Made by a program: the position numbers and the translations under genes. 64,000 nt of DNA from Burkholderia diffusa. Lineage in GTDB: Bacteria; Pseudomonadota; Gammaproteobacteria; Burkholderiales; Burkholderiaceae. The stretch spans positions 248,001 to 312,000 of the forward strand of contig NZ_CP013364.1 in NCBI RefSeq assembly GCF_001718315.1, read 5' to 3'. Below are positions 1 through 64,000 of the stretch, piece by piece. A model generated the notes under the pieces. The model did no database searches and was not told the origin of the DNA. It worked only from the letters and a program-made list of their open reading frames with translations. Position 1 is the stretch's first letter. Every line of letters begins with the position of its first letter.

Positions 1-127
1 CCGCTCGACGCATGAAGGCAGGGGAATGCATCGATCCGGCGCGGCTCGTCTGGCGCGCGCGCGAACATCCGAGATGGGAAATCTGCGCCTGACGGCGCCG
101 CGGGTTCGACCGCGTGTACTTCTTCCG

Positions 128-313
128 TTACTTCACCCGCTTGCCGATCGCGCTCTTGGTCTTGTACGTGACGCCGTGTTTGTCGAGATACTCGCGGATC
201 AACTGACGCACGACTTGCGACGGTGTGAGATCCTGCTCCGCGCAGAGCATTTCGAACGCTTCTTTCTTGGCGGGATCGATCAGGACGGTCAGGCGGGCGG
301 TTTTCGTTTCCAT
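128..313 (-). CDS. Ribbon-helix-helix (CopG-like) DNA-binding protein, copy 1
   Basis: A 61-residue protein starting METKTARLTVLID, with the short strand plus two helices of an RHH fold (helix region SQVVRQLIREYL) and a basic tail. It is about 85% identical by eye to the protein at 9814-10011, which lies on the other strand at the far side of the membrane-complex module. The start at 313 is chosen because the homologue starts at the same residue; an upstream extension to 358 is open but would begin before the likely -10. RHH proteins of this kind usually repress their own promoter as dimers. No partner toxin gene is visible next to it. The function is inferred from fold only. Confidence 0.8.
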   Translation of the reverse strand: METKTARLTVLIDPAKKEAFEMLCAEQDLTPSQVVRQLIREYLDKHGVTYKTKSAIGKRVK

Positions 314-330
314 CGGGATGGCAGGGGTGG

Positions 331-354
331 TTGATATGTTAATCAAATTATAAT
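331..354 (-). promoter_or_regulatory. Promoter block of RHH copy 1, conserved with copy 2
   Basis: Read on the minus strand, a consensus -10 (TATAAT) sits in ATTATAATTTGATTAACATA. The block before RHH copy 2 reads ATTATAATTGGATTAGCATA (9774-9793). Conservation runs past the -10 into the leader, which suggests a shared operator as well as a promoter. No -35 match is visible. The A+T content contrasts with the GC-rich surroundings. Confidence 0.6.
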
Positions 355-695
355 CCATGCGCTTTCGGCGCCATATCCGGATGTGTCATGCCAGTGCGTG
401 CGCCGGGTCAACGCAGGTGTTCCAGCCACGTGAACAGGTCGTCGATCACGAGCAGGGCGGCATATCGCCACATGTTTGAGGCCGATCGTGCCGGCAAGCC
501 ACCGATGAACAGCGACGCGAGCATCGCCGCGCGTATCGTCAGTCTCGAACGGTTGGCGATTGCCGCATGCGCACCCAAGTCGATGCGTCGACCGGGTTCA
601 GTAGAACAGCTTGTCGAGCTCGGTTACGATGCCGGTCACTGGCGCGAGGCGGCCGCGCGCCGGGAAGCCTCGGATTGCTCGAATCATATGGAAAA

Positions 696-716
696 CATGA
701 TAACAAGATTATCATG
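696..716. promoter_or_regulatory. Palindromic operator CATGATAA-N5-TTATCATG, left copy
   Basis: Perfect inverted repeat with 8-bp arms and a 5-bp spacer (CAAGA), about 200 bp before the gene at 913. The same repeat with 7-bp arms and the same spacing lies at 8805-8823 between hyfB-like and DUF1275 genes. Two copies flanking one gene module point to a shared regulator. The spacing does not match Fur (GATAAT-N-ATTATC) or FNR sites. Confidence 0.6.
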
Positions 717-912
717 CTCTGTTGGTTGCATTGGGCTTTAAGTACAATATCGACCGGGCCTGCCGGCTCCGGTTTGCCCGAGTGGCTCCGTTGTCGTCCG
801 CGCGGCCGGGTGCTCGGCTGCTTCCGTTTCCACACGGCGCGTATGCACCGTCACTGCGGTGCTGCTGGTCGTCACTTCGCCGTTACTACATAGCCACCTC
901 GCTATTCGCCTC

Positions 913-1263
913 ATGACCCCGATCAAGTTCGTTCTCCGCTACACGGCGATTCCTTTCGCAGCCATCGTGGCCGTCGTGGTGTGGGCAGTCGCGCCGTCGT
1001 CGAAGGAGGTCGACGCGCGGCAATATGCGGCGCTGTCGCGCGGATACGCGAGCTTTCCGCTACCGTTTCGACATGAAATCTCGGAAGCGATGGAGCAGGG
1101 CCGGATCAGCGACCGGCGTTACCAGACGCTCGTGCGCGATTCGCTGGGTAACGGCGTGGCGCTGGATTGGCCCGCATCGGGCGTTGCCGACGTCGCTGCC
1201 GAGCGGCAAAGACTGGCCGAACTGCTGAAGGCCGATTCCGGCCTGGAGGAACATCAACAATGA
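913..1263 (+). CDS. Small membrane-anchored protein of unknown function
   Basis: A 116-residue protein with one N-terminal hydrophobic segment (about residues 8-25, FVLRYTAIPFAAIVAVVVWA) followed by a hydrophilic, helical, probably periplasmic part. The ATG at 913 is taken because an upstream in-frame start at 859 adds residues that do not look like a leader. Its stop overlaps the start of the DUF2909 gene (ATGA at 1260-1263), so the two are translationally coupled. I do not recognise the family. Confidence 0.65.
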   Translation: MTPIKFVLRYTAIPFAAIVAVVVWAVAPSSKEVDARQYAALSRGYASFPLPFRHEISEAMEQGRISDRRYQTLVRDSLGNGVALDWPASGVADVAAERQRLAELLKADSGLEEHQQ

Positions 1264-1472
1264 AGATTGCGCTGGTTTCGGTGGCTTTCGTGATGATTAT
1301 CGGAAGCCTGGTTTTCGCGCTGTATTTCATGAATCACGACCGGGGCGGCAGCAAGCGGATGGCGTGGTCGCTCGCGGCGCGCGTCGGGCTGTCGATCACG
1401 CTGTTTCTGTCGCTGCTGATCGCATACCGGCTCGGGTGGATCGAGCCGACGGGGCTGCCGATCGGGCGATGA
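1260..1472 (+). CDS. DUF2909 family twin-transmembrane protein
   Basis: A 70-residue protein with two hydrophobic helices (about 4-23 and 42-58) separated by a short loop containing GGSKRMAWSLAARVGL. This pattern and the end YRLGWI match DUF2909, a small inner-membrane family often found near cytochrome oxidase assembly genes. It overlaps the upstream gene by 4 bases. It converges on the small-subunit gene of the hydrogenase-like complex ending at 1543. The family assignment is by pattern; no function is established. Confidence 0.7.
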   Translation: MKIALVSVAFVMIIGSLVFALYFMNHDRGGSKRMAWSLAARVGLSITLFLSLLIAYRLGWIEPTGLPIGR

Positions 1473-1542
1473 TGCGCGGCATTCGCCGTCGCGGTCGCAG
1501 CACGAGGTATTGCCGACTGAAGGATTGCCGCTGGCATCCGTT

Positions 1543-2058
1543 TCAGTCTCCGCGTGATCGGCAAGCCGTCAAGATGCCGCGCAGCAGATCGATCGGCGGC
1601 GGCGGACATCCAGGAATGGTTACATCGACGGGCAGGACTGACGAAACAGGGCCGCACACGGCGTAGCTGTCGACAAACATACCGCCTGTGCACGCGCACT
1701 CGCCGGCTGCGACAACCAGCTTCGGCGCCGGCGTCGCCTCGTACGCGGCGAGCACGGCTGCCTTCATGTTCAGCGTGACCGGGCCGGTCACGAGCAGCAG
1801 GTCCGCATGGCGCGGGCTCGCGACGAATTTGATTCCGAGCCCTTCGATGTTGTAGTACGGGTTGTTCAGTGCATGAATCTCCAGTTCGCAGCCGTTGCAC
1901 GAACCGGCGTCGATCTGCCGGATGCACAACGCGCGGCCCAGGAGGTCGAGAATGTCCTGCCGAATCTGCAGTGCCTCATGTCGCCAGGTCGCTTCGGCGG
2001 TCGGCACGGGCTCGTCGGGAAAATCGGTGCGCGCGAATTGACGGATGAGTTGCCACAT
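1543..2058 (-). CDS. hyfI: Hydrogenase-4/complex I small subunit (HyfI/HycG/NuoB-like)
   Basis: 171 residues matching the 20-kDa iron-sulfur subunit of group 4 hydrogenases and complex I, which holds the [4Fe-4S] cluster nearest the large subunit. The expected ligands are visible: SCNGCE (C54, C57), GECACTGG (C121 or C123) and IPGCPPPP (C151). The cluster therefore looks intact although the partner large subunit has lost its metal site. It is the last gene of a six-gene minus-strand operon; its ATG overlaps the stop of the large-subunit gene by one base (TAATG), implying coupled translation. No ferredoxin-type subunit (HyfA or HyfH) accompanies it. Confidence 0.9.
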   Translation of the reverse strand: MWQLIRQFARTDFPDEPVPTAEATWRHEALQIRQDILDLLGRALCIRQIDAGSCNGCELEIHALNNPYYNIEGLGIKFVASPRHADLLLVTGPVTLNMKAAVLAAYEATPAPKLVVAAGECACTGGMFVDSYAVCGPVSSVLPVDVTIPGCPPPPIDLLRGILTACRSRGD

Positions 2059-3620
2059 TAGAGATCGTGCCCCGCGTAGTTCAGGTTGAACGATTTATTG
2101 ATCAGCGGGAAATCGGGAACGATGTTGCCGATAATCGCGTGCTCGAGCGCGGGCCAGTTCTGCCAGGACGGATCGTGGCAATGGCAGCGCGCGATGGCAT
2201 CGCCCGATGCCGTCTCGAGCGCGACGAATACGTCGCCGCGCCAGCCTTCCACCCAGCCGATTCCCCTGGATGGCGCCGCCGCGGGCGTGACGCCGATGGC
2301 GATCGGCCCTTCCGGAAGATTCGCCAGCAGCACGCCCATCAGACGCAGCGATTCGTCGATTTCGGCAAACCTCACGGCGACCCGCGCGGCGACGTCGCCG
2401 CGCGGGTCGCTAACCGCCTTGACGGCCAGGTCGCCGTAAGGGGCCGGTCGCAGGTTCGCGCGCACGTCGAACGTCTGGCCGCTGGCGCGGGCGGCCATGC
2501 CGCGCACGCCAAAATGTGCGACGACGTCGGCATTCAATCGGCCGGTGCCGAGAAACCGGTCCTGCAGCCCCGACTGGTCCTCGTAGATCTTCCGCATCAC
2601 GTGTACTTCGCGCGCGATGTGTTCGCACTGTTCGGTGAGGGCTGCCGCGTCGTCGGAACGAATGTCGACGGCTAGTCCGCCCGGCACGATCCGATCCATC
2701 AGGTATCGATGCCCGAAGATCCCGCCGTTGGTCCGAACCCAGTTCTCCTTGAGCCGCGAGAACTGCGCGAGACCGAACGCGAATCCGGCATCGTTGCCGA
2801 GCGCGCCGAGGTCGCCGAGGTGATTGGCGATGCGCTCGCGCTCGAGCAGGAGTGCGCGCAAGTACAGCGCACGCGCCGGCACCGCGGTGCCGCACGCCTG
2901 CTCGAGTGCCATGCAATAGGCCCACGAGAACGCGACGGTCGAATCGCCGGCGACCCGGCCCGCAACGCGATGGCCTTTCGACGCGGCCGTCCGTTCGAAC
3001 AGCCGTTCGATGCCGCGATGCACATAGCCGAGCCGCTCCTCGAGCCTCAGCACCTTCTCGCCGACAACCGAAAATCGGAAATGACCCGGCTCGATGATGC
3101 CGGCGTGAATCGGTCCGACCGCGATTTCGTGCACGCCGTCGCCGGCAACCTGCACGAACGGATAATCCGCTTCGTTCGATTCGAATCGCTCGGTTCCCGT
3201 TGCCCGCTTCTGCAGCGGAAAGTAGTCACCGGGCCAGTTGCCGTGATTGAGCCACGGGCGCATGTCGCGCGCGTCGCGCTCGCGCAGGCCGGTGAGGTCG
3301 AAAATTGCGCGCTGCATGCGCGTCGCAGCGGGAAACACGCCCGCGAGATCGGGATAGTCGCCGTCGGCGCGTGGTTGCGCCCCCGTCGCGAGACGCGCCC
3401 ACAGGACGCCGTCGTCGCATTCGTAAGCCGCGTTGACTGAAAATATGCGCTCGGGCGATTCACTGCCCCACATCGCAACGAGCCGGCTGCGCTCCATGCG
3501 CGCGGTATGCGCGATGTCGAGCCATCGCGCTTCGTCGACGTCAACCACGGTAGCCGAAACCTGGCCTGCCTCGCGCGGGAGGCGAGTCGAGCCGTTCGCC
3601 TGAATCAAGTCGAGTCGCAT
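2058..3620 (-). CDS. hyfG: Hydrogenase-4-like large subunit lacking NiFe ligands (HyfG/HycE-like)
   Basis: A 520-residue protein that joins a NuoC-like N-terminal third (about 1-170) to a NuoD/HycE-like large-subunit domain. In true group 4 hydrogenases two CxxC pairs bind NiFe (RVCGIC and DPCxxC). Here the first pair reads RVAGDS near residue 219 and the C-terminal pair reads DFPLIN, so all four cysteines are gone. This is the defining feature of energy-converting hydrogenase-related (Ehr) complexes. The protein cannot be a hydrogenase in the usual sense; the residual cavity might bind another substrate such as a quinone or may only be structural. It sits 3 bases after the hyfF-like gene. 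Confidence 0.88.
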   Translation of the reverse strand: MRLDLIQANGSTRLPREAGQVSATVVDVDEARWLDIAHTARMERSRLVAMWGSESPERIFSVNAAYECDDGVLWARLATGAQPRADGDYPDLAGVFPAATRMQRAIFDLTGLRERDARDMRPWLNHGNWPGDYFPLQKRATGTERFESNEADYPFVQVAGDGVHEIAVGPIHAGIIEPGHFRFSVVGEKVLRLEERLGYVHRGIERLFERTAASKGHRVAGRVAGDSTVAFSWAYCMALEQACGTAVPARALYLRALLLERERIANHLGDLGALGNDAGFAFGLAQFSRLKENWVRTNGGIFGHRYLMDRIVPGGLAVDIRSDDAAALTEQCEHIAREVHVMRKIYEDQSGLQDRFLGTGRLNADVVAHFGVRGMAARASGQTFDVRANLRPAPYGDLAVKAVSDPRGDVAARVAVRFAEIDESLRLMGVLLANLPEGPIAIGVTPAAAPSRGIGWVEGWRGDVFVALETASGDAIARCHCHDPSWQNWPALEHAIIGNIVPDFPLINKSFNLNYAGHDL

Positions 3621-3623
3621 CGC

Positions 3624-5087
3624 TTATCCTGCCAGCATCGTTGCAGCCTGGCGATACCACATCGCCAGATAAGGCGGCACGTACAGCCCCAGCATCAGGC
3701 CGAGCCCCAGATGCACGAACACCGGCAGCAGTGCCGGCCGGTGTTCGAGCGGCATCGCCGTCGTCGTTTCGCCGAATACCATCCGCTGCACGCGCGCGAA
3801 GATCGCCGCGAACGCGACGGCGAGACCGAGCAGCAGCAACGGCGCGGTCCACGGGAGCGCGTTCATCGCCGTCGTCAGGATCAGAAATTCGCTCGCGAAC
3901 ACGCCGAACGGTGGCAGCCCGAGAATTGCAAGCGCGCCGAGCATCAATGCCCAGCCGACCGTCGGGCTGACCTGCAGCAGCCCGCGAATGCCGTCGATCG
4001 CCTGCGTGCCGGCCTTCTGCGCGGCATGGCCGACCGCGAAGAAGATCGCCGACTTGACGAGGGAATGGACCGTCATGTGCAGCAACCCGGCGAACGTCGC
4101 GATCGGGCCGCCGAGCCCGAACGCGAATGTCATCAAGCCCATATGCTCGATCGACGAGTACGAGAACAGACGCTTCACGTCCTTCTGCCGGAACAGCGAG
4201 AACGACGCGATCAGGACAGACACGAGCCCGAACCCGACCAGCAATCGCCCCGGCAGGCCGTTGCCGAGCGCGCCGTCTGCCAGCACCTTGCAGCGCAGCA
4301 CCGCATACAGCGCGACGTTCAGCAGCAGGCCGGACAGCACCGCCGAAATCGGCGTCGGGCCTTCGGCGTGCGCATCCGGCAGCCAGCTGTGCATCGGCAC
4401 GAGGCCGACCTTGGTGCCGTAGCCGACCAGCAGAAACACGAAGGCGATCGACACGATCGTCGGATCGAGGTGCGTTCTGATCGCGGCCAGGCTCGTCCAC
4501 AGCAGCGCGTCGCCGTCGGTCAGTTGCCGGCTCGCGGCGAGATACAGCAGGATCGTGCCGAACAGCGCCTGGGCGATCCCGACGCCGCACAGGATGAAGT
4601 ACTTCCAGGCGGCTTCGAGGCTCGCGGCGGTGCGGTAAACGCTGACGAGCAACACGGTGGCGAGCGTCGCGGCTTCCATCGCGACCCACAGCACGCCGAC
4701 GTTGTCGGTCAGCAGCGCGAGCAGCATCGCGAACATGAAGAGCTGATACATGCTGTGATAGAGCCGCATGCGCGCGGCCGTCATCCGGCCGCGGGCTTCC
4801 TCGATCTGCATGTAGGGCCGGGAAAACAACGATGTCGTCCAGCCGACGAATGCCGTGAGCGCCACGAGATAGACATTCAGTGGATCGACGAAAAACGCGC
4901 GTCCGAATGCGAACGACGGACCGTGCTCGACGGTGCGCGCGGCAAGCACCAGTGTTGCCGCGAACGTCAGGAAGCTGAAACCGACGTTCAGATGGCGCGC
5001 GACCCGGCTCGGCCGCACGCAGGCAAGGCACGCCGCTCCCGCGAGCGGCAGGCCGAGCACGGCGAGCACGACGTGGGCGTCATTCAT
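3624..5087 (-). CDS. hyfF: Antiporter-like membrane subunit (HyfF/NuoN-like)
   Basis: 487 residues, about 14 hydrophobic segments, of the proton-conducting Mrp/NuoLMN family. The key charged residues are present: a Glu in the fifth helix region (WVAMEAATL), and the Lys/His of GTKVGLVPMHSWLPDAHAEG, followed by PTPISAVLSG. These are the residues thought to carry protons in complex I antiporter subunits, so the pump half of the complex appears functional. It overlaps the end of the hyfE-like gene by 8 bases. Confidence 0.88.
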   Translation of the reverse strand: MNDAHVVLAVLGLPLAGAACLACVRPSRVARHLNVGFSFLTFAATLVLAARTVEHGPSFAFGRAFFVDPLNVYLVALTAFVGWTTSLFSRPYMQIEEARGRMTAARMRLYHSMYQLFMFAMLLALLTDNVGVLWVAMEAATLATVLLVSVYRTAASLEAAWKYFILCGVGIAQALFGTILLYLAASRQLTDGDALLWTSLAAIRTHLDPTIVSIAFVFLLVGYGTKVGLVPMHSWLPDAHAEGPTPISAVLSGLLLNVALYAVLRCKVLADGALGNGLPGRLLVGFGLVSVLIASFSLFRQKDVKRLFSYSSIEHMGLMTFAFGLGGPIATFAGLLHMTVHSLVKSAIFFAVGHAAQKAGTQAIDGIRGLLQVSPTVGWALMLGALAILGLPPFGVFASEFLILTTAMNALPWTAPLLLLGLAVAFAAIFARVQRMVFGETTTAMPLEHRPALLPVFVHLGLGLMLGLYVPPYLAMWYRQAATMLAG

Positions 5088-5739
5088 CTTTGAGTTTCTC
5101 GAGGTGATGGATATCCAGGCTGTCGAACTGCTCGCGAATCTGGAACATGAACACGCCCAGGATCAGGATGCCGATCAGCACGTCGAGCCCGATGCCGAGC
5201 TCGACGATCATCGGCATGCCGTTGGTCGCGGCCGCCGCCGCGAAGAACAACCCGTTTTCCATCGACAGAAAGCCGATCACCTGCGGAATGGCCTTTGCGC
5301 GCGTGATCATCGCCATGAACGACAGGAGCACGCACGCGAGCGCAATGCCGAGCGTGCCGCGTGCGACCGATGTCGCGAGCTGGCTGATCGGCGCGGCGAC
5401 GTTGAACGCGACGATCACGAGGACGATGCCGATCAGCAGCGTGGTCGGAATATTGATGAGCGGCTCGACGTCGGTCTTGACGTCGAGCTTGCGAACGAGC
5501 CGATACAGGAACCACGGGATCACGCCGACCTTCAGCACAAGCGTCAGCCCGGCAGACACGTACAGGTGCACGTCGTCCGTGACGAAGCCCAGGATCAGGT
5601 TCGCCGACACGAGCGCAATACCCTGCAGCGTATAGAGATGGATCAGGGACAGGATCCTGCGCTGGCTCAGCATCGCGAACGACAGCATCAGCAGCACGGC
5701 CGCGAGGAAATTGATCAGTTGTGTCGCGTAGGCGTGCAT
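5080..5739 (-). CDS. hyfE: Small membrane subunit (HyfE-like)
   Basis: 219 residues, about six to seven hydrophobic helices, matching the HyfE family, whose C-terminal part resembles NuoK. Conserved features include the stretch GFLSMENGLFFAAA with a membrane Glu, typical of NuoK-type proton channels. The start ATG directly follows the stop of the hyfC-like gene (TGA at 5742-5740, ATG at 5739-5737). Confidence 0.85.
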   Translation of the reverse strand: MHAYATQLINFLAAVLLMLSFAMLSQRRILSLIHLYTLQGIALVSANLILGFVTDDVHLYVSAGLTLVLKVGVIPWFLYRLVRKLDVKTDVEPLINIPTTLLIGIVLVIVAFNVAAPISQLATSVARGTLGIALACVLLSFMAMITRAKAIPQVIGFLSMENGLFFAAAAATNGMPMIVELGIGLDVLIGILILGVFMFQIREQFDSLDIHHLEKLKDE

Positions 5740-6690
5740 TCATGCTCCCAGCAGCAGATGGACGAGCATGCCGATCACGGCGAGCAGGAAAGCCGTCGCC
5801 AGGAATTCAGGAACCCTGAAGATGCGCATCTTCGCATTGGCCGTTTCGACTACGGCGAGCGCGACGCCGCCTGCCGTCAGTTTGACGAAGAGCACCGGCA
5901 CGGCCAGCAGCAGCGCAACCGGATCGCCCGCATTCGCGATGCCCCACGGCACGAACAACGCGAGACCGATGCACGAATACGCGAACAGCTTGAGGCTTGC
6001 GGCCCACTCCATCAAGGCAAGGTGCCGTCCCGAATATTCGAGGATCAGCGCCTCGTGGATCATCGTGAGCTCGAGATGAGTGGTGGGATTGTCGACCGGC
6101 AGCCGCGCATTTTCGGCCAGTGCGACCAGCGTGAACGCGATGCCGGCAAACGCCAGGCTCGGATAGATCGTGAACTCGCCGCGGCCGAGTGTCGCGACGA
6201 TGCTTGTCAGCAGCGTCGACTGCGTAATCAGCGAGGCCGACAGGAGCACCATCAGCAGTGCCGGCTCCGCGAGGAAGCCGATCAGCATTTCGCGGCGGGC
6301 GCCGAGCGTGCCGAACGCCGTGCCGACGTCCATCGCCGCGAGCGACAGCGCGACGCGGGCGAGCGCAAACAGGCCGACGAGCGCGATTGCATCGGCGGCG
6401 GGCGACAGCGGCAACTCGGTCGACAGGGTGGGCACGATCGCGCACGCGAGCGTCATGGCGGCCCAGACGACATAGGGCGCGCCGCGGAACACAGGGCTCG
6501 CGCCATGCGCGATGACCGACTCCTTGTTGAACAGCTTGTGAAGCATCCGGTACGGTTGCCAGATGGACGGCGCACGCCGGTTCTGAAGCCAGGCGCGGCA
6601 TTGGTTGACCCAGCCCGTGAGCAATGGCGCGGCCGCGATCGCTATCACGATTTCGAGAGTCTGCGAGATGACGCCGGACAGGGTTACCAT
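5740..6690 (-). CDS. hyfC: Membrane anchor subunit (HyfC/NuoH-like)
   Basis: 316 residues with about eight membrane helices, of the respiratory-chain NADH dehydrogenase subunit 1 / HyfC family, which connects the hydrophilic arm to the membrane arm. Visible family motifs are WQPYRMLHKLFNKE near residue 45 and the acidic loop LPVDNPTTHLELTMIHEA. The start at 6690 overlaps the end of the hyfB-like gene by 7 bases; longer open frames upstream are merely out-of-frame readings of hyfB. Confidence 0.88.
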   Translation of the reverse strand: MVTLSGVISQTLEIVIAIAAAPLLTGWVNQCRAWLQNRRAPSIWQPYRMLHKLFNKESVIAHGASPVFRGAPYVVWAAMTLACAIVPTLSTELPLSPAADAIALVGLFALARVALSLAAMDVGTAFGTLGARREMLIGFLAEPALLMVLLSASLITQSTLLTSIVATLGRGEFTIYPSLAFAGIAFTLVALAENARLPVDNPTTHLELTMIHEALILEYSGRHLALMEWAASLKLFAYSCIGLALFVPWGIANAGDPVALLLAVPVLFVKLTAGGVALAVVETANAKMRIFRVPEFLATAFLLAVIGMLVHLLLGA

Positions 6691-8690
6691 CGTCTCACCA
6701 GCATCAGAAGCAGGATCAGCACGGCGAAACTGTATGTCAGGTAAACCGCGATCTTGCCTGTCTGCAGGCGGCCCGCCCAGTCGGCTGTACGTTGCGTCAG
6801 TGCAGCGATGCGCAAGTAGAGTGTTGACCAGGTGCGATCGGACACCGACACCCGGTATGCCGGCTGTGCGTCGAACGGCGACGGCAATTGCCGCTCGATG
6901 TGCAGCAGCGGTGCAAAGATTTCGCGGATCGGCTGCCCGAATCCTTCCGCCGTATCCTGCATTCGCGCGGTCGTGAACGGGAAGCCGCAGCCCCACGGCG
7001 CCGCGCGTCGCAGCCGGCCGTGATAAAAACGCCGCACGAGCACCCACGCGAGGCCGCAGCATGCGATGAAGAACAGCATGAAAGCCGCCGGCATGTAGCT
7101 CGCGCGCGCGGCAGACACGGGCGCGAACAGCAGCCAGCCGTGATTTTCCGCGCCGACGCCGGCGCCGACCAGCGTGTGCGTGACGCGATCCAGCAGCTTG
7201 ACGAACTGCGCCGGCATGAGCCCGAGCAGCACGCTGGCGGTCGCGAACCAACAGAACGCGAGCCGTTCCCACGTGTTCGCATCGCGTGCGCGGTTCAGCT
7301 TCGCTTCTCTCGGTTGCCCGAGGAACACGATGCCGAAGAACTTGACCATCGTGTAACCGGCCAGCGCGGCAGACATGGCAATCAGCGCGGCGGCGATCGG
7401 CACCGTCATCGCGAGCACCGAATCCGGCAAGCGTGGCGCGAACAGGAAACTCTGCAGCAACAGCCATTCGGCCGCGAAACCGCTGAGCGGCGGCAAGCCC
7501 GCGCTCGCCGCGACACCCACAAGCACCGCCCATGCGGTCCAGGGCATGAAGCGAATCAGTCCGCCGAGCTTGCCGAGGTTGCGCTCGCCGGTGGCGTGGA
7601 GCACGGCGCCGGTGCCCAGGAACAGCAGGCCCTTGAATGCCGCATGCGCGACGATCTGGTAGAGCATCGCGGTCAGTGCGAGCGCGGACAGGCTCGTCAT
7701 CCCGTATGCGCGAAACAGCACGGCGAGACCCAGCGCGACGATCATCAGGCCGACGTTGTCGATCGACGAATAGGCGAGCAGGCGCTTCATGTCGACCTGG
7801 ATGGTGCTGAACACCACGCCCAGCAGCGCGGTGCTGATGCCGAGCACGAGCAGTAGCACGCCCCACCACGCGATCTGCACGTGCAACAGGTCGAACAGGG
7901 TGCGCAGCAGGCCATACAGGCCGACTTTCAGCACGAATCCGCTGAGGAGCGCCGAGACCGGCGACGGTGCCGCGGGATGGGCCTCCGGCAGCCACACATG
8001 CAGCGGGAAGATGCCGGCTTTCGCGCCGAATCCGACGAGCGCGAACAGGAAGGCGAACGACGCGGAGAAGGTATCCAGCGACTGCGCCCGCAGGTTGGTG
8101 AAGGTGTAGTCGCCGGTGCGCGCCTGCAGAATGCCGAAGCAGAGGAGCAGCGCCAGCGCGCCCACGTGCGAGATCAGGAAATACAGATACCCCGCCCGGC
8201 GGATCTCTCCGATCCGGTGGTTGGTCATGACGAGAAATGTCGCGGACAGCGTCAGCGTCTCCCAGGCGACCATGAACACGTATGCGTCGTCAGCGATCAG
8301 CACCAGTGCGATGCTTGCGACGCAGGCGTGGTATTCGAAGCAGATCAGCCCGGGCGCGGATCCTTCACCCTTGCGGAAATAGCCGGCTGAAAAGGCGCCG
8401 ATCCCCGTGCTGACGATGCCGAGCACGAACAGGAAATAACCGGACAAGCGATCGAGGCGCAGATGAAAGGGCAGGCCGGGAAGCCCGATCGGCAGCACCG
8501 CCGCGGACGGATCGGCAAAGATGCCGGCGAGGCCCGCCGCGCCGGTGAGCAGTCCGACCAACGCGCCGAGCGGAAAGAGGCCGTGGGCCACCAGTCGCGT
8601 GCGACGCAGCGCCCCGAGCCCCAGCATGCCGACCGCGAGCCACGCGGCCACGGCCAGCAGGACGAAGTGGACGACCGGCACGGGTGCCAT
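6684..8690 (-). CDS. hyfB: Antiporter-like membrane subunit (HyfB/NuoL-like), first gene of the operon
   Basis: 668 residues, about 16 hydrophobic segments, of the NuoL/HyfB family. It has the membrane Glu (VAWETLTLS) and GAKAGIFPLHVWLPEAHPAA, the usual Lys/His channel motif, plus a long C-terminal part ending in a last helix. I use the ATG at 8690 because it carries a GGAG about 8 bases upstream and aligns with HyfB N-termini; an upstream TTG at 8801 would run through the operator region. It leads the order hyfB-C-E-F-G-I. hyfA, hyfD and hyfH equivalents are absent. Confidence 0.85.
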   Translation of the reverse strand: MAPVPVVHFVLLAVAAWLAVGMLGLGALRRTRLVAHGLFPLGALVGLLTGAAGLAGIFADPSAAVLPIGLPGLPFHLRLDRLSGYFLFVLGIVSTGIGAFSAGYFRKGEGSAPGLICFEYHACVASIALVLIADDAYVFMVAWETLTLSATFLVMTNHRIGEIRRAGYLYFLISHVGALALLLCFGILQARTGDYTFTNLRAQSLDTFSASFAFLFALVGFGAKAGIFPLHVWLPEAHPAAPSPVSALLSGFVLKVGLYGLLRTLFDLLHVQIAWWGVLLLVLGISTALLGVVFSTIQVDMKRLLAYSSIDNVGLMIVALGLAVLFRAYGMTSLSALALTAMLYQIVAHAAFKGLLFLGTGAVLHATGERNLGKLGGLIRFMPWTAWAVLVGVAASAGLPPLSGFAAEWLLLQSFLFAPRLPDSVLAMTVPIAAALIAMSAALAGYTMVKFFGIVFLGQPREAKLNRARDANTWERLAFCWFATASVLLGLMPAQFVKLLDRVTHTLVGAGVGAENHGWLLFAPVSAARASYMPAAFMLFFIACCGLAWVLVRRFYHGRLRRAAPWGCGFPFTTARMQDTAEGFGQPIREIFAPLLHIERQLPSPFDAQPAYRVSVSDRTWSTLYLRIAALTQRTADWAGRLQTGKIAVYLTYSFAVLILLLMLVRRW

Positions 8691-8804
8691 CCGGAATGTC
8701 TCCAGTACGCTCGGGTTGGACGAGGTGGTTGGAATGGTCGCATCTCCCGCGACGTATTCCTGCCCCGCATTATGACACCGAAAAACCAATCGGGATAACA
8801 AGGT

Positions 8805-8823
8805 ATGATAATGCCGTTATCAT
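8805..8823. promoter_or_regulatory. Palindromic operator ATGATAA-N5-TTATCAT, right copy
   Basis: Perfect inverted repeat (arms 8805-8811 and 8817-8823) in the 246-bp divergent region between the hyf-like operon (minus) and the DUF1275 gene (plus). It matches the repeat at 696-716 in arms and spacing. The stretch GATAACAAG just beside it (8794-8802) also occurs inside the left copy. It is well placed to regulate both directions. Confidence 0.65.
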
Positions 8824-8936
8824 CAAAGTCTCATGAATCCTCGGATGGAACGGGTGCCCGTGGCGGTTTGTCGCGGCGCTCGGGGTTCCGCCCAGGGCGT
8901 CGTTGTCCCCGATCCGGGCGAATGAGGGAAGATCCT

Positions 8937-9704
8937 ATGCCAGCGCAGTACTTCCGAGGCCTGACGGGAAAACACCGTAGCGCGGCCGCGAACCGCCAGC
9001 TCGGGTTTTCGCTCGCCTTTGTGGCCGGCGCAACCAATGCCGGCGGTTTCCTCGCGGTCAAGCAATACACGTCCCACATGAGCGGGATCGTGTCGGCGAT
9101 TGCGGATCAAACGGCGCTTGGCGATATCCGGCTCGTGCTGGCCGGTGTTGGTTCGCTCGCGTCGTTTCTGGTGGGCGCCGGCTGCTCGGCCGTGCTCGTC
9201 AACTGGGGGCGGCGTCGCGGCCTGCAGAGTCAGTATGTGCTGCCGTTGCTGGTCGAAGCCGCGCTGCTGCTCCTGTTCGGGCTGCTCGGCAGCCATCTCG
9301 CGCTGTGGGAAGCGTTCTTCATGCCGGTCACGGTCATCTTGCTGTGCTTCATCATGGGGCTGCAAAACGCGATGATCACAAAGCTGTCGGGGGCGGAAAT
9401 CCGCACGACGCACATGACGGGCATCGTGACGGACCTCGGCATCGAGCTCGGCAAGCTCTTTTACTGGAATCGTTCAAATGCAGACGTGCACGCGCATGCA
9501 GTGATCGCGAACCGCGCGAAACTCAGGATTCACGGAACGATGCTGGCGTCGTTCTTCGTCGGGGGGCTGGCCGGCGCAATCGGCTTCAAGCATGTCGGCT
9601 ACGTGTCGACCGTGCCGCTTGCTGCGGCGCTCGTCACGCTGGCGATCGTGCCCGTTGTCGACGACGTGCTTGAATATCTCTATCGGCTTGACCGCAGGTC
9701 GTGA
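8937..9704 (+). CDS. DUF1275 (YoaK-like) membrane protein
   Basis: 255 residues with six or so hydrophobic segments and the family signatures AGATNAGGFLAVKQYTSHMS near residue 30 and FIMGLQNAMITK near residue 140. DUF1275 proteins are inner-membrane proteins of unproven transport function. The ATG at 8937 has GAGGGAAG upstream. It is divergent from the hyf-like operon and shares its operator region, so a link to that complex, for instance movement of its substrate or ion, is plausible but inferred. Confidence 0.8.
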   Translation: MPAQYFRGLTGKHRSAAANRQLGFSLAFVAGATNAGGFLAVKQYTSHMSGIVSAIADQTALGDIRLVLAGVGSLASFLVGAGCSAVLVNWGRRRGLQSQYVLPLLVEAALLLLFGLLGSHLALWEAFFMPVTVILLCFIMGLQNAMITKLSGAEIRTTHMTGIVTDLGIELGKLFYWNRSNADVHAHAVIANRAKLRIHGTMLASFFVGGLAGAIGFKHVGYVSTVPLAAALVTLAIVPVVDDVLEYLYRLDRRS

Positions 9705-9773
9705 GCCGGTTGTCGAGCCGGGTCAACGCGCGCGTACCGAATGTGTTCCGGTGCCGTGGGCAAGGGCCGGTGC

Positions 9774-9793
9774 ATTATAATTGGATTAGCATA
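9774..9793 (+). promoter_or_regulatory. Promoter block of RHH copy 2
   Basis: Contains TATAAT at 9776-9781 and continues as TGGATTAGCATA, matching the block of RHH copy 1 at 16 or more of 20 positions. The likely transcript start near 9788 leaves a leader of about 25 bases before the ATG at 9814. Confidence 0.6.
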
Positions 9794-9813
9794 TTTGCCG
9801 ATTCTGTCCTGCA

Positions 9814-10011
9814 ATGGAAACGAAAACCGCACGCTTGACCATCCTGATCGATCCCGCCAAGAAAGAAGCGTTCGACATGCTCTGCGCGGAGCAGGACCTG
9901 ACGCCGTCGCAAGTCGTGCGGCAGTTGATTCGCGAATATCTCGAGCAACATGGCGTGAGCTACAGGACGAAAAGCGCGCTGGGCAAGCGGGTGAAGCGAA
10001 GCGCGGGCTGA
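9814..10011 (+). CDS. Ribbon-helix-helix (CopG-like) DNA-binding protein, copy 2
   Basis: 65 residues, nearly the same as the protein at 128-313 (both start METKTARLT and share LTPSQVVRQLIREYL), with a slightly longer tail (KRSAG). It faces outward from the module in mirror orientation to copy 1. Each copy may regulate both RHH promoters because the promoter blocks are conserved. RHH dimers often recognise short palindromes, so these proteins are also candidates to bind the ATGATAA palindromes; that is a guess. Confidence 0.8.
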   Translation: METKTARLTILIDPAKKEAFDMLCAEQDLTPSQVVRQLIREYLEQHGVSYRTKSALGKRVKRSAG

Positions 10012-10024
10012 ATTCGCAAGCCGT

Positions 10025-10862
10025 CTAGACGTCGATTTCCCAGTGTGCATGCCCCTGCGCATGCCAGACCAACCGCCTCGGATCGAGGCGCTCTCCCTCC
10101 TTCATGCGCCGAGCGGTTGACGACAGCTTGAGTTCGCCGGCAAACGCGAACGAGAGCGCACGTTCGAACAGAACTCGCCTCGATGGCAAACGAAGCGGCC
10201 CTTTTCCAGGCGAAAGCAACGAAATTGCTGTCGTCGTCGCAGCGGACAATCGCATACGAAGGGCCGAACACGCAGCCCAGTCGCTCGATGTATGCGGGTA
10301 GCGACGGGTCGTCGTCAGCCAGATTGATCGCGAGCACTCCGGAACCGCTCAATCGCTCGCGACAGGCGGTAAAGAACGCGATATCCGCGCACCGGCTCAG
10401 CATGCCTTCCGCGACGAAGGCATCCAGCAGGATCACGTCGGTGTGGACAGCTTCGCGTGTCACGTACTCCGCGCCATCTGCACAGATCACCTTGAATCGA
10501 GTGTCGTCCGCGGGAATCCGGAACGTATCGCGCAATGCGATCACTTCCGGATTGATTTCGACCGCGTCGATGGTTACGCCGGGCAGATGCCGATAACAGT
10601 ACTTTGCCAGCGAGCCGCCCCCGAGCCCGATCATGCACATGTGTTCGGCGGCCGGGTGCAGCAGCAGACACCCCATCATGGTTCGCGTATAGCCGAGCGC
10701 CAGTTTGTCGGGTGTGCGCAGCGACATGAAGCTTTGGGTGGCCTGGTGATCGAAGTGCAGCGAGATTGCGTGATGCGTCGCCAAAACGTACGGTCGCCCG
10801 TCATGCAGCGGGGTCGACAGAAATTCGACGAACGCGTCGTAGGATGTTCGGTCATGCTCCAT
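10025..10862 (-). pseudogene. Spermidine synthase-like SAM-dependent enzyme, frameshifted near its 3' end
   Basis: The first about 220 residues read as a polyamine synthase/methyltransferase fold: GLGGGS for SAM binding, DAVEINPEV for the acidic strand end, and DVILLDAFVAEG. After NFVAFAWK the frame is lost; the matching C-terminus continues in the next frame as GPLRLPSRRVLFERALSF and ends with RRLVWHAQGHAHWEIDV. Removing one A from the AAAA run near 10200 restores one frame. It could be a real mutation or a sequence error. The start at 10862 (ATGGAGCATGAC) is the first sensible one. If intact it would be a soluble transferase; the substrate is unknown. Confidence 0.7.
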
Positions 10863-10954
10863 GCTTGATCGATCCGGGTAGGCAAGTTTGTTGGTGGGGG
10901 CGCGTGCAGCGAACTGCAACGACAAGCGGGTGCGCCGTGGGTGAGTGCGCGACG

Positions 10955-11304
10955 TCACGTTTTCTGGAGGAATCGCGCCTCGAGCACGAAGCCGCCCATG
11001 TCGGTCTTGCGATCGACCTCGTGATCGCCGCCGACGAGACGGGGCCCCTGATCTTGGCGCCCATCTTCAGCGTGGTCGACGAACCCTTCGCGACCAAATC
11101 CTCGATCTGTACGACGGAATCGCCGTTCGACAGCACGTTGCCGTTCATGTCGTTGACCATGAGCTCGACCGATTCGTCAGCGGATTCGGCGCCGGCCGCC
11201 CATCTCCGACCGCGGTCTGCGCACACGATAAGCGCGCCGTCCGGGTCTGTGTTCTCCATTGCGCGCGGCGGGCAAGCCGGGGCACGGTTCGGTGCGACTT
11301 CCAT
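10955..11304 (-). pseudogene. phnA: Degenerate phnA/yjdM (zinc-ribbon PhnA family)
   Basis: The core GNVLSNGDSVVQIEDL and KGSSTTLKMGAKI is the PhnA domain. Two kinds of damage are visible. In the N-terminal zinc ribbon the second Cys of each pair is replaced by Arg (CPPR and CADR instead of CPxC and CADC). After KMGAKIRG the frame shifts by one base in the GGGGCCCC run near 11033; the expected end (RLVGGDHEVDRKTD, then LEARFLQKT) is found in the next frame, stopping at 10955. Loss of zinc ligands as well as frame argues for a true pseudogene rather than a single sequencing error. Confidence 0.75.
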
Positions 11305-11398
11305 CTGGCAGATGCGGGGCGGTCGGGTGGGGCGGGCGCTTTCATCACCGAGGGTGCCATCGTTCCGTCGGCCCCCGGAGCGCGCCCAACTCAATGTT

Positions 11399-11412
11399 TT
11401 GATGCGCATCAA
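11399..11412. promoter_or_regulatory. FNR/ANR box TTGATGCGCATCAA
   Basis: A perfect palindromic FNR site between the phnA remnant (minus) and the gene at 11508 (plus). CTTATT at 11435-11440 lies at class II distance on the plus strand; a better -10 hexamer, TATAAT, is at 11448. The box runs straight into AATTATAAT; the 13 bases ATCAAATTATAAT also occur before RHH copy 1. Confidence 0.8.
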
Positions 11413-11507
11413 ATTATAATGCCATACACATTTGCTTATTGCTGTCTTATAATCGCAGCTTGCCGCCGATCGCTGGAGTTGCGGGCGGATTCGCTGAGGT
11501 AGTCGAC

Positions 11508-11954
11508 ATGTTCGATCTGGATGGAGTGCTACTGCTGCCCGATCGGCGGCCCGTATTCCTGCCGGAGGTCGCCGGAAGCCGAGGGCTTATCGTTGTGGGC
11601 GTCGGACGTGGTGGCGAGCGCGGCTTCCAGATGGTCCATCGCTTCCATGACGCGGCTGATCGGCTTGCGGCAGCCGGTATCCATCTGGCCTTCGTTTATC
11701 CGAGGGAATCCGCTCGGCATGTGATGGATCCGATCTCGGTGGCCAGCGCGCGGTTCCGGCACCACCCGCGTTTGCTTCTCGATGCAGATGGTTGCTGTTT
11801 CGCGCAGGGCGTGCCTCCTCGATTGCTTAATGCCGTGTATCTGAGCAGCGAGATGAAGCGTCTCGCCGGTTTTGAAATCGACGTGCGCAACGCAGCATGG
11901 GAAATCGAGTTCCAGGCGTTTCTGATGACCTGCCAGGTCGCCCAGTCCCGCTGA
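11508..11954 (+). CDS. Conserved-looking protein of unknown function
   Basis: 148 residues, start MFDLDGVLLL, with a GAGG ribosome binding site 10 bases upstream. Alternating strands and helices (GLIVVGVGRGG, HLAFVYPRES, PRLLLDADGC) look like a small alpha/beta, possibly thioredoxin-like fold, but no CxxC or peroxidatic Cys motif is present. It is the first gene downstream of the FNR box at 11399, so it is likely induced at low oxygen. The family is not recognised. Confidence 0.6.
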   Translation: MFDLDGVLLLPDRRPVFLPEVAGSRGLIVVGVGRGGERGFQMVHRFHDAADRLAAAGIHLAFVYPRESARHVMDPISVASARFRHHPRLLLDADGCCFAQGVPPRLLNAVYLSSEMKRLAGFEIDVRNAAWEIEFQAFLMTCQVAQSR

Positions 11955-11971
11955 ATACTGGGATCTATCTC

Positions 11972-12211
11972 ATGGCACATGCGACGAACATGGCAACCGT
12001 CGTCTATTTCGAAATAGGCCCAGCCTGGAGCCGGGACGGCGCGAACGCCGTCCGCGATGTATTCGTGGGCACGGCGCGCCGTTTTGGCAGCGACATCCTG
12101 TTGATCGCGAACGAGCGTCGCGGGAATGCAAAGGACGGCACGTCCTCCGTACGCATCGAGGTCGGCGCCGGTTGCGGCTGGCCAAGGCTGAGTGCGTGTC
12201 TTGCCATTTGA
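11972..12211 (+). CDS. HPr-like small protein without the phosphorylatable histidine
   Basis: 79 residues. The middle (ARRFGSDILLI followed by RRGNAKD) resembles HPr phosphocarriers, where the segment reads RF-S-I then RRVNAKS. The HPr active-site GLHARA is replaced by PAWSRDGANA, so it cannot accept phosphate on His15. The end after NAKDG departs from the family and may be frameshifted. It lies 17 bases after the gene at 11954 and has only a weak ribosome binding site. The assignment is tentative; it could be a remnant. Confidence 0.4.
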   Translation: MAHATNMATVVYFEIGPAWSRDGANAVRDVFVGTARRFGSDILLIANERRGNAKDGTSSVRIEVGAGCGWPRLSACLAI

Positions 12212-12231
12212 GCCCGGGAAATGCAGCGTCC

Positions 12232-12245
12232 TTGACCATGATCAA
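12232..12245. promoter_or_regulatory. FNR/ANR box TTGACCATGATCAA inside a leader
   Basis: A full-quality FNR box ending only 15 bases before the ATG at 12261 and next to its GGAGG. At class II spacing the -10 would be GATAAC (12266-12271), inside the coding region, so it cannot drive the 12261 start in the normal way. It might block readthrough from upstream, or drive a shorter transcript. Confidence 0.6.
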
Positions 12246-12260
12246 ATCTTTGGAGGCGCC

Positions 12261-12482
12261 ATGAGCGATAACCAAACTTCGACGGTTCCGACTGTCTCGG
12301 CATCCGCGATCTGGGCGCTCGAGCGCCTTGCCGATATTCGTTATGGTCGTGATACGCCTGCGCTCGGCTGGTCCGTTACCCGCGAGCTCATCGGCGCGGG
12401 ATTCGTGCGCTATCCGGCGGGCGGCCGTGGGAGCGTTTCGATTACAGCGGCCGGACAGACGTTCCTGAAGAACCGAAAATAA
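12261..12482 (+). CDS. Small protein of unknown function
   Basis: 73 residues starting MSDNQTSTVP with GGAGG 6 bases upstream. The middle (SAIWALERLADIRYG, then TRELIGAGFVRY and GRGSVSITAAGQTFL) looks like a compact winged-helix-type unit of helix, helix and beta hairpin. No family recognised. It follows the HPr-like gene by 49 bases. Confidence 0.6.
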   Translation: MSDNQTSTVPTVSASAIWALERLADIRYGRDTPALGWSVTRELIGAGFVRYPAGGRGSVSITAAGQTFLKNRK

Positions 12483-12499
12483 TCCAGGCGGAGTCGTTC

Positions 12500-12616
12500 A
12501 TGTTGCGGGCGGTTGCGTCGGATATGGAAAGCGCCAACGCGGAAATGCGCGGCTGCGGATTGCTGTCGCGCGCGAAGATGAAGAAACGTATCGCTGCGGA
12601 CATGACAAAAGGTTGA
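12500..12616 (+). CDS. Possible 38-residue small protein
   Basis: An ATG frame starting MLRAVASDMESANAEMRGC and ending KRIAADMTKG, with GGAG about 8 bases upstream and ending just before the next gene. It is basic and helical. The neat placement between two genes and the ribosome binding site support it; length and lack of a family argue for caution. Confidence 0.4.
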   Translation: MLRAVASDMESANAEMRGCGLLSRAKMKKRIAADMTKG

Positions 12617-12618
12617 AC

Positions 12619-13098
12619 GTGTTTTCCTTCCTGCGGCCCCTTTTTGCCTGGCGCAAATTTCGCCGGCTTCCCGTGGTTCGTTTTCAATCCAGGCCGATCG
12701 ATCTGGGCATCGACGGCGCCCCGCATGCAGGCTGGGAAGTCGCGATCCTGGAAGCGTCCGGCGGTACCGTCGGCGCGGCGACATACAGTCTGGCGCCCCG
12801 AACCGATCGCGTATACGTCCATCGACTGGAAGTTCTCGCGTCAATGAGACGCCGCGGCTATGGTCTTGCCTTCCTGTCGTATTTGCATCGAACGTACCAA
12901 TTGCCTATTACCGCCATTGACGATAAACCGGATGTCCGGCCGTTCTGGCGCGCCGCGAGAACCTTTCAATCCGGAGCCTTGCAGGTAACGTCCGGGCAAT
13001 CATCCGATGAGTTCCGCGACGAGTTGCTTCAATGGCGGCATCGGCAGGCGGTCATGCTCGGGTTGTGCCCTCAGTCGCAGAAATCATCGGATTCCTAG
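12619..13098 (+). CDS. GNAT-like acetyltransferase
   Basis: About 159 residues. The segment VYVHRLEVLASMRRRGYGLAFL has the GNAT pattern of a beta strand followed by the R/Q-x-x-G-x-G/A acetyl-CoA loop (RRRGYG). The GTG at 12619 is preferred because AAAAGG lies 7 bases upstream; a TTG at 12613 is only one base after it. The acceptor is unknown. It closely follows the 38-residue frame. Confidence 0.55.
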   Translation: MFSFLRPLFAWRKFRRLPVVRFQSRPIDLGIDGAPHAGWEVAILEASGGTVGAATYSLAPRTDRVYVHRLEVLASMRRRGYGLAFLSYLHRTYQLPITAIDDKPDVRPFWRAARTFQSGALQVTSGQSSDEFRDELLQWRHRQAVMLGLCPQSQKSSDS

Positions 13099-13195
13099 GC
13101 AAACTTGCATGCCGCCCCGCGTGTAAGCGAACTTGCTCGCTGGTCATGCGCGACATAGATTGTTTTCATCGAGGTCCGGATTTTCTGGAGGGACC

Positions 13196-13618
13196 ATGGA
13201 ACTGTCTGTCGAACGCGTTGACGTCTGGGCGGCCACCATTGAGGACAAGCCCGGCGGCCTCGCGCACGCGTTGAGCGCGTTGCGGGATGCTGGCGCGGAC
13301 CTGCAATTCGTTGTCGCCCGGCGCACACCGGAAGCGCCCGGCAAAGGGGTCGTGTTTGTCGCGCCGCTGCAGGGAGACAAGGAGATCCGTGCTGCCACGC
13401 AGGCGGGATTCAATGCCACCTCCGGCTTGCATTCCATCCGCGTGATGGGACTGGACCAAGCGGGAATCATCGCAGGGCTGACCCAGAAATTGTCGGATGC
13501 CGGAATCAATCTCCGCGGCGTATCCGCTGCCGTGCTCGGCTCGCAGTTCATCGCTTATCTCGCGCTCGACTCGCTCGCCGAAGCCGAGCGGGCGATGGAC
13601 ATTTTGCAGAGGGCTTGA
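13196..13618 (+). CDS. Tandem ACT-domain protein
   Basis: 140 residues with two ACT units: residues about 4-62 (DVWAATIEDKPGGLAHALSA) and about 72-138 (IRVMGLDQAGIIAGLTQKL, then INLRGVSAA). The DKPGGL and DQAGII turns are the usual ligand-binding sites for amino acids. No catalytic domain is attached, so it is probably a small-molecule-binding regulatory protein. GGAGG lies 5 bases before the ATG. Confidence 0.8.
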   Translation: MELSVERVDVWAATIEDKPGGLAHALSALRDAGADLQFVVARRTPEAPGKGVVFVAPLQGDKEIRAATQAGFNATSGLHSIRVMGLDQAGIIAGLTQKLSDAGINLRGVSAAVLGSQFIAYLALDSLAEAERAMDILQRA

Positions 13619-13944
13619 CTGGCGGTTGTCTTCCCATGTCCTTGCGTGCCTTCGCGCTTCGTCGTGCCATGTACGGCAAGGATGGCGTGCAGGGCAGGCG
13701 GACTGAATCGCTCGACGGCAATCGTTCACCGTCGAGTTTTAGGGAAAAAGCGAGGCATTGTGATAAGAATACTTATCCCGACAATGTCGATGCGAATGAA
13801 ATTCGCTGTTGAAATCGCCGCCCCGCACGGTCGGCCGGAAGGGGCGGCGCTGCGGTATCGACGTGCATGGCGCACGGGCGTCGAAGTCCCGAACGAGATC
13901 GGAGCCGGATGCAGGGCGGACGCCGCCGCCCGCGCATCCCCTGC
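13619..13944. other. Intergenic region with an inverted repeat
   Basis: 326 bases between convergent act and hipA genes. The only structure I see is at 13755-13787: CATTGT, then GATAAG-AATA-CTTATC, then CCGACAATG, a nested, partly imperfect palindrome. It could be a terminator-like hairpin without a T run, or an operator. The GATAA/TTATC core recalls the 696 and 8805 palindromes but has a 6-bp spacer. Confidence 0.5.
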
Positions 13945-15249
13945 TCAATCGCGCGTTCGCCGAAGCGCCCGCCCCATTTCCGCGATCGGCATCGCCGCGA
14001 TCGAATTCAGCAGCCGCGTCTCGCCGGCGTCCGGGCGCGCGATTGCCCGCACGTCATCGAGGGTCTGCGCGACGTGGCGATCGAGCGGTTCGAGAAAGCG
14101 CTGCAGCTCGCTGGCCGCTGCCTTGTCCCTGAGCCCGATTGCCTGTCCGAATGCGATCAGTGCATCCACATCGATATCGACAAACCGCGTCGCGGTGCCT
14201 AGCGGCATCGTCAGTTCGCAGTGCGGCCAATGATCGCCGCGATGGTCGGGCCGGTGCGTCGGCGTGTGATACACGACCGTGCTGACGATGTCGTAGAACG
14301 GTGCGAGCCGGTAACCGCGCGCGTCGACGAAGAACGACAGGTTCTTCAGGTGCGCGTCGGCATTGCCGACCACCACGTTGAAGACGGTCCAGCGGAACAC
14401 CGACAGGCGGGCCAGTGCGCGCGTGCTCGTGCGGTCGATCGCGCGGGCAAGCTCCTGCGCATTCGCGCGCTGGTACTTGAAGCCGCGGTCGTAGTTGAGC
14501 AGCTGCATCGCATCGATCGTATGCACGCGCGCGGCCGGCGCCGACGCGACGTCGCGGTCGAACCGGTCGATCACGTAGCACGCCGACGGCGCGCGCAGGA
14601 AGTGCACGTCGGGCACGTCGAGCCCCATCCTCTTGGCGAGCTTCATGCAGAAGAATTCGTTGATCGCCGAGTGCGGGTAGCCGGCCGCGCGCATGTCCGG
14701 CTTGAGCAGGTGCATCGACGGCTCGCTGCCGACCGGCTCGTACAGCGCGTAGTCGGGCGCGTCGCCCCGCAGCACCACCAGCAGCTTCTGCTGCGCGCCG
14801 GCCGCCGACATGCGCTTGGGTGCGGTGGCCGTCAGCGCGCGCTCGGGCATCGCCTGGATCCGGCGGTCGAGCTCGTCGAGCGGCAGCGGCTGCAGGCTGC
14901 CGGGTGCTTCCTGTTCGCCGTCGGCCAGCAGCGTCAGCGCGCCGGCCGATTCGCGCCCGAAGTATGCGAGCAAGCCCCAGGCGTCGGCGGCATCGATCTT
15001 CGCCTCGCGCGCGAGCGACGTGCGCATGCCTTCCTCCGGCAGCAGATTGTCGAAGAACCACTGGACCGGGCGATCGGTCGACGTGTCCGTGAAGGTGCCG
15101 GCGCGCAGCGCGAACGCCGGCGACAGCGGATAGGCGGTCGGGGACGCGAGCCATTGCGGGTCGTATGCGAACGACCAGATGCCCTTGTCGTCGGTCAGCG
15201 TGCCCATGCGCTCGCCATTGGCAAAGGCGATCAGCGTTCTAGCCGCCAT
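13945..15249 (-). CDS. hipA: HipA-family serine/threonine kinase toxin
   Basis: 434 residues, close to the 440 of E. coli HipA. It has the N-terminal couple_hipA region with WFFDNLLPEE near residue 65, the ATP-site region (LLVVLRG), the catalytic loop GNADAHLKN around residues 295-303 and the metal-binding APFYDIV. HipA kinases phosphorylate aminoacyl-tRNA synthetases and cause growth arrest. The gene overlaps hipB by 11 bases, which is the normal antitoxin-first arrangement. All active-site residues look intact. Confidence 0.92.
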   Translation of the reverse strand: MAARTLIAFANGERMGTLTDDKGIWSFAYDPQWLASPTAYPLSPAFALRAGTFTDTSTDRPVQWFFDNLLPEEGMRTSLAREAKIDAADAWGLLAYFGRESAGALTLLADGEQEAPGSLQPLPLDELDRRIQAMPERALTATAPKRMSAAGAQQKLLVVLRGDAPDYALYEPVGSEPSMHLLKPDMRAAGYPHSAINEFFCMKLAKRMGLDVPDVHFLRAPSACYVIDRFDRDVASAPAARVHTIDAMQLLNYDRGFKYQRANAQELARAIDRTSTRALARLSVFRWTVFNVVVGNADAHLKNLSFFVDARGYRLAPFYDIVSTVVYHTPTHRPDHRGDHWPHCELTMPLGTATRFVDIDVDALIAFGQAIGLRDKAAASELQRFLEPLDRHVAQTLDDVRAIARPDAGETRLLNSIAAMPIAEMGRALRRTRD

Positions 15250-15523
15250 GGCTGCTCCTGCGGCGTTGCGCGGCCTTCAGCGCGGTGGCTTCCGAAATCT
15301 CGACCGACGACTCGGCGTACAGGCGCACGCCGAGTTCGCCGAGCAGCAGCATGACCTTGCCGATTTGCGCGGTCGGCTTCCCGGCTTCCACCTGGCTGAT
15401 GAATTTCGGCGACAGCCCGGTCGCGTTCGCCAGTTCATCGCGCGTGAAGCCCTGCTGGAGCCGCGCCGCGCGGATGAGGTGGGCGAGCGCGCCGATCGTG
15501 TCGACGGACTGATGCTCCGACAT
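15239..15523 (-). CDS. hipB: HipB-family XRE antitoxin
   Basis: 94 residues with a Cro/cI helix-turn-helix at about 12-66 (LIRAARLQQGFTRDELANAT, GLSPKFISQVEAGK). It should bind HipA and repress the operon. Repeated candidate operators lie directly upstream (15538-15714). Confidence 0.9.
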   Translation of the reverse strand: MSEHQSVDTIGALAHLIRAARLQQGFTRDELANATGLSPKFISQVEAGKPTAQIGKVMLLLGELGVRLYAESSVEISEATALKAAQRRRSSHGG

Positions 15524-15915
15524 GACGTTCTCCGTGCTTCGTATCTGATCGGGAACAGTATTGCATAACTCGTCGGTTAAAGCATTGTTCCGTTTCCGTA
15601 CGGGAACGAAAATGGTGAAAAAGAATCGCTGGCGTCATTTCGTACCTGATCGGGAACCAAACGCGGTCGAGGGGCGATGTTGATCTGTTTCCGTATTCGA
15701 TCGAATACGGAAACGGAGCTGGCGTTGCGCCGCTCGCATGCTCGGACGGCCAGCTCGGCCGCGGCATTCAGAGGGCAAACGCCGTCGCCGACGACCCGCG
15801 CGGCGCGCGCGTCCGTCATTCCGCAAACAGCCGGGCCCGAACCTTGCGTCCGGCTAAACGCCGTTCGTGGCCGCACTACGCGCGTCACGCGTGACGGATC
15901 TGCATGGAGGCGCGC
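15524..15915. other. Divergent intergenic region between hipB and mgtC
   Basis: 392 bases. The left half holds the hipBA operators. In 15715-15915 I see no gene and only CGCGTCACGCGTGACG (around 15880), a short palindrome before the mgtC start. Confidence 0.55.
15538..15714. promoter_or_regulatory. hipBA operator region with repeated sites
   Basis: Upstream of hipB are a direct repeat TTCGTA(T/C)CTGATCGGGAAC at 15538-15556 and 15639-15657, a near-palindrome CGTTTCCGTACGGGAACG at 15591-15608, and a perfect 28-bp palindrome at 15687-15714 with 14-bp arms that starts GTTTCCGTATTCGA. All share GTTTCC/GGGAAC-type half sites, as expected for cooperative HipB binding and conditional cooperativity with HipA. 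Confidence 0.65.
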
Positions 15916-16626
15916 ATGGAGCCGATGCCGGTCGTACTTCAATGGCACGACGTTCTCGTCAGAATCGCACTGGCGCTGGTTGCTGGCGGGCTGATCGGCT
16001 TCGATCGCAGCGAATCCGGCAAGACGGCCGGGCTGCGCACGACGATTCTCGTATGCCTCGCCGCGTGCATGTCTATGCTGCAGGTCAATGCGTTGCTGCT
16101 GCAGGCCGGCAAGCCGCAAGGCGCGTTCTCGGTGCTCGATCTGATGCGGCTGCCGCTCGGCATCCTGACCGGAATGGGGTTCATCGGCGGTGGCGCCATC
16201 CTGCATCGCGACGGCCTCGTGTCGGGCGTGACCACGGCCGCGACGCTATGGTTCGTGACGGTCATCGGCCTGTGTCTAGGGGGCGGGCAACTGTCGCTCG
16301 GCGCACTCGGTGCCGTGCTCGCTCTCCTGGTGGTGTGGCCGCTGCGGATGGTGGAGCGGCGTATGCGCAGCGTCAGGAGCGCGCTGATCACGGTCGGATA
16401 TGAACGCGGCTCGACGGCACGCGATCGTCTGACGGCCGGCCTGCGCCAGGCGGGCTTCACGTGCCGCACGCGCGGGTTTCGGGAAACGGCCGCGCATGCA
16501 GTACGCGAGGAAGAGCTGTTCGTGCAGTGGCGCGAACCGGCCAACACCGACGTGATGGTGCCGCAGCTGATCCGGATCCTGGAATCGGCCGGCCTCGCAT
16601 CGGTGCGCTGTTCACCCGAGAACTGA
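15916..16626 (+). CDS. mgtC: MgtC/SapB family membrane protein
   Basis: 236 residues. Four to five N-terminal helices carry the family signatures GGLIGFDRSESGKTAGLRTT and MGFIGGGAILHRDG, then a cytosolic C-terminal domain resembling a degenerate ACT fold. MgtC proteins help bacteria survive low magnesium, acid and macrophages and affect ATP synthase. The ATG at 15916 has GGAGG 5-8 bases upstream; an ATG at 15904 lacks one. It is followed after 100 bases by a CBS-domain gene. Confidence 0.85.
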   Translation: MEPMPVVLQWHDVLVRIALALVAGGLIGFDRSESGKTAGLRTTILVCLAACMSMLQVNALLLQAGKPQGAFSVLDLMRLPLGILTGMGFIGGGAILHRDGLVSGVTTAATLWFVTVIGLCLGGGQLSLGALGAVLALLVVWPLRMVERRMRSVRSALITVGYERGSTARDRLTAGLRQAGFTCRTRGFRETAAHAVREEELFVQWREPANTDVMVPQLIRILESAGLASVRCSPEN

Positions 16627-16726
16627 GCCCAACATCGGGAGAAGGCTCGCGCTGCATACGTGGATGGCCGGAACGGCCGATGCTCATGCAGCAGGCCGCA
16701 ATAAGCGGTTCGAACAGGAGTGAACC

Positions 16727-17152
16727 ATGACCTTGGTATCCGAAGTAATGACACGCGACGCCGCGACGATCGGCCCGACGCAGAGCCTGCGCGACGCGGC
16801 GAAGCTGATGCGGGACCTGAACGTCGGTGCGCTACCGGTGTGCGATGGCACGCGATTGATCGGAATGTTGACGGATCGCGACATCGTCGTGCGCGCGGTG
16901 TCGCAAGGCGTGCGGCCCGATGAACCGATCGAGGGCGTCGTCAGCGGGCCGGCCGACTGGTGTTACGAGGATGACGATATTTCAGCGGTGCAGAAGAAAA
17001 TGGAAGACTCGCAGATTCGTCGCGTTCCGGTGGTCGACCGGGAAAAGCGGCTCGTCGGTATCGTGGCGCTTGGCGATCTGGCGACGTCGGCCGACGGCGG
17101 AATGTCGTCGACGCTCGGAGCCGTGTCGTCGCCGTCGCACCCGGAGCGCTGA
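16727..17152 (+). CDS. CBS-pair protein
   Basis: 141 residues with two CBS motifs, about 5-60 ([37 protein letters not shown]) and about 70-125 ([20 protein letters not shown]). Tandem CBS domains bind adenosine nucleotides and usually sense energy status. There is no fused catalytic domain. AGGAG precedes the ATG. Two related CBS proteins lie at 34511 and 45787. Confidence 0.85.
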
Positions 17153-17182
17153 GCGCGCGAGCCGATACGCAAGGAGAGCGAC

Positions 17183-17485
17183 ATGAACCAACAAAGGGAA
17201 GCGCAGGTGCGCGAGCGCGCCTATCGGTTGTGGGAAGCGGACGGCGCACCGGACGGCAAGGCTGACGAATACTGGTTGCGAGCCGAACAGTTGCTCGACG
17301 CGGAGGATGGCACGACCGCGAGCATGGACGACCGCGATGACGGCAATCCGGAGGACGGCTCCCGATCTGCCGCGACGCGGCCGCTCGAGCAATCCGCGAA
17401 GCGCCGCATCCCCGGCGAGCCGCTCCAGGACGCCGGTGCTGTGCCGCCCGGCGAGGTTGCGCACGAAAGGCGGCGCAAACGGTGA
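17183..17485 (+). CDS. DUF2934 protein
   Basis: 100 residues. The N-terminal 45 residues (VRERAYRLWEADGAPDGKAD and YWLRAEQLL) match the short DUF2934 motif found in many proteobacterial stress-related proteins. The rest is low-complexity, charged and probably disordered. AAGGAGAG precedes the ATG; it follows the CBS gene by 30 bases, likely in one operon. Confidence 0.8.
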   Translation: MNQQREAQVRERAYRLWEADGAPDGKADEYWLRAEQLLDAEDGTTASMDDRDDGNPEDGSRSAATRPLEQSAKRRIPGEPLQDAGAVPPGEVAHERRRKR

Positions 17486-17614
17486 GCCGCGCGCCGATGC
17501 CGCGACGCATCGCACGCCGCGTAGCGCGCATTCGCGCACCACCACGCACTGGCCCGCCGCCGCAGGCCCCCGCGCGGCGACGGGCGAGGTACTTGTCATT
17601 GGCACACTGGCCAG

Positions 17615-17746
17615 CTAGCCGTCCTCACCCACTTCGGTCGGATCCGGCAGGTCGGGCAGGTCGTCGTTGCGTTGCGGCGGGGGAATGTCGGGCGTGTCGG
17701 CCGGAGCTTCGTCGGGGGCCGGATTTGTCGTGTGGGTCGAGTTCAT
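17615..17746 (-). CDS. Small acidic, proline-rich protein
   Basis: 43 residues beginning MNSTHTTNPAPDEAPADTP and ending PDLPDPTEVGEDG. It is rich in Pro and Asp and surely disordered. AGAGGAAA lies about 6 bases upstream of the ATG. It sits just downstream of the hybrid kinase gene on the same strand (76-bp gap). No family recognised. Confidence 0.5.
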   Translation of the reverse strand: MNSTHTTNPAPDEAPADTPDIPPPQRNDDLPDLPDPTEVGEDG

Positions 17747-17821
17747 GATCGTTTTCCTCTGCGTCGGAAGGGCGCCGGCGTGCAGCCGGCATGCCGCTTC
17801 CGAGCATTACGCGTGCCGCGT

Positions 17822-20047
17822 TCAGCGCCCGGGTTGCGCGCCCGTGCCGTCGTGCGTATTGCCACTCGGCGTTGGCTGGCTCATCGCGAGGTGGAGCGCG
17901 GCCGGGTCGACAGGCTTCACGAAATGCTGCAGAAACCCGGTCGCGAGGCAGCGTTCGCGATCCGCGTTGCGACCATAGCCGGTCAGCGCGAGAAAGATGC
18001 ACGGCGTGACTTCGTTGATCGCCTTCAGCCGTCTGAGCAGCTCGTAGCCGTCCATCACCGGCAGCCCGATGTCGAGGATCGCGACGTCGGGACGGTAAGC
18101 GCGGTACGCGGCCAGCGCGGTCACGGGGTCGTGCACGACCGCGACTTCGTGACCGGCCTCGCGCAGCCATTGCGCGAGCGTCGACGCGGCATCCTCGTTG
18201 TCGTCGACCAGCATCACGCGCCGGCCGGTGCGGCCCGGCGCCATGTCGTGAATGCCGAGCGGCGGCTGCGGAGCAGCCAGCGCCACGGCTTTCGGCCGGT
18301 ACTCGGGCAGCGAGATCGTAAACGTGCTGCCGCAGCCGGGTCCGGCGCTATCCGCGCGAACCGTGCCGCCATGCAGGGTCACGAGGCTGCGCACGAGCGC
18401 GAGCCCGATGCCGAGGCCGCCGTGCGCCTGCTTCACGTCGCCGTCGAGCCGGTAGAACGGCTCGAAGATGCTGTCGAGGCGGTCGCGCGGAATGCCGGCG
18501 CCGTTGTCGCATACCTCGACGAACGCGGTGCCGTCCGCACCGTGGGCGGCGCGCACCGTGATGTCGCCGCCCGGCAGCGTGTATTTCGCCGCGTTGGTCA
18601 GCAGGTTCGCGACGACCTGCGACAGGCGCACCGGATCGCCGTGGCAGCGCGCGTCGGGATCGGCGTCGACATGCAGGCGGTGACGGCGCTGCTCGAACAG
18701 CGGACTCGCGACCTCGACCGCGCGGTCGACGATGTCCGTGAGCTGCACGACTTCCTTTTTCAGCGTGATCTTGCCGCGCGTGATGCGCGACACGTCGAGC
18801 AGGTCATCGATCAGCCGGACCATGTGATCGAGCTGCCGCTGGATGATCGCGATCTCGTTCGGCGTCGCGTGGCCGTCGCGGTTGCGAATCAGCTCCAGCG
18901 CGAGCGAGATCGGCGTCAGCGGATTACGCAGCTCGTGGCCGAGCACCGCGAGAAACTGGTCCTTCGCCTGATTCGCGTCGCGCAATTCGCCGAGCAGCCG
19001 GTCGCGCTCGGCATTCGCGGCGACAAGTTTCTCGCGCGCGGCGACGTGCTCGGTCACCTCGACCGCGCTGACGATCACGCCGAGCCCGTCCGCGAGCGGC
19101 TGCGGGTTGAAATGCAGCCGGTACACGCGGGCGCCGTCCGGCTCGGGCCGATCGTGGTGCTCGCCGATCGTCGTCGAGCGGCCCAGCGCGTGAGCAGTTT
19201 CGAGCGCGCGCACGATCGCCGGCGTATCGCCGCCGGGGAGCACCGCGGTCAGCGGCTGGTCGACGATGTCGGCTCGGCCGCACAGCGCGGCGAAGCGATG
19301 ATTCGCGAGCACGATCCGGTGTGCCGGCCCCGACAGCAGCGCGATCGGCAATGGCGCGTGCATCAGGACGCCATTGCGTTGCTGTTCGGCGTCTTCGCGT
19401 CGGCGGATCTCGTCGCTCAGCGCGCGCGAGCGCTGTTGCGACAGGGCCAGCGTCAGATGCAGCGCGTTCTCGTCGTTGCGCAGCGATGCGGCGGGCAGGA
19501 TGCGGCGATGCAGCGCGCATACGTGTCGGAATGTCTCCGACTGCTCGGCGCCTGGAAACACGCTGGCCGGATAGCCGCAGTAAAGCGAGAAGCGGTGTCG
19601 CTCGATCAGTTCGTTCCATAGCGCTTCCAGCCGCAGCGCACCGGCGTACCGCTCTTGCGCGCACAGCAGCGCGACCATTTCGCCGAACGCATGCACGGGG
19701 CGACCGGCGCGGACCGCCGCTTCGACGATCGTGCCGATCGAGCGGTGAAAGCGCGCGGGGTCGGGGAGGTCGCCGTCCATGAAGCTGTCGAGCAGCGGCT
19801 GCGCGCTCGACATGAAGATGCGCTCGCGGGCCGCGTCGCCGATCGCCGCGCCGAGTGTGCGCAGGCGTTCGTGCACCGCCGCGAGGCAGTCGGGTCGCGC
19901 GATCACGATCGCGCTGCCGCCGTCGCGCAGCGCATCGGCCGCGAACAGTGCGACTTCCGACACAAGCTGCGCATCGGACTCGTAGAACTGGACGAAGTGA
20001 TCGGCCCGCAACGGTGCCGATTCCAGCAGGGGAGACGCAGTTTTCAT
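17822..20047 (-). CDS. MEDS-domain hybrid sensor histidine kinase / response regulator
   Basis: 741 residues. Order: N-terminal MEDS domain (about 12-170; DHFVQFYESDAQL), a PAS-like segment (about 230-340), HisKA with FLAVLGHELRNPL (His near 370), HATPase with the N and G boxes (LLTNAAKYT, DNGAGIPRD, GLGIGLALVR), and a C-terminal receiver (VMLVDDNED, phosphoacceptor in AILDIGLPVMDG near residue 657). No output DNA-binding domain, so it signals to a separate partner. The MEDS domain is known from small-molecule sensors such as DcmR. No FNR box precedes it. Confidence 0.9.
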   Translation of the reverse strand: MKTASPLLESAPLRADHFVQFYESDAQLVSEVALFAADALRDGGSAIVIARPDCLAAVHERLRTLGAAIGDAARERIFMSSAQPLLDSFMDGDLPDPARFHRSIGTIVEAAVRAGRPVHAFGEMVALLCAQERYAGALRLEALWNELIERHRFSLYCGYPASVFPGAEQSETFRHVCALHRRILPAASLRNDENALHLTLALSQQRSRALSDEIRRREDAEQQRNGVLMHAPLPIALLSGPAHRIVLANHRFAALCGRADIVDQPLTAVLPGGDTPAIVRALETAHALGRSTTIGEHHDRPEPDGARVYRLHFNPQPLADGLGVIVSAVEVTEHVAAREKLVAANAERDRLLGELRDANQAKDQFLAVLGHELRNPLTPISLALELIRNRDGHATPNEIAIIQRQLDHMVRLIDDLLDVSRITRGKITLKKEVVQLTDIVDRAVEVASPLFEQRRHRLHVDADPDARCHGDPVRLSQVVANLLTNAAKYTLPGGDITVRAAHGADGTAFVEVCDNGAGIPRDRLDSIFEPFYRLDGDVKQAHGGLGIGLALVRSLVTLHGGTVRADSAGPGCGSTFTISLPEYRPKAVALAAPQPPLGIHDMAPGRTGRRVMLVDDNEDAASTLAQWLREAGHEVAVVHDPVTALAAYRAYRPDVAILDIGLPVMDGYELLRRLKAINEVTPCIFLALTGYGRNADRERCLATGFLQHFVKPVDPAALHLAMSQPTPSGNTHDGTGAQPGR

Positions 20048-20557
20048 AGCTCACGACCAGGCAATGGCGTTGGCGGGCCGGCAATTCCGTGCCGCAGCCA
20101 TATCCGGGCCGACGCGAGCAAGCCGCGTGCCGCGCGCCCCCGCAGGTCCGGCGGCCGTGCGTTACAAGCCCGGCGCGCGCGGGCGGTGCCGGGTGACGCA
20201 GCGTTTGTAAATTCTGCCGCGGGTCGCAGGACGGATGCGCGATCCGTGGGGCGCGGCAGCGGGCGGCTCGACGGCCCGTTCCGAGCCGGCGTCGCAGCCG
20301 GCGAGTGAAGGCCGGCGGAGCCCGCGGCGCGTCCGGCGGCGCGGCGCCATGCCCGGTGCCCGACGGCCGAATGTTCAGATCCCGGCCATTCAAGCTATTC
20401 GACAAATGCTCGACGGAAACCGGGTATCGTGCGCGGCATGGGACGATTCGCCGTGGTATCCGTCGGCGAGGATGTTTCGGCAGGCGCAGCCGGGGCGGCG
20501 GGACGATGTGATCGAGCGGACGGCGCATGTACTGGAAACCAACCACGGGACTGCAAC
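20048..20557. other. Intergenic region without a convincing gene
   Basis: About 510 bases between the divergent hybrid kinase gene and the methyltransferase remnant. Open frames here are short, arginine-rich and GC-driven. I see no FNR box and no clear RNA structure. Confidence 0.5.
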
Positions 20558-21332
20558 ATGATCGAACATCTGACCAATCATCCGGCGACGATCGCCTGCA
20601 AGGTGTGCGGTGCCGACGCGGACATCTGCGGCGTGGTCGACTTCTCGCGGTGCGGCGCTGACATGATTGCCGGGAAAAAAAGTCGATCCGTTCGTCGGCG
20701 TGCCGATCTATTACTACGCGTGCAGGCAATGCGGATTCACGTGCACGCCGGCCTTCGATCACTGGACGCACGATGATTTCGCGCGTCACGTGTACAACGA
20801 CGACTACGCGCGCCACGATCCGGAGTATCTCGAGCATCGTCCGCAGCAGCACGCCGACCTGATCTGCACGAGCTTTCCGTCGATGCGCGAGAACCGCATT
20901 CTCGATTTCGGCTCTGGGCTCGGGCTGCTGGAAAAGAAGCTGTCCGCGCGCGGGTTCACGGATGTGACCTCGTACGATCCGTTCAGCCATCCCGTCGCGC
21001 CACTGGGGCAGTTCGATGCGATCCTGTCGTTCGAAGTCTTCGAGCATCATCCGGATCCCCGAAGCCTGTTCGCCGACATCATCCGGTACCGGGCGCCGGC
21101 CGGCGCACTGCTGTTTCAGACGTCGCTGATCACGCCGGAGATTCTCGCGCGGGGGATCGAGCAATGGTGGTACTGCGTGCCGCGCAACGGACATATTTCC
21201 TTTTACACGAGCCAGGCGCTGACGCTGCTGGCGACGCAGCATGGGCTCGAATTCGGCTCGTTCAGTCCGGAATTGCACGTGGCTTTCGACCGTGCGGCGG
21301 CGCCGGGGTGGCTTTCGAAATTCTTTCGGTGA
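20558..21332 (+). pseudogene. Zinc-finger class I methyltransferase split by a frameshift in an A7 tract
   Basis: The first frame (20558 on) gives MIEHLTNHPATIACKVCGAD and runs to MIAGKK; the rest, from VDPFVGVPIYYYACRQCG to KFFR, is in the next frame and ends at 21332. The junction is seven A residues at 20675-20681; six would join the frames exactly. The joined protein has Cys pairs (CKVCG, CRQCG) typical of a methyltransferase zinc domain, then a SAM fold (ILDFGSGLGLLEKKL, DAILSFEVFEHHPDP). It could be a pseudogene, a phase-variable gene, transcriptional slippage, or an assembly error. Similar methyltransferases act on sugars or lipids. Confidence 0.7.
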
Positions 21333-21669
21333 ATTGGGGCTCAGTCAGTCGCGACATCGCCCAGGCGTTCGCGACGCCCTTGTGCAGGAAGCGATCCATC
21401 ATCCCGAGCCGGATATTCGCGCCGGCGCGCCCGGCCCTGCAGGCTTGAGACCGGCTTTGTTCGCGGCTTTCAGCGTCAATGCCGCGCGGCCACGGGGATG
21501 ACGCCACGCGCAGGGCGGCGCCGTCCGCGCGCCGGCCGCCGTTCTTGATGCAGGTCACGGGAGACGCCGAAGCGTCGGGCCACGATGAACGTGTTCGACC
21601 GACGGCGCCGGCCAATGCCGGACCACGCCTGTCGCACGCGGCCAGGCCGCGACCATCGGAGGGCTCGTC
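21333..21669. other. Intergenic region before ppsA
   Basis: 337 bases. I see no gene, no FNR box and no strong promoter match. A GGAGGG sits 6 bases before the ppsA start. Confidence 0.5.
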
Positions 21670-24081
21670 ATGGATCACGGGAAAGCACATGTCGTCTGGT
21701 TCGACGAGCTGCGGCGCGGCGACGTGGCACGCGTTGGCGGCAAGAATGCGTCTCTGGGCGAATTGATCGGCAACCTGTCCGCGCAGGGCGTGAGCGTGCC
21801 ACCCGGGTTCGCGTCGACCGCGGATGCATACTGGCGATTCATCGATGCAAACGGATTGAGACAAGCCATCGGCAGCACGCTCGAGGCGCTCGGAGCACGC
21901 AAGATTGCGCTGGCCGAGGCCGGTGCGTCGATCAGGCACGCGATTCTCCACGGAGACTGGCCCGACGACGTTGCCGACGCGATCCGGGACGCGTATCGGC
22001 AACTGTGCCGGCAGGCCGGCGCAGAGGATGTCGATGTGGCCGTGCGATCGAGCGCGACCGCCGAGGATCTGCCCGACGCGAGCTTCGCGGGTCAGCAGGA
22101 AACCTACCTGAACGTGCGCGGCGAGCATGCGTTGCTCGCGGCTTGCCGCCGGTGCTACGCGTCGCTGTTCACCGACCGCGCGATTGCCTACCGCGAGGAA
22201 AAGGGCTTCGATCACCTGCGCGTTGCGCTGTCGATCGGCGTGCAGCGGATGGTGCGTTCGGACCTCGGCGCGGCCGGCGTGATGTTTTCGCTCGACACGG
22301 AAACAGGATTCGACAAGGTGGTGCTGATCAGCGCGGCGTGGGGGCTTGGCGAGAACGTCGTGCAGGGCACCGTGGACCCCGACGAATACGAGGTGTTCAA
22401 GCCATTGCTCGGCGATCCGGCGCGCACGCCCGTCATCGGCAAGACGCTCGGCGGCAAGGCACGCAAGCTGATCTATGCGCGTGACGAGGATGCGCCGACC
22501 CGCAACGTGCCGACCTCGAAAGCCGAGCGCGCCACGTTCGTGCTGGCGGATCGCGACATTCTGGCGCTGGCGAACTGGGCCTGCGCGATCGAAGCGCACT
22601 ACGGCCAGCCGATGGACATCGAGTGGGCAAAGGACGGCGTAAGCGGAGCACTGTTCGTCGTGCAGGCACGTCCCGAAACGGTGCAGTCCCGGCGTGAAGC
22701 GAGCGCCATCAAGACCTACCGACTGGGCGAGACCGGCCGCAAGCTGCTCACCGGCGTCAGTGTCGGCGAGGCGATCGCGGCCGGCAGCGTGTGCGTGATC
22801 GACAGTCCGCACGACATGGGGCGATTCGTCGACGGCGCGGTACTGGTGACGCACACGACCGATCCCGACTGGCTGCCGGTGATGCGCCGCGCCGCGGCGA
22901 TCGTCACCGATCATGGCGGCCGCACGTCGCATGCCGCGATCGTGAGCCGCGAGCTCGGATTGCCGGCCATCGTCGGCACTGGCAACGCGACCCGCGTGCT
23001 GCACGATCAGCAGGAAGTGACGGTATCGTGCGCGGAGGGCGAGGCCGGGTTCGTGTACGAAGGCATCGCGCAATATCACGTGGAGGCGATCGACCTGACC
23101 GACCTGCCGCCCACGCGTACGAAGGTCATGCTGAACCTCGCGAATCCGGCCGCGGCGTTCAGATGGTGGCGACTGCCTGCCGACGGAATCGGGCTCGCGC
23201 GCATGGAGTTCGTGATCAGCAACCATATCAAGGTTCACCCGATGGCGCTGGCTCACTACGATGCGCTGACGGATGCGCATGCGAAGCGCGAGATCGCTGC
23301 CCTGACGTCGGGGTACGACGACCCGTCCGACTATTTCGTCGACCGGCTGGCGCACGGCCTTGCGCGTATCGCGGCGGTCTGTCATCCGGCGCCGGTGATC
23401 GTCCGCATGAGCGACTTCAAGACGAACGAGTACGCGCATCTGGTCGGCGGTGCGCAGTTCGAGCCGCGGGAAGAGAATCCGATGCTCGGATTTCGCGGTG
23501 CGTCGCGCTACTATTCGCCGCGCTACCGTGACGGATTCGCGCTCGAATGCCGGGCGATCGCGCGGCTGCGAAGCGACATGGGATTCAGGAACGTGGTCGT
23601 GATGATCCCGTTCTGCCGGACGCTCGACGAGGCGGACCGCGTGCTCGACGTCCTGGCCGCCAACGGCCTGAAGCGCGGCGAGGACGGATTGCAGATCTAC
23701 GTGATGTGCGAAATCCCGTCGAACGTCATTCTGGCGAGCCGGTTTGCGCAGCGCTTCGACGGCTTCTCGATCGGAAGCAACGATCTGACCCAACTGACGC
23801 TTGGTGTGGATCGCGATTCGGCGGAACTGGCCGGGTTGTTCGACGAACAGAACGAAGCCGTGAAGTGGATGATCGCCCGCGTGATCGAGTCGGCCCGCGA
23901 CGCGGGGGCGAAAGTCGGCCTCTGTGGCCAGGCGCCGAGCGATCATCCGGCATTCGCCGATTTTCTCGTCGCGTGCGGCATCGATTCGATTTCCGTCAGT
24001 CCCGACAGCTTCATCGCGGTCAAGCGTCGCGTGGCCGCCGCGGAAAACGCCGCGCCCGGCGAGCGTGCGTCGCCGGAATGA
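21670..24081 (+). CDS. ppsA: Phosphoenolpyruvate synthase
   Basis: 803 residues, the usual length. It converts pyruvate, ATP and water to PEP, AMP and phosphate. The N-terminal ATP-grasp domain (about 15-345; VGGKNASLGEL, DVAVRSSATAEDLP) is followed by the swivelling phosphohistidine domain with TDHGGRTSHAAIVSREL, placing the catalytic His at codon 421, and the C-terminal PEP-binding barrel ending GLCGQAPSDHP. All active-site motifs are present. It is the main gluconeogenic entry enzyme and, in a low-oxygen locus, could also run toward pyruvate and ATP. It converges on the kinase gene at 24110. Confidence 0.93.
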   Translation: MDHGKAHVVWFDELRRGDVARVGGKNASLGELIGNLSAQGVSVPPGFASTADAYWRFIDANGLRQAIGSTLEALGARKIALAEAGASIRHAILHGDWPDDVADAIRDAYRQLCRQAGAEDVDVAVRSSATAEDLPDASFAGQQETYLNVRGEHALLAACRRCYASLFTDRAIAYREEKGFDHLRVALSIGVQRMVRSDLGAAGVMFSLDTETGFDKVVLISAAWGLGENVVQGTVDPDEYEVFKPLLGDPARTPVIGKTLGGKARKLIYARDEDAPTRNVPTSKAERATFVLADRDILALANWACAIEAHYGQPMDIEWAKDGVSGALFVVQARPETVQSRREASAIKTYRLGETGRKLLTGVSVGEAIAAGSVCVIDSPHDMGRFVDGAVLVTHTTDPDWLPVMRRAAAIVTDHGGRTSHAAIVSRELGLPAIVGTGNATRVLHDQQEVTVSCAEGEAGFVYEGIAQYHVEAIDLTDLPPTRTKVMLNLANPAAAFRWWRLPADGIGLARMEFVISNHIKVHPMALAHYDALTDAHAKREIAALTSGYDDPSDYFVDRLAHGLARIAAVCHPAPVIVRMSDFKTNEYAHLVGGAQFEPREENPMLGFRGASRYYSPRYRDGFALECRAIARLRSDMGFRNVVVMIPFCRTLDEADRVLDVLAANGLKRGEDGLQIYVMCEIPSNVILASRFAQRFDGFSIGSNDLTQLTLGVDRDSAELAGLFDEQNEAVKWMIARVIESARDAGAKVGLCGQAPSDHPAFADFLVACGIDSISVSPDSFIAVKRRVAAAENAAPGERASPE

Positions 24082-24091
24082 GTCGCCGCAT

Positions 24092-24110
24092 GCGCGGGCG
24101 CCACCCGCGC
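24092..24110. terminator. Possible terminator hairpin between convergent genes
   Basis: GCGCGGG-CGCCA-CCCGCGC forms a 7-bp GC stem just after ppsA and touching the stop of the kinase gene. There is no T run, so it is a weak candidate. Confidence 0.3.
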
Positions 24111-25558
24111 TATCGACGAGCGAGCAACGACAAACTCACGACGAGTTCCTGTCCGCCGCTTCGAAGCGTCTTCCAGTCGGCGTCGCCGCCAATCGTGGCA
24201 ACCTGCTCGCGTATTGAAAAGAGTGCTGACGAGCGCTCGCCGCTGACGAACGCGTCGTCGGTCGCACCGTCCTCTCGTACCGTCAATCTGACGAAGCCGC
24301 CGGATTTCAGCAACTGCACGGAAATGCGCGAAACCGGAACACGAAGCCTCGCGTGCTCGAGCGCTTCCCGTGTGACTCGATAAAGAACGGAGGCTGTCGC
24401 CGCGTCCACACCGGTCTCGGCCACATCGGTATCGATCTTCACGCCATGTCGCGAGAACAAGTCCTGCGCGAGCCATTCGAGCGTCGCTGCAAGCCCCAGA
24501 TCGTCAAGCATCGGTGGCCGGAGTTCCGCTGTCATTTGCCGTACGTGAGCGACGAGATTGTCCAGATGCGCGCCGATCTTCCGATTGGCGGCATTCACGA
24601 ATTCGTTTCGGTTCGTCAGGGCCGGATAACGTGCATTCAGCGCGGCAATCTCCATCTTGATGACATTGATCTGTTGCGCGAACCCTTCGTGAAGCTCGGA
24701 AGCGAGACTGGTCCGTTCGGCCTCGCGGGTGCGCTGCAACGTGCGCGCCAGTTCGCGCAGCGCGTGTCGCGATTCCCGCAATTCCCGCTCGGTCGCATTG
24801 CGCCGCGTGACGTCCTGGAAGGTCAGCAGAACCGATGCTCGGCACACGTGGCCCGATGCGATCACCATCACGTCGACGTCCCTCGTCAGTCCATCCCGGC
24901 GGTTCACCTTGCCTGCTGTTGGCTCCGGGCCCGCTTGCCGCGTGCTCGGTATGCCGGCCAGCTGACGGCGCACGCCTTTCAGGCCTTCCGCATCGAGCCA
25001 GTCCGACGATGAAGTGCCGACGACTTCCGCCGGTCCGGCCGCGCCGAGCAGCGTGAGACAGGCGTCGTTGACACAGACGATGACGCCGTGATGCATCAGC
25101 CATGTCGCGACCGGATTGAATTCGACAAACGCCCGGGAGCGTGCTTCATTCCCGGTCGATGCATCGCATCCGCACCGTGTTGCGGCGACGTCGCAAGGCG
25201 TGGGGAAGCCAGGTCGCGTGATGTCGCGACGCGGTCCCGATTGTTCTCTTGATTGCGCGGTCGGGCGGTGCGGGTGCAAGTCAGCCGGATGGCCCGCCGG
25301 CACGTGCGCCGCGATGGCGGTGCCGGCCGCGAACAGTGCATTGCGCCCGACCATGCGCTCGGCCGTCGGGTTGAACAAGACGACGTGATCGTGATTGTCG
25401 GGCGCGGGGATCGGCTCGCCACAGGTGTTCCGCAGGGCATTCGTCTGACCATCGGAAGTGGCGGCATGGCCCATCCTGCGCAAAACCCAGGCCCAGGTTA
25501 CGACGTTGACGACCAGCCCGGCGATAACCAGTACATCGATGGAATTGTCATGCATCAT
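24110..25558 (-). CDS. PAS-containing HisKA_3-type histidine kinase with degenerate ATP-binding domain
   Basis: About 482 residues: one N-terminal membrane helix (about 5-24), a PAS-like region (about 150-260; VATWLMHHGVIVCVNDACL), the HisKA_3 dimerisation domain with ASELHEGFAQQ (His near 290), and a C-terminal HATPase-like region. The N box reads REALEHARL where NarX/LiaS-type kinases have an Asn (xEALxNxxKH), and the G boxes (DxGxG, GxGLxGM) are replaced by REDGATDDAF and SALFSIREQ. ATP binding is therefore doubtful. It may be a decoy or a phosphatase. Starts at 25558/25555 have GGAGA upstream; one at 25603 is also open. No adjacent response regulator. Confidence 0.75.
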   Translation of the reverse strand: MMHDNSIDVLVIAGLVVNVVTWAWVLRRMGHAATSDGQTNALRNTCGEPIPAPDNHDHVVLFNPTAERMVGRNALFAAGTAIAAHVPAGHPADLHPHRPTAQSREQSGPRRDITRPGFPTPCDVAATRCGCDASTGNEARSRAFVEFNPVATWLMHHGVIVCVNDACLTLLGAAGPAEVVGTSSSDWLDAEGLKGVRRQLAGIPSTRQAGPEPTAGKVNRRDGLTRDVDVMVIASGHVCRASVLLTFQDVTRRNATERELRESRHALRELARTLQRTREAERTSLASELHEGFAQQINVIKMEIAALNARYPALTNRNEFVNAANRKIGAHLDNLVAHVRQMTAELRPPMLDDLGLAATLEWLAQDLFSRHGVKIDTDVAETGVDAATASVLYRVTREALEHARLRVPVSRISVQLLKSGGFVRLTVREDGATDDAFVSGERSSALFSIREQVATIGGDADWKTLRSGGQELVVSLSLLARR

Positions 25559-25576
25559 CTTCGCGAGTCTCCGGGT

Positions 25577-25592
25577 GTCAAATATACTTGAC
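25577..25592. promoter_or_regulatory. Inverted repeat GTCAA-ATATAC-TTGAC in a divergent promoter
   Basis: Perfect 5-bp arms around ATATAC, just upstream of the kinase start and before the gene at 25711. It contains TATACT (25583-25588), a good plus-strand -10. The half sites look like FNR halves in inverse order, so FNR would not bind it as a normal box. Confidence 0.4.
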
Positions 25593-25710
25593 GCCGGGAT
25601 CATGACGGAAGAAAAATGGCGAGCCGGTGACGTCTGTCAAAGTTTGGATGGCAGAGGAGGGCGTAATAGGCGCTCCGCGCCAGCGTCCCTTCTCTTTCGA
25701 GGCCTGCGGT

Positions 25711-26037
25711 ATGAATATGTCTTTCCGGTTGCCCATGGCACTACAGGGGCACGAGCACGAACGGTTCGAGATTGGCGAGCAGGACGATGAATCGTTTGCG
25801 GCGCGTCAGATCGACTTCATTTGCGCGCTTTACGGGCGGGCCGAATACCTCCGGGCATGCGGTCGCGAGAACCCGATCGGAGACGCGTTCCTGGCCGGTT
25901 TGGTGAACGTGCTCGAAGCGCTCGAGCTCAACTCCCCGGACGACGCACAAGGGTGTCTGGCGAGGCTGCAGCAGATCATCGACGCCGTGTTCGCGTGTCG
26001 CGTCCGGACGGCCGAGCCGAGCGCGCCGAACGTCTGA
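25711..26037 (+). CDS. Small protein of unknown function
   Basis: 108 residues starting MNMSFRLPMALQGH, acidic and helical (FICALYGRAEYLRACGRE, VNVLEALELN). GAGG lies 8 bases before this ATG; a GTG at 25627 gives a longer form without a better site. No family recognised. It converges on the regulator at 26056 with an 18-base gap. Confidence 0.5.
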   Translation: MNMSFRLPMALQGHEHERFEIGEQDDESFAARQIDFICALYGRAEYLRACGRENPIGDAFLAGLVNVLEALELNSPDDAQGCLARLQQIIDAVFACRVRTAEPSAPNV

Positions 26038-26055
26038 GAGGCGTCGAGAACCGTA

Positions 26056-27072
26056 TTACCTGATGCCGAACATGCGCGCGTCGTTTCGCTTGAGGACGCG
26101 ATGACATTCGCACGCACGATGCTCGATCGCGGCGCGATCAAGTATCGTGATCAGGCCGGGGCGATAACGGATTGCCCCGTCAGCCTCCAGTCTCCGCAAC
26201 TCCCCGGATGCAAGCGCGCCGTTGACCCCGAGGACGCCCGGAAACACTTTCCTGCTGACCTGGACGGTATCGGAATCCAGTCGGTCGAGCGTTTGCAGAA
26301 GCCAACGGCAGAGTTGCTCCAGCGGTGAGTGATGATGTCCGCACACGGCGATCTGCGACATCTGGGCGAGCAGGGCCTGCGTGTAACGGAGCAGCAGTCG
26401 CTGGAAATTGCCCGCACGTGAGAATTCGCGCCTGGCGACCTCGGCATCGAGCCGGTAGGCGTACCCCGCCTCTTGTACGATCACACGATTCGACGCACGC
26501 GGCTCGCCGATACACGCGGGCAATCCGACGAGCCCGTCGTTGCCCACCATCGCGAGGCCGACCGGTGTGCCGGTCTTCGTGGAATGGAAAATGACGCACG
26601 CTGCCGTGGTGGGCAGATAAACCTGATTAAGGATTTCGCCCTGCCTGTGCAGGACTTGCCCGAGCGCGAGCTCCACGGGCACCAGATGCGGTACGAGCCG
26701 GTCTAGTTCACCGTCCGACAGGGCCGCCAGCAACCTGTTGGCCGAGGGCGCCGCGTCGGATGCGTGATTTTCGGCAGGACCGCAGTGAACCGACGGTGTG
26801 CCGCGCGCCACGCGGGCAACGAGTTCGAGGTGCTGCTGGATCAGCGTCTCGCGGTTCTTTTCCGGCAGAAGACTGAGCACCGCGGAGCGGACGTCGTCGT
26901 GGCCAAGTGCATCCAGGATGCGCAGTTTGGACAGCGTGCCCAGGTCACTCTTGCCCGTGCGCCATGCCGAGATTTGCGCGCGGGTGAGGGCGAGCGCTTC
27001 GGCGAGCCGGGCGTCGCTGTGGTAGCTGCCCAGCTTCTTTACTTCGTCGAATAATGCATACCAGTCGTGCAC
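26056..27072 (-). CDS. XRE-type HTH fused to a Crp/Fnr-family effector domain
   Basis: About 338 residues. Residues about 5-70 form a Cro/cI-like helix-turn-helix (DARLAEALALTRAQISAWRT, followed by GKSDLGTL). Residues about 110-330 are Crp/Fnr-like: a cyclic-nucleotide-binding-type barrel (ALGQVLHRQGEILNQVYLP, GLVGLPACIG), a dimerisation helix, and a C-terminal region ending IRYRPGLITILDRAAIEHRACEC. The usual C-terminal HTH is poorly conserved (FPGVLGVNGALAS). There is no FNR cysteine cluster. The GTG at 27072 is preferred because a -10 (TATAAA) lies too close to a GTG at 27132. A two-HTH regulator is unusual. Confidence 0.75.
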   Translation of the reverse strand: MHDWYALFDEVKKLGSYHSDARLAEALALTRAQISAWRTGKSDLGTLSKLRILDALGHDDVRSAVLSLLPEKNRETLIQQHLELVARVARGTPSVHCGPAENHASDAAPSANRLLAALSDGELDRLVPHLVPVELALGQVLHRQGEILNQVYLPTTAACVIFHSTKTGTPVGLAMVGNDGLVGLPACIGEPRASNRVIVQEAGYAYRLDAEVARREFSRAGNFQRLLLRYTQALLAQMSQIAVCGHHHSPLEQLCRWLLQTLDRLDSDTVQVSRKVFPGVLGVNGALASGELRRLEADGAIRYRPGLITILDRAAIEHRACECHRVLKRNDARMFGIR

Positions 27073-27249
27073 GATGTTCAGCCTGCGACGCAGTCCTGTC
27101 GAGATGGCAACAGGGGATCGGATCAGGCGCACATTTATAGCATAAATGGCGCATCGATCCTTGATCTCGCGGCAGGATTCTGCTGGACCGGACGATTCCC
27201 GCGTGTGACGGCGCGCACTCGACCGTACCGGATTGGAATGAAGGCAGGG

Positions 27250-28464
27250 TCACGTGATGCCCGTGCGCGGCCGGCTGTCTTCCGAGCGGGCGAATGCCGC
27301 CTGGAGTACGGGGTGCACGTCGGTGCGCCAGCGCTCGCCGGTAAAGAGCCCGTAGTGATCGCAATCGTCGATGTCGGCGCGTTGCCGCGCATCCGCTGCG
27401 AGACCGCTGCACATGGCCAGCGCGGCATGCGTCTGGCCCGCACCGGTGACTGCATCGCACTTGCCTTCGACGGTCAGCAACACGATCGAGCGCAACGCGG
27501 CGGGCTCGACCCGCTGGCCGTGAACGTGCCACGTTCCATTCGCCAGGCACGTTCGCTGGAAAACGATGTCGACCGTATCGAGGAAATACTCGGCGGGCAT
27601 GTCGAGGAGCGTCAGGTATTCCCGCAGCGCCCGGCGTGCGCTTGCGAGTTCGTCCGTGGCGCCGCTCGACGCCGCGCGCCGATAGCGATCGACCAGCGCC
27701 ATGTAGCGTTGCGGATAGGTGACCGCGATCTCGGCACGCTGCAGATAGGCGGGAAATACCTGTCGCCCGTATCCGGCGAAGCCGTGCGGCACCGTATCGA
27801 TCAGCGTGGCGCGACACCAGGCGAGCGAGTGCGAGCGGGCCGCGGTGCCGAGCGCGCTCGGGTTGATGCGAGCATCGAGGGGGCCGCCGATCAACGTCAG
27901 GCTCGCCGGCAGCGCGACATCGCGTTGCGCGCGCAGTGCGATGGCGCCGAGCGACGGAAACGTCGCCTGGCACACCGCGACGACGTGCATCGGCCGGGCG
28001 TCGGCCACCAGGGTATCGATGAAGCGGTCGAGCATCGACACGTATTCGTCGAGGCCGAATCGGCCCGCGTCGCACGGCACGTCGCGCGCATCGATCCAGT
28101 CGGTGATGCACACGTCACCGTCGACAAGCAGGGTCTCGACCGTCTCCCGCATCATCACGGCCGCATGGCCGGCCAGCGGCACGCAGAGCAGGATCACGCG
28201 TCGCGCGCCTGCGCGCGCGAAGCGGCGCAACGTGCAAAACGGCGTGCGCGCGACGATCGACTCGTCGACGTCGGCGCGACGGCCGTCCACGTCGACCGAA
28301 TCGATGGCGAACCGTGGTGCGTCGGCCTGGACGTCGAGCAGAGGTTCAACCAGGTCGGCGTAGCACGACGCCGCGGCATCGGGCCAAAGACCGCGTGTGA
28401 ACCGCGCCGCCGCGCTCCACGTCCGCAACCATTGCCGTTGTCGTTCGATCAGGTCATACCACAT
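27250..28464 (-). CDS. phaZ: Intracellular polyhydroxyalkanoate depolymerase
   Basis: About 404 residues of the PHB depolymerase (intracellular, PhaZ) family. It starts MWYDLIERQRQWLRTW, like the PhaZ N-terminus that opens with a Tyr-rich helix. The alpha/beta-hydrolase nucleophile region is HVVAVCQATFPSLGA (Cys as nucleophile, as in PhaZ1 and PhaC), with Asp in DWIDARDVP and the C-terminal His in DCDHYGLFTGERW. It releases hydroxybutyrate from storage granules. The FNR box at 28532 lies in the divergent region shared with the flavodoxin gene. Confidence 0.85.
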   Translation of the reverse strand: MWYDLIERQRQWLRTWSAAARFTRGLWPDAAASCYADLVEPLLDVQADAPRFAIDSVDVDGRRADVDESIVARTPFCTLRRFARAGARRVILLCVPLAGHAAVMMRETVETLLVDGDVCITDWIDARDVPCDAGRFGLDEYVSMLDRFIDTLVADARPMHVVAVCQATFPSLGAIALRAQRDVALPASLTLIGGPLDARINPSALGTAARSHSLAWCRATLIDTVPHGFAGYGRQVFPAYLQRAEIAVTYPQRYMALVDRYRRAASSGATDELASARRALREYLTLLDMPAEYFLDTVDIVFQRTCLANGTWHVHGQRVEPAALRSIVLLTVEGKCDAVTGAGQTHAALAMCSGLAADARQRADIDDCDHYGLFTGERWRTDVHPVLQAAFARSEDSRPRTGIT

Positions 28465-28531
28465 GACGCACGGGCGGAAAACCGCCGGGAATTCGGACAA
28501 ACCTACTGTCGCCGGATCGTGCGGCGACGGG

Positions 28532-28545
28532 TTGACCTGCATCAG
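28532..28545. promoter_or_regulatory. FNR/ANR box TTGACCTGCATCAG, divergent
   Basis: 13 of 14 positions fit the FNR pattern. On the plus strand, CATAAG at 28566-28571 is a -10 at class II distance for the flavodoxin gene. On the minus strand only a weak -10 is seen, but the location fits a 30-40 base leader for phaZ. Confidence 0.75.
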
Positions 28546-28615
28546 TGTCGCGCCGATCGCGGGTGCATAAGCTGGTCTACGCATCAAGGACGGATGCACA
28601 CGGACGGAGTCGAAC

Positions 28616-29149
28616 ATGGACGCATCTCGACGCATGCTCGTCGTTTTCTATTCGCGCAGTGAAACGACGGCGGCGATTGCACACCAGCTTGCCGCCGAGC
28701 TTGGCGCGGATTGCGAGCGGCTGCGGGAAGCCGACGATCGGCGGCGGACGGGGGCCATCGGCTTCCTGCGTTCGCTCGTGGACGTGATCCGCGACCGTGC
28801 CGTGGACCTGCGGCCGACGATCTGTTCGCCGTCGGCATACGATGCGGTCGTGATAGGCACGCCGGTCTGGGCGGGCCGCGCATCGACGCCGGTTTCGACC
28901 TGGCTGGCGCGGCACGGGAGCGAACTGCGCGCGACCGCATTCTTTTGCACGATGGGCCGGCGCGGCGACCTGACGGCATTCGGGCAGATGCAGGCACTGG
29001 CGCGGCAAGCGCCGCTCGCGACTTGCGCGATTTCCGGGCGCGATATCGGTCGCGGCCTGGCCGCCCGAAAGCTCGCGCGTTTTGCGCGGTCGATCGCCCG
29101 CCGGCTTGCCGCCGGCGAACGGCACACGAGCGCGGAGCAGGCAACGTGA
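28616..29149 (+). CDS. Flavodoxin-family protein
   Basis: 177 residues. MLVVFYSRSETTAAIAHQLA is the FMN phosphate-binding loop, and YDAVVIGTPVWAGRASTP is the second FMN loop. It is likely an FMN electron carrier or NAD(P)H:quinone reductase-type protein. Its stop overlaps the start of the FAD-reductase/patatin gene (GTGA, 29146-29149), so the two are translationally coupled and probably work together. Confidence 0.85.
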   Translation: MDASRRMLVVFYSRSETTAAIAHQLAAELGADCERLREADDRRRTGAIGFLRSLVDVIRDRAVDLRPTICSPSAYDAVVIGTPVWAGRASTPVSTWLARHGSELRATAFFCTMGRRGDLTAFGQMQALARQAPLATCAISGRDIGRGLAARKLARFARSIARRLAAGERHTSAEQAT

Positions 29150-31479
29150 CGGCGCGGTCGGGGGGCGAGCGCGACTACGATCATGTGCTGGTCGGCGGCG
29201 GCATCGCCGGCGTGTCCGCCGCGCATGCGTTGCGGCGCGAAGATCCGTTCGCTCGTATCGCGATCCTGTGCGGCGAACACGTGCTTCCGTATCAGAGACA
29301 GCCGCTGACGAAGGAATTCCTCGCGGGAAACGTTGCCCCGGCGGCAATCGCGATCCACCCGGCAGGGTTCTACGAGATGCGCAGGATCGACCTGCATCTG
29401 GGCGCAAGGGTTGCGTCGGTCGACTGCGGTACGCACGTCGTCAGGCTGGAGGATGGCGCCCCGATACGGTACGGCAAGCTGCTGATCGCGACCGGTGCGG
29501 CGCCGCGACGCCTGACGGTCCCGGGGGCAACGCTGGCGGGCATCGGTCACCTTCACGATCTCGACGACGCGCTTGCGCTTCGCGACAACGCCGCCCGGCA
29601 CCGACGCCTGCTGGTCTTGGGCGGGGGCTTCACGGGTATCGAGGCGGCGGCCACGCTGCGCGAGCGCGGTCTGGAGGTCACGCTTGTCGAACGCTGCGAG
29701 CGGCTGTTGCCGCAACTGAATTCCGCTCGACTGTCCGATCACTTTGCCGGGTTGTGTGCGACACACGGTGTCGACGTTCGAACCGGAACGACGGTGGAGC
29801 GCTTCATCGGCACGCAATCGGTCGAGGCCGCCGTGCTCGCCGACGGCTGCGTCATCCAATGCGACCTCGTCGTGGTTGCCGTGGGCGTCGAGCCGAACTG
29901 CGGGTTTCTCGCAGGCAGCGGCATCGCGACAGCGGATGGCGTGCTTGTCGACGAATGCCTGCAAGCGTCGGACCCGGATGTCCACGCCGCCGGCGACGTC
30001 GCGCGGTTTCGCGATCCTGTATTCGGCGTGCAGAGGCGTATCGAGCATTGGGACAACGCGGTGCGCCAGGGGCGCCTTGCCGCCAGGAACATGCGCGGCG
30101 CGCGCCTGCCTTATCGCGATGTGTCGATTTTCTACGGAAATGTATTCGATGTGCCGTACAACTTCCTCGGCAACGCTGCCGATGCGACCGAAGTCGTCGA
30201 ACAGGGCCGGTTCCCGCATGCTCCGTATTCGTTGCTCTATCTGAGACATCATGTCCTGCGTGCGGTGTTCTCGATCGGTGTGCGCGCGGACGAAATGACC
30301 GCTGCCGAGGAGACGATCCGCCATCGGGTCAATCTCGGCGCGCAAGTCGAGGCCGCGACGCACGGCGGATTGCGGCTGCGCGAGCTGCCTGCGCAAACGG
30401 TCCTGATCCTGCAGGGCGGCGGTGCGCTCGGCGCATTCGAAAGCGGCGCGATCGCCGCGCTCGAGGCGCGGGGCGTTCGTCCGGATGTGGTCGCGGCCGT
30501 GTCGATCGGCGCGTTCAACGGCGCGATCGCCGCGAGCCATCCCGGGCATGCGGCCGAAGCACTCGACGCATTCTGGCGCGAATTGTCGATAAGGAGTCCG
30601 GTGGGTGTTCCATCGTGCGCCTATGCGGAACATGCGTTGCTCGCGTGGCACGTCGCGCTGTTCGGCGTTCCGAATTTCCTGCGGCCACATTGGTGGCCTG
30701 ACGGGATTCCGCCGCCCGGGCTTGCTCCGTGGTGGACGAGTTGCTACGACACCCAACCAATGCTCGCGCTGCTGCGCCGCCATGTCGATTTCGATGCCCT
30801 GGCGGGCAGCGCCACGCGCCTGCTGCTCGGAGCCGTGGACGTGGAAAGCGGGGAGCGGCGCATCTTCGACAGCTATGTCGATCGCATCACGCCCGAGCAT
30901 TTGCTCGCCAGCGGCAGCCTGCCGCCCGCGATGCCATGGACGCAAATCGATGGTCGTGCTTACTGGGATGGCGGCATCATCAGCAACTCGCCGCTCGATC
31001 TCGTGATCGAACGATGCGGGCGGATAGCAGGGCGCGTGTTCGTCGTCGATCTGTTTTCCGGGTCGCGCCCGTTACCGTCGAACCTGCTCGAGGTCATGTT
31101 GCGGCGCGACGAGATCGTCTACGCCGATCGGGTTCGCAACGACCTGCGGTTCGAGGAAAACGCGAACGATTTTCGCGATCTCGTCGAACGTATCACCAGC
31201 CGGCTCGATCCCGAAACGGCGGCGCGCATGCGACAACTCCCGGAATACATACGGCTGATGGGGAATCGTGCGCCCGTTCGGGTCTTCCGGATCGCGCTGG
31301 ATCGCCTCGCCGGAGGCCGGGATACGTTCGCGCGCGACTTCGATTTTTCCGATACATCGATTGCGACGCTGTTCGAGCTCGGCCGCACCGCGGCGCTCGG
31401 GGTGCTCGCATCCGATGCGACGGAACCGCTCGGAGGCGCCGCCGGCCACCCTGGTCGAGCGAGGCCACCAGCGCCTTGA
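29146..31479 (+). CDS. FAD-dependent reductase fused to a patatin-like phospholipase
   Basis: 777 residues in one frame. Residues about 1-400 are a ferredoxin/rubredoxin reductase-type oxidoreductase: FAD site GGGIAGVSAAHAL, NAD(P)H site LGGGFTGIEAAATL, and second FAD motif VHAAGDVARF. Residues about 415-720 are a patatin-like lipase of the DUF3734 type: oxyanion loop ILQGGGALGAFESGA, nucleophile elbow AVSIGAFNGA (the first Gly of GxSxG is Ala), and catalytic Asp in DGGIISNSP. GTG start overlapping the flavodoxin stop. The last about 15 residues (GHPGRARPPAP) are antisense to a GYD remnant and look like readthrough. Role inferred: redox-linked lipid or polymer breakdown. Confidence 0.85.
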   Translation: MTARSGGERDYDHVLVGGGIAGVSAAHALRREDPFARIAILCGEHVLPYQRQPLTKEFLAGNVAPAAIAIHPAGFYEMRRIDLHLGARVASVDCGTHVVRLEDGAPIRYGKLLIATGAAPRRLTVPGATLAGIGHLHDLDDALALRDNAARHRRLLVLGGGFTGIEAAATLRERGLEVTLVERCERLLPQLNSARLSDHFAGLCATHGVDVRTGTTVERFIGTQSVEAAVLADGCVIQCDLVVVAVGVEPNCGFLAGSGIATADGVLVDECLQASDPDVHAAGDVARFRDPVFGVQRRIEHWDNAVRQGRLAARNMRGARLPYRDVSIFYGNVFDVPYNFLGNAADATEVVEQGRFPHAPYSLLYLRHHVLRAVFSIGVRADEMTAAEETIRHRVNLGAQVEAATHGGLRLRELPAQTVLILQGGGALGAFESGAIAALEARGVRPDVVAAVSIGAFNGAIAASHPGHAAEALDAFWRELSIRSPVGVPSCAYAEHALLAWHVALFGVPNFLRPHWWPDGIPPPGLAPWWTSCYDTQPMLALLRRHVDFDALAGSATRLLLGAVDVESGERRIFDSYVDRITPEHLLASGSLPPAMPWTQIDGRAYWDGGIISNSPLDLVIERCGRIAGRVFVVDLFSGSRPLPSNLLEVMLRRDEIVYADRVRNDLRFEENANDFRDLVERITSRLDPETAARMRQLPEYIRLMGNRAPVRVFRIALDRLAGGRDTFARDFDFSDTSIATLFELGRTAALGVLASDATEPLGGAAGHPGRARPPAP

Positions 31480-31750
31480 ACGCCTTCCACTCCACGGCGA
31501 GGAGGACTTCGACGCTCGCGTGGCCCAGTGTGCGCATGTCGGTGGAAATTTCGAAGGCGGTGTCCAGATCCGGGGCGGTGAAAATGTCGAGATAGTCTTG
31601 GGAACCCACCAATGCGAAATTGTGCAGCCATTCGATCTGACCGCACGTTTTCTACAATCGGCGGACGGCGTGATGCTCGAGCTCGGCCAGTTTCTACGGC
31701 CTCCTGACTGCGTCCGGCGACAGGCGTGTGAGCATGACAAAGGCGGGCAT
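31458..31750 (-). pseudogene. GYD-domain protein gene with two in-frame amber codons
   Basis: From the ATG at 31750 the frame reads MPAFVMLTRLSPDAVRRP, then TAG (31694-31696), then KLAELEHHAVRRL, then TAG (31652-31654), then KTCGQIEWLHNFALVGSQDY and a long open stretch through YLDIFTAPDLDTAFEIST. All of it is in one frame and matches the small GYD family. Each TAG is one substitution from a Gln, Glu or Lys codon. The 3' end runs into the convergent patatin-fusion gene and seems truncated. A pseudogene is the simplest reading. Confidence 0.8.
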
Positions 31751-31800
31751 GGCGAATCCTCGGCGTGTCGCTCTGCACAGGAGCCGGGAATGGGCGGCGA

Positions 31801-32220
31801 TCACGCGACCGACGAAGTGCGTGCCGGACGTCGGCCGGACGAACACGATGGTCCCATCCCTTGGCCGAACCACGGAATCTCGGCACCGAGCGACGCGACA
31901 TACCGTGTCCAGCCCCCAGGGTTGTCGGCGAACAGCCACGCGCATACGGGCTCGGCGAGCGCATCGCGGTCGAGCGGTTCGTCGAGCAATAGTTGCGGCC
32001 ACAGGCAGTACGCGTGGAGGACCGCGCGCGTGAACTCGCGCACGGTCATGTGCGCGAACACCTGGTTCAGCAGTGGGATGTCCGCGAGCATCGGCTGCGC
32101 GGCAAGTAGCGAATCGAGCGTCCTGTCATCCGGTTCGTATTCGAGCACGCAACTGAGCGTTCGCAGAATGCTGCCGAGGTGCACGAGCAAGGCGCGGCGA
32201 GCTTCGGTTTCGTTTGGCAT
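31801..32220 (-). CDS. FNR-controlled protein of unknown function
   Basis: 139 residues, starting MPNETEARRALLVHLG. Mostly helical (SILRTLSCVLEYEPDDRTLD, LNQVFAHMTVREFTRAVLHA) with a Trp-rich end. The final SCSSGRRPARTSSVA is unlike the rest and may reflect a late frameshift. The FNR box at 32297 with a -10 (TAGATT, minus strand) places transcription start about 42 bases upstream. No family recognised. Confidence 0.55.
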   Translation of the reverse strand: MPNETEARRALLVHLGSILRTLSCVLEYEPDDRTLDSLLAAQPMLADIPLLNQVFAHMTVREFTRAVLHAYCLWPQLLLDEPLDRDALAEPVCAWLFADNPGGWTRYVASLGAEIPWFGQGMGPSCSSGRRPARTSSVA

Positions 32221-32296
32221 GGGTGGCGTCCGGAGTGGCGGAACGGATAGCTCCGCGTGTTCCCTTGAAATCTATGAGCGATATCGCGCGCGAACG

Positions 32297-32310
32297 TTGA
32301 TGGAAGTCAA
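32297..32310. promoter_or_regulatory. FNR/ANR box TTGATGGAAGTCAA
   Basis: A full consensus site. On the minus strand the -10 TAGATT (32274-32269) lies at class II spacing, serving the gene at 32220. Confidence 0.85.
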
Positions 32311-32382
32311 GCGCGGTAGTCAGGGTCCGTCCGGAAATCGGCCGTCGCGGCATTGGCCGCGCATGCGCCGCCGCCCGTGCCG

Positions 32383-32580
32383 TCAGCAAGGCGCCGCGTC
32401 GTTTCCGATCGGTGCCATGTGCGCCGCAGCCAGTATCGCGACGGCCTTGTCGTCGTCCATCTGCGAAAACGCTCGATAGAGCGCGCCGACCGAGAAGGCT
32501 TCGTCGGACTGCTCGATGCACACCACGTCGTCGGCATAGGGGCGGACTTCACATGGCGCACGCAACTTGCGCACGAGCAC
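32383..32580 (-). CDS. Probable remnant of a small gene
   Basis: A frame of 65 codons from a GTG (LVRKLRAPCEVRPYADDVVC to MAPIGNDAAPC). Composition looks protein-like, but there is no proper start; the frame stays open upstream to a TGA near 32667 without an ATG. It is probably the 3' part of a gene with a damaged 5' end. No family recognised. Confidence 0.3.
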   Translation of the reverse strand: MLVRKLRAPCEVRPYADDVVCIEQSDEAFSVGALYRAFSQMDDDKAVAILAAAHMAPIGNDAAPC

Positions 32581-32697
32581 GGCGTCGAGAGCGCCATGCA
32601 GGTGCGTTGCTGCGCGCTTGCGCGAAATCCGGTTGTTGAAGTCGGGGCACGGTCGAGCCGGCGGCCGTACCGATCATCTTCGAACCCCATGTGGCGA

Positions 32698-32913
32698 TCA
32701 AAGCCGTTCGAGCCGTGCGAGGATCTCGTCGGTCCGGCGCAGCAGCGTGCTGTTCCGCTCGGCCGTCTGCCTGACGGTATTCAGTCTTGCGCGCCAGTAC
32801 GCGGGGTCGGTTACGGATGTCTGCGTATGGAAGCAGGATCGGGTCCGCTCCAGCAGCCGAATGGATCCCTCGATGTGTGAAAGCTCGCGTTCGACGTCGC
32901 AGTACCAGTTCAT
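32698..32913 (-). CDS. Small helical protein of unknown function
   Basis: 71 residues starting MNWYCDVERELSHIEGS, helical and charged, ending RRTDEILARLERL. GGAGA lies 6 bases before the ATG at 32913; longer starts at 32943 and beyond lack a site. A weak FNR-like box (32970-32983) with CAACAT as a -10 is correctly placed upstream. Confidence 0.55.
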   Translation of the reverse strand: MNWYCDVERELSHIEGSIRLLERTRSCFHTQTSVTDPAYWRARLNTVRQTAERNSTLLRRTDEILARLERL

Positions 32914-32969
32914 GCGTGGTCTCCATTGCATTCGTTGACTCATGTTGGATTCCCGCTGTCCGTCGCGTG

Positions 32970-32983
32970 TTGATTTCACGCAA
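32970..32983. promoter_or_regulatory. Weak FNR-like box (minus strand TTGCGTGAAATCAA)
   Basis: One perfect half (ATCAA) and one 3-of-5 half. The spacing to a minus-strand -10 (CAACAT, 32947-32942) and to the gene at 32913 is that of the better boxes in this window. Confidence 0.4.
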
Positions 32984-33312
32984 TGCATCGAATTCGTCTG
33001 CTTTTTCGACGACTGAAAAACGATTCGCGGTATTGGGTCGAGCGTTTTTGACGCCGCACCGGGCGACGTGAAATTCGACGCGAAGACCTGACAAACAATC
33101 CGGCCCGGTTTCGCGAGACATGCGCATCGGTGTTTCAACGGCATTGCGTCAGACGAATCGGGGAACGTTTCGATCGCGCGCCGGCCGGATGACCTGCATC
33201 AACAACGATTGCCCGGCAGGAGCGAATATTGACGTTCTCGCATGTCGATCCCGACCGCGATCGACATGTTCCGTGCCGTCTGCGTCTTCACGTTCATGAT
33301 ACGGAAACCATC
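32984..33312. other. Divergent intergenic region
   Basis: About 330 bases between divergent small genes. It contains the FNR-type box at 33189 and no gene I can support. Confidence 0.5.
33189..33202. promoter_or_regulatory. FNR/ANR box ATGACCTGCATCAA
   Basis: 13 of 14 match the pattern. GAATAT at 33224-33229 is a plus-strand -10 at class II spacing, driving the gene at 33313. Confidence 0.65.
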
Positions 33313-33726
33313 ATGCTCGCCTCGTTTACGAACACGTCAAATCGTCAGATCATTTCGCGCTCCGAAGCATCGACGCTGAACATGTCGGCTGCCACACATC
33401 ACCAGCATCACCCGGTCGACGCCGATGGCGACTGGCTGCTGAGTCCCCACGAAATCGCGATCCTGATGGTGCTCGCCAGCGAGCCGCGGCGCCAGCAGGG
33501 CGATCCCGCCGATCTGCGCTGCCTCGTCGATCGCGGCCTCGTTCGACTGGGTGCGGCGTCGCTCGACGAGGCGCCCGCCTGCCTGTCGGCCGACGGTCGT
33601 CAGATGGTGTTGCGACTCGCCAGACGCGATCGCGTCTGGCAACGGAAAAATGTTGACGTCACGATTGCGTGGCGCGCGATCGCGTCGGAGACATTGGCCG
33701 GGATGGCTCACCACGCCGCGCGCTGA
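33313..33726 (+). CDS. FNR-controlled protein of unknown function
   Basis: About 137 residues starting MLASFTNTSNRQIISRS. The central part (WLLSPHEIAILMVLASEPRR, DLRCLVDRGLVRLGA) looks like a winged-helix-type small domain with two helices and a short hairpin. The start is uncertain: an ATG at 33382 is possible, and 33229 lies before the likely transcript start. No family recognised. Confidence 0.5.
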   Translation: MLASFTNTSNRQIISRSEASTLNMSAATHHQHHPVDADGDWLLSPHEIAILMVLASEPRRQQGDPADLRCLVDRGLVRLGAASLDEAPACLSADGRQMVLRLARRDRVWQRKNVDVTIAWRAIASETLAGMAHHAAR

Positions 33727-33736
33727 CCTGTATCAA
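33723..33736. promoter_or_regulatory. FNR/ANR box CTGACCTGTATCAA
   Basis: 13 of 14 match. It overlaps the stop of the previous gene and lies 62 bases before the BON gene. The expected -10 position holds TTACCG, a poor hexamer, so strength is uncertain. Confidence 0.6.
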
Positions 33737-33798
33737 TTCCACGCGGTGCAGCGGGAATTACCGTTGTTTTCATCGATCGCAGACAGGAGTCGATGGTC

Positions 33799-34449
33799 AT
33801 GAAAAGCGACAGCGAGCTGAAGAAGGACGTCGAGCAGGAGCTCGAGTGGGACCCGTCATTCAATGCGGTGCGCATCGGTGTGGAAGTGCACGAACGCATC
33901 GTGACGTTGACCGGACATGTCGGCAGCTATCTGGAAAAAGTCGCGGTGCGCAAGGCCGTCGAGCGTATCGAAGGCGTGCGCGGCATCGTGCTGGAACTCG
34001 GGGTGCAAACCGACGATGGCAAGCGTCGCTCGGACGAGGACATCGCCATCGCGGCACGCTCGCTCCTGAAGTGGGATGCGGGACTTGGCGAGCAGGCCGT
34101 GCAGGTGACGGTCGAGAACGGGTGCGTGACGCTGTCGGGCGAGGTGATGTGGAGTTACCAGATGCAGGAGGCGGAGCGGGCTGTCGAGCGGCTGCGCGGC
34201 GTCACCCGGATCATCAACGAGATTCATGTCCGGCCGCACCCGACACATTCCGACATCGCCGGCAAGATCCAGGCGGCCTTGATTCGGCATGCAACGGAAG
34301 AGGCTGCACACGTCGGCATTACCGTCCAGGATGGTTGCGTGACGTTGACCGGTCAGGTGGGCTCGCTGAGTGAGCGGCGGCTTGCCTTCGATGCCGCGTG
34401 GTCGGCGCCGGGCGTGCGCGACGTAGTCGATCAACTTACCGTTGCATGA
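33799..34449 (+). CDS. Triple BON-domain protein, copy 1
   Basis: 216 residues with three BON repeats (about 5-70, 75-140, 148-214), each with the glycine core of the family (IVTLTGHVGSY, CVTLSGEVMW, CVTLTGQVGSL). BON domains bind phospholipid and hold envelope proteins together (OsmY, Kbp). No signal peptide is seen, so it may be cytoplasmic. The ATG at 33799 gives the same start as its paralogue at 51225 (MKTDKQLKQD); an ATG at 33793 is also open. It heads a probable operon with CBS, membrane and 79-residue genes. Confidence 0.88.
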   Translation: MKSDSELKKDVEQELEWDPSFNAVRIGVEVHERIVTLTGHVGSYLEKVAVRKAVERIEGVRGIVLELGVQTDDGKRRSDEDIAIAARSLLKWDAGLGEQAVQVTVENGCVTLSGEVMWSYQMQEAERAVERLRGVTRIINEIHVRPHPTHSDIAGKIQAALIRHATEEAAHVGITVQDGCVTLTGQVGSLSERRLAFDAAWSAPGVRDVVDQLTVA

Positions 34450-34510
34450 TGATCCGGGCGGCGGCGGACCTCGATCGAGCGTCCGCCTCGCCCCGGCCGG
34501 GAGAACGAAC

Positions 34511-34960
34511 ATGAATGCCGCGATGCTTTGTACCCGCGATGTCGCCATGTGTTCGGCACGGGCAACCGTCGTCGAGGCGGCGGAAATGATGCGCGACGCG
34601 CACGCCGGCGATCTGATCGTCGTGCGCGAACAGGAGGGGCGATGCGTGCCGGTCGGTATGGTGACCGATCGCGACATCGTGCTGACGGTGGTCAGCCCCG
34701 ATGCGGAAGCCGGCTCGCTGTTCGTCGGTGACATCATGTCGACGCCTGTCGCAATCGCGAACGCCGACGACGACATCTGGCTGCTTGCGAAGCGGATGCG
34801 CCAGCACGGCGTCCGACGATTGCCGGTCGTCGGCGGCGACGGCGAGCTGATCGGCATTGTCTCGCTCGACGATCTGCTGCGCGCGGCCGCGGCGCTGCTC
34901 GACGAGTTGCGGCTCGTGGCGGCCCGCCAACCGTATTTCGAGGAGAAGCAGCGTGGCTGA
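34511..34960 (+). CDS. CBS-pair protein
   Basis: 149 residues with two CBS motifs (about 6-65, VGMVTDRDIVLTV; about 75-130, RRLPVVGGDGELIGIVSLDD). Close in design to the protein at 45787, both ending in a helix after DDL/DDI. Likely nucleotide-sensing. GGGAGAA precedes the ATG. It follows the BON gene by 61 bases. Confidence 0.85.
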   Translation: MNAAMLCTRDVAMCSARATVVEAAEMMRDAHAGDLIVVREQEGRCVPVGMVTDRDIVLTVVSPDAEAGSLFVGDIMSTPVAIANADDDIWLLAKRMRQHGVRRLPVVGGDGELIGIVSLDDLLRAAAALLDELRLVAARQPYFEEKQRG

Positions 34961-35050
34961 TTCGGTCGGTTCCCGCTCCCGTCGCGCCGCGCATGATGCG
35001 GCGGCGGTCTCGATGCCGGTGCGATGTGCCCTTCGGGCGCGCGCAATCCC

Positions 35051-35497
35051 ATGACACGCGGCCGGCATACCGGCCCGCGCACCTGGATGCGCCGGTGGCT
35101 CGGTGCAATCGGTTTCTGCCTGCTGCTGTCGAGCGCGACGACGTGGCTCGGCGCGATCCACGACCATCCTGTGAGCCCCGGTGTCGTGGCCGGCATGAAC
35201 GCGCCGGAATGCGGGCGCGTGGGTGCTCGGCCGGCCGGATCGATGCTGACGACGCCGATTCCCGAACAGGACGTCTGCCTGTCGCTGTTCGTTTATCGCG
35301 CGTCGTATCCCGATGCCGCGAGCGACGTCGCGTCATACCGCACGTGGATCCTGCAGCAGCGGGTCGGTGAATTCTGGCAATTGTTCGGCTATGTGCTTCT
35401 GTTGTGGGCGGCGGTCCTGGGCCTTGTCGCCGGGCCGATATGGATCTTCATGCGGCGGGCCGGATATCGCCATCGCGGCTCGCGGCGCGGCCGATGA
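35051..35497 (+). CDS. Membrane protein of unknown function
   Basis: About 148 residues with two hydrophobic helices (about 18-38, WLGAIGFCLLLSSATTWLGA, and about 112-135, LFGYVLLLWAAVLGLVAGPI) enclosing a roughly 70-residue loop with two cysteines (ECGRVGAR, QDVCLSLF), probably periplasmic. The two-helix, Cys-containing loop suggests an envelope role. The start at 35051 is preferred over 35024. No family recognised. Confidence 0.55.
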   Translation: MTRGRHTGPRTWMRRWLGAIGFCLLLSSATTWLGAIHDHPVSPGVVAGMNAPECGRVGARPAGSMLTTPIPEQDVCLSLFVYRASYPDAASDVASYRTWILQQRVGEFWQLFGYVLLLWAAVLGLVAGPIWIFMRRAGYRHRGSRRGR

Positions 35498-35540
35498 TGG
35501 ACGCGGCATGCGTTCGCACGGCAAAAGGAGAGGAACGATC

Positions 35541-35780
35541 ATGACGATTTCCGGTGAACTGAACGACGCGGACTGGACCGTGGCGATCGAAACGGTTGGC
35601 GTCGCGACCGGCGGCTACCGCTGCCGTGTCCACGTGACGGTCCGCTCACCCGATTGCAGGTGCGAGCATGTCTTTCCACACCATCGGGTATTCGCGACTG
35701 AGCGCGAGGCAGCGCTGGAGGGGCTGCGCAGCGGAATGACATGGGTGGAAATGAAGAAATCGGACACGTTCACGTACTGA
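35541..35780 (+). CDS. 79-residue protein of unknown function, copy 1
   Basis: 79 residues starting MTISGELNDADWTVAIETV and ending GMTWVEMKKSDTFTY. A paralogue of the same length lies at 51924-52163 (MTLSGELHEADWSVAIETV). Predicted strands suggest a small beta-rich domain. AGGAGAGGAA lies upstream. In both cases the gene follows a BON-protein gene, here after the CBS and membrane genes, so function is probably tied to it. Confidence 0.75.
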   Translation: MTISGELNDADWTVAIETVGVATGGYRCRVHVTVRSPDCRCEHVFPHHRVFATEREAALEGLRSGMTWVEMKKSDTFTY

Positions 35781-35895
35781 CCGGCGGCGCTGCATGTGAA
35801 CCGGCGAGCACGGTGGCACGAACGCTGCGCGTGCGGCACGACCTGGAGCCTGCAAATGCCGGGGCGCCGGCATCCCGCCGGGCGGCGGGCATGCG

Positions 35896-35909
35896 TTGAT
35901 CCCGGTCAA
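35896..35909. promoter_or_regulatory. FNR/ANR box TTGATCCCGGTCAA
   Basis: A full consensus site with TACGAT at 35931-35936 as a -10, 28.5 bases from the box centre: class II geometry for the gene at 35967. Confidence 0.88.
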
Positions 35910-35966
35910 AGCCGCGCGGGACGGCCTCAATACGATGGATCGCATCTCTGCACAGAAATGACGACC

Positions 35967-36422
35967 ATGAACAGGCTCAGTCGCGCATGCCGTGTGCTCG
36001 TGCTGTGCGCGGCGGCCTGCTGCGTGCCGACGCAGCAGGCGCATGCGCAGCATGCACGCCACGTCCCCCGCCAGGATGTCCACGGCAGGGATTTCCACGG
36101 GCGGGACTTTCGCCACTTCGCGCCGACGGAGCGTGCGCGGTGGCGGGGCGGTCGATGGGTCCAGGACTGGCACGGCGGGCGTTACGCGTGGTGGTGGATC
36201 GTCGACGGCTACTGGTACATCTATCCTGAACCGATGTATCCGTACCCGACCTACATTCCGCCGGCGATCGTCGTTCAGCGGCCGCCGCCGACCCCGGCCC
36301 GGCTGCCGCCGGCACGCGCGTGGTACTACTGCAACGACCCGCGCGGATACTATCCATATGTCGCGTCATGCAATGGCGTGTGGACCGCGGTTCCGTCGAG
36401 TCCGGACGCGGCGTCGCAATGA
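35967..36422 (+). CDS. Secreted or periplasmic Trp/Tyr/Pro-rich protein
   Basis: About 151 residues with a signal peptide (RVLVLCAAACCVPTQQAHAQ, cleavage after AHA) and a mature part rich in Trp, Tyr, Pro and His (YAWWWIVDGYWYIYPEPMYP). It resembles small YXWGXW-type envelope proteins. An ATG at 35958 adds three residues. FNR control is clear from the box at 35896. Confidence 0.7.
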   Translation: MNRLSRACRVLVLCAAACCVPTQQAHAQHARHVPRQDVHGRDFHGRDFRHFAPTERARWRGGRWVQDWHGGRYAWWWIVDGYWYIYPEPMYPYPTYIPPAIVVQRPPPTPARLPPARAWYYCNDPRGYYPYVASCNGVWTAVPSSPDAASQ

Positions 36423-36498
36423 CGGAAGCGACGCTCGTTCGAAACGAGGCGGCCGCGTACCGGCTGCTCGATTGCGTGCGAGCGACGCGGGAGGGCAC

Positions 36499-37878
36499 AT
36501 GATGAACGGATCCTGGCCGGACGCTGACGTCGACGACGTGTTGCTGACGGATTGGTATGAACTGACGATGATGCAGGCCGCGTTCGATGCCGGAATGAAC
36601 GACATGGCCAGCTTCGAGTTCTTCGTCAGGGCGTTGCCCGAGCATCGGGCATTCCTGATGGCGGCGGGGCTGGCGCCCGTCCTCGACTATCTGTCGGGTC
36701 TGCGCTTTACGGCCGCCACCCTCGAGCGACTGGCCGCGACCGGGCGCTTGCGAGCGGATTTCCTTGCGTCGCTCGCCGGCTTCCGCTTTACGGGCGCGGT
36801 CGACGCGATGCCGGAAGGCACGGTGTTCTTCGCCGACGAACCGATCCTGCGGATCACGGCGCCGCTTCGCGAGGCGCAGTTCGTCGAGAGCCGCGTGATG
36901 AACCTGCTCCATTACGCAACGCTGGTTGCGAGCAAGGCCGCACGCGCTGCGCTCGTCGCGCATGGCAGGTTGCTGGTCGACTTCGGCATGCGGCGCGCGC
37001 ATGGCGCGGAGGCGGCGATGCTGTCCGCGCGGGCCAGCTACCTGGCGGGTTTCGCCGGCACGGCGACCCTGCTCGCGGGGTTGCGCTACGACATTCCCGT
37101 GTACGGCACGATGGCGCATTCATACGTCCAGGCGCACGACGACGAAGCGCTCGCGTTCGAGCACTTTGCGAGATCGCAGCCGGATAACGCGTTACTGCTG
37201 ATCGATACGTACGATACGGAGCGCGCGGCGCACAAGGTCGTTGAACTCGCGCGGCGCCTTGCGTCCGATAACGTGCGCATCAAGGGCGTCCGGATCGACA
37301 GCGGCGATCTGGCGGCGCACGCGCGCAACGTGCGCGCGATTCTCGATCATGGCGGCCTGACGGAAGCGACGATCTTCGCGAGCGGCAATCTCGATGAAAT
37401 CCGGCTGCGAGAGCTTGTCCATCAGCATGCGCCAATCGACGGTTTCGGAATCGGCACACAGATGAGTACGTCGGCGGATGCACCGTGCCTCGACTGCGCG
37501 TACAAGCTCGTCGAGTATGCGGGCCGGGCGCGCTGCAAGCGATCCGAGGGCAAGGCCACGCTACCCGGCCGCAAGCAGGTGTTCCGGCAATACGACCGGG
37601 ACGGCCGAATCGCCGCCGACAGCCTCGGACTCGACGGCGAGCGCAGCGACGGAATGCCGCTGTTGCGGCCCGTCATGATCGGCGGATCGCGACTCGCGGC
37701 CCCCACGCTCGGCGAGAGCCGCATTCATGCAATGCGCGAACTGTCCGCGCTGCCCGATTCGATGCAGGCGCTGGCGCCCGTCATGCCGATGCAGGCGGCG
37801 ATTTCTCCGGCGCTGGCGACACTCGTCGCGCAGGAGAATGCCAGGCTGGACGCGTACGCGAGGCAGCAAGCGGCATGA
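36499..37878 (+). CDS. pncB: Nicotinate phosphoribosyltransferase
   Basis: 459 residues. It makes nicotinate mononucleotide from nicotinate and PRPP for NAD salvage. The N-terminus (LLTDWYELTMMQAAFDAGM) and the PRPP-site region (VDFGMRRAHG, IDTYDT, VRIDSGDLAAHARNVRA, FGIGTQMSTSADAP) are typical. GAGGG precedes the double ATG. A PRPP synthase gene lies 1.4 kb away, so both substrate supply and use are encoded here. It overlaps the following phosphotransferase gene by 4 bases. Confidence 0.92.
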   Translation: MMNGSWPDADVDDVLLTDWYELTMMQAAFDAGMNDMASFEFFVRALPEHRAFLMAAGLAPVLDYLSGLRFTAATLERLAATGRLRADFLASLAGFRFTGAVDAMPEGTVFFADEPILRITAPLREAQFVESRVMNLLHYATLVASKAARAALVAHGRLLVDFGMRRAHGAEAAMLSARASYLAGFAGTATLLAGLRYDIPVYGTMAHSYVQAHDDEALAFEHFARSQPDNALLLIDTYDTERAAHKVVELARRLASDNVRIKGVRIDSGDLAAHARNVRAILDHGGLTEATIFASGNLDEIRLRELVHQHAPIDGFGIGTQMSTSADAPCLDCAYKLVEYAGRARCKRSEGKATLPGRKQVFRQYDRDGRIAADSLGLDGERSDGMPLLRPVMIGGSRLAAPTLGESRIHAMRELSALPDSMQALAPVMPMQAAISPALATLVAQENARLDAYARQQAA

Positions 37879-38951
37879 ACGATGCACGTATCCCGGCCGG
37901 CCGCGCGATCACGCTGAGCGACAAGGTGGTCGCATTGCGCGCGCCCTCGGCCTGGCCGGACGGCACGAGATCGGTCGAGGCGGTGGAGACGCACATGTCA
38001 TGGGTATTCCTGACGGACCGGTACGCGTGGAAACTCAAGAAGCCCGTACGCGCGCCGCAACTCGATTTTCGAACGCTGGCCGCTCGCTATCGCTTCTGTT
38101 GCGAGGAGGTGCGTTTGAACCGTCGTCTTGCCGCCGATGTCTATCTCGATGTGGTGCCGCTCGTCGTCGACGCCCACGGTTGCCTGCGCGCGGACGGGCC
38201 CGGAGAAATCGTCGACTGGCTGGTCAGGATGCGGCGCCTGCCGGCCGCACGCATGCTCGACCGCGCGTTGTCGCGCGGCATGGCTACGGCAGACGATGCA
38301 TATCGCATCGCGGTTCGCCTGAGCGCGTTCTACCATGCCCTGGCACCCGCGCGAATCGACGGTGCGGCGTATCGGGAAGCGCTGCGTCGCACGATCGACA
38401 CCAATGAACGCGCGTTGTGCAAGCCGCTCGCGGGCCAGTCCGCCGATACCGTGCGGGCACTCTGCGCGCGGCAGCGATCGTTGCTCGTGTGCGAAGCCGC
38501 GCGCTTCGACCTGCGTGTGAGACAGGGGCATGTCGTCGAAGGGCACGGCGATCTGCGTCCCGAACACGTCTGCATCGACGATCCGGTCGCGATCATCGAT
38601 TGCCTCGAATTCTGCAGACGACTGAGAATCCAGGATGCGGCGGACGAGGTCGGCTTTCTCGCGCTCGAATGCGAGCGTCTCGGCGCAGCGGGTTTCGCGG
38701 ACACCCTGATCAACGCCTACCACTCGGCGAGCGGCGACGATGTCGATGACGGATGCGTGCATTTCTACCAGAGCTGCCGGGCCATGACGCGCGCGCGGCT
38801 TGCCGTGTGGCACCTGCGCGAGCCCGAATTCAGAGCGACGCCGGTCTGGCGCGATCGCGCGAGCACGTATATCGCACTCGCCCGGCGGCACGCCGACGGC
38901 TGCGAGCGCACGTGGGTGGCAAGCCACGTCAGCGCCGCAACAGGTCGGTGA
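37875..38951 (+). CDS. APH-like phosphotransferase family protein
   Basis: 358 residues related to aminoglycoside phosphotransferase/kinase-like proteins. Visible are the substrate-side HGDLRPEHVCID loop (Brenner-type motif HGDxxxxxx, catalytic Asp) and VAIIDCLEF (metal-binding Asp). The N-terminus (RSVEAVETHMSWVFLTDRYA followed by WKLKKPVR) is shared with the N-terminal half of the protein at 46307. Substrate unknown. Its end overlaps the end of the convergent prs gene by 23 bases. Confidence 0.8.
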   Translation: MNDARIPAGRAITLSDKVVALRAPSAWPDGTRSVEAVETHMSWVFLTDRYAWKLKKPVRAPQLDFRTLAARYRFCCEEVRLNRRLAADVYLDVVPLVVDAHGCLRADGPGEIVDWLVRMRRLPAARMLDRALSRGMATADDAYRIAVRLSAFYHALAPARIDGAAYREALRRTIDTNERALCKPLAGQSADTVRALCARQRSLLVCEAARFDLRVRQGHVVEGHGDLRPEHVCIDDPVAIIDCLEFCRRLRIQDAADEVGFLALECERLGAAGFADTLINAYHSASGDDVDDGCVHFYQSCRAMTRARLAVWHLREPEFRATPVWRDRASTYIALARRHADGCERTWVASHVSAATGR

Positions 38952-39915
38952 GCGAGCCGCCGCGATGGATACGCGCAATCGCCTCGGCAAACAGCGGAGC
39001 GCTGTCGAGCACCGCGAGCTTGTCCTTGAGCGGCCCGGCCGGCACGCGCCAGGGCGGCACCGTGTCGGTCACGGCGACGCCGGCGAGCGCATCGCCGCCG
39101 AGCAGTACGGGCGCGTCATCAAAGAACATCCCATGCGTCGCGACCGCGTAGACGGATTGTGCGCCGAGCGTGCGGCAATCCTCGGCCGTGCGGGCCAATG
39201 TCGTCCCGGTACCGATCAGGTCGTCGACGATGACGGCGCAACGGCCGGCGACCTCGCCGACGATCGGCTTGGGCGTCACGATGCCGCCGCTGCGCAGCTT
39301 GCCGGCGAATGCCGCGTCGACCGGGCGCCCGATGCGCGTTTCCAGCCTCGCACGGAAATCCTCGGCCCGTCGCACGCCGCCTGCGTCGGGCGATACGACC
39401 ACGACCGGCCGTTCGCCGGCTTGCGAGGCGAACCATTCGACCAGCATGCCGTTCGCCTCGAGATGCTCCGTCGGGCAGCGAAACGCGTTCTGGAACGCTG
39501 CGATGTTGTGGATGTCGATCGCGACGACACGATCGACACCCACTGCTTCGAGCAACATGGCGACATAGCGCGTGGATACCGGATCGCGCGGCTGAGACCG
39601 GCGGTCCTTGCGCGAGTAGCACAGGTAGGGCGTGACCGCGCAGACGCGTGCGGCCGACGCGTCCTTCAACGCACCGATGAAAAGCAGCAATCGGCACAGC
39701 TTGTCGTTGACGGAAATGCCTGGCTCTCCGTGCAGCGACTGAACGACGTAGACGTCGTGTCCGCGCACGCTGGCAAGCGCGCGCGTTTTGTGTTCACCGT
39801 CCTCGAACGGACGTTCCTCGTGCGCGGCGAGCGTGACGCCGAGACGGGCTGCGATTCGTTCGCCGAACGCGCGACACGAGGCGAACGCAAACAGGCTGAA
39901 AGGGAGTCGTTCCAT
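38929..39915 (-). CDS. prs: Ribose-phosphate pyrophosphokinase
   Basis: 328 residues. It makes PRPP from ribose 5-phosphate and ATP. Motifs: the catalytic flexible-loop region PYLCYSRKDRRSQPRDP, the metal/ribose region VSPDAGGVRRAEDF, and the PRPP loop VIVDDLIGTGTTL. The sequence is clearly divergent from a housekeeping Prs, so it is probably a condition-specific second copy. The ATG at 39915 (MERLPFSLF) is preferred over 39936. Confidence 0.9.
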   Translation of the reverse strand: MERLPFSLFAFASCRAFGERIAARLGVTLAAHEERPFEDGEHKTRALASVRGHDVYVVQSLHGEPGISVNDKLCRLLLFIGALKDASAARVCAVTPYLCYSRKDRRSQPRDPVSTRYVAMLLEAVGVDRVVAIDIHNIAAFQNAFRCPTEHLEANGMLVEWFASQAGERPVVVVSPDAGGVRRAEDFRARLETRIGRPVDAAFAGKLRSGGIVTPKPIVGEVAGRCAVIVDDLIGTGTTLARTAEDCRTLGAQSVYAVATHGMFFDDAPVLLGGDALAGVAVTDTVPPWRVPAGPLKDKLAVLDSAPLFAEAIARIHRGGSLTDLLRR

Positions 39916-39959
39916 GGCATGGCTACCTCGATTCATGCAGTCATCGATCGTCGCGCATC

Positions 39960-40919
39960 ATGACGCACTTTGACGTGTTCAACGGTGATGCGGACGGCAT
40001 CTGTTCGCTTCATCAGCTCCGGCTCGAGATGCCGGCCGAGTCGGTGCTCGTGACGGGGCCCAAGCGCGACATCGCGCTGCTCGCGCGCGTGTCGGCCGCC
40101 CGAGGCGACATCGTCACCGTGCTGGACGTTTCGCTCGACGTGAACCGCGCGGCGCTCGATGCGCTGCTGGCGCGCGGGGTCGATGTCGACTATTTCGATC
40201 ACCACATGCCCGGCGCCGTGCCCGACCATCCGCGCCTTCACGCGCATGTCGACACGGCGCCGGACACCTGTACGAGTGTCATCGTCGACCGGTACCTGGC
40301 GGGCCGGCAGCGAATCTGGGCGGTGGTCGGCGCGTACGGCGACAATCTCGTCGGCGTGGCCGGCAGGCTCGCCGCCGCTTGCGGCCTGACCGACGCCGAT
40401 GCCTACCGTCTGCAGGTGCTCGGCGAATCCGTCAATTACAACGGTTACGGCGATTGCCCGGACGACCTCTTCATGGCACCGCTGGCCGTATACACGGCGG
40501 TGCGGCCATATGCGGACCCGCTCGAGTTCGCGAAGTCGCCGCTTGCGCGGCGGCTCGACGCCAACCGGCGACGCGATATCGCGCGTGCGGCGCGACAGCG
40601 CGCGAACATCGCGCTGCCGGGAGCGGACGTCTATATCCTTCCCGACACGCGCTGGGCGCGTCGCGTGCGCGGCGTTTTCGCCAATCGGCTCGCGCGTGGC
40701 GACGCGACACGCGCTCACGCGGTGCTGACGGTGTCGGCCTCGGGCGGGTACATCGTCAGCGTTCGCGCGCCCGTCTCCGCACCGTACGGCGCCGATCGTC
40801 TGTGTCGCGCATTTCCGGGGGGCGGCGGCCGGGAAGGGGCGGCCGGCATCAACGGGCTCGCGCCCGAGCGCCTCGACGCGTTCGTCGCGGCGCTGGCGAA
40901 CGCGTACCCCGCCGCGTGA
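39960..40919 (+). CDS. DHH-family phosphoesterase-like protein
   Basis: 319 residues starting MTHFDVFNGDADGICSLH, which is the first metal-binding motif (NGDADG), followed by VLDVSLD and the DHH motif (YFDHHMPG) near residue 82. The C-terminal DHHA1-type part (GGGGREGAAGIN) is the usual nucleotide-binding Gly-rich loop. Likely acts on nucleotides, oligoribonucleotides or a related phosphate ester. Divergent from prs with a 44-base gap. Confidence 0.85.
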   Translation: MTHFDVFNGDADGICSLHQLRLEMPAESVLVTGPKRDIALLARVSAARGDIVTVLDVSLDVNRAALDALLARGVDVDYFDHHMPGAVPDHPRLHAHVDTAPDTCTSVIVDRYLAGRQRIWAVVGAYGDNLVGVAGRLAAACGLTDADAYRLQVLGESVNYNGYGDCPDDLFMAPLAVYTAVRPYADPLEFAKSPLARRLDANRRRDIARAARQRANIALPGADVYILPDTRWARRVRGVFANRLARGDATRAHAVLTVSASGGYIVSVRAPVSAPYGADRLCRAFPGGGGREGAAGINGLAPERLDAFVAALANAYPAA

Positions 40920-41046
40920 GCCGACGCAGGCACGCTCGTCGGTGCGGCACGGCATGGCCGGAACGAGTGTCATCGGGATGCTCCTGAACGGTGGCCGTTG
41001 CGCGGAAAGACTCGCTGCAATCGTGGCGCCGCGCAATGCGGGGCGG

Positions 41047-41060
41047 TTGATGCATGTCAA
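41047..41060. promoter_or_regulatory. FNR/ANR box TTGATGCATGTCAA
   Basis: A full consensus site with GAAGAT (41083-41088) at class II spacing. Transcription should begin near 41095, which rules out the upstream ATG at 40942 and supports the GTG at 41119 as the permease start. Confidence 0.85.
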
Positions 41061-41118
41061 GCGTGCCGGCCGCTCCGCCCGGGAAGATGAACCGCCATCA
41101 CCGGCGGGGAGAGGGGTC

Positions 41119-42852
41119 GTGGAGCACCATGCGGAGGTATTGCGGGGCGGGCGCTGGACGCTGCCCGTGCCGGGCTGGCGGGATCTCGCCGCGATGCTGA
41201 TCGTGGTCGGTTTCCTGTTGCTGGCCGGCATCTCGGCGCGCCAGATGGCCGGCCCGCTGGCGGTGGCGCATCCGCCGGCCATTTCGCTGTCGCCCGCGGC
41301 GCTGCCCGGCTACACGCTGCGCACCGTCGCGCGCATGTTCGCGGCATTGCTCGCGTCGATCGTGTTCACGTTCGTCTACGCGACCGCGGCGGCGCGCAGC
41401 CGTCGCGCCGAGCGCGTGCTGATCCCGCTGCTCGACGTGTTGCAGTCGGTGCCGATCCTCGGCTACCTATCGTTTACGGTGCTGTTTTTCCTGTCGCTGT
41501 TTCCGGGGCGGATCCTCGGCGCCGAGTGCGCGGCGATCTTCGCGATCTTCACCAGCCAGGCGTGGAACATGACGTTCAGCTTCTATCAGGCGCTGCGCAC
41601 GGTGCCGCTCGATCTCGACGAGGCCAGTCGCAGCTTCCGGTTGTCCGCATGGCAGCGCTTCTGGCGCCTCGACGTGCCGTTCGCGATGCCGGGACTCGTC
41701 TGGAACGCAATGATGTCGATGTCGGGCGGCTGGTTTTTCGTGGTCGCATCCGAGGCGATCGCGGTCGGCAACCTGCACGTCGACCTGCCGGGCGTCGGCG
41801 CCTACGTCGCGCAGGCGATCGCGAACCGCGACCTCGCTGCCGTGGGCTGGGCGATCGTCGCGATGAGCGTCGCGATCGTCCTGTACGACCAGTTGCTGTT
41901 CAGGCCGCTGGTCGCATGGTCGGAACGGTTCCGCTATGGCGATGCCGCGCCCACGGTCGCGTCGCGCAGCTGGATGCTCGACCTGTTCCACCGATCGAGA
42001 TGGATGGGCCGTGCGAGCGGCCCGGTCCGGGCGCTGCTGCGCCGTGCGGCGCGCGCGCGGCTGCGCGGGTTCATGTCGGCATGGCGCGACCGGATCGTGC
42101 TGCCGCGACGCACGGGCGACGTGCTCTGGTTCGCGCTGTGCGGCGCGGGATGCGCGTATGCGGCGTATGAACTGTTCCGGCTCGGCCGCGCGACGCTCAC
42201 CTGGACGGACCTGCGCGTCGTCGCAAGCGAAGGAGGGCTCACGTTCGTCCGCGTGACGGTGCTGGTCACCCTCGCGTCGATGATCTGGGTGCCGATCGGC
42301 ATCGCGATCGGCCTCCGGCCGGGCGTGGCCGCCCGCATGCAGCCGGTCACGCAGTTCCTCGCCGCGTTTCCGGCCAACCTGCTGTTTCCGGTCGCGGTGT
42401 TCGCGATCGTGCGCCTGCGGCTCCAACCCGACATCTGGCTGTGCCCGCTGATGATATTGGGCGCGCAATGGTATGTGCTGTTCAACGTGATTGCGGGGGC
42501 GAGCGCATTCCCGGCCGACCTGCGCGAAGCGGCCGCATGCTTCCGCGTGCGGCCGGCGACCTGGTGGCGACACGTCATGCTGCCGGGCGTCCTGCCGTAC
42601 TTCGTGACGGGCGCGATTACCGCGTCGGGCGGCGCATGGAACGCGAGCATCGTCGCCGAGGCCGTGAGCTGGGGCAGCACACGCCTGGATGCCGGCGGAC
42701 TCGGCGCCTATATCGCGCGGATGACCGACGCCGGCGACTATCCGCGCATCGCGCTCGGCGTCGCCGTGATGTCGCTGCTCGTGATCGCGACCAACCGGCT
42801 CGTGTGGCGCCCGATGTACGCGTTCGCGGAGCGCCGCACACGGCTCGATTGA
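41119..42852 (+). CDS. ABC transporter permease with two fused permease domains
   Basis: About 577 residues with two NitT/TauT-type permease units (about 55-270 and 320-570), each with the EAA-type loop (LDEASRSFRLSAWQRFWRLD; LREAACFRVRPATWWRHVM in approximate form). The fused architecture means one polypeptide forms the pore. No substrate-binding protein gene is nearby, so the cargo is unknown. GGAGAGG lies about 5 bases before the GTG. An ATP-binding subunit gene follows after 35 bases. Confidence 0.85.
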   Translation: MEHHAEVLRGGRWTLPVPGWRDLAAMLIVVGFLLLAGISARQMAGPLAVAHPPAISLSPAALPGYTLRTVARMFAALLASIVFTFVYATAAARSRRAERVLIPLLDVLQSVPILGYLSFTVLFFLSLFPGRILGAECAAIFAIFTSQAWNMTFSFYQALRTVPLDLDEASRSFRLSAWQRFWRLDVPFAMPGLVWNAMMSMSGGWFFVVASEAIAVGNLHVDLPGVGAYVAQAIANRDLAAVGWAIVAMSVAIVLYDQLLFRPLVAWSERFRYGDAAPTVASRSWMLDLFHRSRWMGRASGPVRALLRRAARARLRGFMSAWRDRIVLPRRTGDVLWFALCGAGCAYAAYELFRLGRATLTWTDLRVVASEGGLTFVRVTVLVTLASMIWVPIGIAIGLRPGVAARMQPVTQFLAAFPANLLFPVAVFAIVRLRLQPDIWLCPLMILGAQWYVLFNVIAGASAFPADLREAAACFRVRPATWWRHVMLPGVLPYFVTGAITASGGAWNASIVAEAVSWGSTRLDAGGLGAYIARMTDAGDYPRIALGVAVMSLLVIATNRLVWRPMYAFAERRTRLD

Positions 42853-42887
42853 GCCCTCGATCGATCATTTACTCACGGGAGACCCGC

Positions 42888-44231
42888 GTGCCGAACCTCA
42901 GCGAATGCACGGAAGGGAACGTCGCGAGCGCGGCTGCGCCGACTTTGGAGGAGACGGCCGTCGTGCTCGAGATGCGCGCCGTATGCAAGTCGTTCACGAA
43001 GCCGTCCGGCGAACCGCTGCACGTGCTGGCCGATATCGACCTCGCGTTGCATGAAGGCGAGATCCTGGGGCTGCTGGGCCGCTCGGGCTCGGGCAAATCC
43101 ACCCTGCTGAGGATCGCCGGCGGGCTCGTCAAGCCCTCGTCCGGCGCGGTGACCTATCGCGGTGCACCGCTCGCCGGTCCGACCGACGGCATCGCAGTGG
43201 TATTCCAGACCTTCGCGCTGTACCCGTGGCTGACCGTCATCGAAAACGTCGAGCTTGGTCTCGACGCGCAGGGCCTGGCGTCAGAGGACGCACGCGCACG
43301 CGCGGCCGCCGCGATCGAGCTGATCGGTCTCGACGGGTTCGAATCGGCGTTTCCCCGCGAGCTGTCGGGCGGCATGCGTCAGCGGGTGGGGTTCGCCCGC
43401 GCGCTCGTCAGCGAACCCGTGCTGATGTTGATGGACGAGCCGTTCTCGGCGCTCGACGTGCTGACCGCGGAAACGCTGCGCACCGATTTTCTCGACCTGT
43501 GGGACGCGCACCAGCTGTCGATCCGGTCGGTGCTGATGGTGACGCATAACATCGAGGAAGCCGTGCTCATGTGCGATCGCATTCTGGTGCTCGGCGCTGG
43601 TCCGGCGCACATCGAGGCGACGCTGAACGTGCCGCTGCCGCGTCCGCGCAGTCGGCACGATCCGGCCGTTCAGGCGATCGTCGGCAGGATCTATGCGACG
43701 CTGACCGCACGCATCACCGACGCGACGGCGGGCCGGGCGGCGACGGGCAGTGCGCTGGCCATGAAGCTGCCCGACGTGTCGAGCCACCATCTCGCCGGAT
43801 TCGTCGACGCGCTCGCGGCCGCGCCGTACGACGGCCATGCGGAGCTCGGCACGATTGCATCGGCGCTCGCGCTGCGGACCGACGCGCTGTATTCGACGGC
43901 GGCCGCGCTTCATCTGCTCGCGTTTGCCGAATGGCACGACCAGACCATCCGGCTGAGTGCCGCGGGCCATGTGTTCGCGCAAAGCGACGACGATGCGCGG
44001 CGGCGTCTGTTCAGCGAACATCTCGTCCGGTTCGTGCCGCTCGCCGCGCATATCGACGAAGTGCTGGGCGAACGCGAAGGGCATCGCGCGCCGCGCGAGC
44101 GTTTCGAGCTCGAACTCGAGGATCATCTCGATCCGCGCAGCGCGGACCAGGCGCTGCGGGTCGTGACCGACTGGGGCCGCTACGCGGGACTGTTCGACTA
44201 CGACGACCATACCCGGACGTTCGGCCGCTGA
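42888..44231 (+). CDS. ABC transporter ATP-binding protein with C-terminal AAA-associated domain
   Basis: 447 residues. Walker A (GRSGSGKST), Q loop, signature LSGGMRQRVGFARAL, Walker B (VLMLMDEPFSALD) and the switch His (VTHNIEEA) are intact. Residues about 290-440 form an AAA-associated helical domain found on nitrate/taurine-like transporter ATPases (HLLAFAEWHDQTIRLSAAG). The GTG at 42888 has GGGAG upstream. It forms one FNR-controlled operon with the permease. Confidence 0.9.
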   Translation: MPNLSECTEGNVASAAAPTLEETAVVLEMRAVCKSFTKPSGEPLHVLADIDLALHEGEILGLLGRSGSGKSTLLRIAGGLVKPSSGAVTYRGAPLAGPTDGIAVVFQTFALYPWLTVIENVELGLDAQGLASEDARARAAAAIELIGLDGFESAFPRELSGGMRQRVGFARALVSEPVLMLMDEPFSALDVLTAETLRTDFLDLWDAHQLSIRSVLMVTHNIEEAVLMCDRILVLGAGPAHIEATLNVPLPRPRSRHDPAVQAIVGRIYATLTARITDATAGRAATGSALAMKLPDVSSHHLAGFVDALAAAPYDGHAELGTIASALALRTDALYSTAAALHLLAFAEWHDQTIRLSAAGHVFAQSDDDARRRLFSEHLVRFVPLAAHIDEVLGEREGHRAPRERFELELEDHLDPRSADQALRVVTDWGRYAGLFDYDDHTRTFGR

Positions 44232-44259
44232 CCGTTCGGGCCGCACGTCGGCTACGTGC

Positions 44260-44273
44260 TTGATCGGCATCAA
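44260..44273. promoter_or_regulatory. FNR/ANR box TTGATCGGCATCAA
   Basis: A full consensus site with a weak -10 (GACGCT at 44295) at class II spacing, before the gene at 44385. Confidence 0.8.
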
Positions 44274-44384
44274 GCGTCGCGCGGCGGCGCGTGCGACGCT
44301 GGAAGAACCGTCGACGCGACCGCGTCGATCCGGCAGACAAGCTCCGCAACTCGCCATCAATGACCGTTCACGGGAGGACTGACC

Positions 44385-44849
44385 ATGAACTGGCTTTCCG
44401 AATACTTCGCCCAGCGCACGAGCCCGCTGTCGCTTTCGCTCTGGGCTCATCCGCCGCTCGCGCTCGGGCCCGACGGCCCGATCTGTCGCGAGCCTTACCG
44501 CCTGCCGTATCCGGGTGTTGAACTCGTTTTCACGCCGGCGGAGGCGGTCGAGCGCGGCGGGAAGACCTACACGCTGCCGGCGCGTTACGACTCACGGGGG
44601 CTGCTTGCCGCGCGCAGCACGGCGCACGACGAGGCCGCGTCGTTCTTCCGCGAGGTGACGATTTTCGCGCCATCGCAGTTCAATCGCGACTTCGTCGTGA
44701 CGGTCAATGGCGAATTTTCCTTCGTGCCGACGTTCTGGCAGGACGGGTCGCCCGGTTTTTCGGGCGTCTGCGTGCCTGCGGGGAGCGGTCGCACGACAGG
44801 CGAGAGAGCCGGCCCGCCGTGGCTGTTTCAGGGATATCTCAGCATCTAG
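44385..44849 (+). CDS. FNR-controlled protein of unknown function
   Basis: 154 residues starting MNWLSEYFAQRTSPLSLSLW. Beta-rich with motifs such as GVELVFTPAEAVERGGKTYT and FNRDFVVTVNGEFSFVPTFW. GGAGG lies upstream. It converges on the rhomboid gene at 44884 with a 34-base gap. No family recognised. Confidence 0.7.
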   Translation: MNWLSEYFAQRTSPLSLSLWAHPPLALGPDGPICREPYRLPYPGVELVFTPAEAVERGGKTYTLPARYDSRGLLAARSTAHDEAASFFREVTIFAPSQFNRDFVVTVNGEFSFVPTFWQDGSPGFSGVCVPAGSGRTTGERAGPPWLFQGYLSI

Positions 44850-44883
44850 TTCGCGCCATCGGCGGGATCGACGGGAACACGCG

Positions 44884-45594
44884 TCACGCGCGCTCGTCCG
44901 CGCGTTTTCGCCAGAAGGCGAGGCACACGAGCGCGCCGAGCATGCCGCCGAGATGTGCGAAATGCGCGACGCCGCTCGTGTCGCCGCTGAGCCCGGACAG
45001 CAATTCGGTCAACGCATAACCGGTCGCGAAGAGCCATGCGGGCATCGGTACCGGCGGAAACAGCAGCACGACGCGCCGTTTCGGAAACAGCACGGCGTAG
45101 GCGATCAGCGCGCCGAACACGCCGGCCGACGCACCGACGGTCGGCGCGTCGCTGGGCGGCAGCGCGCGGATCACCGCGAGCTGCGTGATCGCGCCGGCCA
45201 GCACACTCGCCAGATAGAGCGCGAGAAAGCGCGCACGCCCGAGCACGCGTTCGACGTCGCGACCGAACATGTAGAGCCCGAACATGTTGAACGCGATGTG
45301 GGCGAGACTGGCATGCAGCACGCTGTAGGTCAGCAACTGCCAGACGTGGAAGTCCGGTGTTGCCGGCGCGCCCGGTCGTGCGGGCGGCCATAGCGCGAAC
45401 TGGTCGATGAGCACCGGCCAGCCGCTCGCCTCGGCGATGAACACGGCGACGTTCACCAGAATCAACGCGAAGGTCATGGCGACGGAATCCGAGGAGAGAT
45501 GTGGCGTTGCCGGCCAGCGGTGCGGCCGGATCCAGTTTTCACGATATACCGTCACGTTAGCGATGCCGCGTGCATGGCCGTTGCGGCAGATCAT
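44884..45594 (-). CDS. Rhomboid-family intramembrane protease
   Basis: 197-236 residues depending on start (45477 or 45594; neither has a strong ribosome binding site). Six or more helices. The catalytic Ser is in GASAGVFGALIAY and the catalytic His in GVAHFAHLGGMLGAL; the L1-loop equivalent of the family (WQLLTYSVLHASLAHIAFNM) is present. It cleaves single-pass membrane proteins; the target is unknown. Divergent from the CBS gene at 45787, sharing the box at 45670. Confidence 0.85.
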   Translation of the reverse strand: MICRNGHARGIANVTVYRENWIRPHRWPATPHLSSDSVAMTFALILVNVAVFIAEASGWPVLIDQFALWPPARPGAPATPDFHVWQLLTYSVLHASLAHIAFNMFGLYMFGRDVERVLGRARFLALYLASVLAGAITQLAVIRALPPSDAPTVGASAGVFGALIAYAVLFPKRRVVLLFPPVPMPAWLFATGYALTELLSGLSGDTSGVAHFAHLGGMLGALVCLAFWRKRADERA

Positions 45595-45669
45595 GGACGT
45601 CGCCAGTTGCAGCTTTCCGGCCGAACCGGATTGCCTCAAAGCCGTCAGCCGTCGACGGCGAGCCGCAGG

Positions 45670-45683
45670 TTGACGTGCGTCAA
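45670..45683. promoter_or_regulatory. FNR/ANR box TTGACGTGCGTCAA
   Basis: A full consensus site with TACCCT (45705-45710) at class II distance on the plus strand, serving the CBS gene. No good minus-strand -10 is seen for rhomboid. Confidence 0.85.
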
Positions 45684-45786
45684 GGCCGCCCGGGGCGCCG
45701 CGCTTACCCTGAACTCGGGAAACATGCGTCGCCGCGCGGCGGTGCGCATGCGTATCGTCCACGCAAAGGGCAACGGGAGCCTCATC

Positions 45787-46236
45787 ATGCACATCGGAAG
45801 AATCAGTACCCAACCGGTCGAATCGTGCACGGCCGAATGCAGTGCGTTTGAACTGGCCGATCGCATGCGGCACGCGCATGTCGGCGACATCGTCGTGATC
45901 GAGTACCGCAATGGCGAAGCCATTCCGATCGGCCTGGTCACCGATCGCGACCTGGTGATCGAAGTGATGGCCCGAGGCGACGATCCGGGCGACGTGACGG
46001 CAGGCCAGATCATGTCGCGCGGTCTCGTCGTCGTGTCAGACACGGACGAGATTGGCGTGGCGCTCGAGGAGATGCGCCGCTCGGGCATCCGGAGGCTGCC
46101 GGTCGTCGACGATGCCGGCCGCCTCGCGGGCATCGTGACGCTCGACGATATCGTCGAGCATCTCGCGGGGCTGCTCGGCGGTGTCGCCGAAGTCGGCAAG
46201 CTGCAGCAGATCGAGGAGCAGCGTTTCCGCGCGTGA
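45787..46236 (+). CDS. CBS-pair protein
   Basis: 149 residues with two CBS motifs (about 5-65, IGLVTDRDLVIEVMARGDDP; about 75-130, RRLPVVDDAGRLAGIVTLDD) and a C-terminal helix. Paralogue of the CBS protein at 34511. FNR-controlled; it likely reports adenylate level in the anoxic cell. Tail-to-tail with the kinase gene at 46307. Confidence 0.87.
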   Translation: MHIGRISTQPVESCTAECSAFELADRMRHAHVGDIVVIEYRNGEAIPIGLVTDRDLVIEVMARGDDPGDVTAGQIMSRGLVVVSDTDEIGVALEEMRRSGIRRLPVVDDAGRLAGIVTLDDIVEHLAGLLGGVAEVGKLQQIEEQRFRA

Positions 46237-46306
46237 CGCTGCGGCGCCGGGAGGGGCGGCGCCCGGCGAGGCCGGGCTGCTTGCCCGAGGCATTCGCACC
46301 GCACGC

Positions 46307-47929
46307 TTACGTGTGCAGCGTGGCGAACAACGGCGCCCAGAACGCGCGGCTTTCGTACGCCGTGGCATCGCAATCGGTGTCGAAACGAATCGCGATCGCG
46401 GCTTCGGCTTCGGTCAGCGGGTCGGCATGCTCGATCTGCCGGGCCAGCACCACGGTGTCGGCGTCGGACGCATCGCGTCCGCGTGCCGCCCGGGCCGCGA
46501 CGCGCGCGGCGAGCGTCGCCCGACTCGCGGTGAAGTCGAGCATCGCGACGCGCACGCCAAGCCGTGCGGCGAGGGCAATGAATGCCGTCCGGTTGTGTCG
46601 GCGCAGGAACGTCGCGTCGACGATCGCCGTGTAGCCGCTGTCGAGAACCACGCGAGCCTCCGAAAGCAGTCTTTCGTAGATCTCGTCGATCGCCGTGTCC
46701 GAGTAGGCACCGGGGGACAGGCGCGTATTGTCCGCTGTACCAGCCAGGCGCTTGCGCTCGACGTCGCTGGACAACCGGATGGCGCCGAGTTGCGCGGCCA
46801 GTGCACGGCTGGCCAGCGATTTGCCCGAGCCGGAAACCCCGTGACACAACAGCAACGCCGGCTGCGCATCGCGTCGTGCAGCGGCCATCGCCGACGCAGT
46901 GCGCAGATAGCCGGCGCGCGCCGCTTCGTCGCCGCGCAGCCGGGCGGTCAGTGCGCGTACCAGCGCACGGTAGACGACGTAGCACGGCAGCACGCCCAGT
47001 GCCGCATGGTCGCCCGTGCGCGCCAGCCAGCCTGACAGCAGGCGGTGGGCGCAATCCTCGCGTCCGTGGGCCGAGAAATCCATCAGCGCGAATGCGAGAT
47101 CGCTCGCCACGTCGATCCAGCGCAGCGCGTCGTCGAATTCGATGCAGTCGAACATCAGGATCCGGTTCCGCCAGCGCACGATGTTCTCGAGGTGCAGGTC
47201 GCCGTGACACGCACGCACGAAACCGAGCGCGTGCCGATCGGCGAGCATCGGCGCGATGCGGGTCAGTTCGGCTTCGTACCAGGCGCGCAGCGCGGCTTCG
47301 TCCGGTGCCGCGACGTCGAGCGTATCGAGCAACGGCCGGCACTGGGCCGCGACGCTCGCCGCGCTGCCGTGATGGCCGCGCGGCGCACGGCGCGGCGCAC
47401 GCAGATGATGGTGGGCGAGCGTATCGGCGAGGGCATCCGCGTCCGCCAGACCGTCATCACGCGATGCGCTGCGAACCGACAACATCGCCTGCGCGTCGAA
47501 CCGGCGCATGCGCACCACGTACTCGCCCGGCACCGTCCTTTGCCTGCGCCGGCGGCCGCCGATCGGCACCGGTGCAGCGAACGCGCATCGCCGGCCGTGC
47601 GCGACGAGCGGCCAGACACCCAGGTACAGCGGGCCGGCGAACGGTCGATTGAGCGCGCACTCCGCGAGCGCGCAGCGGCGCCGCTGCGCAGGCCGCATGA
47701 GATCGACGAAGGCGAAGCGCACCGGCTTGATGCGCTTGTACGCATAGCGTCCGGCCAGATAAACGACGGACAGGTGAGTTTCGATCCGCTCGATCCGGCC
47801 TGCGGGGTGGGGATAGGTGGTGGGTCTGCACATCGCGCGATCGAATTGCGTCGACGTTCGTCGTGCATTTGCGCGATTCAGCGCGAATCGGACATGCGGC
47901 GCTCGGGACATGATGAACGGTTGGGTCAT
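46307..47929 (-). CDS. Two-domain protein: APH-like kinase plus P-loop kinase
   Basis: About 540 residues. The N-terminal half is APH-like (ETHLSVVYLAGRYAYKRIKP, then RACHGDLHLENIVRW and MFDCIEFDD), similar to the protein at 37875. The C-terminal half is a zeta-toxin/gluconate-kinase-like P-loop domain (CHGVSGSGKSLASRALA, IVDATFLRRHNRTAF). This bifunctional pairing occurs in many proteobacteria; substrates are unknown. Start uncertain: 47929 fits the promoter, 47833 is also possible. FNR box 48081 drives it. Confidence 0.82.
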   Translation of the reverse strand: MTQPFIMSRAPHVRFALNRANARRTSTQFDRAMCRPTTYPHPAGRIERIETHLSVVYLAGRYAYKRIKPVRFAFVDLMRPAQRRRCALAECALNRPFAGPLYLGVWPLVAHGRRCAFAAPVPIGGRRRRQRTVPGEYVVRMRRFDAQAMLSVRSASRDDGLADADALADTLAHHHLRAPRRAPRGHHGSAASVAAQCRPLLDTLDVAAPDEAALRAWYEAELTRIAPMLADRHALGFVRACHGDLHLENIVRWRNRILMFDCIEFDDALRWIDVASDLAFALMDFSAHGREDCAHRLLSGWLARTGDHAALGVLPCYVVYRALVRALTARLRGDEAARAGYLRTASAMAAARRDAQPALLLCHGVSGSGKSLASRALAAQLGAIRLSSDVERKRLAGTADNTRLSPGAYSDTAIDEIYERLLSEARVVLDSGYTAIVDATFLRRHNRTAFIALAARLGVRVAMLDFTASRATLAARVAARAARGRDASDADTVVLARQIEHADPLTEAEAAIAIRFDTDCDATAYESRAFWAPLFATLHT

Positions 47930-48080
47930 ATGGGGCGCGCGTATGTCTTGGCACACCGCCGGGTTGGATTCGAAACGAGCACGCACGTTCTCGTCTGCCC
48001 GATGCTGCAGTATCCGGCTGGCAGGCCAGGCGTGACCGGCTCGACGAATCCTATTGCAACCGACCAGGGCGCTTTCCGGC

Positions 48081-48094
48081 TTGATGCCAGTCAA
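48081..48094. promoter_or_regulatory. FNR/ANR box TTGATGCCAGTCAA, serving the minus strand
   Basis: A full consensus site. On the minus strand TGCAAT (48058-48053) lies at class II distance for the two-domain kinase gene. Box 48117 is 36 bp away and points the other way. Confidence 0.82.
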
Positions 48095-48116
48095 GCGAGC
48101 CGCGCGACAGGGGCGC

Positions 48117-48130
48117 TTGACGCAGGTCAA
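48117..48130. promoter_or_regulatory. FNR/ANR box TTGACGCAGGTCAA, serving the plus strand
   Basis: A full consensus site with TACAGT (48152-48157) at class II distance, before the lipoprotein gene at 48227. Confidence 0.85.
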
Positions 48131-48226
48131 CGGCATTCACCGGAGCGGCAATACAGTCGGTTCCAGAGACAGCGTAAAGCGGCGCGCGACCATGCGCGGA
48201 ATTAACGGCCTGGCGAGGCATTGACG

Positions 48227-48667
48227 ATGAAACAACGGGCATTGGCGATGGGTGTGCTGCTCGCGCTGGGTGCATGTGCGGGGGCGGAGCGAACCGAGAC
48301 ATTCAGGACGATGGAAACACGGCTGCTTGCGATGCGCCAGGCCGCATCGCTGCAATGTTCGACCCCGTCCGAATGCGACCGGGCGTGGAGCCGCACCCGG
48401 CGCTACGTCCAGGATCATTCGTCGACCCGCATCACGCGATTCGGCACGGACCGGATCGAAACGGCGCAGCCGTATCTGGCTGGAGAAGTCTATCTTTGGG
48501 CATCGCGCGCGGAATCGGGCGGCGGCGGCTCGGTGATCCGGCTCAAGGCGATGTGCAAGGGCATGTATGACAGCAACGGCGGCCCGGGATGGCAATACGA
48601 TGCGTGTGCCCGGAAGATCCTCGAAATAGAGCAAGGCTTCCGGGCGGACGAGAACCCGCCGAGCTAG
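48227..48667 (+). CDS. Small lipoprotein
   Basis: 146 residues with a lipobox (MGVLLALGACAGAE; Cys after LGA) after a short hydrophobic leader, and two more cysteines plus one late pair in the mature part (LQCSTPSECDR, MCKGMY and DACARK). The mature domain is compact and helical. GAGG about 9 bases before the ATG. FNR-controlled. Family not recognised. Confidence 0.75.
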   Translation: MKQRALAMGVLLALGACAGAERTETFRTMETRLLAMRQAASLQCSTPSECDRAWSRTRRYVQDHSSTRITRFGTDRIETAQPYLAGEVYLWASRAESGGGGSVIRLKAMCKGMYDSNGGPGWQYDACARKILEIEQGFRADENPPS

Positions 48668-48730
48668 CGGCGGATGCCGGCCAACGGCCGCCCGTTTCTT
48701 CTCGCGCCGGTTCGCAGCGGCTCCAAACCG

Positions 48731-48744
48731 TTGACCTCGGTCAA
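48731..48744. promoter_or_regulatory. FNR/ANR box TTGACCTCGGTCAA
   Basis: A full consensus site with GATGAT (48766-48771) at class II spacing before the universal stress protein gene at 48822. Confidence 0.85.
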
Positions 48745-48821
48745 CGCCCGCTTGCGGCGAGCACCGATGATGGAAGCGAATCCGAACGCCGCCGGCGCAT
48801 CGGTTCATCAGCGAGGCTCGC

Positions 48822-49295
48822 ATGTACACGAATATCATGGTTGCCACGGACGGCAGTCCTTCGGCGAATCAGGCGCTCGACGAAGGTCTCCGGATGGCCA
48901 GGTTATGCGGCGCCCGCCTGTTTGCCGTATTCGTCGTCGACAAATCCACGCTGTTCGCCTATGGCGGGCGCATGGAGCCCGAAGCGTTGCTCGACGAGAT
49001 TCGGCGCCATGGCGCCGAGATCTTGCGAGACGCCGACCGGGCGATCTCGCGCGCGGCGGTCAACGGCGAAACGGAGATCATCGAGACCGATCTCGGCCAG
49101 GACGTCGCGGAGCGCCTGCAGCGCTACGTCGTCGATCATTCGATCGATCTGGCCGTGGTCGGCACGCACGGTCGACGTGGTGTCCGGCGGCTGGTGCTCG
49201 GCAGCGTCGCCGAACGCTTTCTTCGCGCATCGACTTGCCCGGTCCTGCTCGTGCGCGGCGAGGATACCTCTCCCGCCGCGGTCGCAGTGGCCTAG
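48822..49295 (+). CDS. uspA: Universal stress protein, single UspA domain
   Basis: 157 residues. N-terminal MVATDGSPSANQALDEGL and the ATP-binding signature GTHGRRGVRRLVLGSVAE near 108-125 put it in the ATP-binding class. USPs in this family are strongly induced at low oxygen and promote survival. Clear class II FNR promoter. Confidence 0.93.
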   Translation: MYTNIMVATDGSPSANQALDEGLRMARLCGARLFAVFVVDKSTLFAYGGRMEPEALLDEIRRHGAEILRDADRAISRAAVNGETEIIETDLGQDVAERLQRYVVDHSIDLAVVGTHGRRGVRRLVLGSVAERFLRASTCPVLLVRGEDTSPAAVAVA

Positions 49296-49336
49296 CGTCG
49301 CTGCCTCCCGGCACGCCACCCGCCCAGGTGATCATC

Positions 49337-49612
49337 ATGCAGATATCGTTTCCCGCCGAACATCCGACGTATTGCGACCTCGATTCCGCGCTGTGCTTTC
49401 CGGCGCTCGTCGAAGGGCGCCGCGTGCGCTGCGCGATCACCTCGGCCGCGCTGGAAGATCACTTCCGCGCGGCGTCGCCTCGCGAGCAGGATCTCGTCGA
49501 CGCCTTTGCGCGCCATCGTCCCGCCATCGAGCGCGCGGCTCGCCGTCTGCTCGAGGAAATTGGCGGGCGGCCGATCCTGCTCCACAGCGGCCATTTCCGG
49601 TTCTGTACGTAA
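49337..49612 (+). CDS. DUF1488 protein
   Basis: 91 residues starting MQISFPAEHPTYCDLDSALC, with the DUF1488 pattern of strand, then VRCAITSAALEDHF, then a helix. Function unknown. It follows the USP gene by 41 bases and probably shares its transcript. Confidence 0.75.
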   Translation: MQISFPAEHPTYCDLDSALCFPALVEGRRVRCAITSAALEDHFRAASPREQDLVDAFARHRPAIERAARRLLEEIGGRPILLHSGHFRFCT

Positions 49613-49624
49613 TCGACCGCCGCC

Positions 49625-49638
49625 CTTGACGCGCATCA
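49625..49638. promoter_or_regulatory. FNR/ANR box TTGACGCGCATCAA
   Basis: A full consensus site with TACGCT (49660-49665) at class II spacing for the hsp20 gene. Confidence 0.87.
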
Positions 49639-49789
49639 AGCGCACGCCGGCGCGCGCAGGTACGCTGGATTCCGAAAGACCATTCGTCCCACGCGCGGCA
49701 TGTGATGCCGCGCCATCCGATCTTCATTGCGGCCGATGCTGTCGGGACGAAAGCGCCGGTCGCATGTCACCGTATGAGGAGTGCGAACC

Positions 49790-50224
49790 ATGAGCAATCT
49801 GACCCGTTACGATCCGTTTTCGATCGAACCCGTTTCCGACCTGTTCCAGGGGCTGTTCAGGCCGCTGCGCGGCATGACGCTTGCCGACGAACCCGATCTT
49901 GCATCGATGAAGATCGACGTCACCGAAAACGACAAGGCGTATACGGTCAACGCTGAACTACCCGGCGTCGCAAAGGACGACATCGACGTCCAGGTGACGG
50001 GCAATACCGTATCGATCAATGCGAAGATCGAACGCAACAACGAGCAGAAGGATGGCGAGCGCGTGATCCGGCGCGAGCGCTACAGCGGTGCGATCAGCCG
50101 CTCGTTCTCGCTGTCCGGCGAAATCGACGATGCGAACGCGACGGCGGCGTATCAGGATGGCGTGCTGTCGCTGACGCTGCCGAAGAAGGCGCCGGTCGGG
50201 CAGAAGAAACTCACGATCAGCTGA
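49790..50224 (+). CDS. Hsp20-family small heat-shock protein
   Basis: 144 residues with an alpha-crystallin domain (about 38-135; KIDVTENDKAYTVNAELPGV, conserved YQDGVLSLTLPKK). It forms oligomers that hold unfolding proteins. GAGGAG lies before the ATG at 49790. FNR box and -10 are ideal. Confidence 0.92.
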   Translation: MSNLTRYDPFSIEPVSDLFQGLFRPLRGMTLADEPDLASMKIDVTENDKAYTVNAELPGVAKDDIDVQVTGNTVSINAKIERNNEQKDGERVIRRERYSGAISRSFSLSGEIDDANATAAYQDGVLSLTLPKKAPVGQKKLTIS

Positions 50225-50240
50225 TCGGACGACGGGCAAC

Positions 50241-50310
50241 GGGCGATGCAGGCACGCATCGCCCATGGGGAGGATCCGGCGCGCGGAGCGATCCGCGCGC
50301 CGTTTCGTTG
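50241..50310. terminator. Two hairpins, the second a probable bidirectional terminator
   Basis: First stem GGGCGATGC / GCATCGCCC (50241-50249, 50256-50264) without T run. Second stem GGCGCGCGGA / TCCGCGCGCC (50278-50287, 50292-50301) with a GCGA loop and GTTTCGTT after it. They separate convergent hsp20 and nitroreductase genes. Confidence 0.6.
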
Positions 50311-50328
50311 GCGCGACCGAATCTGCCC

Positions 50329-50994
50329 TCATGCATGCGACGGCATACTGCCGGGCCGATAGCCGACCGTCTGCGCGAGGATCGGCAGCTCGTCCTCGTT
50401 CAGCCGCAGCGCGTCGGCGAGCGTGCGGTGATTGATCCAGCCGCGCACGACCGTTCCGAGGCCGGCCGCCGCGCAGTAAAGCGAGACGTTCTGGGCGATG
50501 GCGCCGGCCGCGATCGCCGAGAACACGTCGCGTTGCTGCGGCGGCATGTCGAGTATCGCGGCCGTCCGGACGACGTAGACGAGATCCAGCGGCGCGCGGC
50601 CGACGAAGTCCTGATAACCGGTCAGGTTGCGTGCATCGACCGCGTGCTTCAGCACGAGCCGATGTGCGGGCGCATCGTAACGATAGACGCCATACGGCAG
50701 CGCGACGTAGATGTCGATTTCATTGAACGCATGCGCGGATGGGGCGGTCCGGCCGCCGCTCGCCGGGCGGTTGATGCCGTCCGCCGCCCACAGCATCGTG
50801 CCGAGCGTCGCCGGCGGGAGCGGTGTGGCGGCGAATTCGCGGGAGCTCATTCGGGTCGCGAGCGCCGCCATCAGCGGCACGTCGTTGTCGAGCATCGGGC
50901 GCGGCAGGTCGACGATCGCCGGCGACTCGCCCTCGGGCGACGCCGGCTGCATCACGGGCGCCGGCGAATAGGCCAACAGCTGCTGTTCGGTCAT
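50329..50994 (-). CDS. SagB/nitroreductase-family FMN protein
   Basis: 221 residues. SSREFAATPLPPATLGTMLW is the FMN-phosphate region, NEIDIYVALPYGVYRYD the family middle, and AAGLGTVVRGWINH the C-terminal signature. It is likely an NAD(P)H-dependent reductase that could dispose of electrons under anoxia. AAGGAGA lies before the ATG. Box 51079 with TATCGT on the minus strand drives it. Confidence 0.85.
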   Translation of the reverse strand: MTEQQLLAYSPAPVMQPASPEGESPAIVDLPRPMLDNDVPLMAALATRMSSREFAATPLPPATLGTMLWAADGINRPASGGRTAPSAHAFNEIDIYVALPYGVYRYDAPAHRLVLKHAVDARNLTGYQDFVGRAPLDLVYVVRTAAILDMPPQQRDVFSAIAAGAIAQNVSLYCAAAGLGTVVRGWINHRTLADALRLNEDELPILAQTVGYRPGSMPSHA

Positions 50995-51078
50995 TCGAAT
51001 CTCCTTGAAGCGTGATTGCGCGTGCCTGGAACGTCGCGCATCGGCGATTTCACGATAAGCGGGCCCGGCCGTATCGGC

Positions 51079-51092
51079 TTGATTTCCGTCAA
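51079..51092. promoter_or_regulatory. FNR/ANR box TTGATTTCCGTCAA
   Basis: A full consensus site. The minus-strand -10 TATCGT (51057-51052) lies at class II distance for the nitroreductase gene. Confidence 0.85.
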
Positions 51093-51134
51093 GCCACGCA
51101 CCGGCCAGCCATGAAGTGCGGCGAAGGGCATCCG

Positions 51135-51148
51135 TTGACCTGCATCAG
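51135..51148. promoter_or_regulatory. FNR/ANR box TTGACCTGCATCAG
   Basis: 13 of 14 match. CAAATC (51170-51175) on the plus strand is at class II spacing for the BON gene at 51225. Same sequence as the box at 28532. Confidence 0.8.
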
Positions 51149-51224
51149 CGAGCGGGTTCCGCGCGTGTGCAAATCTGGCTACGTGCGGCTCACAGGCACG
51201 CCGCGGCTCACAGGAGAGCAGACG

Positions 51225-51875
51225 ATGAAAACCGACAAGCAGTTGAAGCAGGATGTCCAGGACGAACTGGAGTCCGACCCGTCGATCGATTCGACGCGCA
51301 TCGGCGTCGAGGTGGCCGACCGGATCGTGACGCTTTCGGGGCACCCGCCGAGCTACGCGGAAAAGCTGGCGATCGAGCGCGCGGCGAACCGCGTGGCCGG
51401 TGTCAAGGCGCTCGTCGTGGACATGACCGTGCATCTGCCGGACGACGACGTGCGCACCGACGAGGACATCGCGAAAGCGGTGCGCTCGGTGCTGCACTGG
51501 ACGGTCGGCCTGCATGACGATGCGGTCAAGGTGCAGGTCGAACGCGGCTGGATCACGTTGTCCGGCAAGGTCGACTGGGCGTATCAGAGCCACTTGGCCG
51601 TGCGCGCGATCTCGCAGATGCGCAGCGTGACGGGCGTGACCGATCACATCGCGGTGCAGGGGACGGTCGGTTCGGACGATATCGGCGGCAATATCAAGCG
51701 CGCGATCATGCGCCACGCGGAGCGCGAGGCGAAGCACATCGCGATCGACGTGCACGACGGTACCGTGCGGCTGTCCGGCAAGGTCGGTTCGTTCTCCGAA
51801 CGCAAGGCCGTGCGCGGGGCCGCGTGGTCGGCGCGCGGCGTGCGTGCCGTCGTCGATGACCTGGTGGTCGAGTAA
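51225..51875 (+). CDS. Triple BON-domain protein, copy 2
   Basis: 216 residues, the same length and layout as the protein at 33799: three BON repeats (IVTLSGHPPSY, WITLSGKVDW, TVRLSGKVGSF). GGAGAGC lies about 6 bases before the ATG. It heads a two-gene unit with the 79-residue protein. Envelope or lipid-binding role inferred from the family. Confidence 0.9.
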   Translation: MKTDKQLKQDVQDELESDPSIDSTRIGVEVADRIVTLSGHPPSYAEKLAIERAANRVAGVKALVVDMTVHLPDDDVRTDEDIAKAVRSVLHWTVGLHDDAVKVQVERGWITLSGKVDWAYQSHLAVRAISQMRSVTGVTDHIAVQGTVGSDDIGGNIKRAIMRHAEREAKHIAIDVHDGTVRLSGKVGSFSERKAVRGAAWSARGVRAVVDDLVVE

Positions 51876-51923
51876 GGCCGGCAGCCGGATGGGCAGTCCA
51901 CGGAGATCCAGGAGGGCAGTCGG

Positions 51924-52163
51924 ATGACACTTTCGGGTGAACTTCACGAAGCGGACTGGTCGGTCGCGATCGAGACGGTCGCGGCCGAAGCCGGCGGCTT
52001 CCGCTGCCGGATCCACGTCGCGCTCAGATCGCCGGACGGCATGTGCGAGCGGACGTTCGCACACTCCAGGACGCATGCAACCGAGCGCGAAGCCGCGATC
52101 GACGCGCTGCGCGCGGGGATGACGTGGATCGAGATGAAGAAGTCGAACACCTTCACGATCTGA
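51924..52163 (+). CDS. 79-residue protein of unknown function, copy 2
   Basis: Starts MTLSGELHEADWSVAIETV and ends GMTWIEMKKSNTFTI. Closely similar to the protein at 35541 over its whole length. AGGAGGG precedes the ATG; it lies 48 bases after the BON gene. Confidence 0.78.
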   Translation: MTLSGELHEADWSVAIETVAAEAGGFRCRIHVALRSPDGMCERTFAHSRTHATEREAAIDALRAGMTWIEMKKSNTFTI

Positions 52164-52259
52164 ACCGTGCATCGCAGGGCGGGGCGCAGCGGCGAACGCG
52201 CCGGTCCCGTCGCGCGATGCGCGATGCGGCTGCCCCGCGTCGATTCGCGCGGCGATCGT

Positions 52260-54017
52260 CTACCGCGTCTTGCGGGAGACGCGCCGGCGCTGCGCGCGCT
52301 TTCTCTTGCAGCTGCGTGCATGTCGGTCCGGTGGCCGAACATGACGGGCAACCGCATCGGTGACGGTCGGAAAGAAGCTGGCCGCGCCGAACACGTCGAA
52401 CAGGCCGTAGGCGCGCAGGCGATCCTTCACCGGCCCCTTCATCTCCGCGAAATTCATTTCGATGCCGCGCTCCTCGAGTTCCTTGTGCAGCGCCACGAGC
52501 CGATCCGCGGCGCTGACGTCGATGTCGGTGACGGGCTCGGCGGCGACCACGATGCGCGTGACCGGGCCCGCCGCTTGTGCGATCGCGGCGTCCAGATGCT
52601 CGCAGAAGATCTCGACGTTCGCATAGAAGAGTGGCGCATCCCAGCGAAACAGCACGAGCCCGTGCGTTTGCACGGCGTCGGGATGGCGCGCGATGTCGTG
52701 ATAGCCGCGCACGCCCGTCAGCCGGCCCAGCACCGCGTCGTACGGATGCCAGGCCCGCCAGACGAACGACAGCAGCGACAGCGCGCTGGCGAGCAGGATG
52801 CCGGGTACGACGCCCAGGGCAATCACGCCCGCGAAGCACAGCATCGAGATCAGGCATTCGCCCCGGCGCATCCGGTACAGCCGCACGACGCTGCGCACGT
52901 CGGCGATGCCGAACGCCGCATAGATGACGACAGCGGCCAATGCGGTGCGCGGGACGAACGTGAGCAGCATCGGCGCGGCAATGAGCAGAATCGCGATGCA
53001 CGCGGCCGCGACGACATTCGTGATCTGGCTCTGCGCGCCCGCGGCGATCGCGACCGGTGTGCGGGACGCGCTGCTGCTGACCGCGCAGCCCTGCGTCACG
53101 CCGGCGAGCAGATTGGCGGCGCCCAGTGCGATCAGCTCCTGGTTGCGGTCCGGCGCATCGCCCGCCCGCGCGGAAAGTGCGCGCGACAGCATGCTGATGT
53201 CGGCGAACGACACCAGCGCCACCGCGACCGCGCCGGACGCGAGCGCGCCCACATCGGCAAGCGAGACGGCCGGCAGGTGCGGCGCAGGCAGGCCGCCGGG
53301 CAACGCGCCGACCGTCGCGACGCCGTGCAACGGCGACAGGCGAGCGACGAGCGTTGCCGCCAGCACGGCGATCAATATGGCGGGCCAGCGTGGCGTCACG
53401 CGTTTGATCAGGAAGATGGCCGCCAGCACCGCGACGCCGAGCAGACCGGCAGCGATGGAAAAACGGCCGTCGACGAAGGCATGCACGACGCGCGTCAGGC
53501 TGGAAAAGACGTCGCTGCCCGACACGGGCATGCCGAAGAGTTCGGGCAGCCGCCCGACCACGAGCGCGATGGCGATGCCGTTCAGGTAACCGTACTGGAT
53601 CGGGCGTGACAACAGATCGGTGACGAAGCCGAGACCGAGTGCACCGAGCAGGATGCAGATTGCGCCGGCCGACAGCGCCAGCGCGCCGGACAGCGCGATC
53701 GCGCGCTGGGGGTCATGAGCGGCGAGCGGAGCAATGGCGCCCGCGATCAGCGCCGCCAGCGCGGAATCCGGGCCGAGCACGAGGATCCGGCTCGGGCCGA
53801 GCAGCGCATACGCGAGCAATGCCGTGATCGACGCATAAAGGCCCGTGATGGCGGGCAGCCCGGCTGCCTGCGCATAGCTCATGCCGACCGGCACCAGGAC
53901 GGCCGAAAGCGCGATCCCCGCATACAGGTCGCGCGAAAACCACGCGCGCCGATAGTTCGAGAGCAGCGCGACGCCCGGGAGCATGCGCACGATCCGTCCG
54001 GATAACGGGCGGTTCAT
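52260..54017 (-). CDS. SulP-family anion transporter with STAS domain
   Basis: 585 residues: about 12 membrane segments with the family region YAGIALSAVLVPVGMSYAQA, then a cytosolic STAS domain (about 435-560; GLVLFRWDAPLFYANVEIF, VTDIDVSAADRL). The C-terminus is a basic tail (RKRAQRRRVSRKTR). Members carry sulfate, bicarbonate or organic acids; the substrate cannot be read from the sequence. No sulfate-assimilation or carbonic anhydrase gene is adjacent. No FNR box is seen upstream. Confidence 0.88.
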   Translation of the reverse strand: MNRPLSGRIVRMLPGVALLSNYRRAWFSRDLYAGIALSAVLVPVGMSYAQAAGLPAITGLYASITALLAYALLGPSRILVLGPDSALAALIAGAIAPLAAHDPQRAIALSGALALSAGAICILLGALGLGFVTDLLSRPIQYGYLNGIAIALVVGRLPELFGMPVSGSDVFSSLTRVVHAFVDGRFSIAAGLLGVAVLAAIFLIKRVTPRWPAILIAVLAATLVARLSPLHGVATVGALPGGLPAPHLPAVSLADVGALASGAVAVALVSFADISMLSRALSARAGDAPDRNQELIALGAANLLAGVTQGCAVSSSASRTPVAIAAGAQSQITNVVAAACIAILLIAAPMLLTFVPRTALAAVVIYAAFGIADVRSVVRLYRMRRGECLISMLCFAGVIALGVVPGILLASALSLLSFVWRAWHPYDAVLGRLTGVRGYHDIARHPDAVQTHGLVLFRWDAPLFYANVEIFCEHLDAAIAQAAGPVTRIVVAAEPVTDIDVSAADRLVALHKELEERGIEMNFAEMKGPVKDRLRAYGLFDVFGAASFFPTVTDAVARHVRPPDRHARSCKRKRAQRRRVSRKTR

Positions 54018-54179
54018 CGCGGCTTTCGCGGGAAGGTCGGGACGACAGGATTGCCTTGCCCCGACACGCAGGCGTTCATCGGAATATGGCCGCCCCCGAA
54101 TGGACGCGCGAAACCGCGCGGCGACAAGGGCCGTCGCACCGGCGACGGATACCGAGGCTCGACGCCGGGACGCCGCGCA

Positions 54180-54422
54180 TCACGCCACCTTGAGCGCGGA
54201 AAGCTGCAGCGCCTGTGCGAAGCGGGCCAGCGTGGCGACCGATCCCGTCACGCTTTCATACCGCTCGCGGCCGATCTGCCCGTCCAGTATCACCAGCATG
54301 CCGGCGTCTCGGGCGAGTGCGACAAGCGCCAGCGTGTCGAGCGCGGCTGTGCCGGACGTGCCGGACGTGGCGGACGTGGCGGCCCGCATCTCCGAATCGG
54401 AACGATAGTCGGCGTGTGACAT
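54180..54422 (-). CDS. Small protein of unknown function
   Basis: 80 residues starting MSHADYRSDSEMRAATSATS. The N-terminus contains short Ser-Gly-Thr/Ser-Ala-Thr repeats from a 9-bp tandem repeat (54352-54380). The C-terminal half is a helical region (MLVILDGQIGRERYESVTGS). AGGAGAG lies 7 bases upstream. The TAGGAA-type inverted repeat at 54531 lies just upstream. Confidence 0.6.
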   Translation of the reverse strand: MSHADYRSDSEMRAATSATSGTSGTAALDTLALVALARDAGMLVILDGQIGRERYESVTGSVATLARFAQALQLSALKVA

Positions 54423-54530
54423 GACGTCTCTCCTGGTTGTTGTGCGATCGGTATGCCGGCGGGCCGGTATCCATGGCTTCAGTATCGTTGTCGCGCGCCC
54501 GCGATTCAATCAGCCGGTCCCGAAGTCGCG

Positions 54531-54566
54531 GTAGGAATCACGCACGCGTCGTGGGCGGATTCCTAC
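54531..54566. promoter_or_regulatory. Inverted repeat GTAGGAATC-N18-GATTCCTAC
   Basis: Nine-bp perfect arms at 54531-54539 and 54558-54566, between LOG and the small gene at 54422. The half sites resemble the heptamers bound by NarL/BvgA-type response regulators (TTTCCTA). A similar but shorter repeat lies at 59204-59221 upstream of fnr. Confidence 0.4.
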
Positions 54567-55591
54567 ATGGCGCGTGACTTCGACGACGCCTTGCAGCTTG
54601 CCGGCGCGCGTTCCCGACGCCGCGCATACCAGCTGCCGATCGCGTGCCAGATCGCCGTGGCGGATTCGCAATACGTGAACAGTTCCAGATCGCGCCGGTC
54701 GATCATCCCTTCGTCCGCGAGAAACGCGAGGTCGACCGCGCGGCGCCAGTACGCCTCGCCGACCAGGATGACCGGCAGCGGCGCGATCTTGCGCGTCTGC
54801 AGCAGGGTCAGCACCTCGAACAGCTCGTCGAATGTGCCGTAGCCGCCGGGGAAGAAGACGGCCGCCTTCGCGCGCTCGAGCAGGTGCAGCTTGCGGATCG
54901 CGAAATAGTGAAACCGGAAGCAGAGATCCGGCGTGATGTACGGATTCGGCGCCTGTTCGCGCGGCAGTTCGATATTGAAGCCGATGCTCGGCGCGCCACG
55001 CTCGTAGGCGCCGCGATTGGCGGCCTCCATGATCCCGGGCCCGCCCCCGGTGACGATGGCGAGCCGCGCGGTGCGCGTGCACCGGTCGGCATGGGCGACG
55101 ATGCGCCCGAACTCGCGCGCGACGCGGTAATACACACTCTGTTCGACGAGCCGGCTGGCGATCGCGACGGCGCGCCGCCGGCTCGCGTCGTGCGGACGCT
55201 GGGCGAGCAGGCGATTCGCCTCGTCCAGCCGCGCGTTCGCGACCGACGGCGCGACGATGCGCGTGCTGCCGTAGATCACGACCGCATGGCCGATCCGTTC
55301 GTTCTGCAGGCGCTCCTCGGCTTTCCAGTAGTCGAGTTGCAGCCGGATGCCGCGCATGCCCGAGCCCTGCAGAAGGGTTGCGTCTTCGTCGGCCGGTGTG
55401 CGGCTCGGGCTTGGGGTGACGCGCCGCGCGCGGCGCGAGACGGGCTGGATGGCGTTCTTGCGGACGGCGGCATCGTGCTTCGCGCGTAGCCGTTTGCCGC
55501 GCCCCTTCGCGATCGTCGCAACGCGAACGGGACGACGGCGTGCGTCGCCTTTTGCCGTGCCGGCGGGAGCGCGTTTGGCGGGAGTCGACAT
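54563..55591 (-). CDS. LOG-family protein (TIGR00730-like Rossmann fold)
   Basis: 342 residues. A basic, disordered N-terminal 60 residues precede a Rossmann fold with GHAVVIYGSTRI, TGGGPGIMEAANRG and the family signature PGGYGTFDE. LOG proteins cleave nucleoside 5'-monophosphates (cytokinin-like activity) or bind nucleotides; the extended N-terminus matches the longer bacterial subclass. Substrate not predictable. Confidence 0.87.
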   Translation of the reverse strand: MSTPAKRAPAGTAKGDARRRPVRVATIAKGRGKRLRAKHDAAVRKNAIQPVSRRARRVTPSPSRTPADEDATLLQGSGMRGIRLQLDYWKAEERLQNERIGHAVVIYGSTRIVAPSVANARLDEANRLLAQRPHDASRRRAVAIASRLVEQSVYYRVAREFGRIVAHADRCTRTARLAIVTGGGPGIMEAANRGAYERGAPSIGFNIELPREQAPNPYITPDLCFRFHYFAIRKLHLLERAKAAVFFPGGYGTFDELFEVLTLLQTRKIAPLPVILVGEAYWRRAVDLAFLADEGMIDRRDLELFTYCESATAIWHAIGSWYARRRERAPASCKASSKSRAM

Positions 55592-55613
55592 CGATGGAAG
55601 CGCCGCGCGACGG

Positions 55614-55949
55614 TCACTGGCTCAGCACCCATTGCACGAGCCGATGCGCGTCGTCGGCAGACAGCGGCCCGCCGCGATCGATGGCCGACGGCATCGGCGT
55701 GTCGCCCCAGTGCACCCGGCCGCCGACGCGCAGCTTGCGTTCCAGCTCCGCGGCGGCACGCGGATCGCCGCGATAGCGTTCGGCGATCTCGTGAAACGAT
55801 GGTCCGAGGAACGTCATGTCGGGCGTATGACAGAACATGCAGTGCTGCGCATTGACGAGTTCGGTCGGCTCGGGCACGGTCGTCTGCGCGGCGGCCATGC
55901 CGGCCGTCAAGGCGATCACGCAGAGGGCGGCGGCACGGATGATGCTCAT
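55614..55949 (-). CDS. Periplasmic class I cytochrome c
   Basis: 111 residues: signal peptide (LCVIALTAGMAAAQ), haem site CMFCH near residue 37 and axial Met in TPMPS near residue 83, as in cytochrome c551/c5 types. It can pass electrons to a terminal oxidase or reductase. It is 19 bases after the Acg-type nitroreductase gene on the same strand, so both may be transcribed from the FNR box at 57047. Confidence 0.87.
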   Translation of the reverse strand: MSIIRAAALCVIALTAGMAAAQTTVPEPTELVNAQHCMFCHTPDMTFLGPSFHEIAERYRGDPRAAAELERKLRVGGRVHWGDTPMPSAIDRGGPLSADDAHRLVQWVLSQ

Positions 55950-55968
55950 GTTCGTTTCCTCGTCGGGA

Positions 55969-56976
55969 TCAGGAGAAGGAGACCACTTCATCGAGCGGAC
56001 GGCGCGGCGAATGCGGCGTATGCGGACCGCGTCCGACGCGCAGCAGCAACTGCGGCTCGCCGCGCAGCCCGAGCATGTGGCGCAGGTGGGCACGCAACCC
56101 GGCCGTCTCGATCGGCTGGTTCAGGTACGACGCGGTATAACCGGCGCGCGTCGCGACGAGCAGGATGCGCTCGAGCGCCTGGCCGGCGGCGAGCCACGCT
56201 TCGCGATCGTCTCGCACGGTCGCGATGCACACGATCAACGGCGATGCGCCGACGAGCTGGTGATGCAGCGCGGCCAGCCCGTTGCCGAGATCGAAGGTTC
56301 GTACCGCCATCGTCGCGACCGGTGCGGCGAAATCCAGCAACGTCGGCACGCCGGCAGCGAACGCCGGCATGCCGTCGACGTGCCGGCGCGGATCGATCCA
56401 GCTCGCCAACTCGCGCCGGAAGCGCGGGTCCGCGAACTGCTGACGGTCGGCCTCCGCCACCAGCTCGGCGACGCGTGCGCGATGCGCGATCGAGTCGACG
56501 CACGCGACGTCGGCGCCTTCCGCGACGCCGGCCGCGATCAACTCATGCTGGACTTCGTCCGGCACGGCGGTCGATTCGAATGGCGCACGCGTCGTGACGC
56601 GTTCCGGAATCGCATCGAACAGCGTGCCGAGGGATACATCGGAATAGCCGTCGTCGCAGACCCGGACGAGCGCCAGCAGATCGGGGTCGACCTCGGAAGG
56701 AAACGTCCTGATCGTGTGGGCGAGCCCGGCATGATCGAGCGCGACACGCAGGTTGAGCAACGCGGCGCCGCAGCTGATGATCAGTTCGCGATCGAACGGA
56801 TCGACCACGGGCAATGCGCGAACGCGGTCCGCGCATACGGAAATCGTCGCGCCGTTGACCAGGAAGCGCCACGGCTGGGAGTTGTGGCTGGACGGAGCCA
56901 GCACCGCGTAGCCCAGCAACTCCCGCAACTGATGGTCGGGATGGGCGCTTGCGGCAAGCGGGGGAACGGATATCAT
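55969..56976 (-). CDS. Acg-like nitroreductase-family protein
   Basis: 335 residues. PSSHNSQPWRF near 30-40 is the FMN-binding signature of the Acg/nitroreductase group; SLGTLFDAIPERVTTRAPF and the C-terminal half fit the two-copy Acg fold. Acg-type proteins in mycobacteria are induced in hypoxic dormancy. GGAGATG lies upstream. The FNR box at 57047 with CACGAT on the minus strand is well placed. Confidence 0.85.
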   Translation of the reverse strand: MISVPPLAASAHPDHQLRELLGYAVLAPSSHNSQPWRFLVNGATISVCADRVRALPVVDPFDRELIISCGAALLNLRVALDHAGLAHTIRTFPSEVDPDLLALVRVCDDGYSDVSLGTLFDAIPERVTTRAPFESTAVPDEVQHELIAAGVAEGADVACVDSIAHRARVAELVAEADRQQFADPRFRRELASWIDPRRHVDGMPAFAAGVPTLLDFAAPVATMAVRTFDLGNGLAALHHQLVGASPLIVCIATVRDDREAWLAAGQALERILLVATRAGYTASYLNQPIETAGLRAHLRHMLGLRGEPQLLLRVGRGPHTPHSPRRPLDEVVSFS

Positions 56977-57046
56977 CGATCATCTCCAGGTTGCCGCGCG
57001 GGCGGCATCACGCCACCTCATCGTGTCAGCAACCGTCCGGCGGGCG

Positions 57047-57060
57047 TTGACCCACGTCAA
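57047..57060. promoter_or_regulatory. FNR/ANR box TTGACCCACGTCAA, divergent
   Basis: A full consensus site between acg-like (minus) and adh (plus). Minus -10 CACGAT (57025-57020) is class II. On the plus strand TAGCCT (57101-57106) puts the box near -60, a class I position. Confidence 0.8.
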
Positions 57061-57149
57061 GCGCCCGTCATCGGACGAGACACGCGCGGCGGCCGACGGC
57101 TAGCCTTGGAACGTGTAGCGCGCGACACCGGTCGCGCAGGGAGGCGAGC

Positions 57150-58139
57150 ATGCTTGCGATGATGTTTGACGGCACGACACCGCAGTTGCGCGAATCGCAC
57201 GTGCCGGATCCGTCGCCCGCGGCGGGCCAGTTGCTGATCGACGTACACGCATGCGGCGTGTGCCGGACGGATCTTCACGTGGTCGACGGCGAGCTTGCAC
57301 GCCCGAAGCTGCCGCTGATTCCGGGGCACGAAATCGTCGGCACGGTGCGCCGGCTGGGCGAAGGCGTGACGGGCTTCGCCGTGAGCGATCGGGTAGGCGT
57401 TCCGTGGCTGGGGTCGACCTGCGGGCATTGCGCGTATTGCACGTCCGGTCGCGAGAACTTGTGCGACAGCCCCGGTTTCACCGGCTATACGATCGACGGC
57501 GGCTATGCCGAACGCGTGGTTGCAGATCACCGCTATTGCGTGCATCTGCCGCAACGCTATGCCGATCTGGAGGCGGCGCCGCTTCTGTGCGCCGGCCTGA
57601 TCGGTTATCGAACCTTGCGCATGGCGGGCGACGCGCGCCGCATCGGCATCTACGGTTTCGGTGCGGCGGCCCATCTCGTCGCGCAGGTCGCGCATGCCGA
57701 AGGCCGCAAGGTGTTCGCGCTGACGAAGCCCGGCGACACGGCGGCGCAGCGGCTCGCGCTGTCGCTGGGAGCCGCGTGGGCCGGCGGCAGCGACGAAGCG
57801 CCGCCGGAGCCGCTCGATGCCGCGCTGATTTTCGCGCCGGTGGGCGCCCTGGTGCCGGCCGCGCTGCGCGCGGTCGACAAAGGCGGGATCGTCGTGTGCG
57901 GCGGCATTCACATGAGCGACATCCCGGGCTTTCCGTACGCGTGGCTGTGGGGCGAGCGCCGCATCGCGTCGGTGGCCAACCTCACGCGCGCGGACGCGGT
58001 CGAATTCATGCGGATCGCCGCCGCGATGCCGCTGCGGGTCGACGCAGTGCGCTACGCGCTGACCGATGCGAACCGCGCGCTCGACGACTTGCGCGGCGGG
58101 CGCGTATCGGGCGCCGCCGTGCTTGCCATGCGCGGTTGA
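57150..58139 (+). CDS. adhP: Zinc-dependent alcohol dehydrogenase
   Basis: 329 residues, the medium-chain dehydrogenase family. Catalytic zinc ligands in HACGVCRTDLH and PGHE; structural zinc cysteines in CGHCAYCTSGRENLC; nucleotide region GIYGFGAAAHL, where the GxGxxG motif is kept as GFGAAAH. It would reduce aldehydes to alcohols to recycle NADH under anoxia. GGGAGGC precedes the ATG. Confidence 0.9.
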   Translation: MLAMMFDGTTPQLRESHVPDPSPAAGQLLIDVHACGVCRTDLHVVDGELARPKLPLIPGHEIVGTVRRLGEGVTGFAVSDRVGVPWLGSTCGHCAYCTSGRENLCDSPGFTGYTIDGGYAERVVADHRYCVHLPQRYADLEAAPLLCAGLIGYRTLRMAGDARRIGIYGFGAAAHLVAQVAHAEGRKVFALTKPGDTAAQRLALSLGAAWAGGSDEAPPEPLDAALIFAPVGALVPAALRAVDKGGIVVCGGIHMSDIPGFPYAWLWGERRIASVANLTRADAVEFMRIAAAMPLRVDAVRYALTDANRALDDLRGGRVSGAAVLAMRG

Positions 58140-58154
58140 TCCGCCTGGCGGATC
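58138..58154. terminator. Possible hairpin between convergent adh and fnr
   Basis: GATCCGCC-T-GGCGGATC starts at the adh stop. It is perfect but lacks a T run and has a one-base spacer, so it is only a weak terminator candidate. Confidence 0.3.
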
Positions 58155-58164
58155 CGCGGCGCGC

Positions 58165-58938
58165 TCAGATCTGCCGCAGGCCGTCCGAATCGACGATCCG
58201 GATCTGCTTGCCCTGCGCCGCGACGAGCCCCTTGTGCTGGAACTTCGACAACATGCGGCTGACCGTTTCGAGCTTCATCCCGAGATATTCGCCGATCTCG
58301 TCGCGCGTCATCCGCAGCACGAATTCCGCAGCCGAGTAACCGCGCGCCTTGAAGCGTGCGGAGAGATTCAGCAGGAACGCGGCCACCCGCTGCTCGGCGC
58401 TCATCGTACCAAGCAGGAGCATCTGGGAGGATTCGCGCACGATCTCGCCGCTCATCATCTGATACACGTGATGCTGCATCGGCCGCACTTCGCGGCACAT
58501 CTGCTCGAGCTGGCCGAACGGGATGATGCAGACCGTGCTGTCCTCGAGCGCGATCGCGTCGCCGTTGTGGTGCCCGGTGTGCACGCCGTCGAGCCCGAGC
58601 GATTCGCCGACGATCTGGAAGCCGGTGATCTGCTCGTTGCCGTCGCGATGCATCACGATGGTCTTGAATGATCCGGTTCTCACCGCATAGATGCTGTTGA
58701 ATCCGTCGCCCGCGCGAAACAGCGTTTCGCCGCGCCTGACGTGTCGCGTCGTGCAGATCATCGCGTCGACGCGCGCGAAATCGTCGGGCGAAAGATCGGG
58801 CGGCAGGCAGACGGTACGCAATGAGCACGTCGAACAGCGGGACGCGGCGCGCTTGGGCTGATCCGCCGGTTCGACGGGATGCAGCGGGATGAACGGGCGT
58901 AACGGCATGGTCGTCGAGACTTCGGCACTGCTCTGCAT
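58165..58938 (-). CDS. fnr: FNR/ANR-type oxygen-responsive transcription factor
   Basis: 257 residues. Cysteines C35, C38 and C44 (CSTCSLRTVC) and C137 (STVCIIPF) match the [4Fe-4S] ligands of FNR; the gap from the third to the fourth (93) is the same as in E. coli FNR. The recognition helix reads KLETVSRML, with the E-xx-S-R pattern that reads TTGAT. So it is able both to sense oxygen and bind the boxes in this window. A long N-terminal tail (about 30 residues) precedes the cluster. Start at 58938 (ATGCAGAGC). Confidence 0.93.
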   Translation of the reverse strand: MQSSAEVSTTMPLRPFIPLHPVEPADQPKRAASRCSTCSLRTVCLPPDLSPDDFARVDAMICTTRHVRRGETLFRAGDGFNSIYAVRTGSFKTIVMHRDGNEQITGFQIVGESLGLDGVHTGHHNGDAIALEDSTVCIIPFGQLEQMCREVRPMQHHVYQMMSGEIVRESSQMLLLGTMSAEQRVAAFLLNLSARFKARGYSAAEFVLRMTRDEIGEYLGMKLETVSRMLSKFQHKGLVAAQGKQIRIVDSDGLRQI

Positions 58939-59362
58939 GATCGGCTCCAGTTCGGGGGCAGCGGCGGTCCGCCGTCGGGCGGTGGCGCGCTGGCCGTTGT
59001 ACCGGCGGCCTTGGTCTCTGCCGCCTTCCTGTCGGGAAAGCCCCACCGGGCGCGCCGGAAGACCGATGCGCCGGTCTCGACGATGATGTTGCCCTTGCTC
59101 CGGAAGGCTCGCTGGTTCGTTTTTCTTGATGTGCAGTATGGATGTTGCGCGACGTCAAGAAAATCAGCCGGAATTGAAGTTGCAGTAGGTGATAGGGAAG
59201 TCTTGTAGGTGGTTTCCTACAGGGGCGCGGCAACTTGTCGCGAGCATCGCGGGCGTGCGCCCGACGCTCATGGCGGGCGTGGCGTCGCCGCGCCGGTCGG
59301 GCCTTCGCCACGGATGCCACCTCGACATCCGGGCGGCGACGCCACTGCGCCCGATGCCGCCG
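58939..59362. other. Intergenic region upstream of fnr
   Basis: 424 bases. It holds a weak FNR-like site TTGCGCGACGTCAA (59145-59158) and a half site TTGAT (59125), and the TAGGAA-type repeat at 59204-59221. No gene is supported. Confidence 0.55.
59204..59221. promoter_or_regulatory. Inverted repeat TGTAGG-TGGTTT-CCTACA
   Basis: Six-bp arms, preceded by a second GTAGGT (59185-59190). It contains TTTCCTA, the half-site type of BvgA-like NarL-family regulators, and lies between fnr and the NarL-type regulator gene. Confidence 0.4.
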
Positions 59363-60010
59363 TCAGAGCTCGTCCGGGTCCTCGAACAGCTTGTGGCGCA
59401 TCGCGTAGCGCACGAGTGCCGTGTCGTTCGGCAGCTGCATCTTTTCGAGGATCCGCGTCTTGTACGTGCTGACGGTCTTCACGCTGACGCAGAGCGCCTG
59501 CGCGATTTCGGAAATCGACTCGCCGGTGGTGACGCGCCGGAAGACGTCGAACTCGCGGTCGGACAGGCGCTGATGCGGCAGGAGATCGGTCGGCTCGTTC
59601 AGGCTCTGCGCGAACTGCTCGGCCATGGTCAGGCTGACGTAGACGCCGCCGGCCGCGATCTTGGTCAATGCGGCGACCAGTTCGGCGCTGGCACTTTCCT
59701 TGGTCATGTAGCCCGAGGCGCCCGCGCGGAATGCGCGCACCGCATATTGCTGTTCGGCATGCATCGTCAGCACGAGGATATGCAGTCCCGGCTTCTCGTC
59801 CTTGATCTGCTTGATGAGTTCGACGCCGTTGCGGCCGGGCATCGACAGGTCGAGCACCAGCACGCTGGCCTCCGTGTCGCGCATGAGCGCGATGGTCGAC
59901 GCACTGTCCTGCGCTTCGCCGACGACCTCGAAACCGCTCGCGTTCTGGAGAATGTGCCGAAGACCGTCCCTGACGAGTGCGTGGTCGTCGGCGATGAGTA
60001 CCCTGATCAT
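59363..60010 (-). CDS. NarL/FixJ-family response regulator
   Basis: 215 residues: receiver domain (about 1-120; phosphoacceptor D54 in VLVLDLSMPG, Lys104 in GYMTKES) and LuxR-type HTH (about 148-210; LSDREFDVFRRVTTGESISE, VSVKTVSTYKTRILEK). It overlaps the kinase gene by 4 bases and is its cognate partner. Possible targets are the TAGGAA-type repeats at 54531 and 59204 (inference). Confidence 0.92.
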   Translation of the reverse strand: MIRVLIADDHALVRDGLRHILQNASGFEVVGEAQDSASTIALMRDTEASVLVLDLSMPGRNGVELIKQIKDEKPGLHILVLTMHAEQQYAVRAFRAGASGYMTKESASAELVAALTKIAAGGVYVSLTMAEQFAQSLNEPTDLLPHQRLSDREFDVFRRVTTGESISEIAQALCVSVKTVSTYKTRILEKMQLPNDTALVRYAMRHKLFEDPDEL

Positions 60011-62001
60011 GACAGCACATCTCCTTGCTGGATGGCGTGAAGCGGCAGCGCCACGGTGATCGTGAATCCCTCTCCCGGCCGGTTGTCGATCGTCACCGTA
60101 CCCTCGAGCATGTGCGCGCGCTCACGGATGCCGATCAGGCCGAACGACGGGCGGTCCTGCACGGTGCCGGCGTGCTCGGGCGCGCCGTGACCGTTGTCCG
60201 CGATGCGCAGCATGCAATATCCGTCTTCCACTTTCAATGCCAGCGTCACGTTCGTTGCATCCGAGTGTCGCGCGACGTTGGTCAGCGCCTCCTGCACGAT
60301 GCGGAACAGCGTGGTCGCGCCGGTGCCGGTGAACGCGGTATCGACGGGCGGCAGCTCACGTTCGACCGTGATCCGGTAGCGGCGCGTGAAATCGTTTGCA
60401 AGCCATTCGATCGCCGGGACGAGGCCCAGGTCGTCGAGCATCACCGGCCGCAGATCGGCCGCGATGCGCCGCACCGACGCAACGATCGAATCGATCAGGC
60501 GATGCATGCCGCCCAACTGCTCGCGCGTGCCGGTGTTGGGGGCGACATCACCCGCAAGCCCCAGCTCGACGGCCGAGAGGTCCATCTTGAGCGCGGTGAG
60601 TTGCTGGCCGAGGTCGTCATGCAATTCGCGCGCGATGCGGGTTTTCTCTTCTTCCCGCACGTTCTGCAGGTTGGCGGACAGGTCGCGCAGTTCCTCGCGC
60701 GACTGCTTGAGGGCATTTTCCGCGCGCACCCGCTCGGTCACGTCGCGCAGCATGACCGTGTACAGCTTGCCGGCGCCGTCGCGAATCTGCGAGATCGACG
60801 CCTCGATCGGAAATTCGGTGCCGTCGCCGCGCAGGCCGAACAGCACGCGTTGCCGCCCCATCTGACGCTCCGACACGCCCGTCACACCGAACTGCTCGAC
60901 GTGTCGCGCGTGTGCGGCACGGAAGCGCTCGGGGATGAAACGGGACAGGGGCGCGCCGACCGCCTCCATCGCGGAGACGCCGAACACCTGTTCGGCGGCC
61001 GGGTTGAAGATCACGATCGTCTGGTTTTCGTCGACGGTGATGATGGCCTCCATCGACGACCGGATGATGCCCATCATCCGCGCCTCGGTGGGTTGGCTGC
61101 CGCCGGCGGGTGTACCGGCGAGCCCGCGCTTCGCGACGACCTGCTGCACGAGCGCGGCCAGCGTCAGCGAGAGCACGGTGCCGGCCAGCAGGACCGCCAT
61201 CATGACGCCGGCCGTATCGGCGCGCGGCGCGCTGTAGCGCAGCGAGAGCGGCGTGCCGCCGAACGTCAGGGAATCGGTTCGCCGGAGCATGTCGCTGGCG
61301 GCGGTCGAGTCCCCGACGCCGAAGCCTCCGGAATACACCGGCGCGGCCGGGTCGTCGGCCGTGATTTCCAGGTGCAACCGATCGAGAACGGACGAATCGA
61401 CGAGGCGATCCGCATTCAGCGCGGCAAAAACGTACCCGATGGCCGTCGCGTGCCGCGGCACGGACGAAGCAATATCTTCAGCGTTCGCATAAATCGGCAG
61501 GTACAGCGTCAGCTCCGTCCGGGCGATCGTCGCATCGGTGCTGTCCTGGATCGCATTCGCGGCGAGCGCGACCCTGCCGGTTTCCGCCGCGCGCTGCAGC
61601 GCTTGCCGGGTCGCCTGATTGTCCTCCGCCGCGCTCGGCTCGATTCTCCCGAGATTGCGGACTGGCGACTGCAATCCGTCCAGATTCAGACTGGCGAGAT
61701 AGCGGCGCCACGCAGCTCCCGATTGCGGCGCGGGCAAGTTCGACGCGAAGCCGCGCGCGCTGCGCAATACGGCTGCCGCGCCGAGGAGCGTGCGCTGAAG
61801 GTCGGCCTTCGCGAGTGTCGCGGTTTGCTCGAACCTCGCCTGGGCGGCGTGCCGTGCCTCGTTCTGCAGTATCCGGGATGCCGCAAACGTTGCAGTCAGG
61901 CCAAGCGCCAGCGTCAGCAGCGCGGCCATCGCTGCATATCGCGCGGGCCGGATCCGGTGCGACGCCGGCCCGGCCCTGAAAGGGGGCGAATTCGATGTCA
62001 T
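60007..62001 (-). CDS. PAS/CHASE-type sensor histidine kinase (HisKA_3)
   Basis: 664 residues: N-terminal helix (about 22-42), periplasmic CHASE-like sensor (about 45-280; LTLYLPIYANAEDI), second helix (about 265-290), PAS (about 305-430; IIRSSMEAIITVDENQTIVI), HisKA_3 with ARELHDDLGQQL (His near 461), and HATPase with intact N (QEALTNVARHSDA) and G boxes (DNGHGAPEH). It should phosphorylate the response regulator next to it. Its output half is intact, unlike the degenerate kinase at 24110. Confidence 0.9.
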   Translation of the reverse strand: MTSNSPPFRAGPASHRIRPARYAAMAALLTLALGLTATFAASRILQNEARHAAQARFEQTATLAKADLQRTLLGAAAVLRSARGFASNLPAPQSGAAWRRYLASLNLDGLQSPVRNLGRIEPSAAEDNQATRQALQRAAETGRVALAANAIQDSTDATIARTELTLYLPIYANAEDIASSVPRHATAIGYVFAALNADRLVDSSVLDRLHLEITADDPAAPVYSGGFGVGDSTAASDMLRRTDSLTFGGTPLSLRYSAPRADTAGVMMAVLLAGTVLSLTLAALVQQVVAKRGLAGTPAGGSQPTEARMMGIIRSSMEAIITVDENQTIVIFNPAAEQVFGVSAMEAVGAPLSRFIPERFRAAHARHVEQFGVTGVSERQMGRQRVLFGLRGDGTEFPIEASISQIRDGAGKLYTVMLRDVTERVRAENALKQSREELRDLSANLQNVREEEKTRIARELHDDLGQQLTALKMDLSAVELGLAGDVAPNTGTREQLGGMHRLIDSIVASVRRIAADLRPVMLDDLGLVPAIEWLANDFTRRYRITVERELPPVDTAFTGTGATTLFRIVQEALTNVARHSDATNVTLALKVEDGYCMLRIADNGHGAPEHAGTVQDRPSFGLIGIRERAHMLEGTVTIDNRPGEGFTITVALPLHAIQQGDVLS

Positions 62002-62164
62002 TGCCGTTCATCCTGACGGACTTCGTCGGTGGCTGGCTGGCGGCGGGCCGAACGCGAGGCACGAACAGCGGGGCGGGCCGCAACTGCGATATTGCACTAA
62101 ATTGTGCGCGGTTTCCCGACGTTCGCCAATCGGGACCGACGCGTACGGACGGCGCCGTGCGCGC

Positions 62165-62178
62165 TTGATGCGCGTCAA
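62165..62178. promoter_or_regulatory. FNR/ANR box TTGATGCGCGTCAA
   Basis: A full consensus site with CAGACT (62200-62205) at class II spacing for the universal stress protein gene at 62250. Confidence 0.82.
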
Positions 62179-62249
62179 CGGAAAGACGCATGCCGGGATC
62201 AGACTGGTTTCAGGAACCGATCGAACCGGGACGACGGCAGGGAGGCACC

Positions 62250-62720
62250 ATGTACCAAAGGATCTTTGCGGCACTCGACGGCAGCCGCAGTGCGCGGCTC
62301 GCGCTCGACGAGGCGATTGCGCTCGCCCGCGAGTCGGGCAGCCTGGTCATCGCCATGTGCGTGGTATCGGATGCGCCTCGGCTGGCCGACGTCGACAGCG
62401 GCTATATCGACCAGCGCGACCCGGCCGGACTGGACGCCGACAAGGCCGCGATCGCGGTCTCGGACGCGGAAGCCGCGTTCCAGCTGTCCGGCGTACGCGG
62501 CATCGCGCAAACGATCGACGCGTGCGGAGAGGACATATCGGACGTGCTGGCGCGAGCCGCGGCCGAATGCGATGCGGATCTGATCGTGATGGGCACGCAT
62601 GGCCGGCGCGGCGTGCGCCGTGCATTGCTCGGCAGTGTTGCCGAATCGCTGGTGCGCATCGCGGACCGGCCGGTGCTGGTCGTACGGGAAGGGCCGGGCG
62701 CGTGTGCCGGCGTGCTGTGA
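62250..62720 (+). CDS. uspA: Universal stress protein, single UspA domain
   Basis: 156 residues with RIFAALDGSRSARLALDEAI at the N-terminus and GTHGRRGVRRALLGSVAESL near 110-130, an ATP-binding USP. Paralogue of the protein at 48822. GGGAGGC precedes the ATG; class II FNR promoter. Confidence 0.92.
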   Translation: MYQRIFAALDGSRSARLALDEAIALARESGSLVIAMCVVSDAPRLADVDSGYIDQRDPAGLDADKAAIAVSDAEAAFQLSGVRGIAQTIDACGEDISDVLARAAAECDADLIVMGTHGRRGVRRALLGSVAESLVRIADRPVLVVREGPGACAGVL

Positions 62721-62733
62721 GGGCGGCAAGACG

Positions 62734-62762
62734 CGGGCAGCCGCAAGCGGCTGCCCGTTTTT
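62734..62762. terminator. Strong bidirectional Rho-independent terminator
   Basis: CGGGCAGCCGC / GCGGCTGCCCG stem (62734-62744, 62747-62757) followed by TTTTT on the plus strand. It separates two convergent universal stress protein genes. Confidence 0.9.
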
Positions 62763-62768
62763 GCTTGC

Positions 62769-63602
62769 TCAGTGAGACAGCAGGACCGGCACCGTCATTG
62801 TCTCGAGGATCGTGCGAGTGACACCGCCGAGCACGCGTTCGTGCATGCGCGCATGGCTGTACAGGCCCATCACCAGCAGATCCGCATGCAGATCGGTCAC
62901 CCGGTTCAGCAGCGTCGCGCCCACGCTCACCGACCGTTCGCGCGGCGTGGTCGAGAACGACGCGCGAACGCCGTGCCGTTCGAGATACGCGGCGACGTCG
63001 ACGCCCGCCGGCGTCTTGTCCGGATCCGGTTGCCCGCGGGCGACCGTCTCGACGTTGACGAAGCGTGCGCGGGCGAGCAGCGGCAGTGCGTCGGCCATCA
63101 CACGGGCGGCTTCGCGCCCGCCATCCCAGCCGATCAGCACGTTCTCGCCGAGCGTTCGCACGTCGCCCGCGTAGGGCACGACGAGCGCCGGGCGTCCGCT
63201 GCCCATCACGACATCCTCGATGAAATGGGGGGCCACGTAGGTCATGCGGTCGTCGGGGTTCTCCTGGCCGAGCACCAGCAGATCGGCGTGGCGCGCATGC
63301 AGGATCGCGGCCTCGGTCGAGTTGCCCGTCGGCGCTTGCCATTCGACGCTGCGTCCGGCGCGTTCGGCGGCGATCAGAAATTTCTCTTCTGCTTCCTTGC
63401 GTCGCTGGTCGCACAGGCGTTCGTAGACGGCCAGTTTCAGCGGTTCGTTCGGTCGCCGCAACGGCTCGAACAGGTCCTGGCAGACCACGTAGAGGCCGAT
63501 CAGATGGGCGTTCCAGCGTCCCGCGAGTTCGAGCGCGAGGTCGACGCGCGTCGCACAGCGCTCGCTGTCGTCGAGATGGACGAGCAGGGTCTTGTAGCTC
63601 AT
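62769..63602 (-). CDS. Universal stress protein with tandem UspA-like domains
   Basis: 277 residues: two USP units (about 1-145, 150-277). The first has LLVHLDDSERCATRVDLALE and LLVLGQENPDDR in place of the G-2x-G-9x-G signature, so it may not bind ATP; the second ends LVMGLYSHARMHERVLGGVT, also modified. AAAAGGAG precedes the ATG. It overlaps the next gene by 4 bases (ATGA). Confidence 0.9.
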   Translation of the reverse strand: MSYKTLLVHLDDSERCATRVDLALELAGRWNAHLIGLYVVCQDLFEPLRRPNEPLKLAVYERLCDQRRKEAEEKFLIAAERAGRSVEWQAPTGNSTEAAILHARHADLLVLGQENPDDRMTYVAPHFIEDVVMGSGRPALVVPYAGDVRTLGENVLIGWDGGREAARVMADALPLLARARFVNVETVARGQPDPDKTPAGVDVAAYLERHGVRASFSTTPRERSVSVGATLLNRVTDLHADLLVMGLYSHARMHERVLGGVTRTILETMTVPVLLSH

Positions 63603-64000
63603 GACGGCTCCTTTTCGGTTGATGCCGCGGTGGCCTCGGCAGACGCCTTCGCGGCGCAACTCGCCGGAATCATCAGGATCGGGCACTTGGCCTGACGCAG
63701 CACGCGCTCGGCCACGCTGCCGAGGAAGAGGCGCTGGAAACCGCGCCGGCCGTGCGTGCCCATCACGATCAGATCGGCGTTGATCTCGCCGGCGAGACCG
63801 ACGATGCGTTGCGCGACGTCTTCACCCGCCGGCGCGACATTGGAGATCTGCGGCGTGCCGGCCACGTCGCGCGCCTTCATGCGCTTCGCCGCATCTTCCG
63901 TGACGCGCAGCCCTTCCTCGCGGAATGCGTCGATCAGGATCGACGGATCGTATCCGTACATGTCGTAGGCAGGCACGAGGAAATCGACGACGTAGACCGG
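63599..64000 (-). CDS. Universal stress protein, truncated by the window edge
   Basis: The C-terminal about 133 residues of a single-domain USP, with the ATP signature GTHGRRGFQRLFLGSVAERV and the end ILMIPASC followed by a short Ala-rich tail. The N-terminus lies beyond 64000; the frame is open there (VYVVDFLVPAYDMY), so an internal GTG at 63976 is not the start. The upstream gene of the tandem USP operon. Confidence 0.9.
   Translation of the reverse strand, partial: PVYVVDFLVPAYDMYGYDPSILIDAFREEGLRVTEDAAKRMKARDVAGTPQISNVAPAGEDVAQRIVGLAGEINADLIVMGTHGRRGFQRLFLGSVAERVLRQAKCPILMIPASCAAKASAEATAASTEKEPS

Follow-up and report, generated by a model that had tools for sequence, protein, structure and literature searches.

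A hydrogenase-4-like complex of Burkholderia diffusa without NiFe ligands that fits the Ehr description

Introduction

Genetic work was found for only one set of relatives of the complex described here, the Hyq operons of alphaproteobacteria such as Azorhizobium. These operons encode the same six subunits, including a large subunit that lacks the CxxC motif. Deletion of hyq in Azorhizobium increases H2 evolution at 20 µM O2 and decreases it below 1 µM, while H2 recycling is reported to be kept in strains without the hup/hyp operon; a NiFe site in Hyq was considered uncertain, if not unlikely, by the same authors. The energy-converting hydrogenase-related (Ehr) complexes are characterized in the literature as group-4-like complexes that lack the Ni- and Fe-binding residues. 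The Hyq papers found do not use the term Ehr, nor the Ehr papers the term Hyq, and the present finding ties these two literatures together. In an unrelated-looking dataset paper (PMC6950771), the words Hyq and Ehr occur once each.

Here we describe an operon of this kind from Burkholderia diffusa, located in a stretch of 64,000 nucleotides of contig NZ_CP013364.1 (the window). Where names are shown for its relatives (the 120 top-ranking proteins out of 8000 scored), they read hydrogenase, formate hydrogenlyase or NADH-quinone oxidoreductase. For comparison of loci, the 80 best of 568 confirmed loci were retained. These names contrast with the residues, since the key residues of both hydrogenase and NADH-quinone oxidoreductase are gone in the 124 family members aligned.

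Results

Operon organization

Six intact open reading frames, in the operon order hyfB-C-E-F-G-I on the minus strand (positions 1543–8690), encode a hydrogenase-4-like complex. The antiporter-like (NuoL/M-like) membrane subunit HyfB (6684–8690, 668 residues) matches the NCBIfam model of hydrogenase 4 subunit B with 886.6 bits (cut-off 667), and is followed by the NuoH/HycD-like membrane anchor HyfC (5740–6690, 316 residues; PF00146, E = 1.4e-32) and the NuoK-like membrane subunit HyfE (5080–5739, 219 residues), which matches the NCBIfam model of hydrogenase 4 membrane subunit E only below its cut-off (1.3e-29). A second antiporter-like subunit, HyfF (3624–5087, 487 residues), scores 898.4 bits against NCBIfam hydrogenase 4 subunit F (cut-off 543). 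The soluble part consists of the NuoCD-like large subunit HyfG (2058–3620, 520 residues), which has no NiFe ligands, and the NuoB/HycG-like small subunit HyfI (1543–2058, 171 residues; PF01058, E = 1.9e-30), with one [4Fe-4S] site. Subunits were identified with Pfam and NCBIfam models, and genes in the window were called with a simple codon-bias script.

The hyfB and hyfC genes overlap by 7 nt, hyfC and hyfE abut, hyfE and hyfF overlap by 8 nt, hyfF and hyfG are separated by 3 nt, and hyfG and hyfI overlap by 1 nt. These junctions are consistent with translational coupling, in agreement with the initial annotation, which had described the six genes as ordered and coupled and the ferredoxin subunits as absent. 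Indeed, the operon contains no HyfA or HyfH gene, and when all six frames of the 64 kb were searched for CxxCxxCxxxC, the one match (37733) lay off the frame of the gene called there. Subunits A, D, H, J and R are all missing, as are NuoI, NuoE, NuoF and NuoG.

The missing Hyf subunits could point to a decaying hydrogenase-4 operon, and the same six genes in Cupriavidus are described in PMC2864759 as resembling an incomplete operon. Paraburkholderia xenovorans LB400 is a further carrier of the complex, as is, according to PMC2864759, Cupriavidus metallidurans CH34. However, alpha- and betaproteobacterial records show the six genes intact and identically ordered, and hyfG shows dN/dS values of 0.18–0.27 against six relatives, indicative of purifying selection. 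Decay, which is also at odds with the new invariant residues that have appeared instead of drift (see below), is extremely improbable and was rejected on the basis of the intact genes and these dN/dS values.

The pocket of the large subunit

Alignment to HycE reveals that all four ligand columns are substituted in HyfG (C241, C244, C531 and C534 by A224, S227, N514 and G517, respectively), as had been claimed from the sequence. These columns read CCCC in five of 131 aligned proteins, all of them reference hydrogenases, and ASNG in this HyfG. The motif RVAGDS (residues 222–227; positions 2940–2957, minus strand) takes the place of RVCGIC, as initially assigned. The second assigned motif, DFPLIN (503–508), aligns instead with DAPLII of HycE, whereas the C-terminal ligand motif DPCYSC aligns with NLNYAG (512–517), directly after DFPLIN; this misplacement leaves the conclusion of four lost ligands unchanged. 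The complete C-terminal segment DFPLINKSFNLNYAGHDL (503–520; positions 2061–2114, minus strand) replaces DAPLIIGSLDPCYSCTDR and forms the end of the protein, at ...NYAGHDL, where HycE goes on. HyfG thus has no counterpart of the C-terminal extension that is removed from the large subunit of Group 4 [NiFe] hydrogenases on maturation. HypD gave no match in this genome either, with a control that was positive in 4 of 14 genomes, including that of E. coli. An active NiFe hydrogenase was rejected on the basis of the lost ligand columns and the missing HypD.

Judged from the alignments, the HyfG pocket is remade rather than empty. It has a conserved set of its own, consisting of D226, N508, K509, N512 and G517, of which D226, N508, K509 and G517 are invariant in all 124 family members; the D226 column holds Ile in 5/5 hydrogenases. 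The proton wire residues E177, H267, R378, E420 and R461 are kept (124 members). As the altered motifs are conserved across the 124 homologs and hyfG is under purifying selection, they represent more than chance. An AlphaFold model of HyfG alone has a pTM of 0.89 and a mean pLDDT of 83.5, but residues 151–166, 178–201 and 504–520, which form part of the pocket, have pLDDT values below 50, and the model therefore cannot show what fills the site.

The same columns bear on the possibility that the complex is a quinone-linked dehydrogenase that, like a minimal complex I, passes electrons from a soluble donor to ubiquinone at the HyfC/HyfG/HyfI cavity. The columns of the quinone-binding His and Tyr of NuoD hold Ile (Ile176 here, 124/124) and Gly (Gly225 here, 123/124), respectively, and 121 of the 124 members have Asn in place of the canopy Asp, a residue described as strictly conserved among hydrogenases and complex I and linked to H2 chemistry. 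Together with the rebuilt ND1 loop (see below) and the lack of NuoI, NuoE, NuoF and NuoG, these changes make such a dehydrogenase unlikely.

Membrane subunits and iron-sulphur cluster

The channel residues of HyfB (E144, K224, K255 and E408) and HyfF (E138, K226 and E400) are present, and an alignment of six HyfI/NuoB-type proteins shows that all four cluster cysteines of HyfI (CxxC, C, C) are retained; on both points the initial annotation was right. HyfI lacks the C-terminal extension of HycG/HyfI, and its [4Fe-4S] site is the only iron-sulphur site recognized across the six subunits. In HyfC the E-channel residues R112, E134, E142, E193, E207 and E213 are kept. The E-channel loop itself (PFDLAEAEQELQEG in HycD) is replaced by PVDNPTTHLELTMIHEA (positions 6049–6099, minus strand). 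Of 80 related loci, 73 have the THLELTM form of this loop and the other 7 match neither form, while the EAEQEL form occurs in E. coli HyfC, HycD and NuoH. Thr203 and His205 of HyfC replace two of the three loop glutamates of HycD, which have been tested together by mutation, and coupling could thereby be altered or lost.

The complex might also be a redox-silent, conformationally gated H+/Na+ antiporter, with the soluble arm serving as a lid or sensor. This would suit the single cluster site and the lack of a ferredoxin subunit, as well as the slower evolution of hyfF and hyfB (dN/dS 0.03 and 0.08) relative to hyfG (0.22) in a comparison with one relative. However, a mere lid would have no use for the four cluster cysteines and the proton wire leading to the pocket, both of which are kept, and an antiporter of this type is improbable.

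Relationship to Hyc/Hyf, Ehr and Hyq

In the tree, a 100/99 branch separates all ligand-less members except NuoD from Hyc/Hyf. A topology joining the betaproteobacterial branch with Hyc/Hyf, a grouping named after the first tree had been seen, gives a p-AU of 0.025. HyfG thus falls apart from Hyc/Hyf, and the grouping with active hydrogenases that the initial annotation had put forward as counter-evidence is not observed. The HyfG clade also contains, as a sister branch, the alphaproteobacterial "Hyq endo-hydrogenases". The ligand columns, the trees, the missing HypD and the antiporter-like HyfB and HyfF with their channel residues support the initial proposal that the complex, rather than being a NiFe hydrogenase, matches the published description of Ehr. 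The initial proposal had not named Hyq, the closest studied relatives.

The Hyq operon (hyqRBCEFGI, Azorhizobium caulinodans) was represented in our comparisons by that of Rhizobium johnstonii (leguminosarum) 3841 pRL11, a species listed by the Hyq authors as carrying an ortholog. A third group of 15 members keeps two of the three cysteine columns of HyqG. With HyqR of R. johnstonii 3841 as query, none of 80 betaproteobacterial loci was matched, and 4 of 28 alphaproteobacterial and other loci, many of which are short.

The kinship with Hyq raises the possibility that the Burkholderia complex is itself an endo-hydrogenase, i.e., an H2:quinone oxidoreductase without classical NiFe ligands, as proposed for Azorhizobium. 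The six shared subunits, the sister position in the tree and the H2 phenotypes in Azorhizobium speak in its favour, as does the co-occurrence of the complex with NifD and HypD within the order. Among 250 genomes of the order, 64 were counted as carriers by score, irrespective of ligand columns (65 at E ≤ 1e-40 minus one Hyc-like protein at 31% identity). HypD is found in 39 of these carriers and lacking from 25, NifD is present in 25 and absent from 39, and 20 have neither; the odds ratios are 5.9 for HypD and 8.5 for NifD, uncorrected for relatedness, and the absences are soft as some genomes are incomplete. This co-occurrence leaves room for a link to H2 or N2 metabolism. On the other hand, three cysteines of HyqG are present in 12/12 Hyq members and in 0/91 betaproteobacterial members. 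The tree places 9 of the 12 Hyq members (5 from Rhizobium and Azospirillum, 7 from other genomes), and similarity was used to assign the other 3 once their tails had been seen; 25 of the 91 betaproteobacterial members are in the tree. Furthermore, Asn replaces the canopy Asp to which H2 chemistry has been linked, the B. diffusa genome has no HypD, and the Azorhizobium authors themselves doubted a NiFe site. NifD gave no match in this genome at E ≤ 1e-50, so there is no nitrogenase H2 to recycle; the NifH family gave five weak partial matches only (best E = 5.3e-7). Taken together, an H2-handling role of the Hyq type appears improbable for the Burkholderia complex.

Operator-like palindrome and flanking genes

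Between hyfB and a divergently transcribed gene for a YoaK-like DUF1275 protein (8937–9704, plus strand; PF06912, E = 1e-39) lies an operator-like palindrome, TGATAA-N5-TTATCA (8806–8822). A second copy (698–714) precedes the region 859–1472, which encodes a small hypothetical protein possibly belonging to the same regulon (859–1263, plus strand; homologs in 17 of 45 main-group loci) and a DUF2909 small membrane protein (1260–1472, plus strand; PF11137, E = 9e-19; 13/45 main-group loci). The DUF1275 gene is found in 28/45 main-group loci and in 5 of 35 other betaproteobacterial loci. The genome contains exactly these two copies of the palindrome, both flanking the hyf locus, and the backward control none. 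The shorter form GATAA-N5-TTATC precedes hyfB in 22 of the 28 loci inspected, in 18 of them at about 120–135 nt. The palindrome occurs 46 times in 80 loci, versus 0–1 times for each of 19 same-letter arms, and with its spacing of 5 there are 52 copies in 85 loci, versus 0, 0, 5, 0 and 0 for spacings of 3, 4, 6, 7 and 8.

The hyf locus is likewise flanked by the only two RHH_9 ribbon-helix-helix genes of the genome, which encode candidate regulators (128–313, minus strand, with a longer called start at 358; PF19839, E = 3.2e-22; and its paralog at 9814–10011, plus strand; E = 8.7e-22). The association is incomplete, as the palindrome is missing in 16 of 42 loci with RHH_9 and no RHH_9 is present in the stretch examined for 9 of 35 loci with the palindrome. 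A dedicated operator probably governs expression of the hyf genes, and the flanking RHH_9 proteins may be what recognizes it.

Genomic neighbourhood

The low-oxygen setting suggested initially is plausible in view of neighbouring genes of this kind (Usp, BON, Hsp20, CBS and CRP/FNR-type) and of 10 FNR-like boxes where 0.79 are expected, but does not extend to the hyfB promoter. An FNR box driving hyfB was rejected, as this promoter contains none and carries the different palindrome instead; among 81 loci, the best FNR match upstream of the operon departs from the box at 3 or more positions in 69, at 2 positions in 10 and at 1 position in 2. Hydrogenase terms do not occur in the main text of the low-oxygen studies PMC3966863, PMC3759415, PMC9104464, PMC5934665 and PMC6127331.

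No electron-transfer partner emerged from the neighbours, since none of those sought exceeds 9/35 betaproteobacterial loci outside the main group; automatic neighbour clustering, which includes many wrong-frame open reading frames, serves as a lead only. In five of nine such loci inspected, the operon lies beside genes that we take to be of housekeeping type (metG, scpA, nadB or panC-like). The other four have mixed neighbours, which in two cases are a second complex.

Discussion

The loss of the ligands, the new invariant residues, the kept proton wire and channels, the purifying selection and the lack of HypD lead us to favour, with a probability of about 0.5, a six-subunit redox-driven ion pump of the Hyq/Ehr kind within the complex I superfamily. 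A soluble low-potential carrier would dock at the place of HyfH. The HyfI cluster would connect it to the HyfG pocket, where its exchange partner would be either a small acceptor or donor other than H2 or an unusually held quinone. Protonation of the pocket would then move protons or sodium ions across the membrane by way of HyfC, HyfB and HyfF, a coupling suggested by the residues present, and pumping may help an aerobe to keep its membrane charged at low oxygen.

More tentatively, and at somewhat less than even odds, the Hyq/Ehr clade may constitute a third catalytic class of the complex I superfamily, with the betaproteobacterial branch as its clearest case. Such a class would be marked by the pocket R222-x-[AS]-G-D226, N508-K509-S-F-N512 and G517 with its proton wire, by proton-coupled redox chemistry that involves neither H2/NiFe nor a classical quinone, and by a single cluster without a ferredoxin subunit, complemented in Burkholderia by a two-site operator and an RHH_9 regulator. 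The two branches offer a natural experiment. Should Hyq really handle H2 without NiFe, the three cysteines missing here may matter; should it not, the two branches may have a substrate in common. The analysis also names residues to mutate and a candidate operator.

Of the described systems, formate hydrogenlyase/hydrogenase-4 (HycE, HyfG; PDB entry 7z0s) provides the closest solved structure and has the same subunit order B, C, E, F, G, I. Unlike it, the Burkholderia complex has no NiFe ligands, no HyfG tail and no HyfA, D, H or J, its canopy Asp is Asn, its E-channel loop is rebuilt and its genome lacks HypD. With complex I it shares a homologous core (NuoB, CD, H, K and L/M), the proton wire and the channel residues, but not the quinone His and Tyr, the N-module or NuoI, and HyfI has a hydrogenase-type CxxC cluster motif whereas complex I has adjacent cysteines. 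Ehr, a broad label, is by its description alike in its group-4-like subunits, its antiporter-like proteins and its lack of NiFe ligand motifs. Hyq, in the same clade, has B, C, E, F, G and I in the same order without A, D or H, lacks the large-subunit CxxC, and shares the motifs RxSGDS and DFPLxNKSFN and the THLELTM loop of subunit C. The three conserved cysteines of HyqG (258, 491 and 497 in A. caulinodans; C259, C491 and C497 in R. johnstonii) are absent from Burkholderia HyfG. Finally, HyqR is linked to the hyq operon, which belongs to the NifA/nif regulon, whereas the Burkholderia locus, without HyqR and in a genome without nitrogenase, is flanked by a palindrome and RHH_9 genes of its own.

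Operon and genomic context

The six genes hyfB-C-E-F-G-I (positions 1543-8690, minus strand) are present exactly as the initial annotation gave them, as seen in gene calls and Pfam/NCBIfam searches. Their junctions show overlaps of 7, 0, 8 and 1 nt, with hyfF and hyfG 3 nt apart, the spacing expected of translationally coupled genes. The genome comprises 6,857,833 bases in three contigs, the window being G000:C3:248001-312000, and a genome search for PF00346 gives, besides HyfG, one other match, a NuoD-like protein. Burkholderia and kin are the closest relatives, among the best 120 of 8000 scored proteins and the best 80 of 568 loci. The best named plasmid match listed, in a comparison that may omit the records closest to the window's own genome, is a 744 kb replicon of B. 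multivorans, which matches 42% of the first 25 kb at 90.4%.

The active site of the large subunit

Alignment with E. coli HycE bears out the claim that the four NiFe-ligand cysteines of HyfG are replaced, with both pairs exchanged (C241 to A224, C244 to S227, C531 to N514 and C534 to G517). For the second motif the loss stands, but not its location at DFPLIN, which pairs with DAPLII of HycE; the ligand columns are those of NLNYAG, directly after it. Furthermore, the C-terminus of HyfG stops where HycE runs on into its tail, and no HypD is found in the B. diffusa genome by a search that was positive in 4 of 14 well-known genomes used as a control. A classical NiFe enzyme is therefore ruled out by sequence.

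The replacement was followed in 124 family members, i.e., 131 aligned proteins minus five hydrogenases, the NuoD of the B. diffusa genome and the long-branch protein of L125, a Burkholderia plasmid locus. Ten of these have one cysteine at a single NiFe ligand column, and none has two. In some Paraburkholderia hyfG genes (loci L029, L032, L040, L042 and L050; SFNLCYAG) the third ligand column is Cys. Residues D226, F504, N508, K509 and G517 of HyfG are unchanged in 124/124 members and different from all five hydrogenases, while the columns of the complex I quinone His and Tyr are occupied by Ile (124/124) and Gly (123/124), respectively. The HyfG pocket is a different one, rather than empty.

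The catalytic proton residues named in a formate hydrogenlyase structure paper (PMC9474812) were mapped by alignment. The loop glutamate E193 of HycE corresponds to E177 of HyfG, and the proton wire H284, R395, E437 and R478 to H267, R378, E420 and R461, all kept in 123-124 of the 124 members. The canopy residue Asp529, which that paper calls strictly conserved in both complex I and hydrogenases, has become Asn in 121/124. In HyfC, residues R112, E134, E142, E193, E207 and E213 are retained relative to HycD; Y102 of HycD is replaced by G106, and loop residues E199 and E201 by T203 and H205. The rebuilt loop, of the form THLELTM, occurs in 73 of 80 related loci; in the remaining 7, neither loop form was matched. 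The proton-channel residues, reported as intact, are indeed so in the antiporter-like subunits HyfB and HyfF, which retain the Glu/Lys/Glu set.

Phylogeny and related complexes

In a maximum-likelihood tree of 51 proteins, in which the program flagged long branches, a 100/99 branch separates Hyc/Hyf from every ligand-less protein, NuoD excepted. B. diffusa HyfG, nested in a betaproteobacterial group, thus lies away from Hyc/Hyf across this branch; Ech, an Mbh-like protein and NuoD fall outside both Hyc/Hyf and the ligand-less clade. With six long rows removed, a tree joining this group with Hyc/Hyf has a p-AU of 0.025, which is moderate evidence for the separation, because the grouping was named once the first tree had been seen.

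Two further complex types were observed. A second, very divergent one, belonging to the same superfamily, is found on Burkholderia plasmids (L125:6483-13899; L083:45928-48932), adjoining DUF190, inorganic diphosphatase and dynamin-like genes; in L125 the gene order is C, E, F, G, I, B and the large-subunit ligand columns read SDTG. A third type lies near the first in Variovorax and Ramlibacter (L087:20469-27004; L072 around 123-2959), with ligand columns VSSG and, in the Variovorax operon, a 4Fe-4S protein gene.

Neighbourhood and a flanking palindrome

Frequent neighbours of the complex in 45 loci from Burkholderia, Paraburkholderia and closely related bacteria are genes for a spermidine-synthase-like protein (29 loci; here 9960-10862, minus strand, PF01564, E 3.4e-6), for RHH (33) and DUF1275 (28) proteins and for a small hypothetical protein (31). 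In other betaproteobacteria the spermidine-synthase-like, RHH and DUF1275 genes occur in 6, 9 and 5 of 35 loci, and housekeeping genes adjoin the complex in 5 of 9 inspected betaproteobacterial loci beyond the Burkholderia group. The remaining window genes include Usp, BON, CBS, Hsp20, PPDK and CRP/FNR-type genes; several of these kinds are also named for the published lxa locus (PMC6127331), a likeness at the level of gene kind. Ten FNR/ANR-like boxes, against 0.79 expected, are spread over the low-oxygen gene region (11399-11412, 12232-12245 and eight more from 32297 to 62178; those at 11399 and 44260 are perfect).

The palindrome TGATAA-N5-TTATCA occurs just twice genome-wide (backward control 0), one copy lying either side of the hyf operon, at 698-714 and at 8806-8822, the latter ∼130 nt upstream of hyfB. 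hyfB could be placed in 81 of 85 loci, and 26 of these carry the core GATAA-N5-TTATC in the 300 nt upstream of the gene; of 28 loci picked for closer inspection, 22 have it upstream of hyfB. In 80 loci the core counts 46, each of 19 other arms of the same letters giving 0 or 1, and in 85 loci it has 52 copies, with 0, 0, 5, 0 and 0 for other spacings. Exactly two RHH_9 proteins, nearly identical, are encoded in the genome, one at each end of the hyf locus (128-313, minus strand; 9814-10011, plus strand). An RHH_9 gene is present in 26/35 loci with the palindrome versus 16/45 without it (p 0.0007, not corrected for relatedness), and RHH_9 is a candidate reader of the palindrome.

Distribution and comparison with described relatives

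A close relative of the complex occurs in 64 of 250 genomes of the order. HypD is missing from 25 of these carriers, NifD from 39 and both from 20; therefore, carriers need neither nickel maturation nor nitrogen fixation. Co-occurrence with HypD and NifD is above expectation over the 250 genomes (odds ratios 5.9 and 8.5, not corrected for relatedness).

In Cupriavidus the same six genes have been likened to an incomplete hydrogenase-4 operon (PMC2864759). Among the papers searched for both names, the term Ehr is missing from all three on hyq and the term Hyq from all four on Ehr; one dataset paper contains each word once. According to the Azorhizobium hyq papers (PMC2650096, PMC3357923, PMC2930871), that operon comprises seven genes, hyqRBCEFGI, its deletion alters diazotrophic growth and H2 release, and R. 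leguminosarum bv. viciae is listed as an orthologue carrier; HyqG is described (2012) as lacking both CxxC motifs and keeping three cysteines. The protein of Rhizobium strain 3841 (locus L120) has 504 residues, with cysteines at 259, 491 and 497. Alphaproteobacterial Hyq proteins fall in the same ligand-less clade as B. diffusa HyfG. In the alignment, the three HyqG cysteine columns are Cys in 12/12 Hyq members, two of the three are kept in a third group of 15 members, and they are Cys in 0/91 beta members; B. diffusa HyfG therefore lacks the cysteines highlighted in Hyq.
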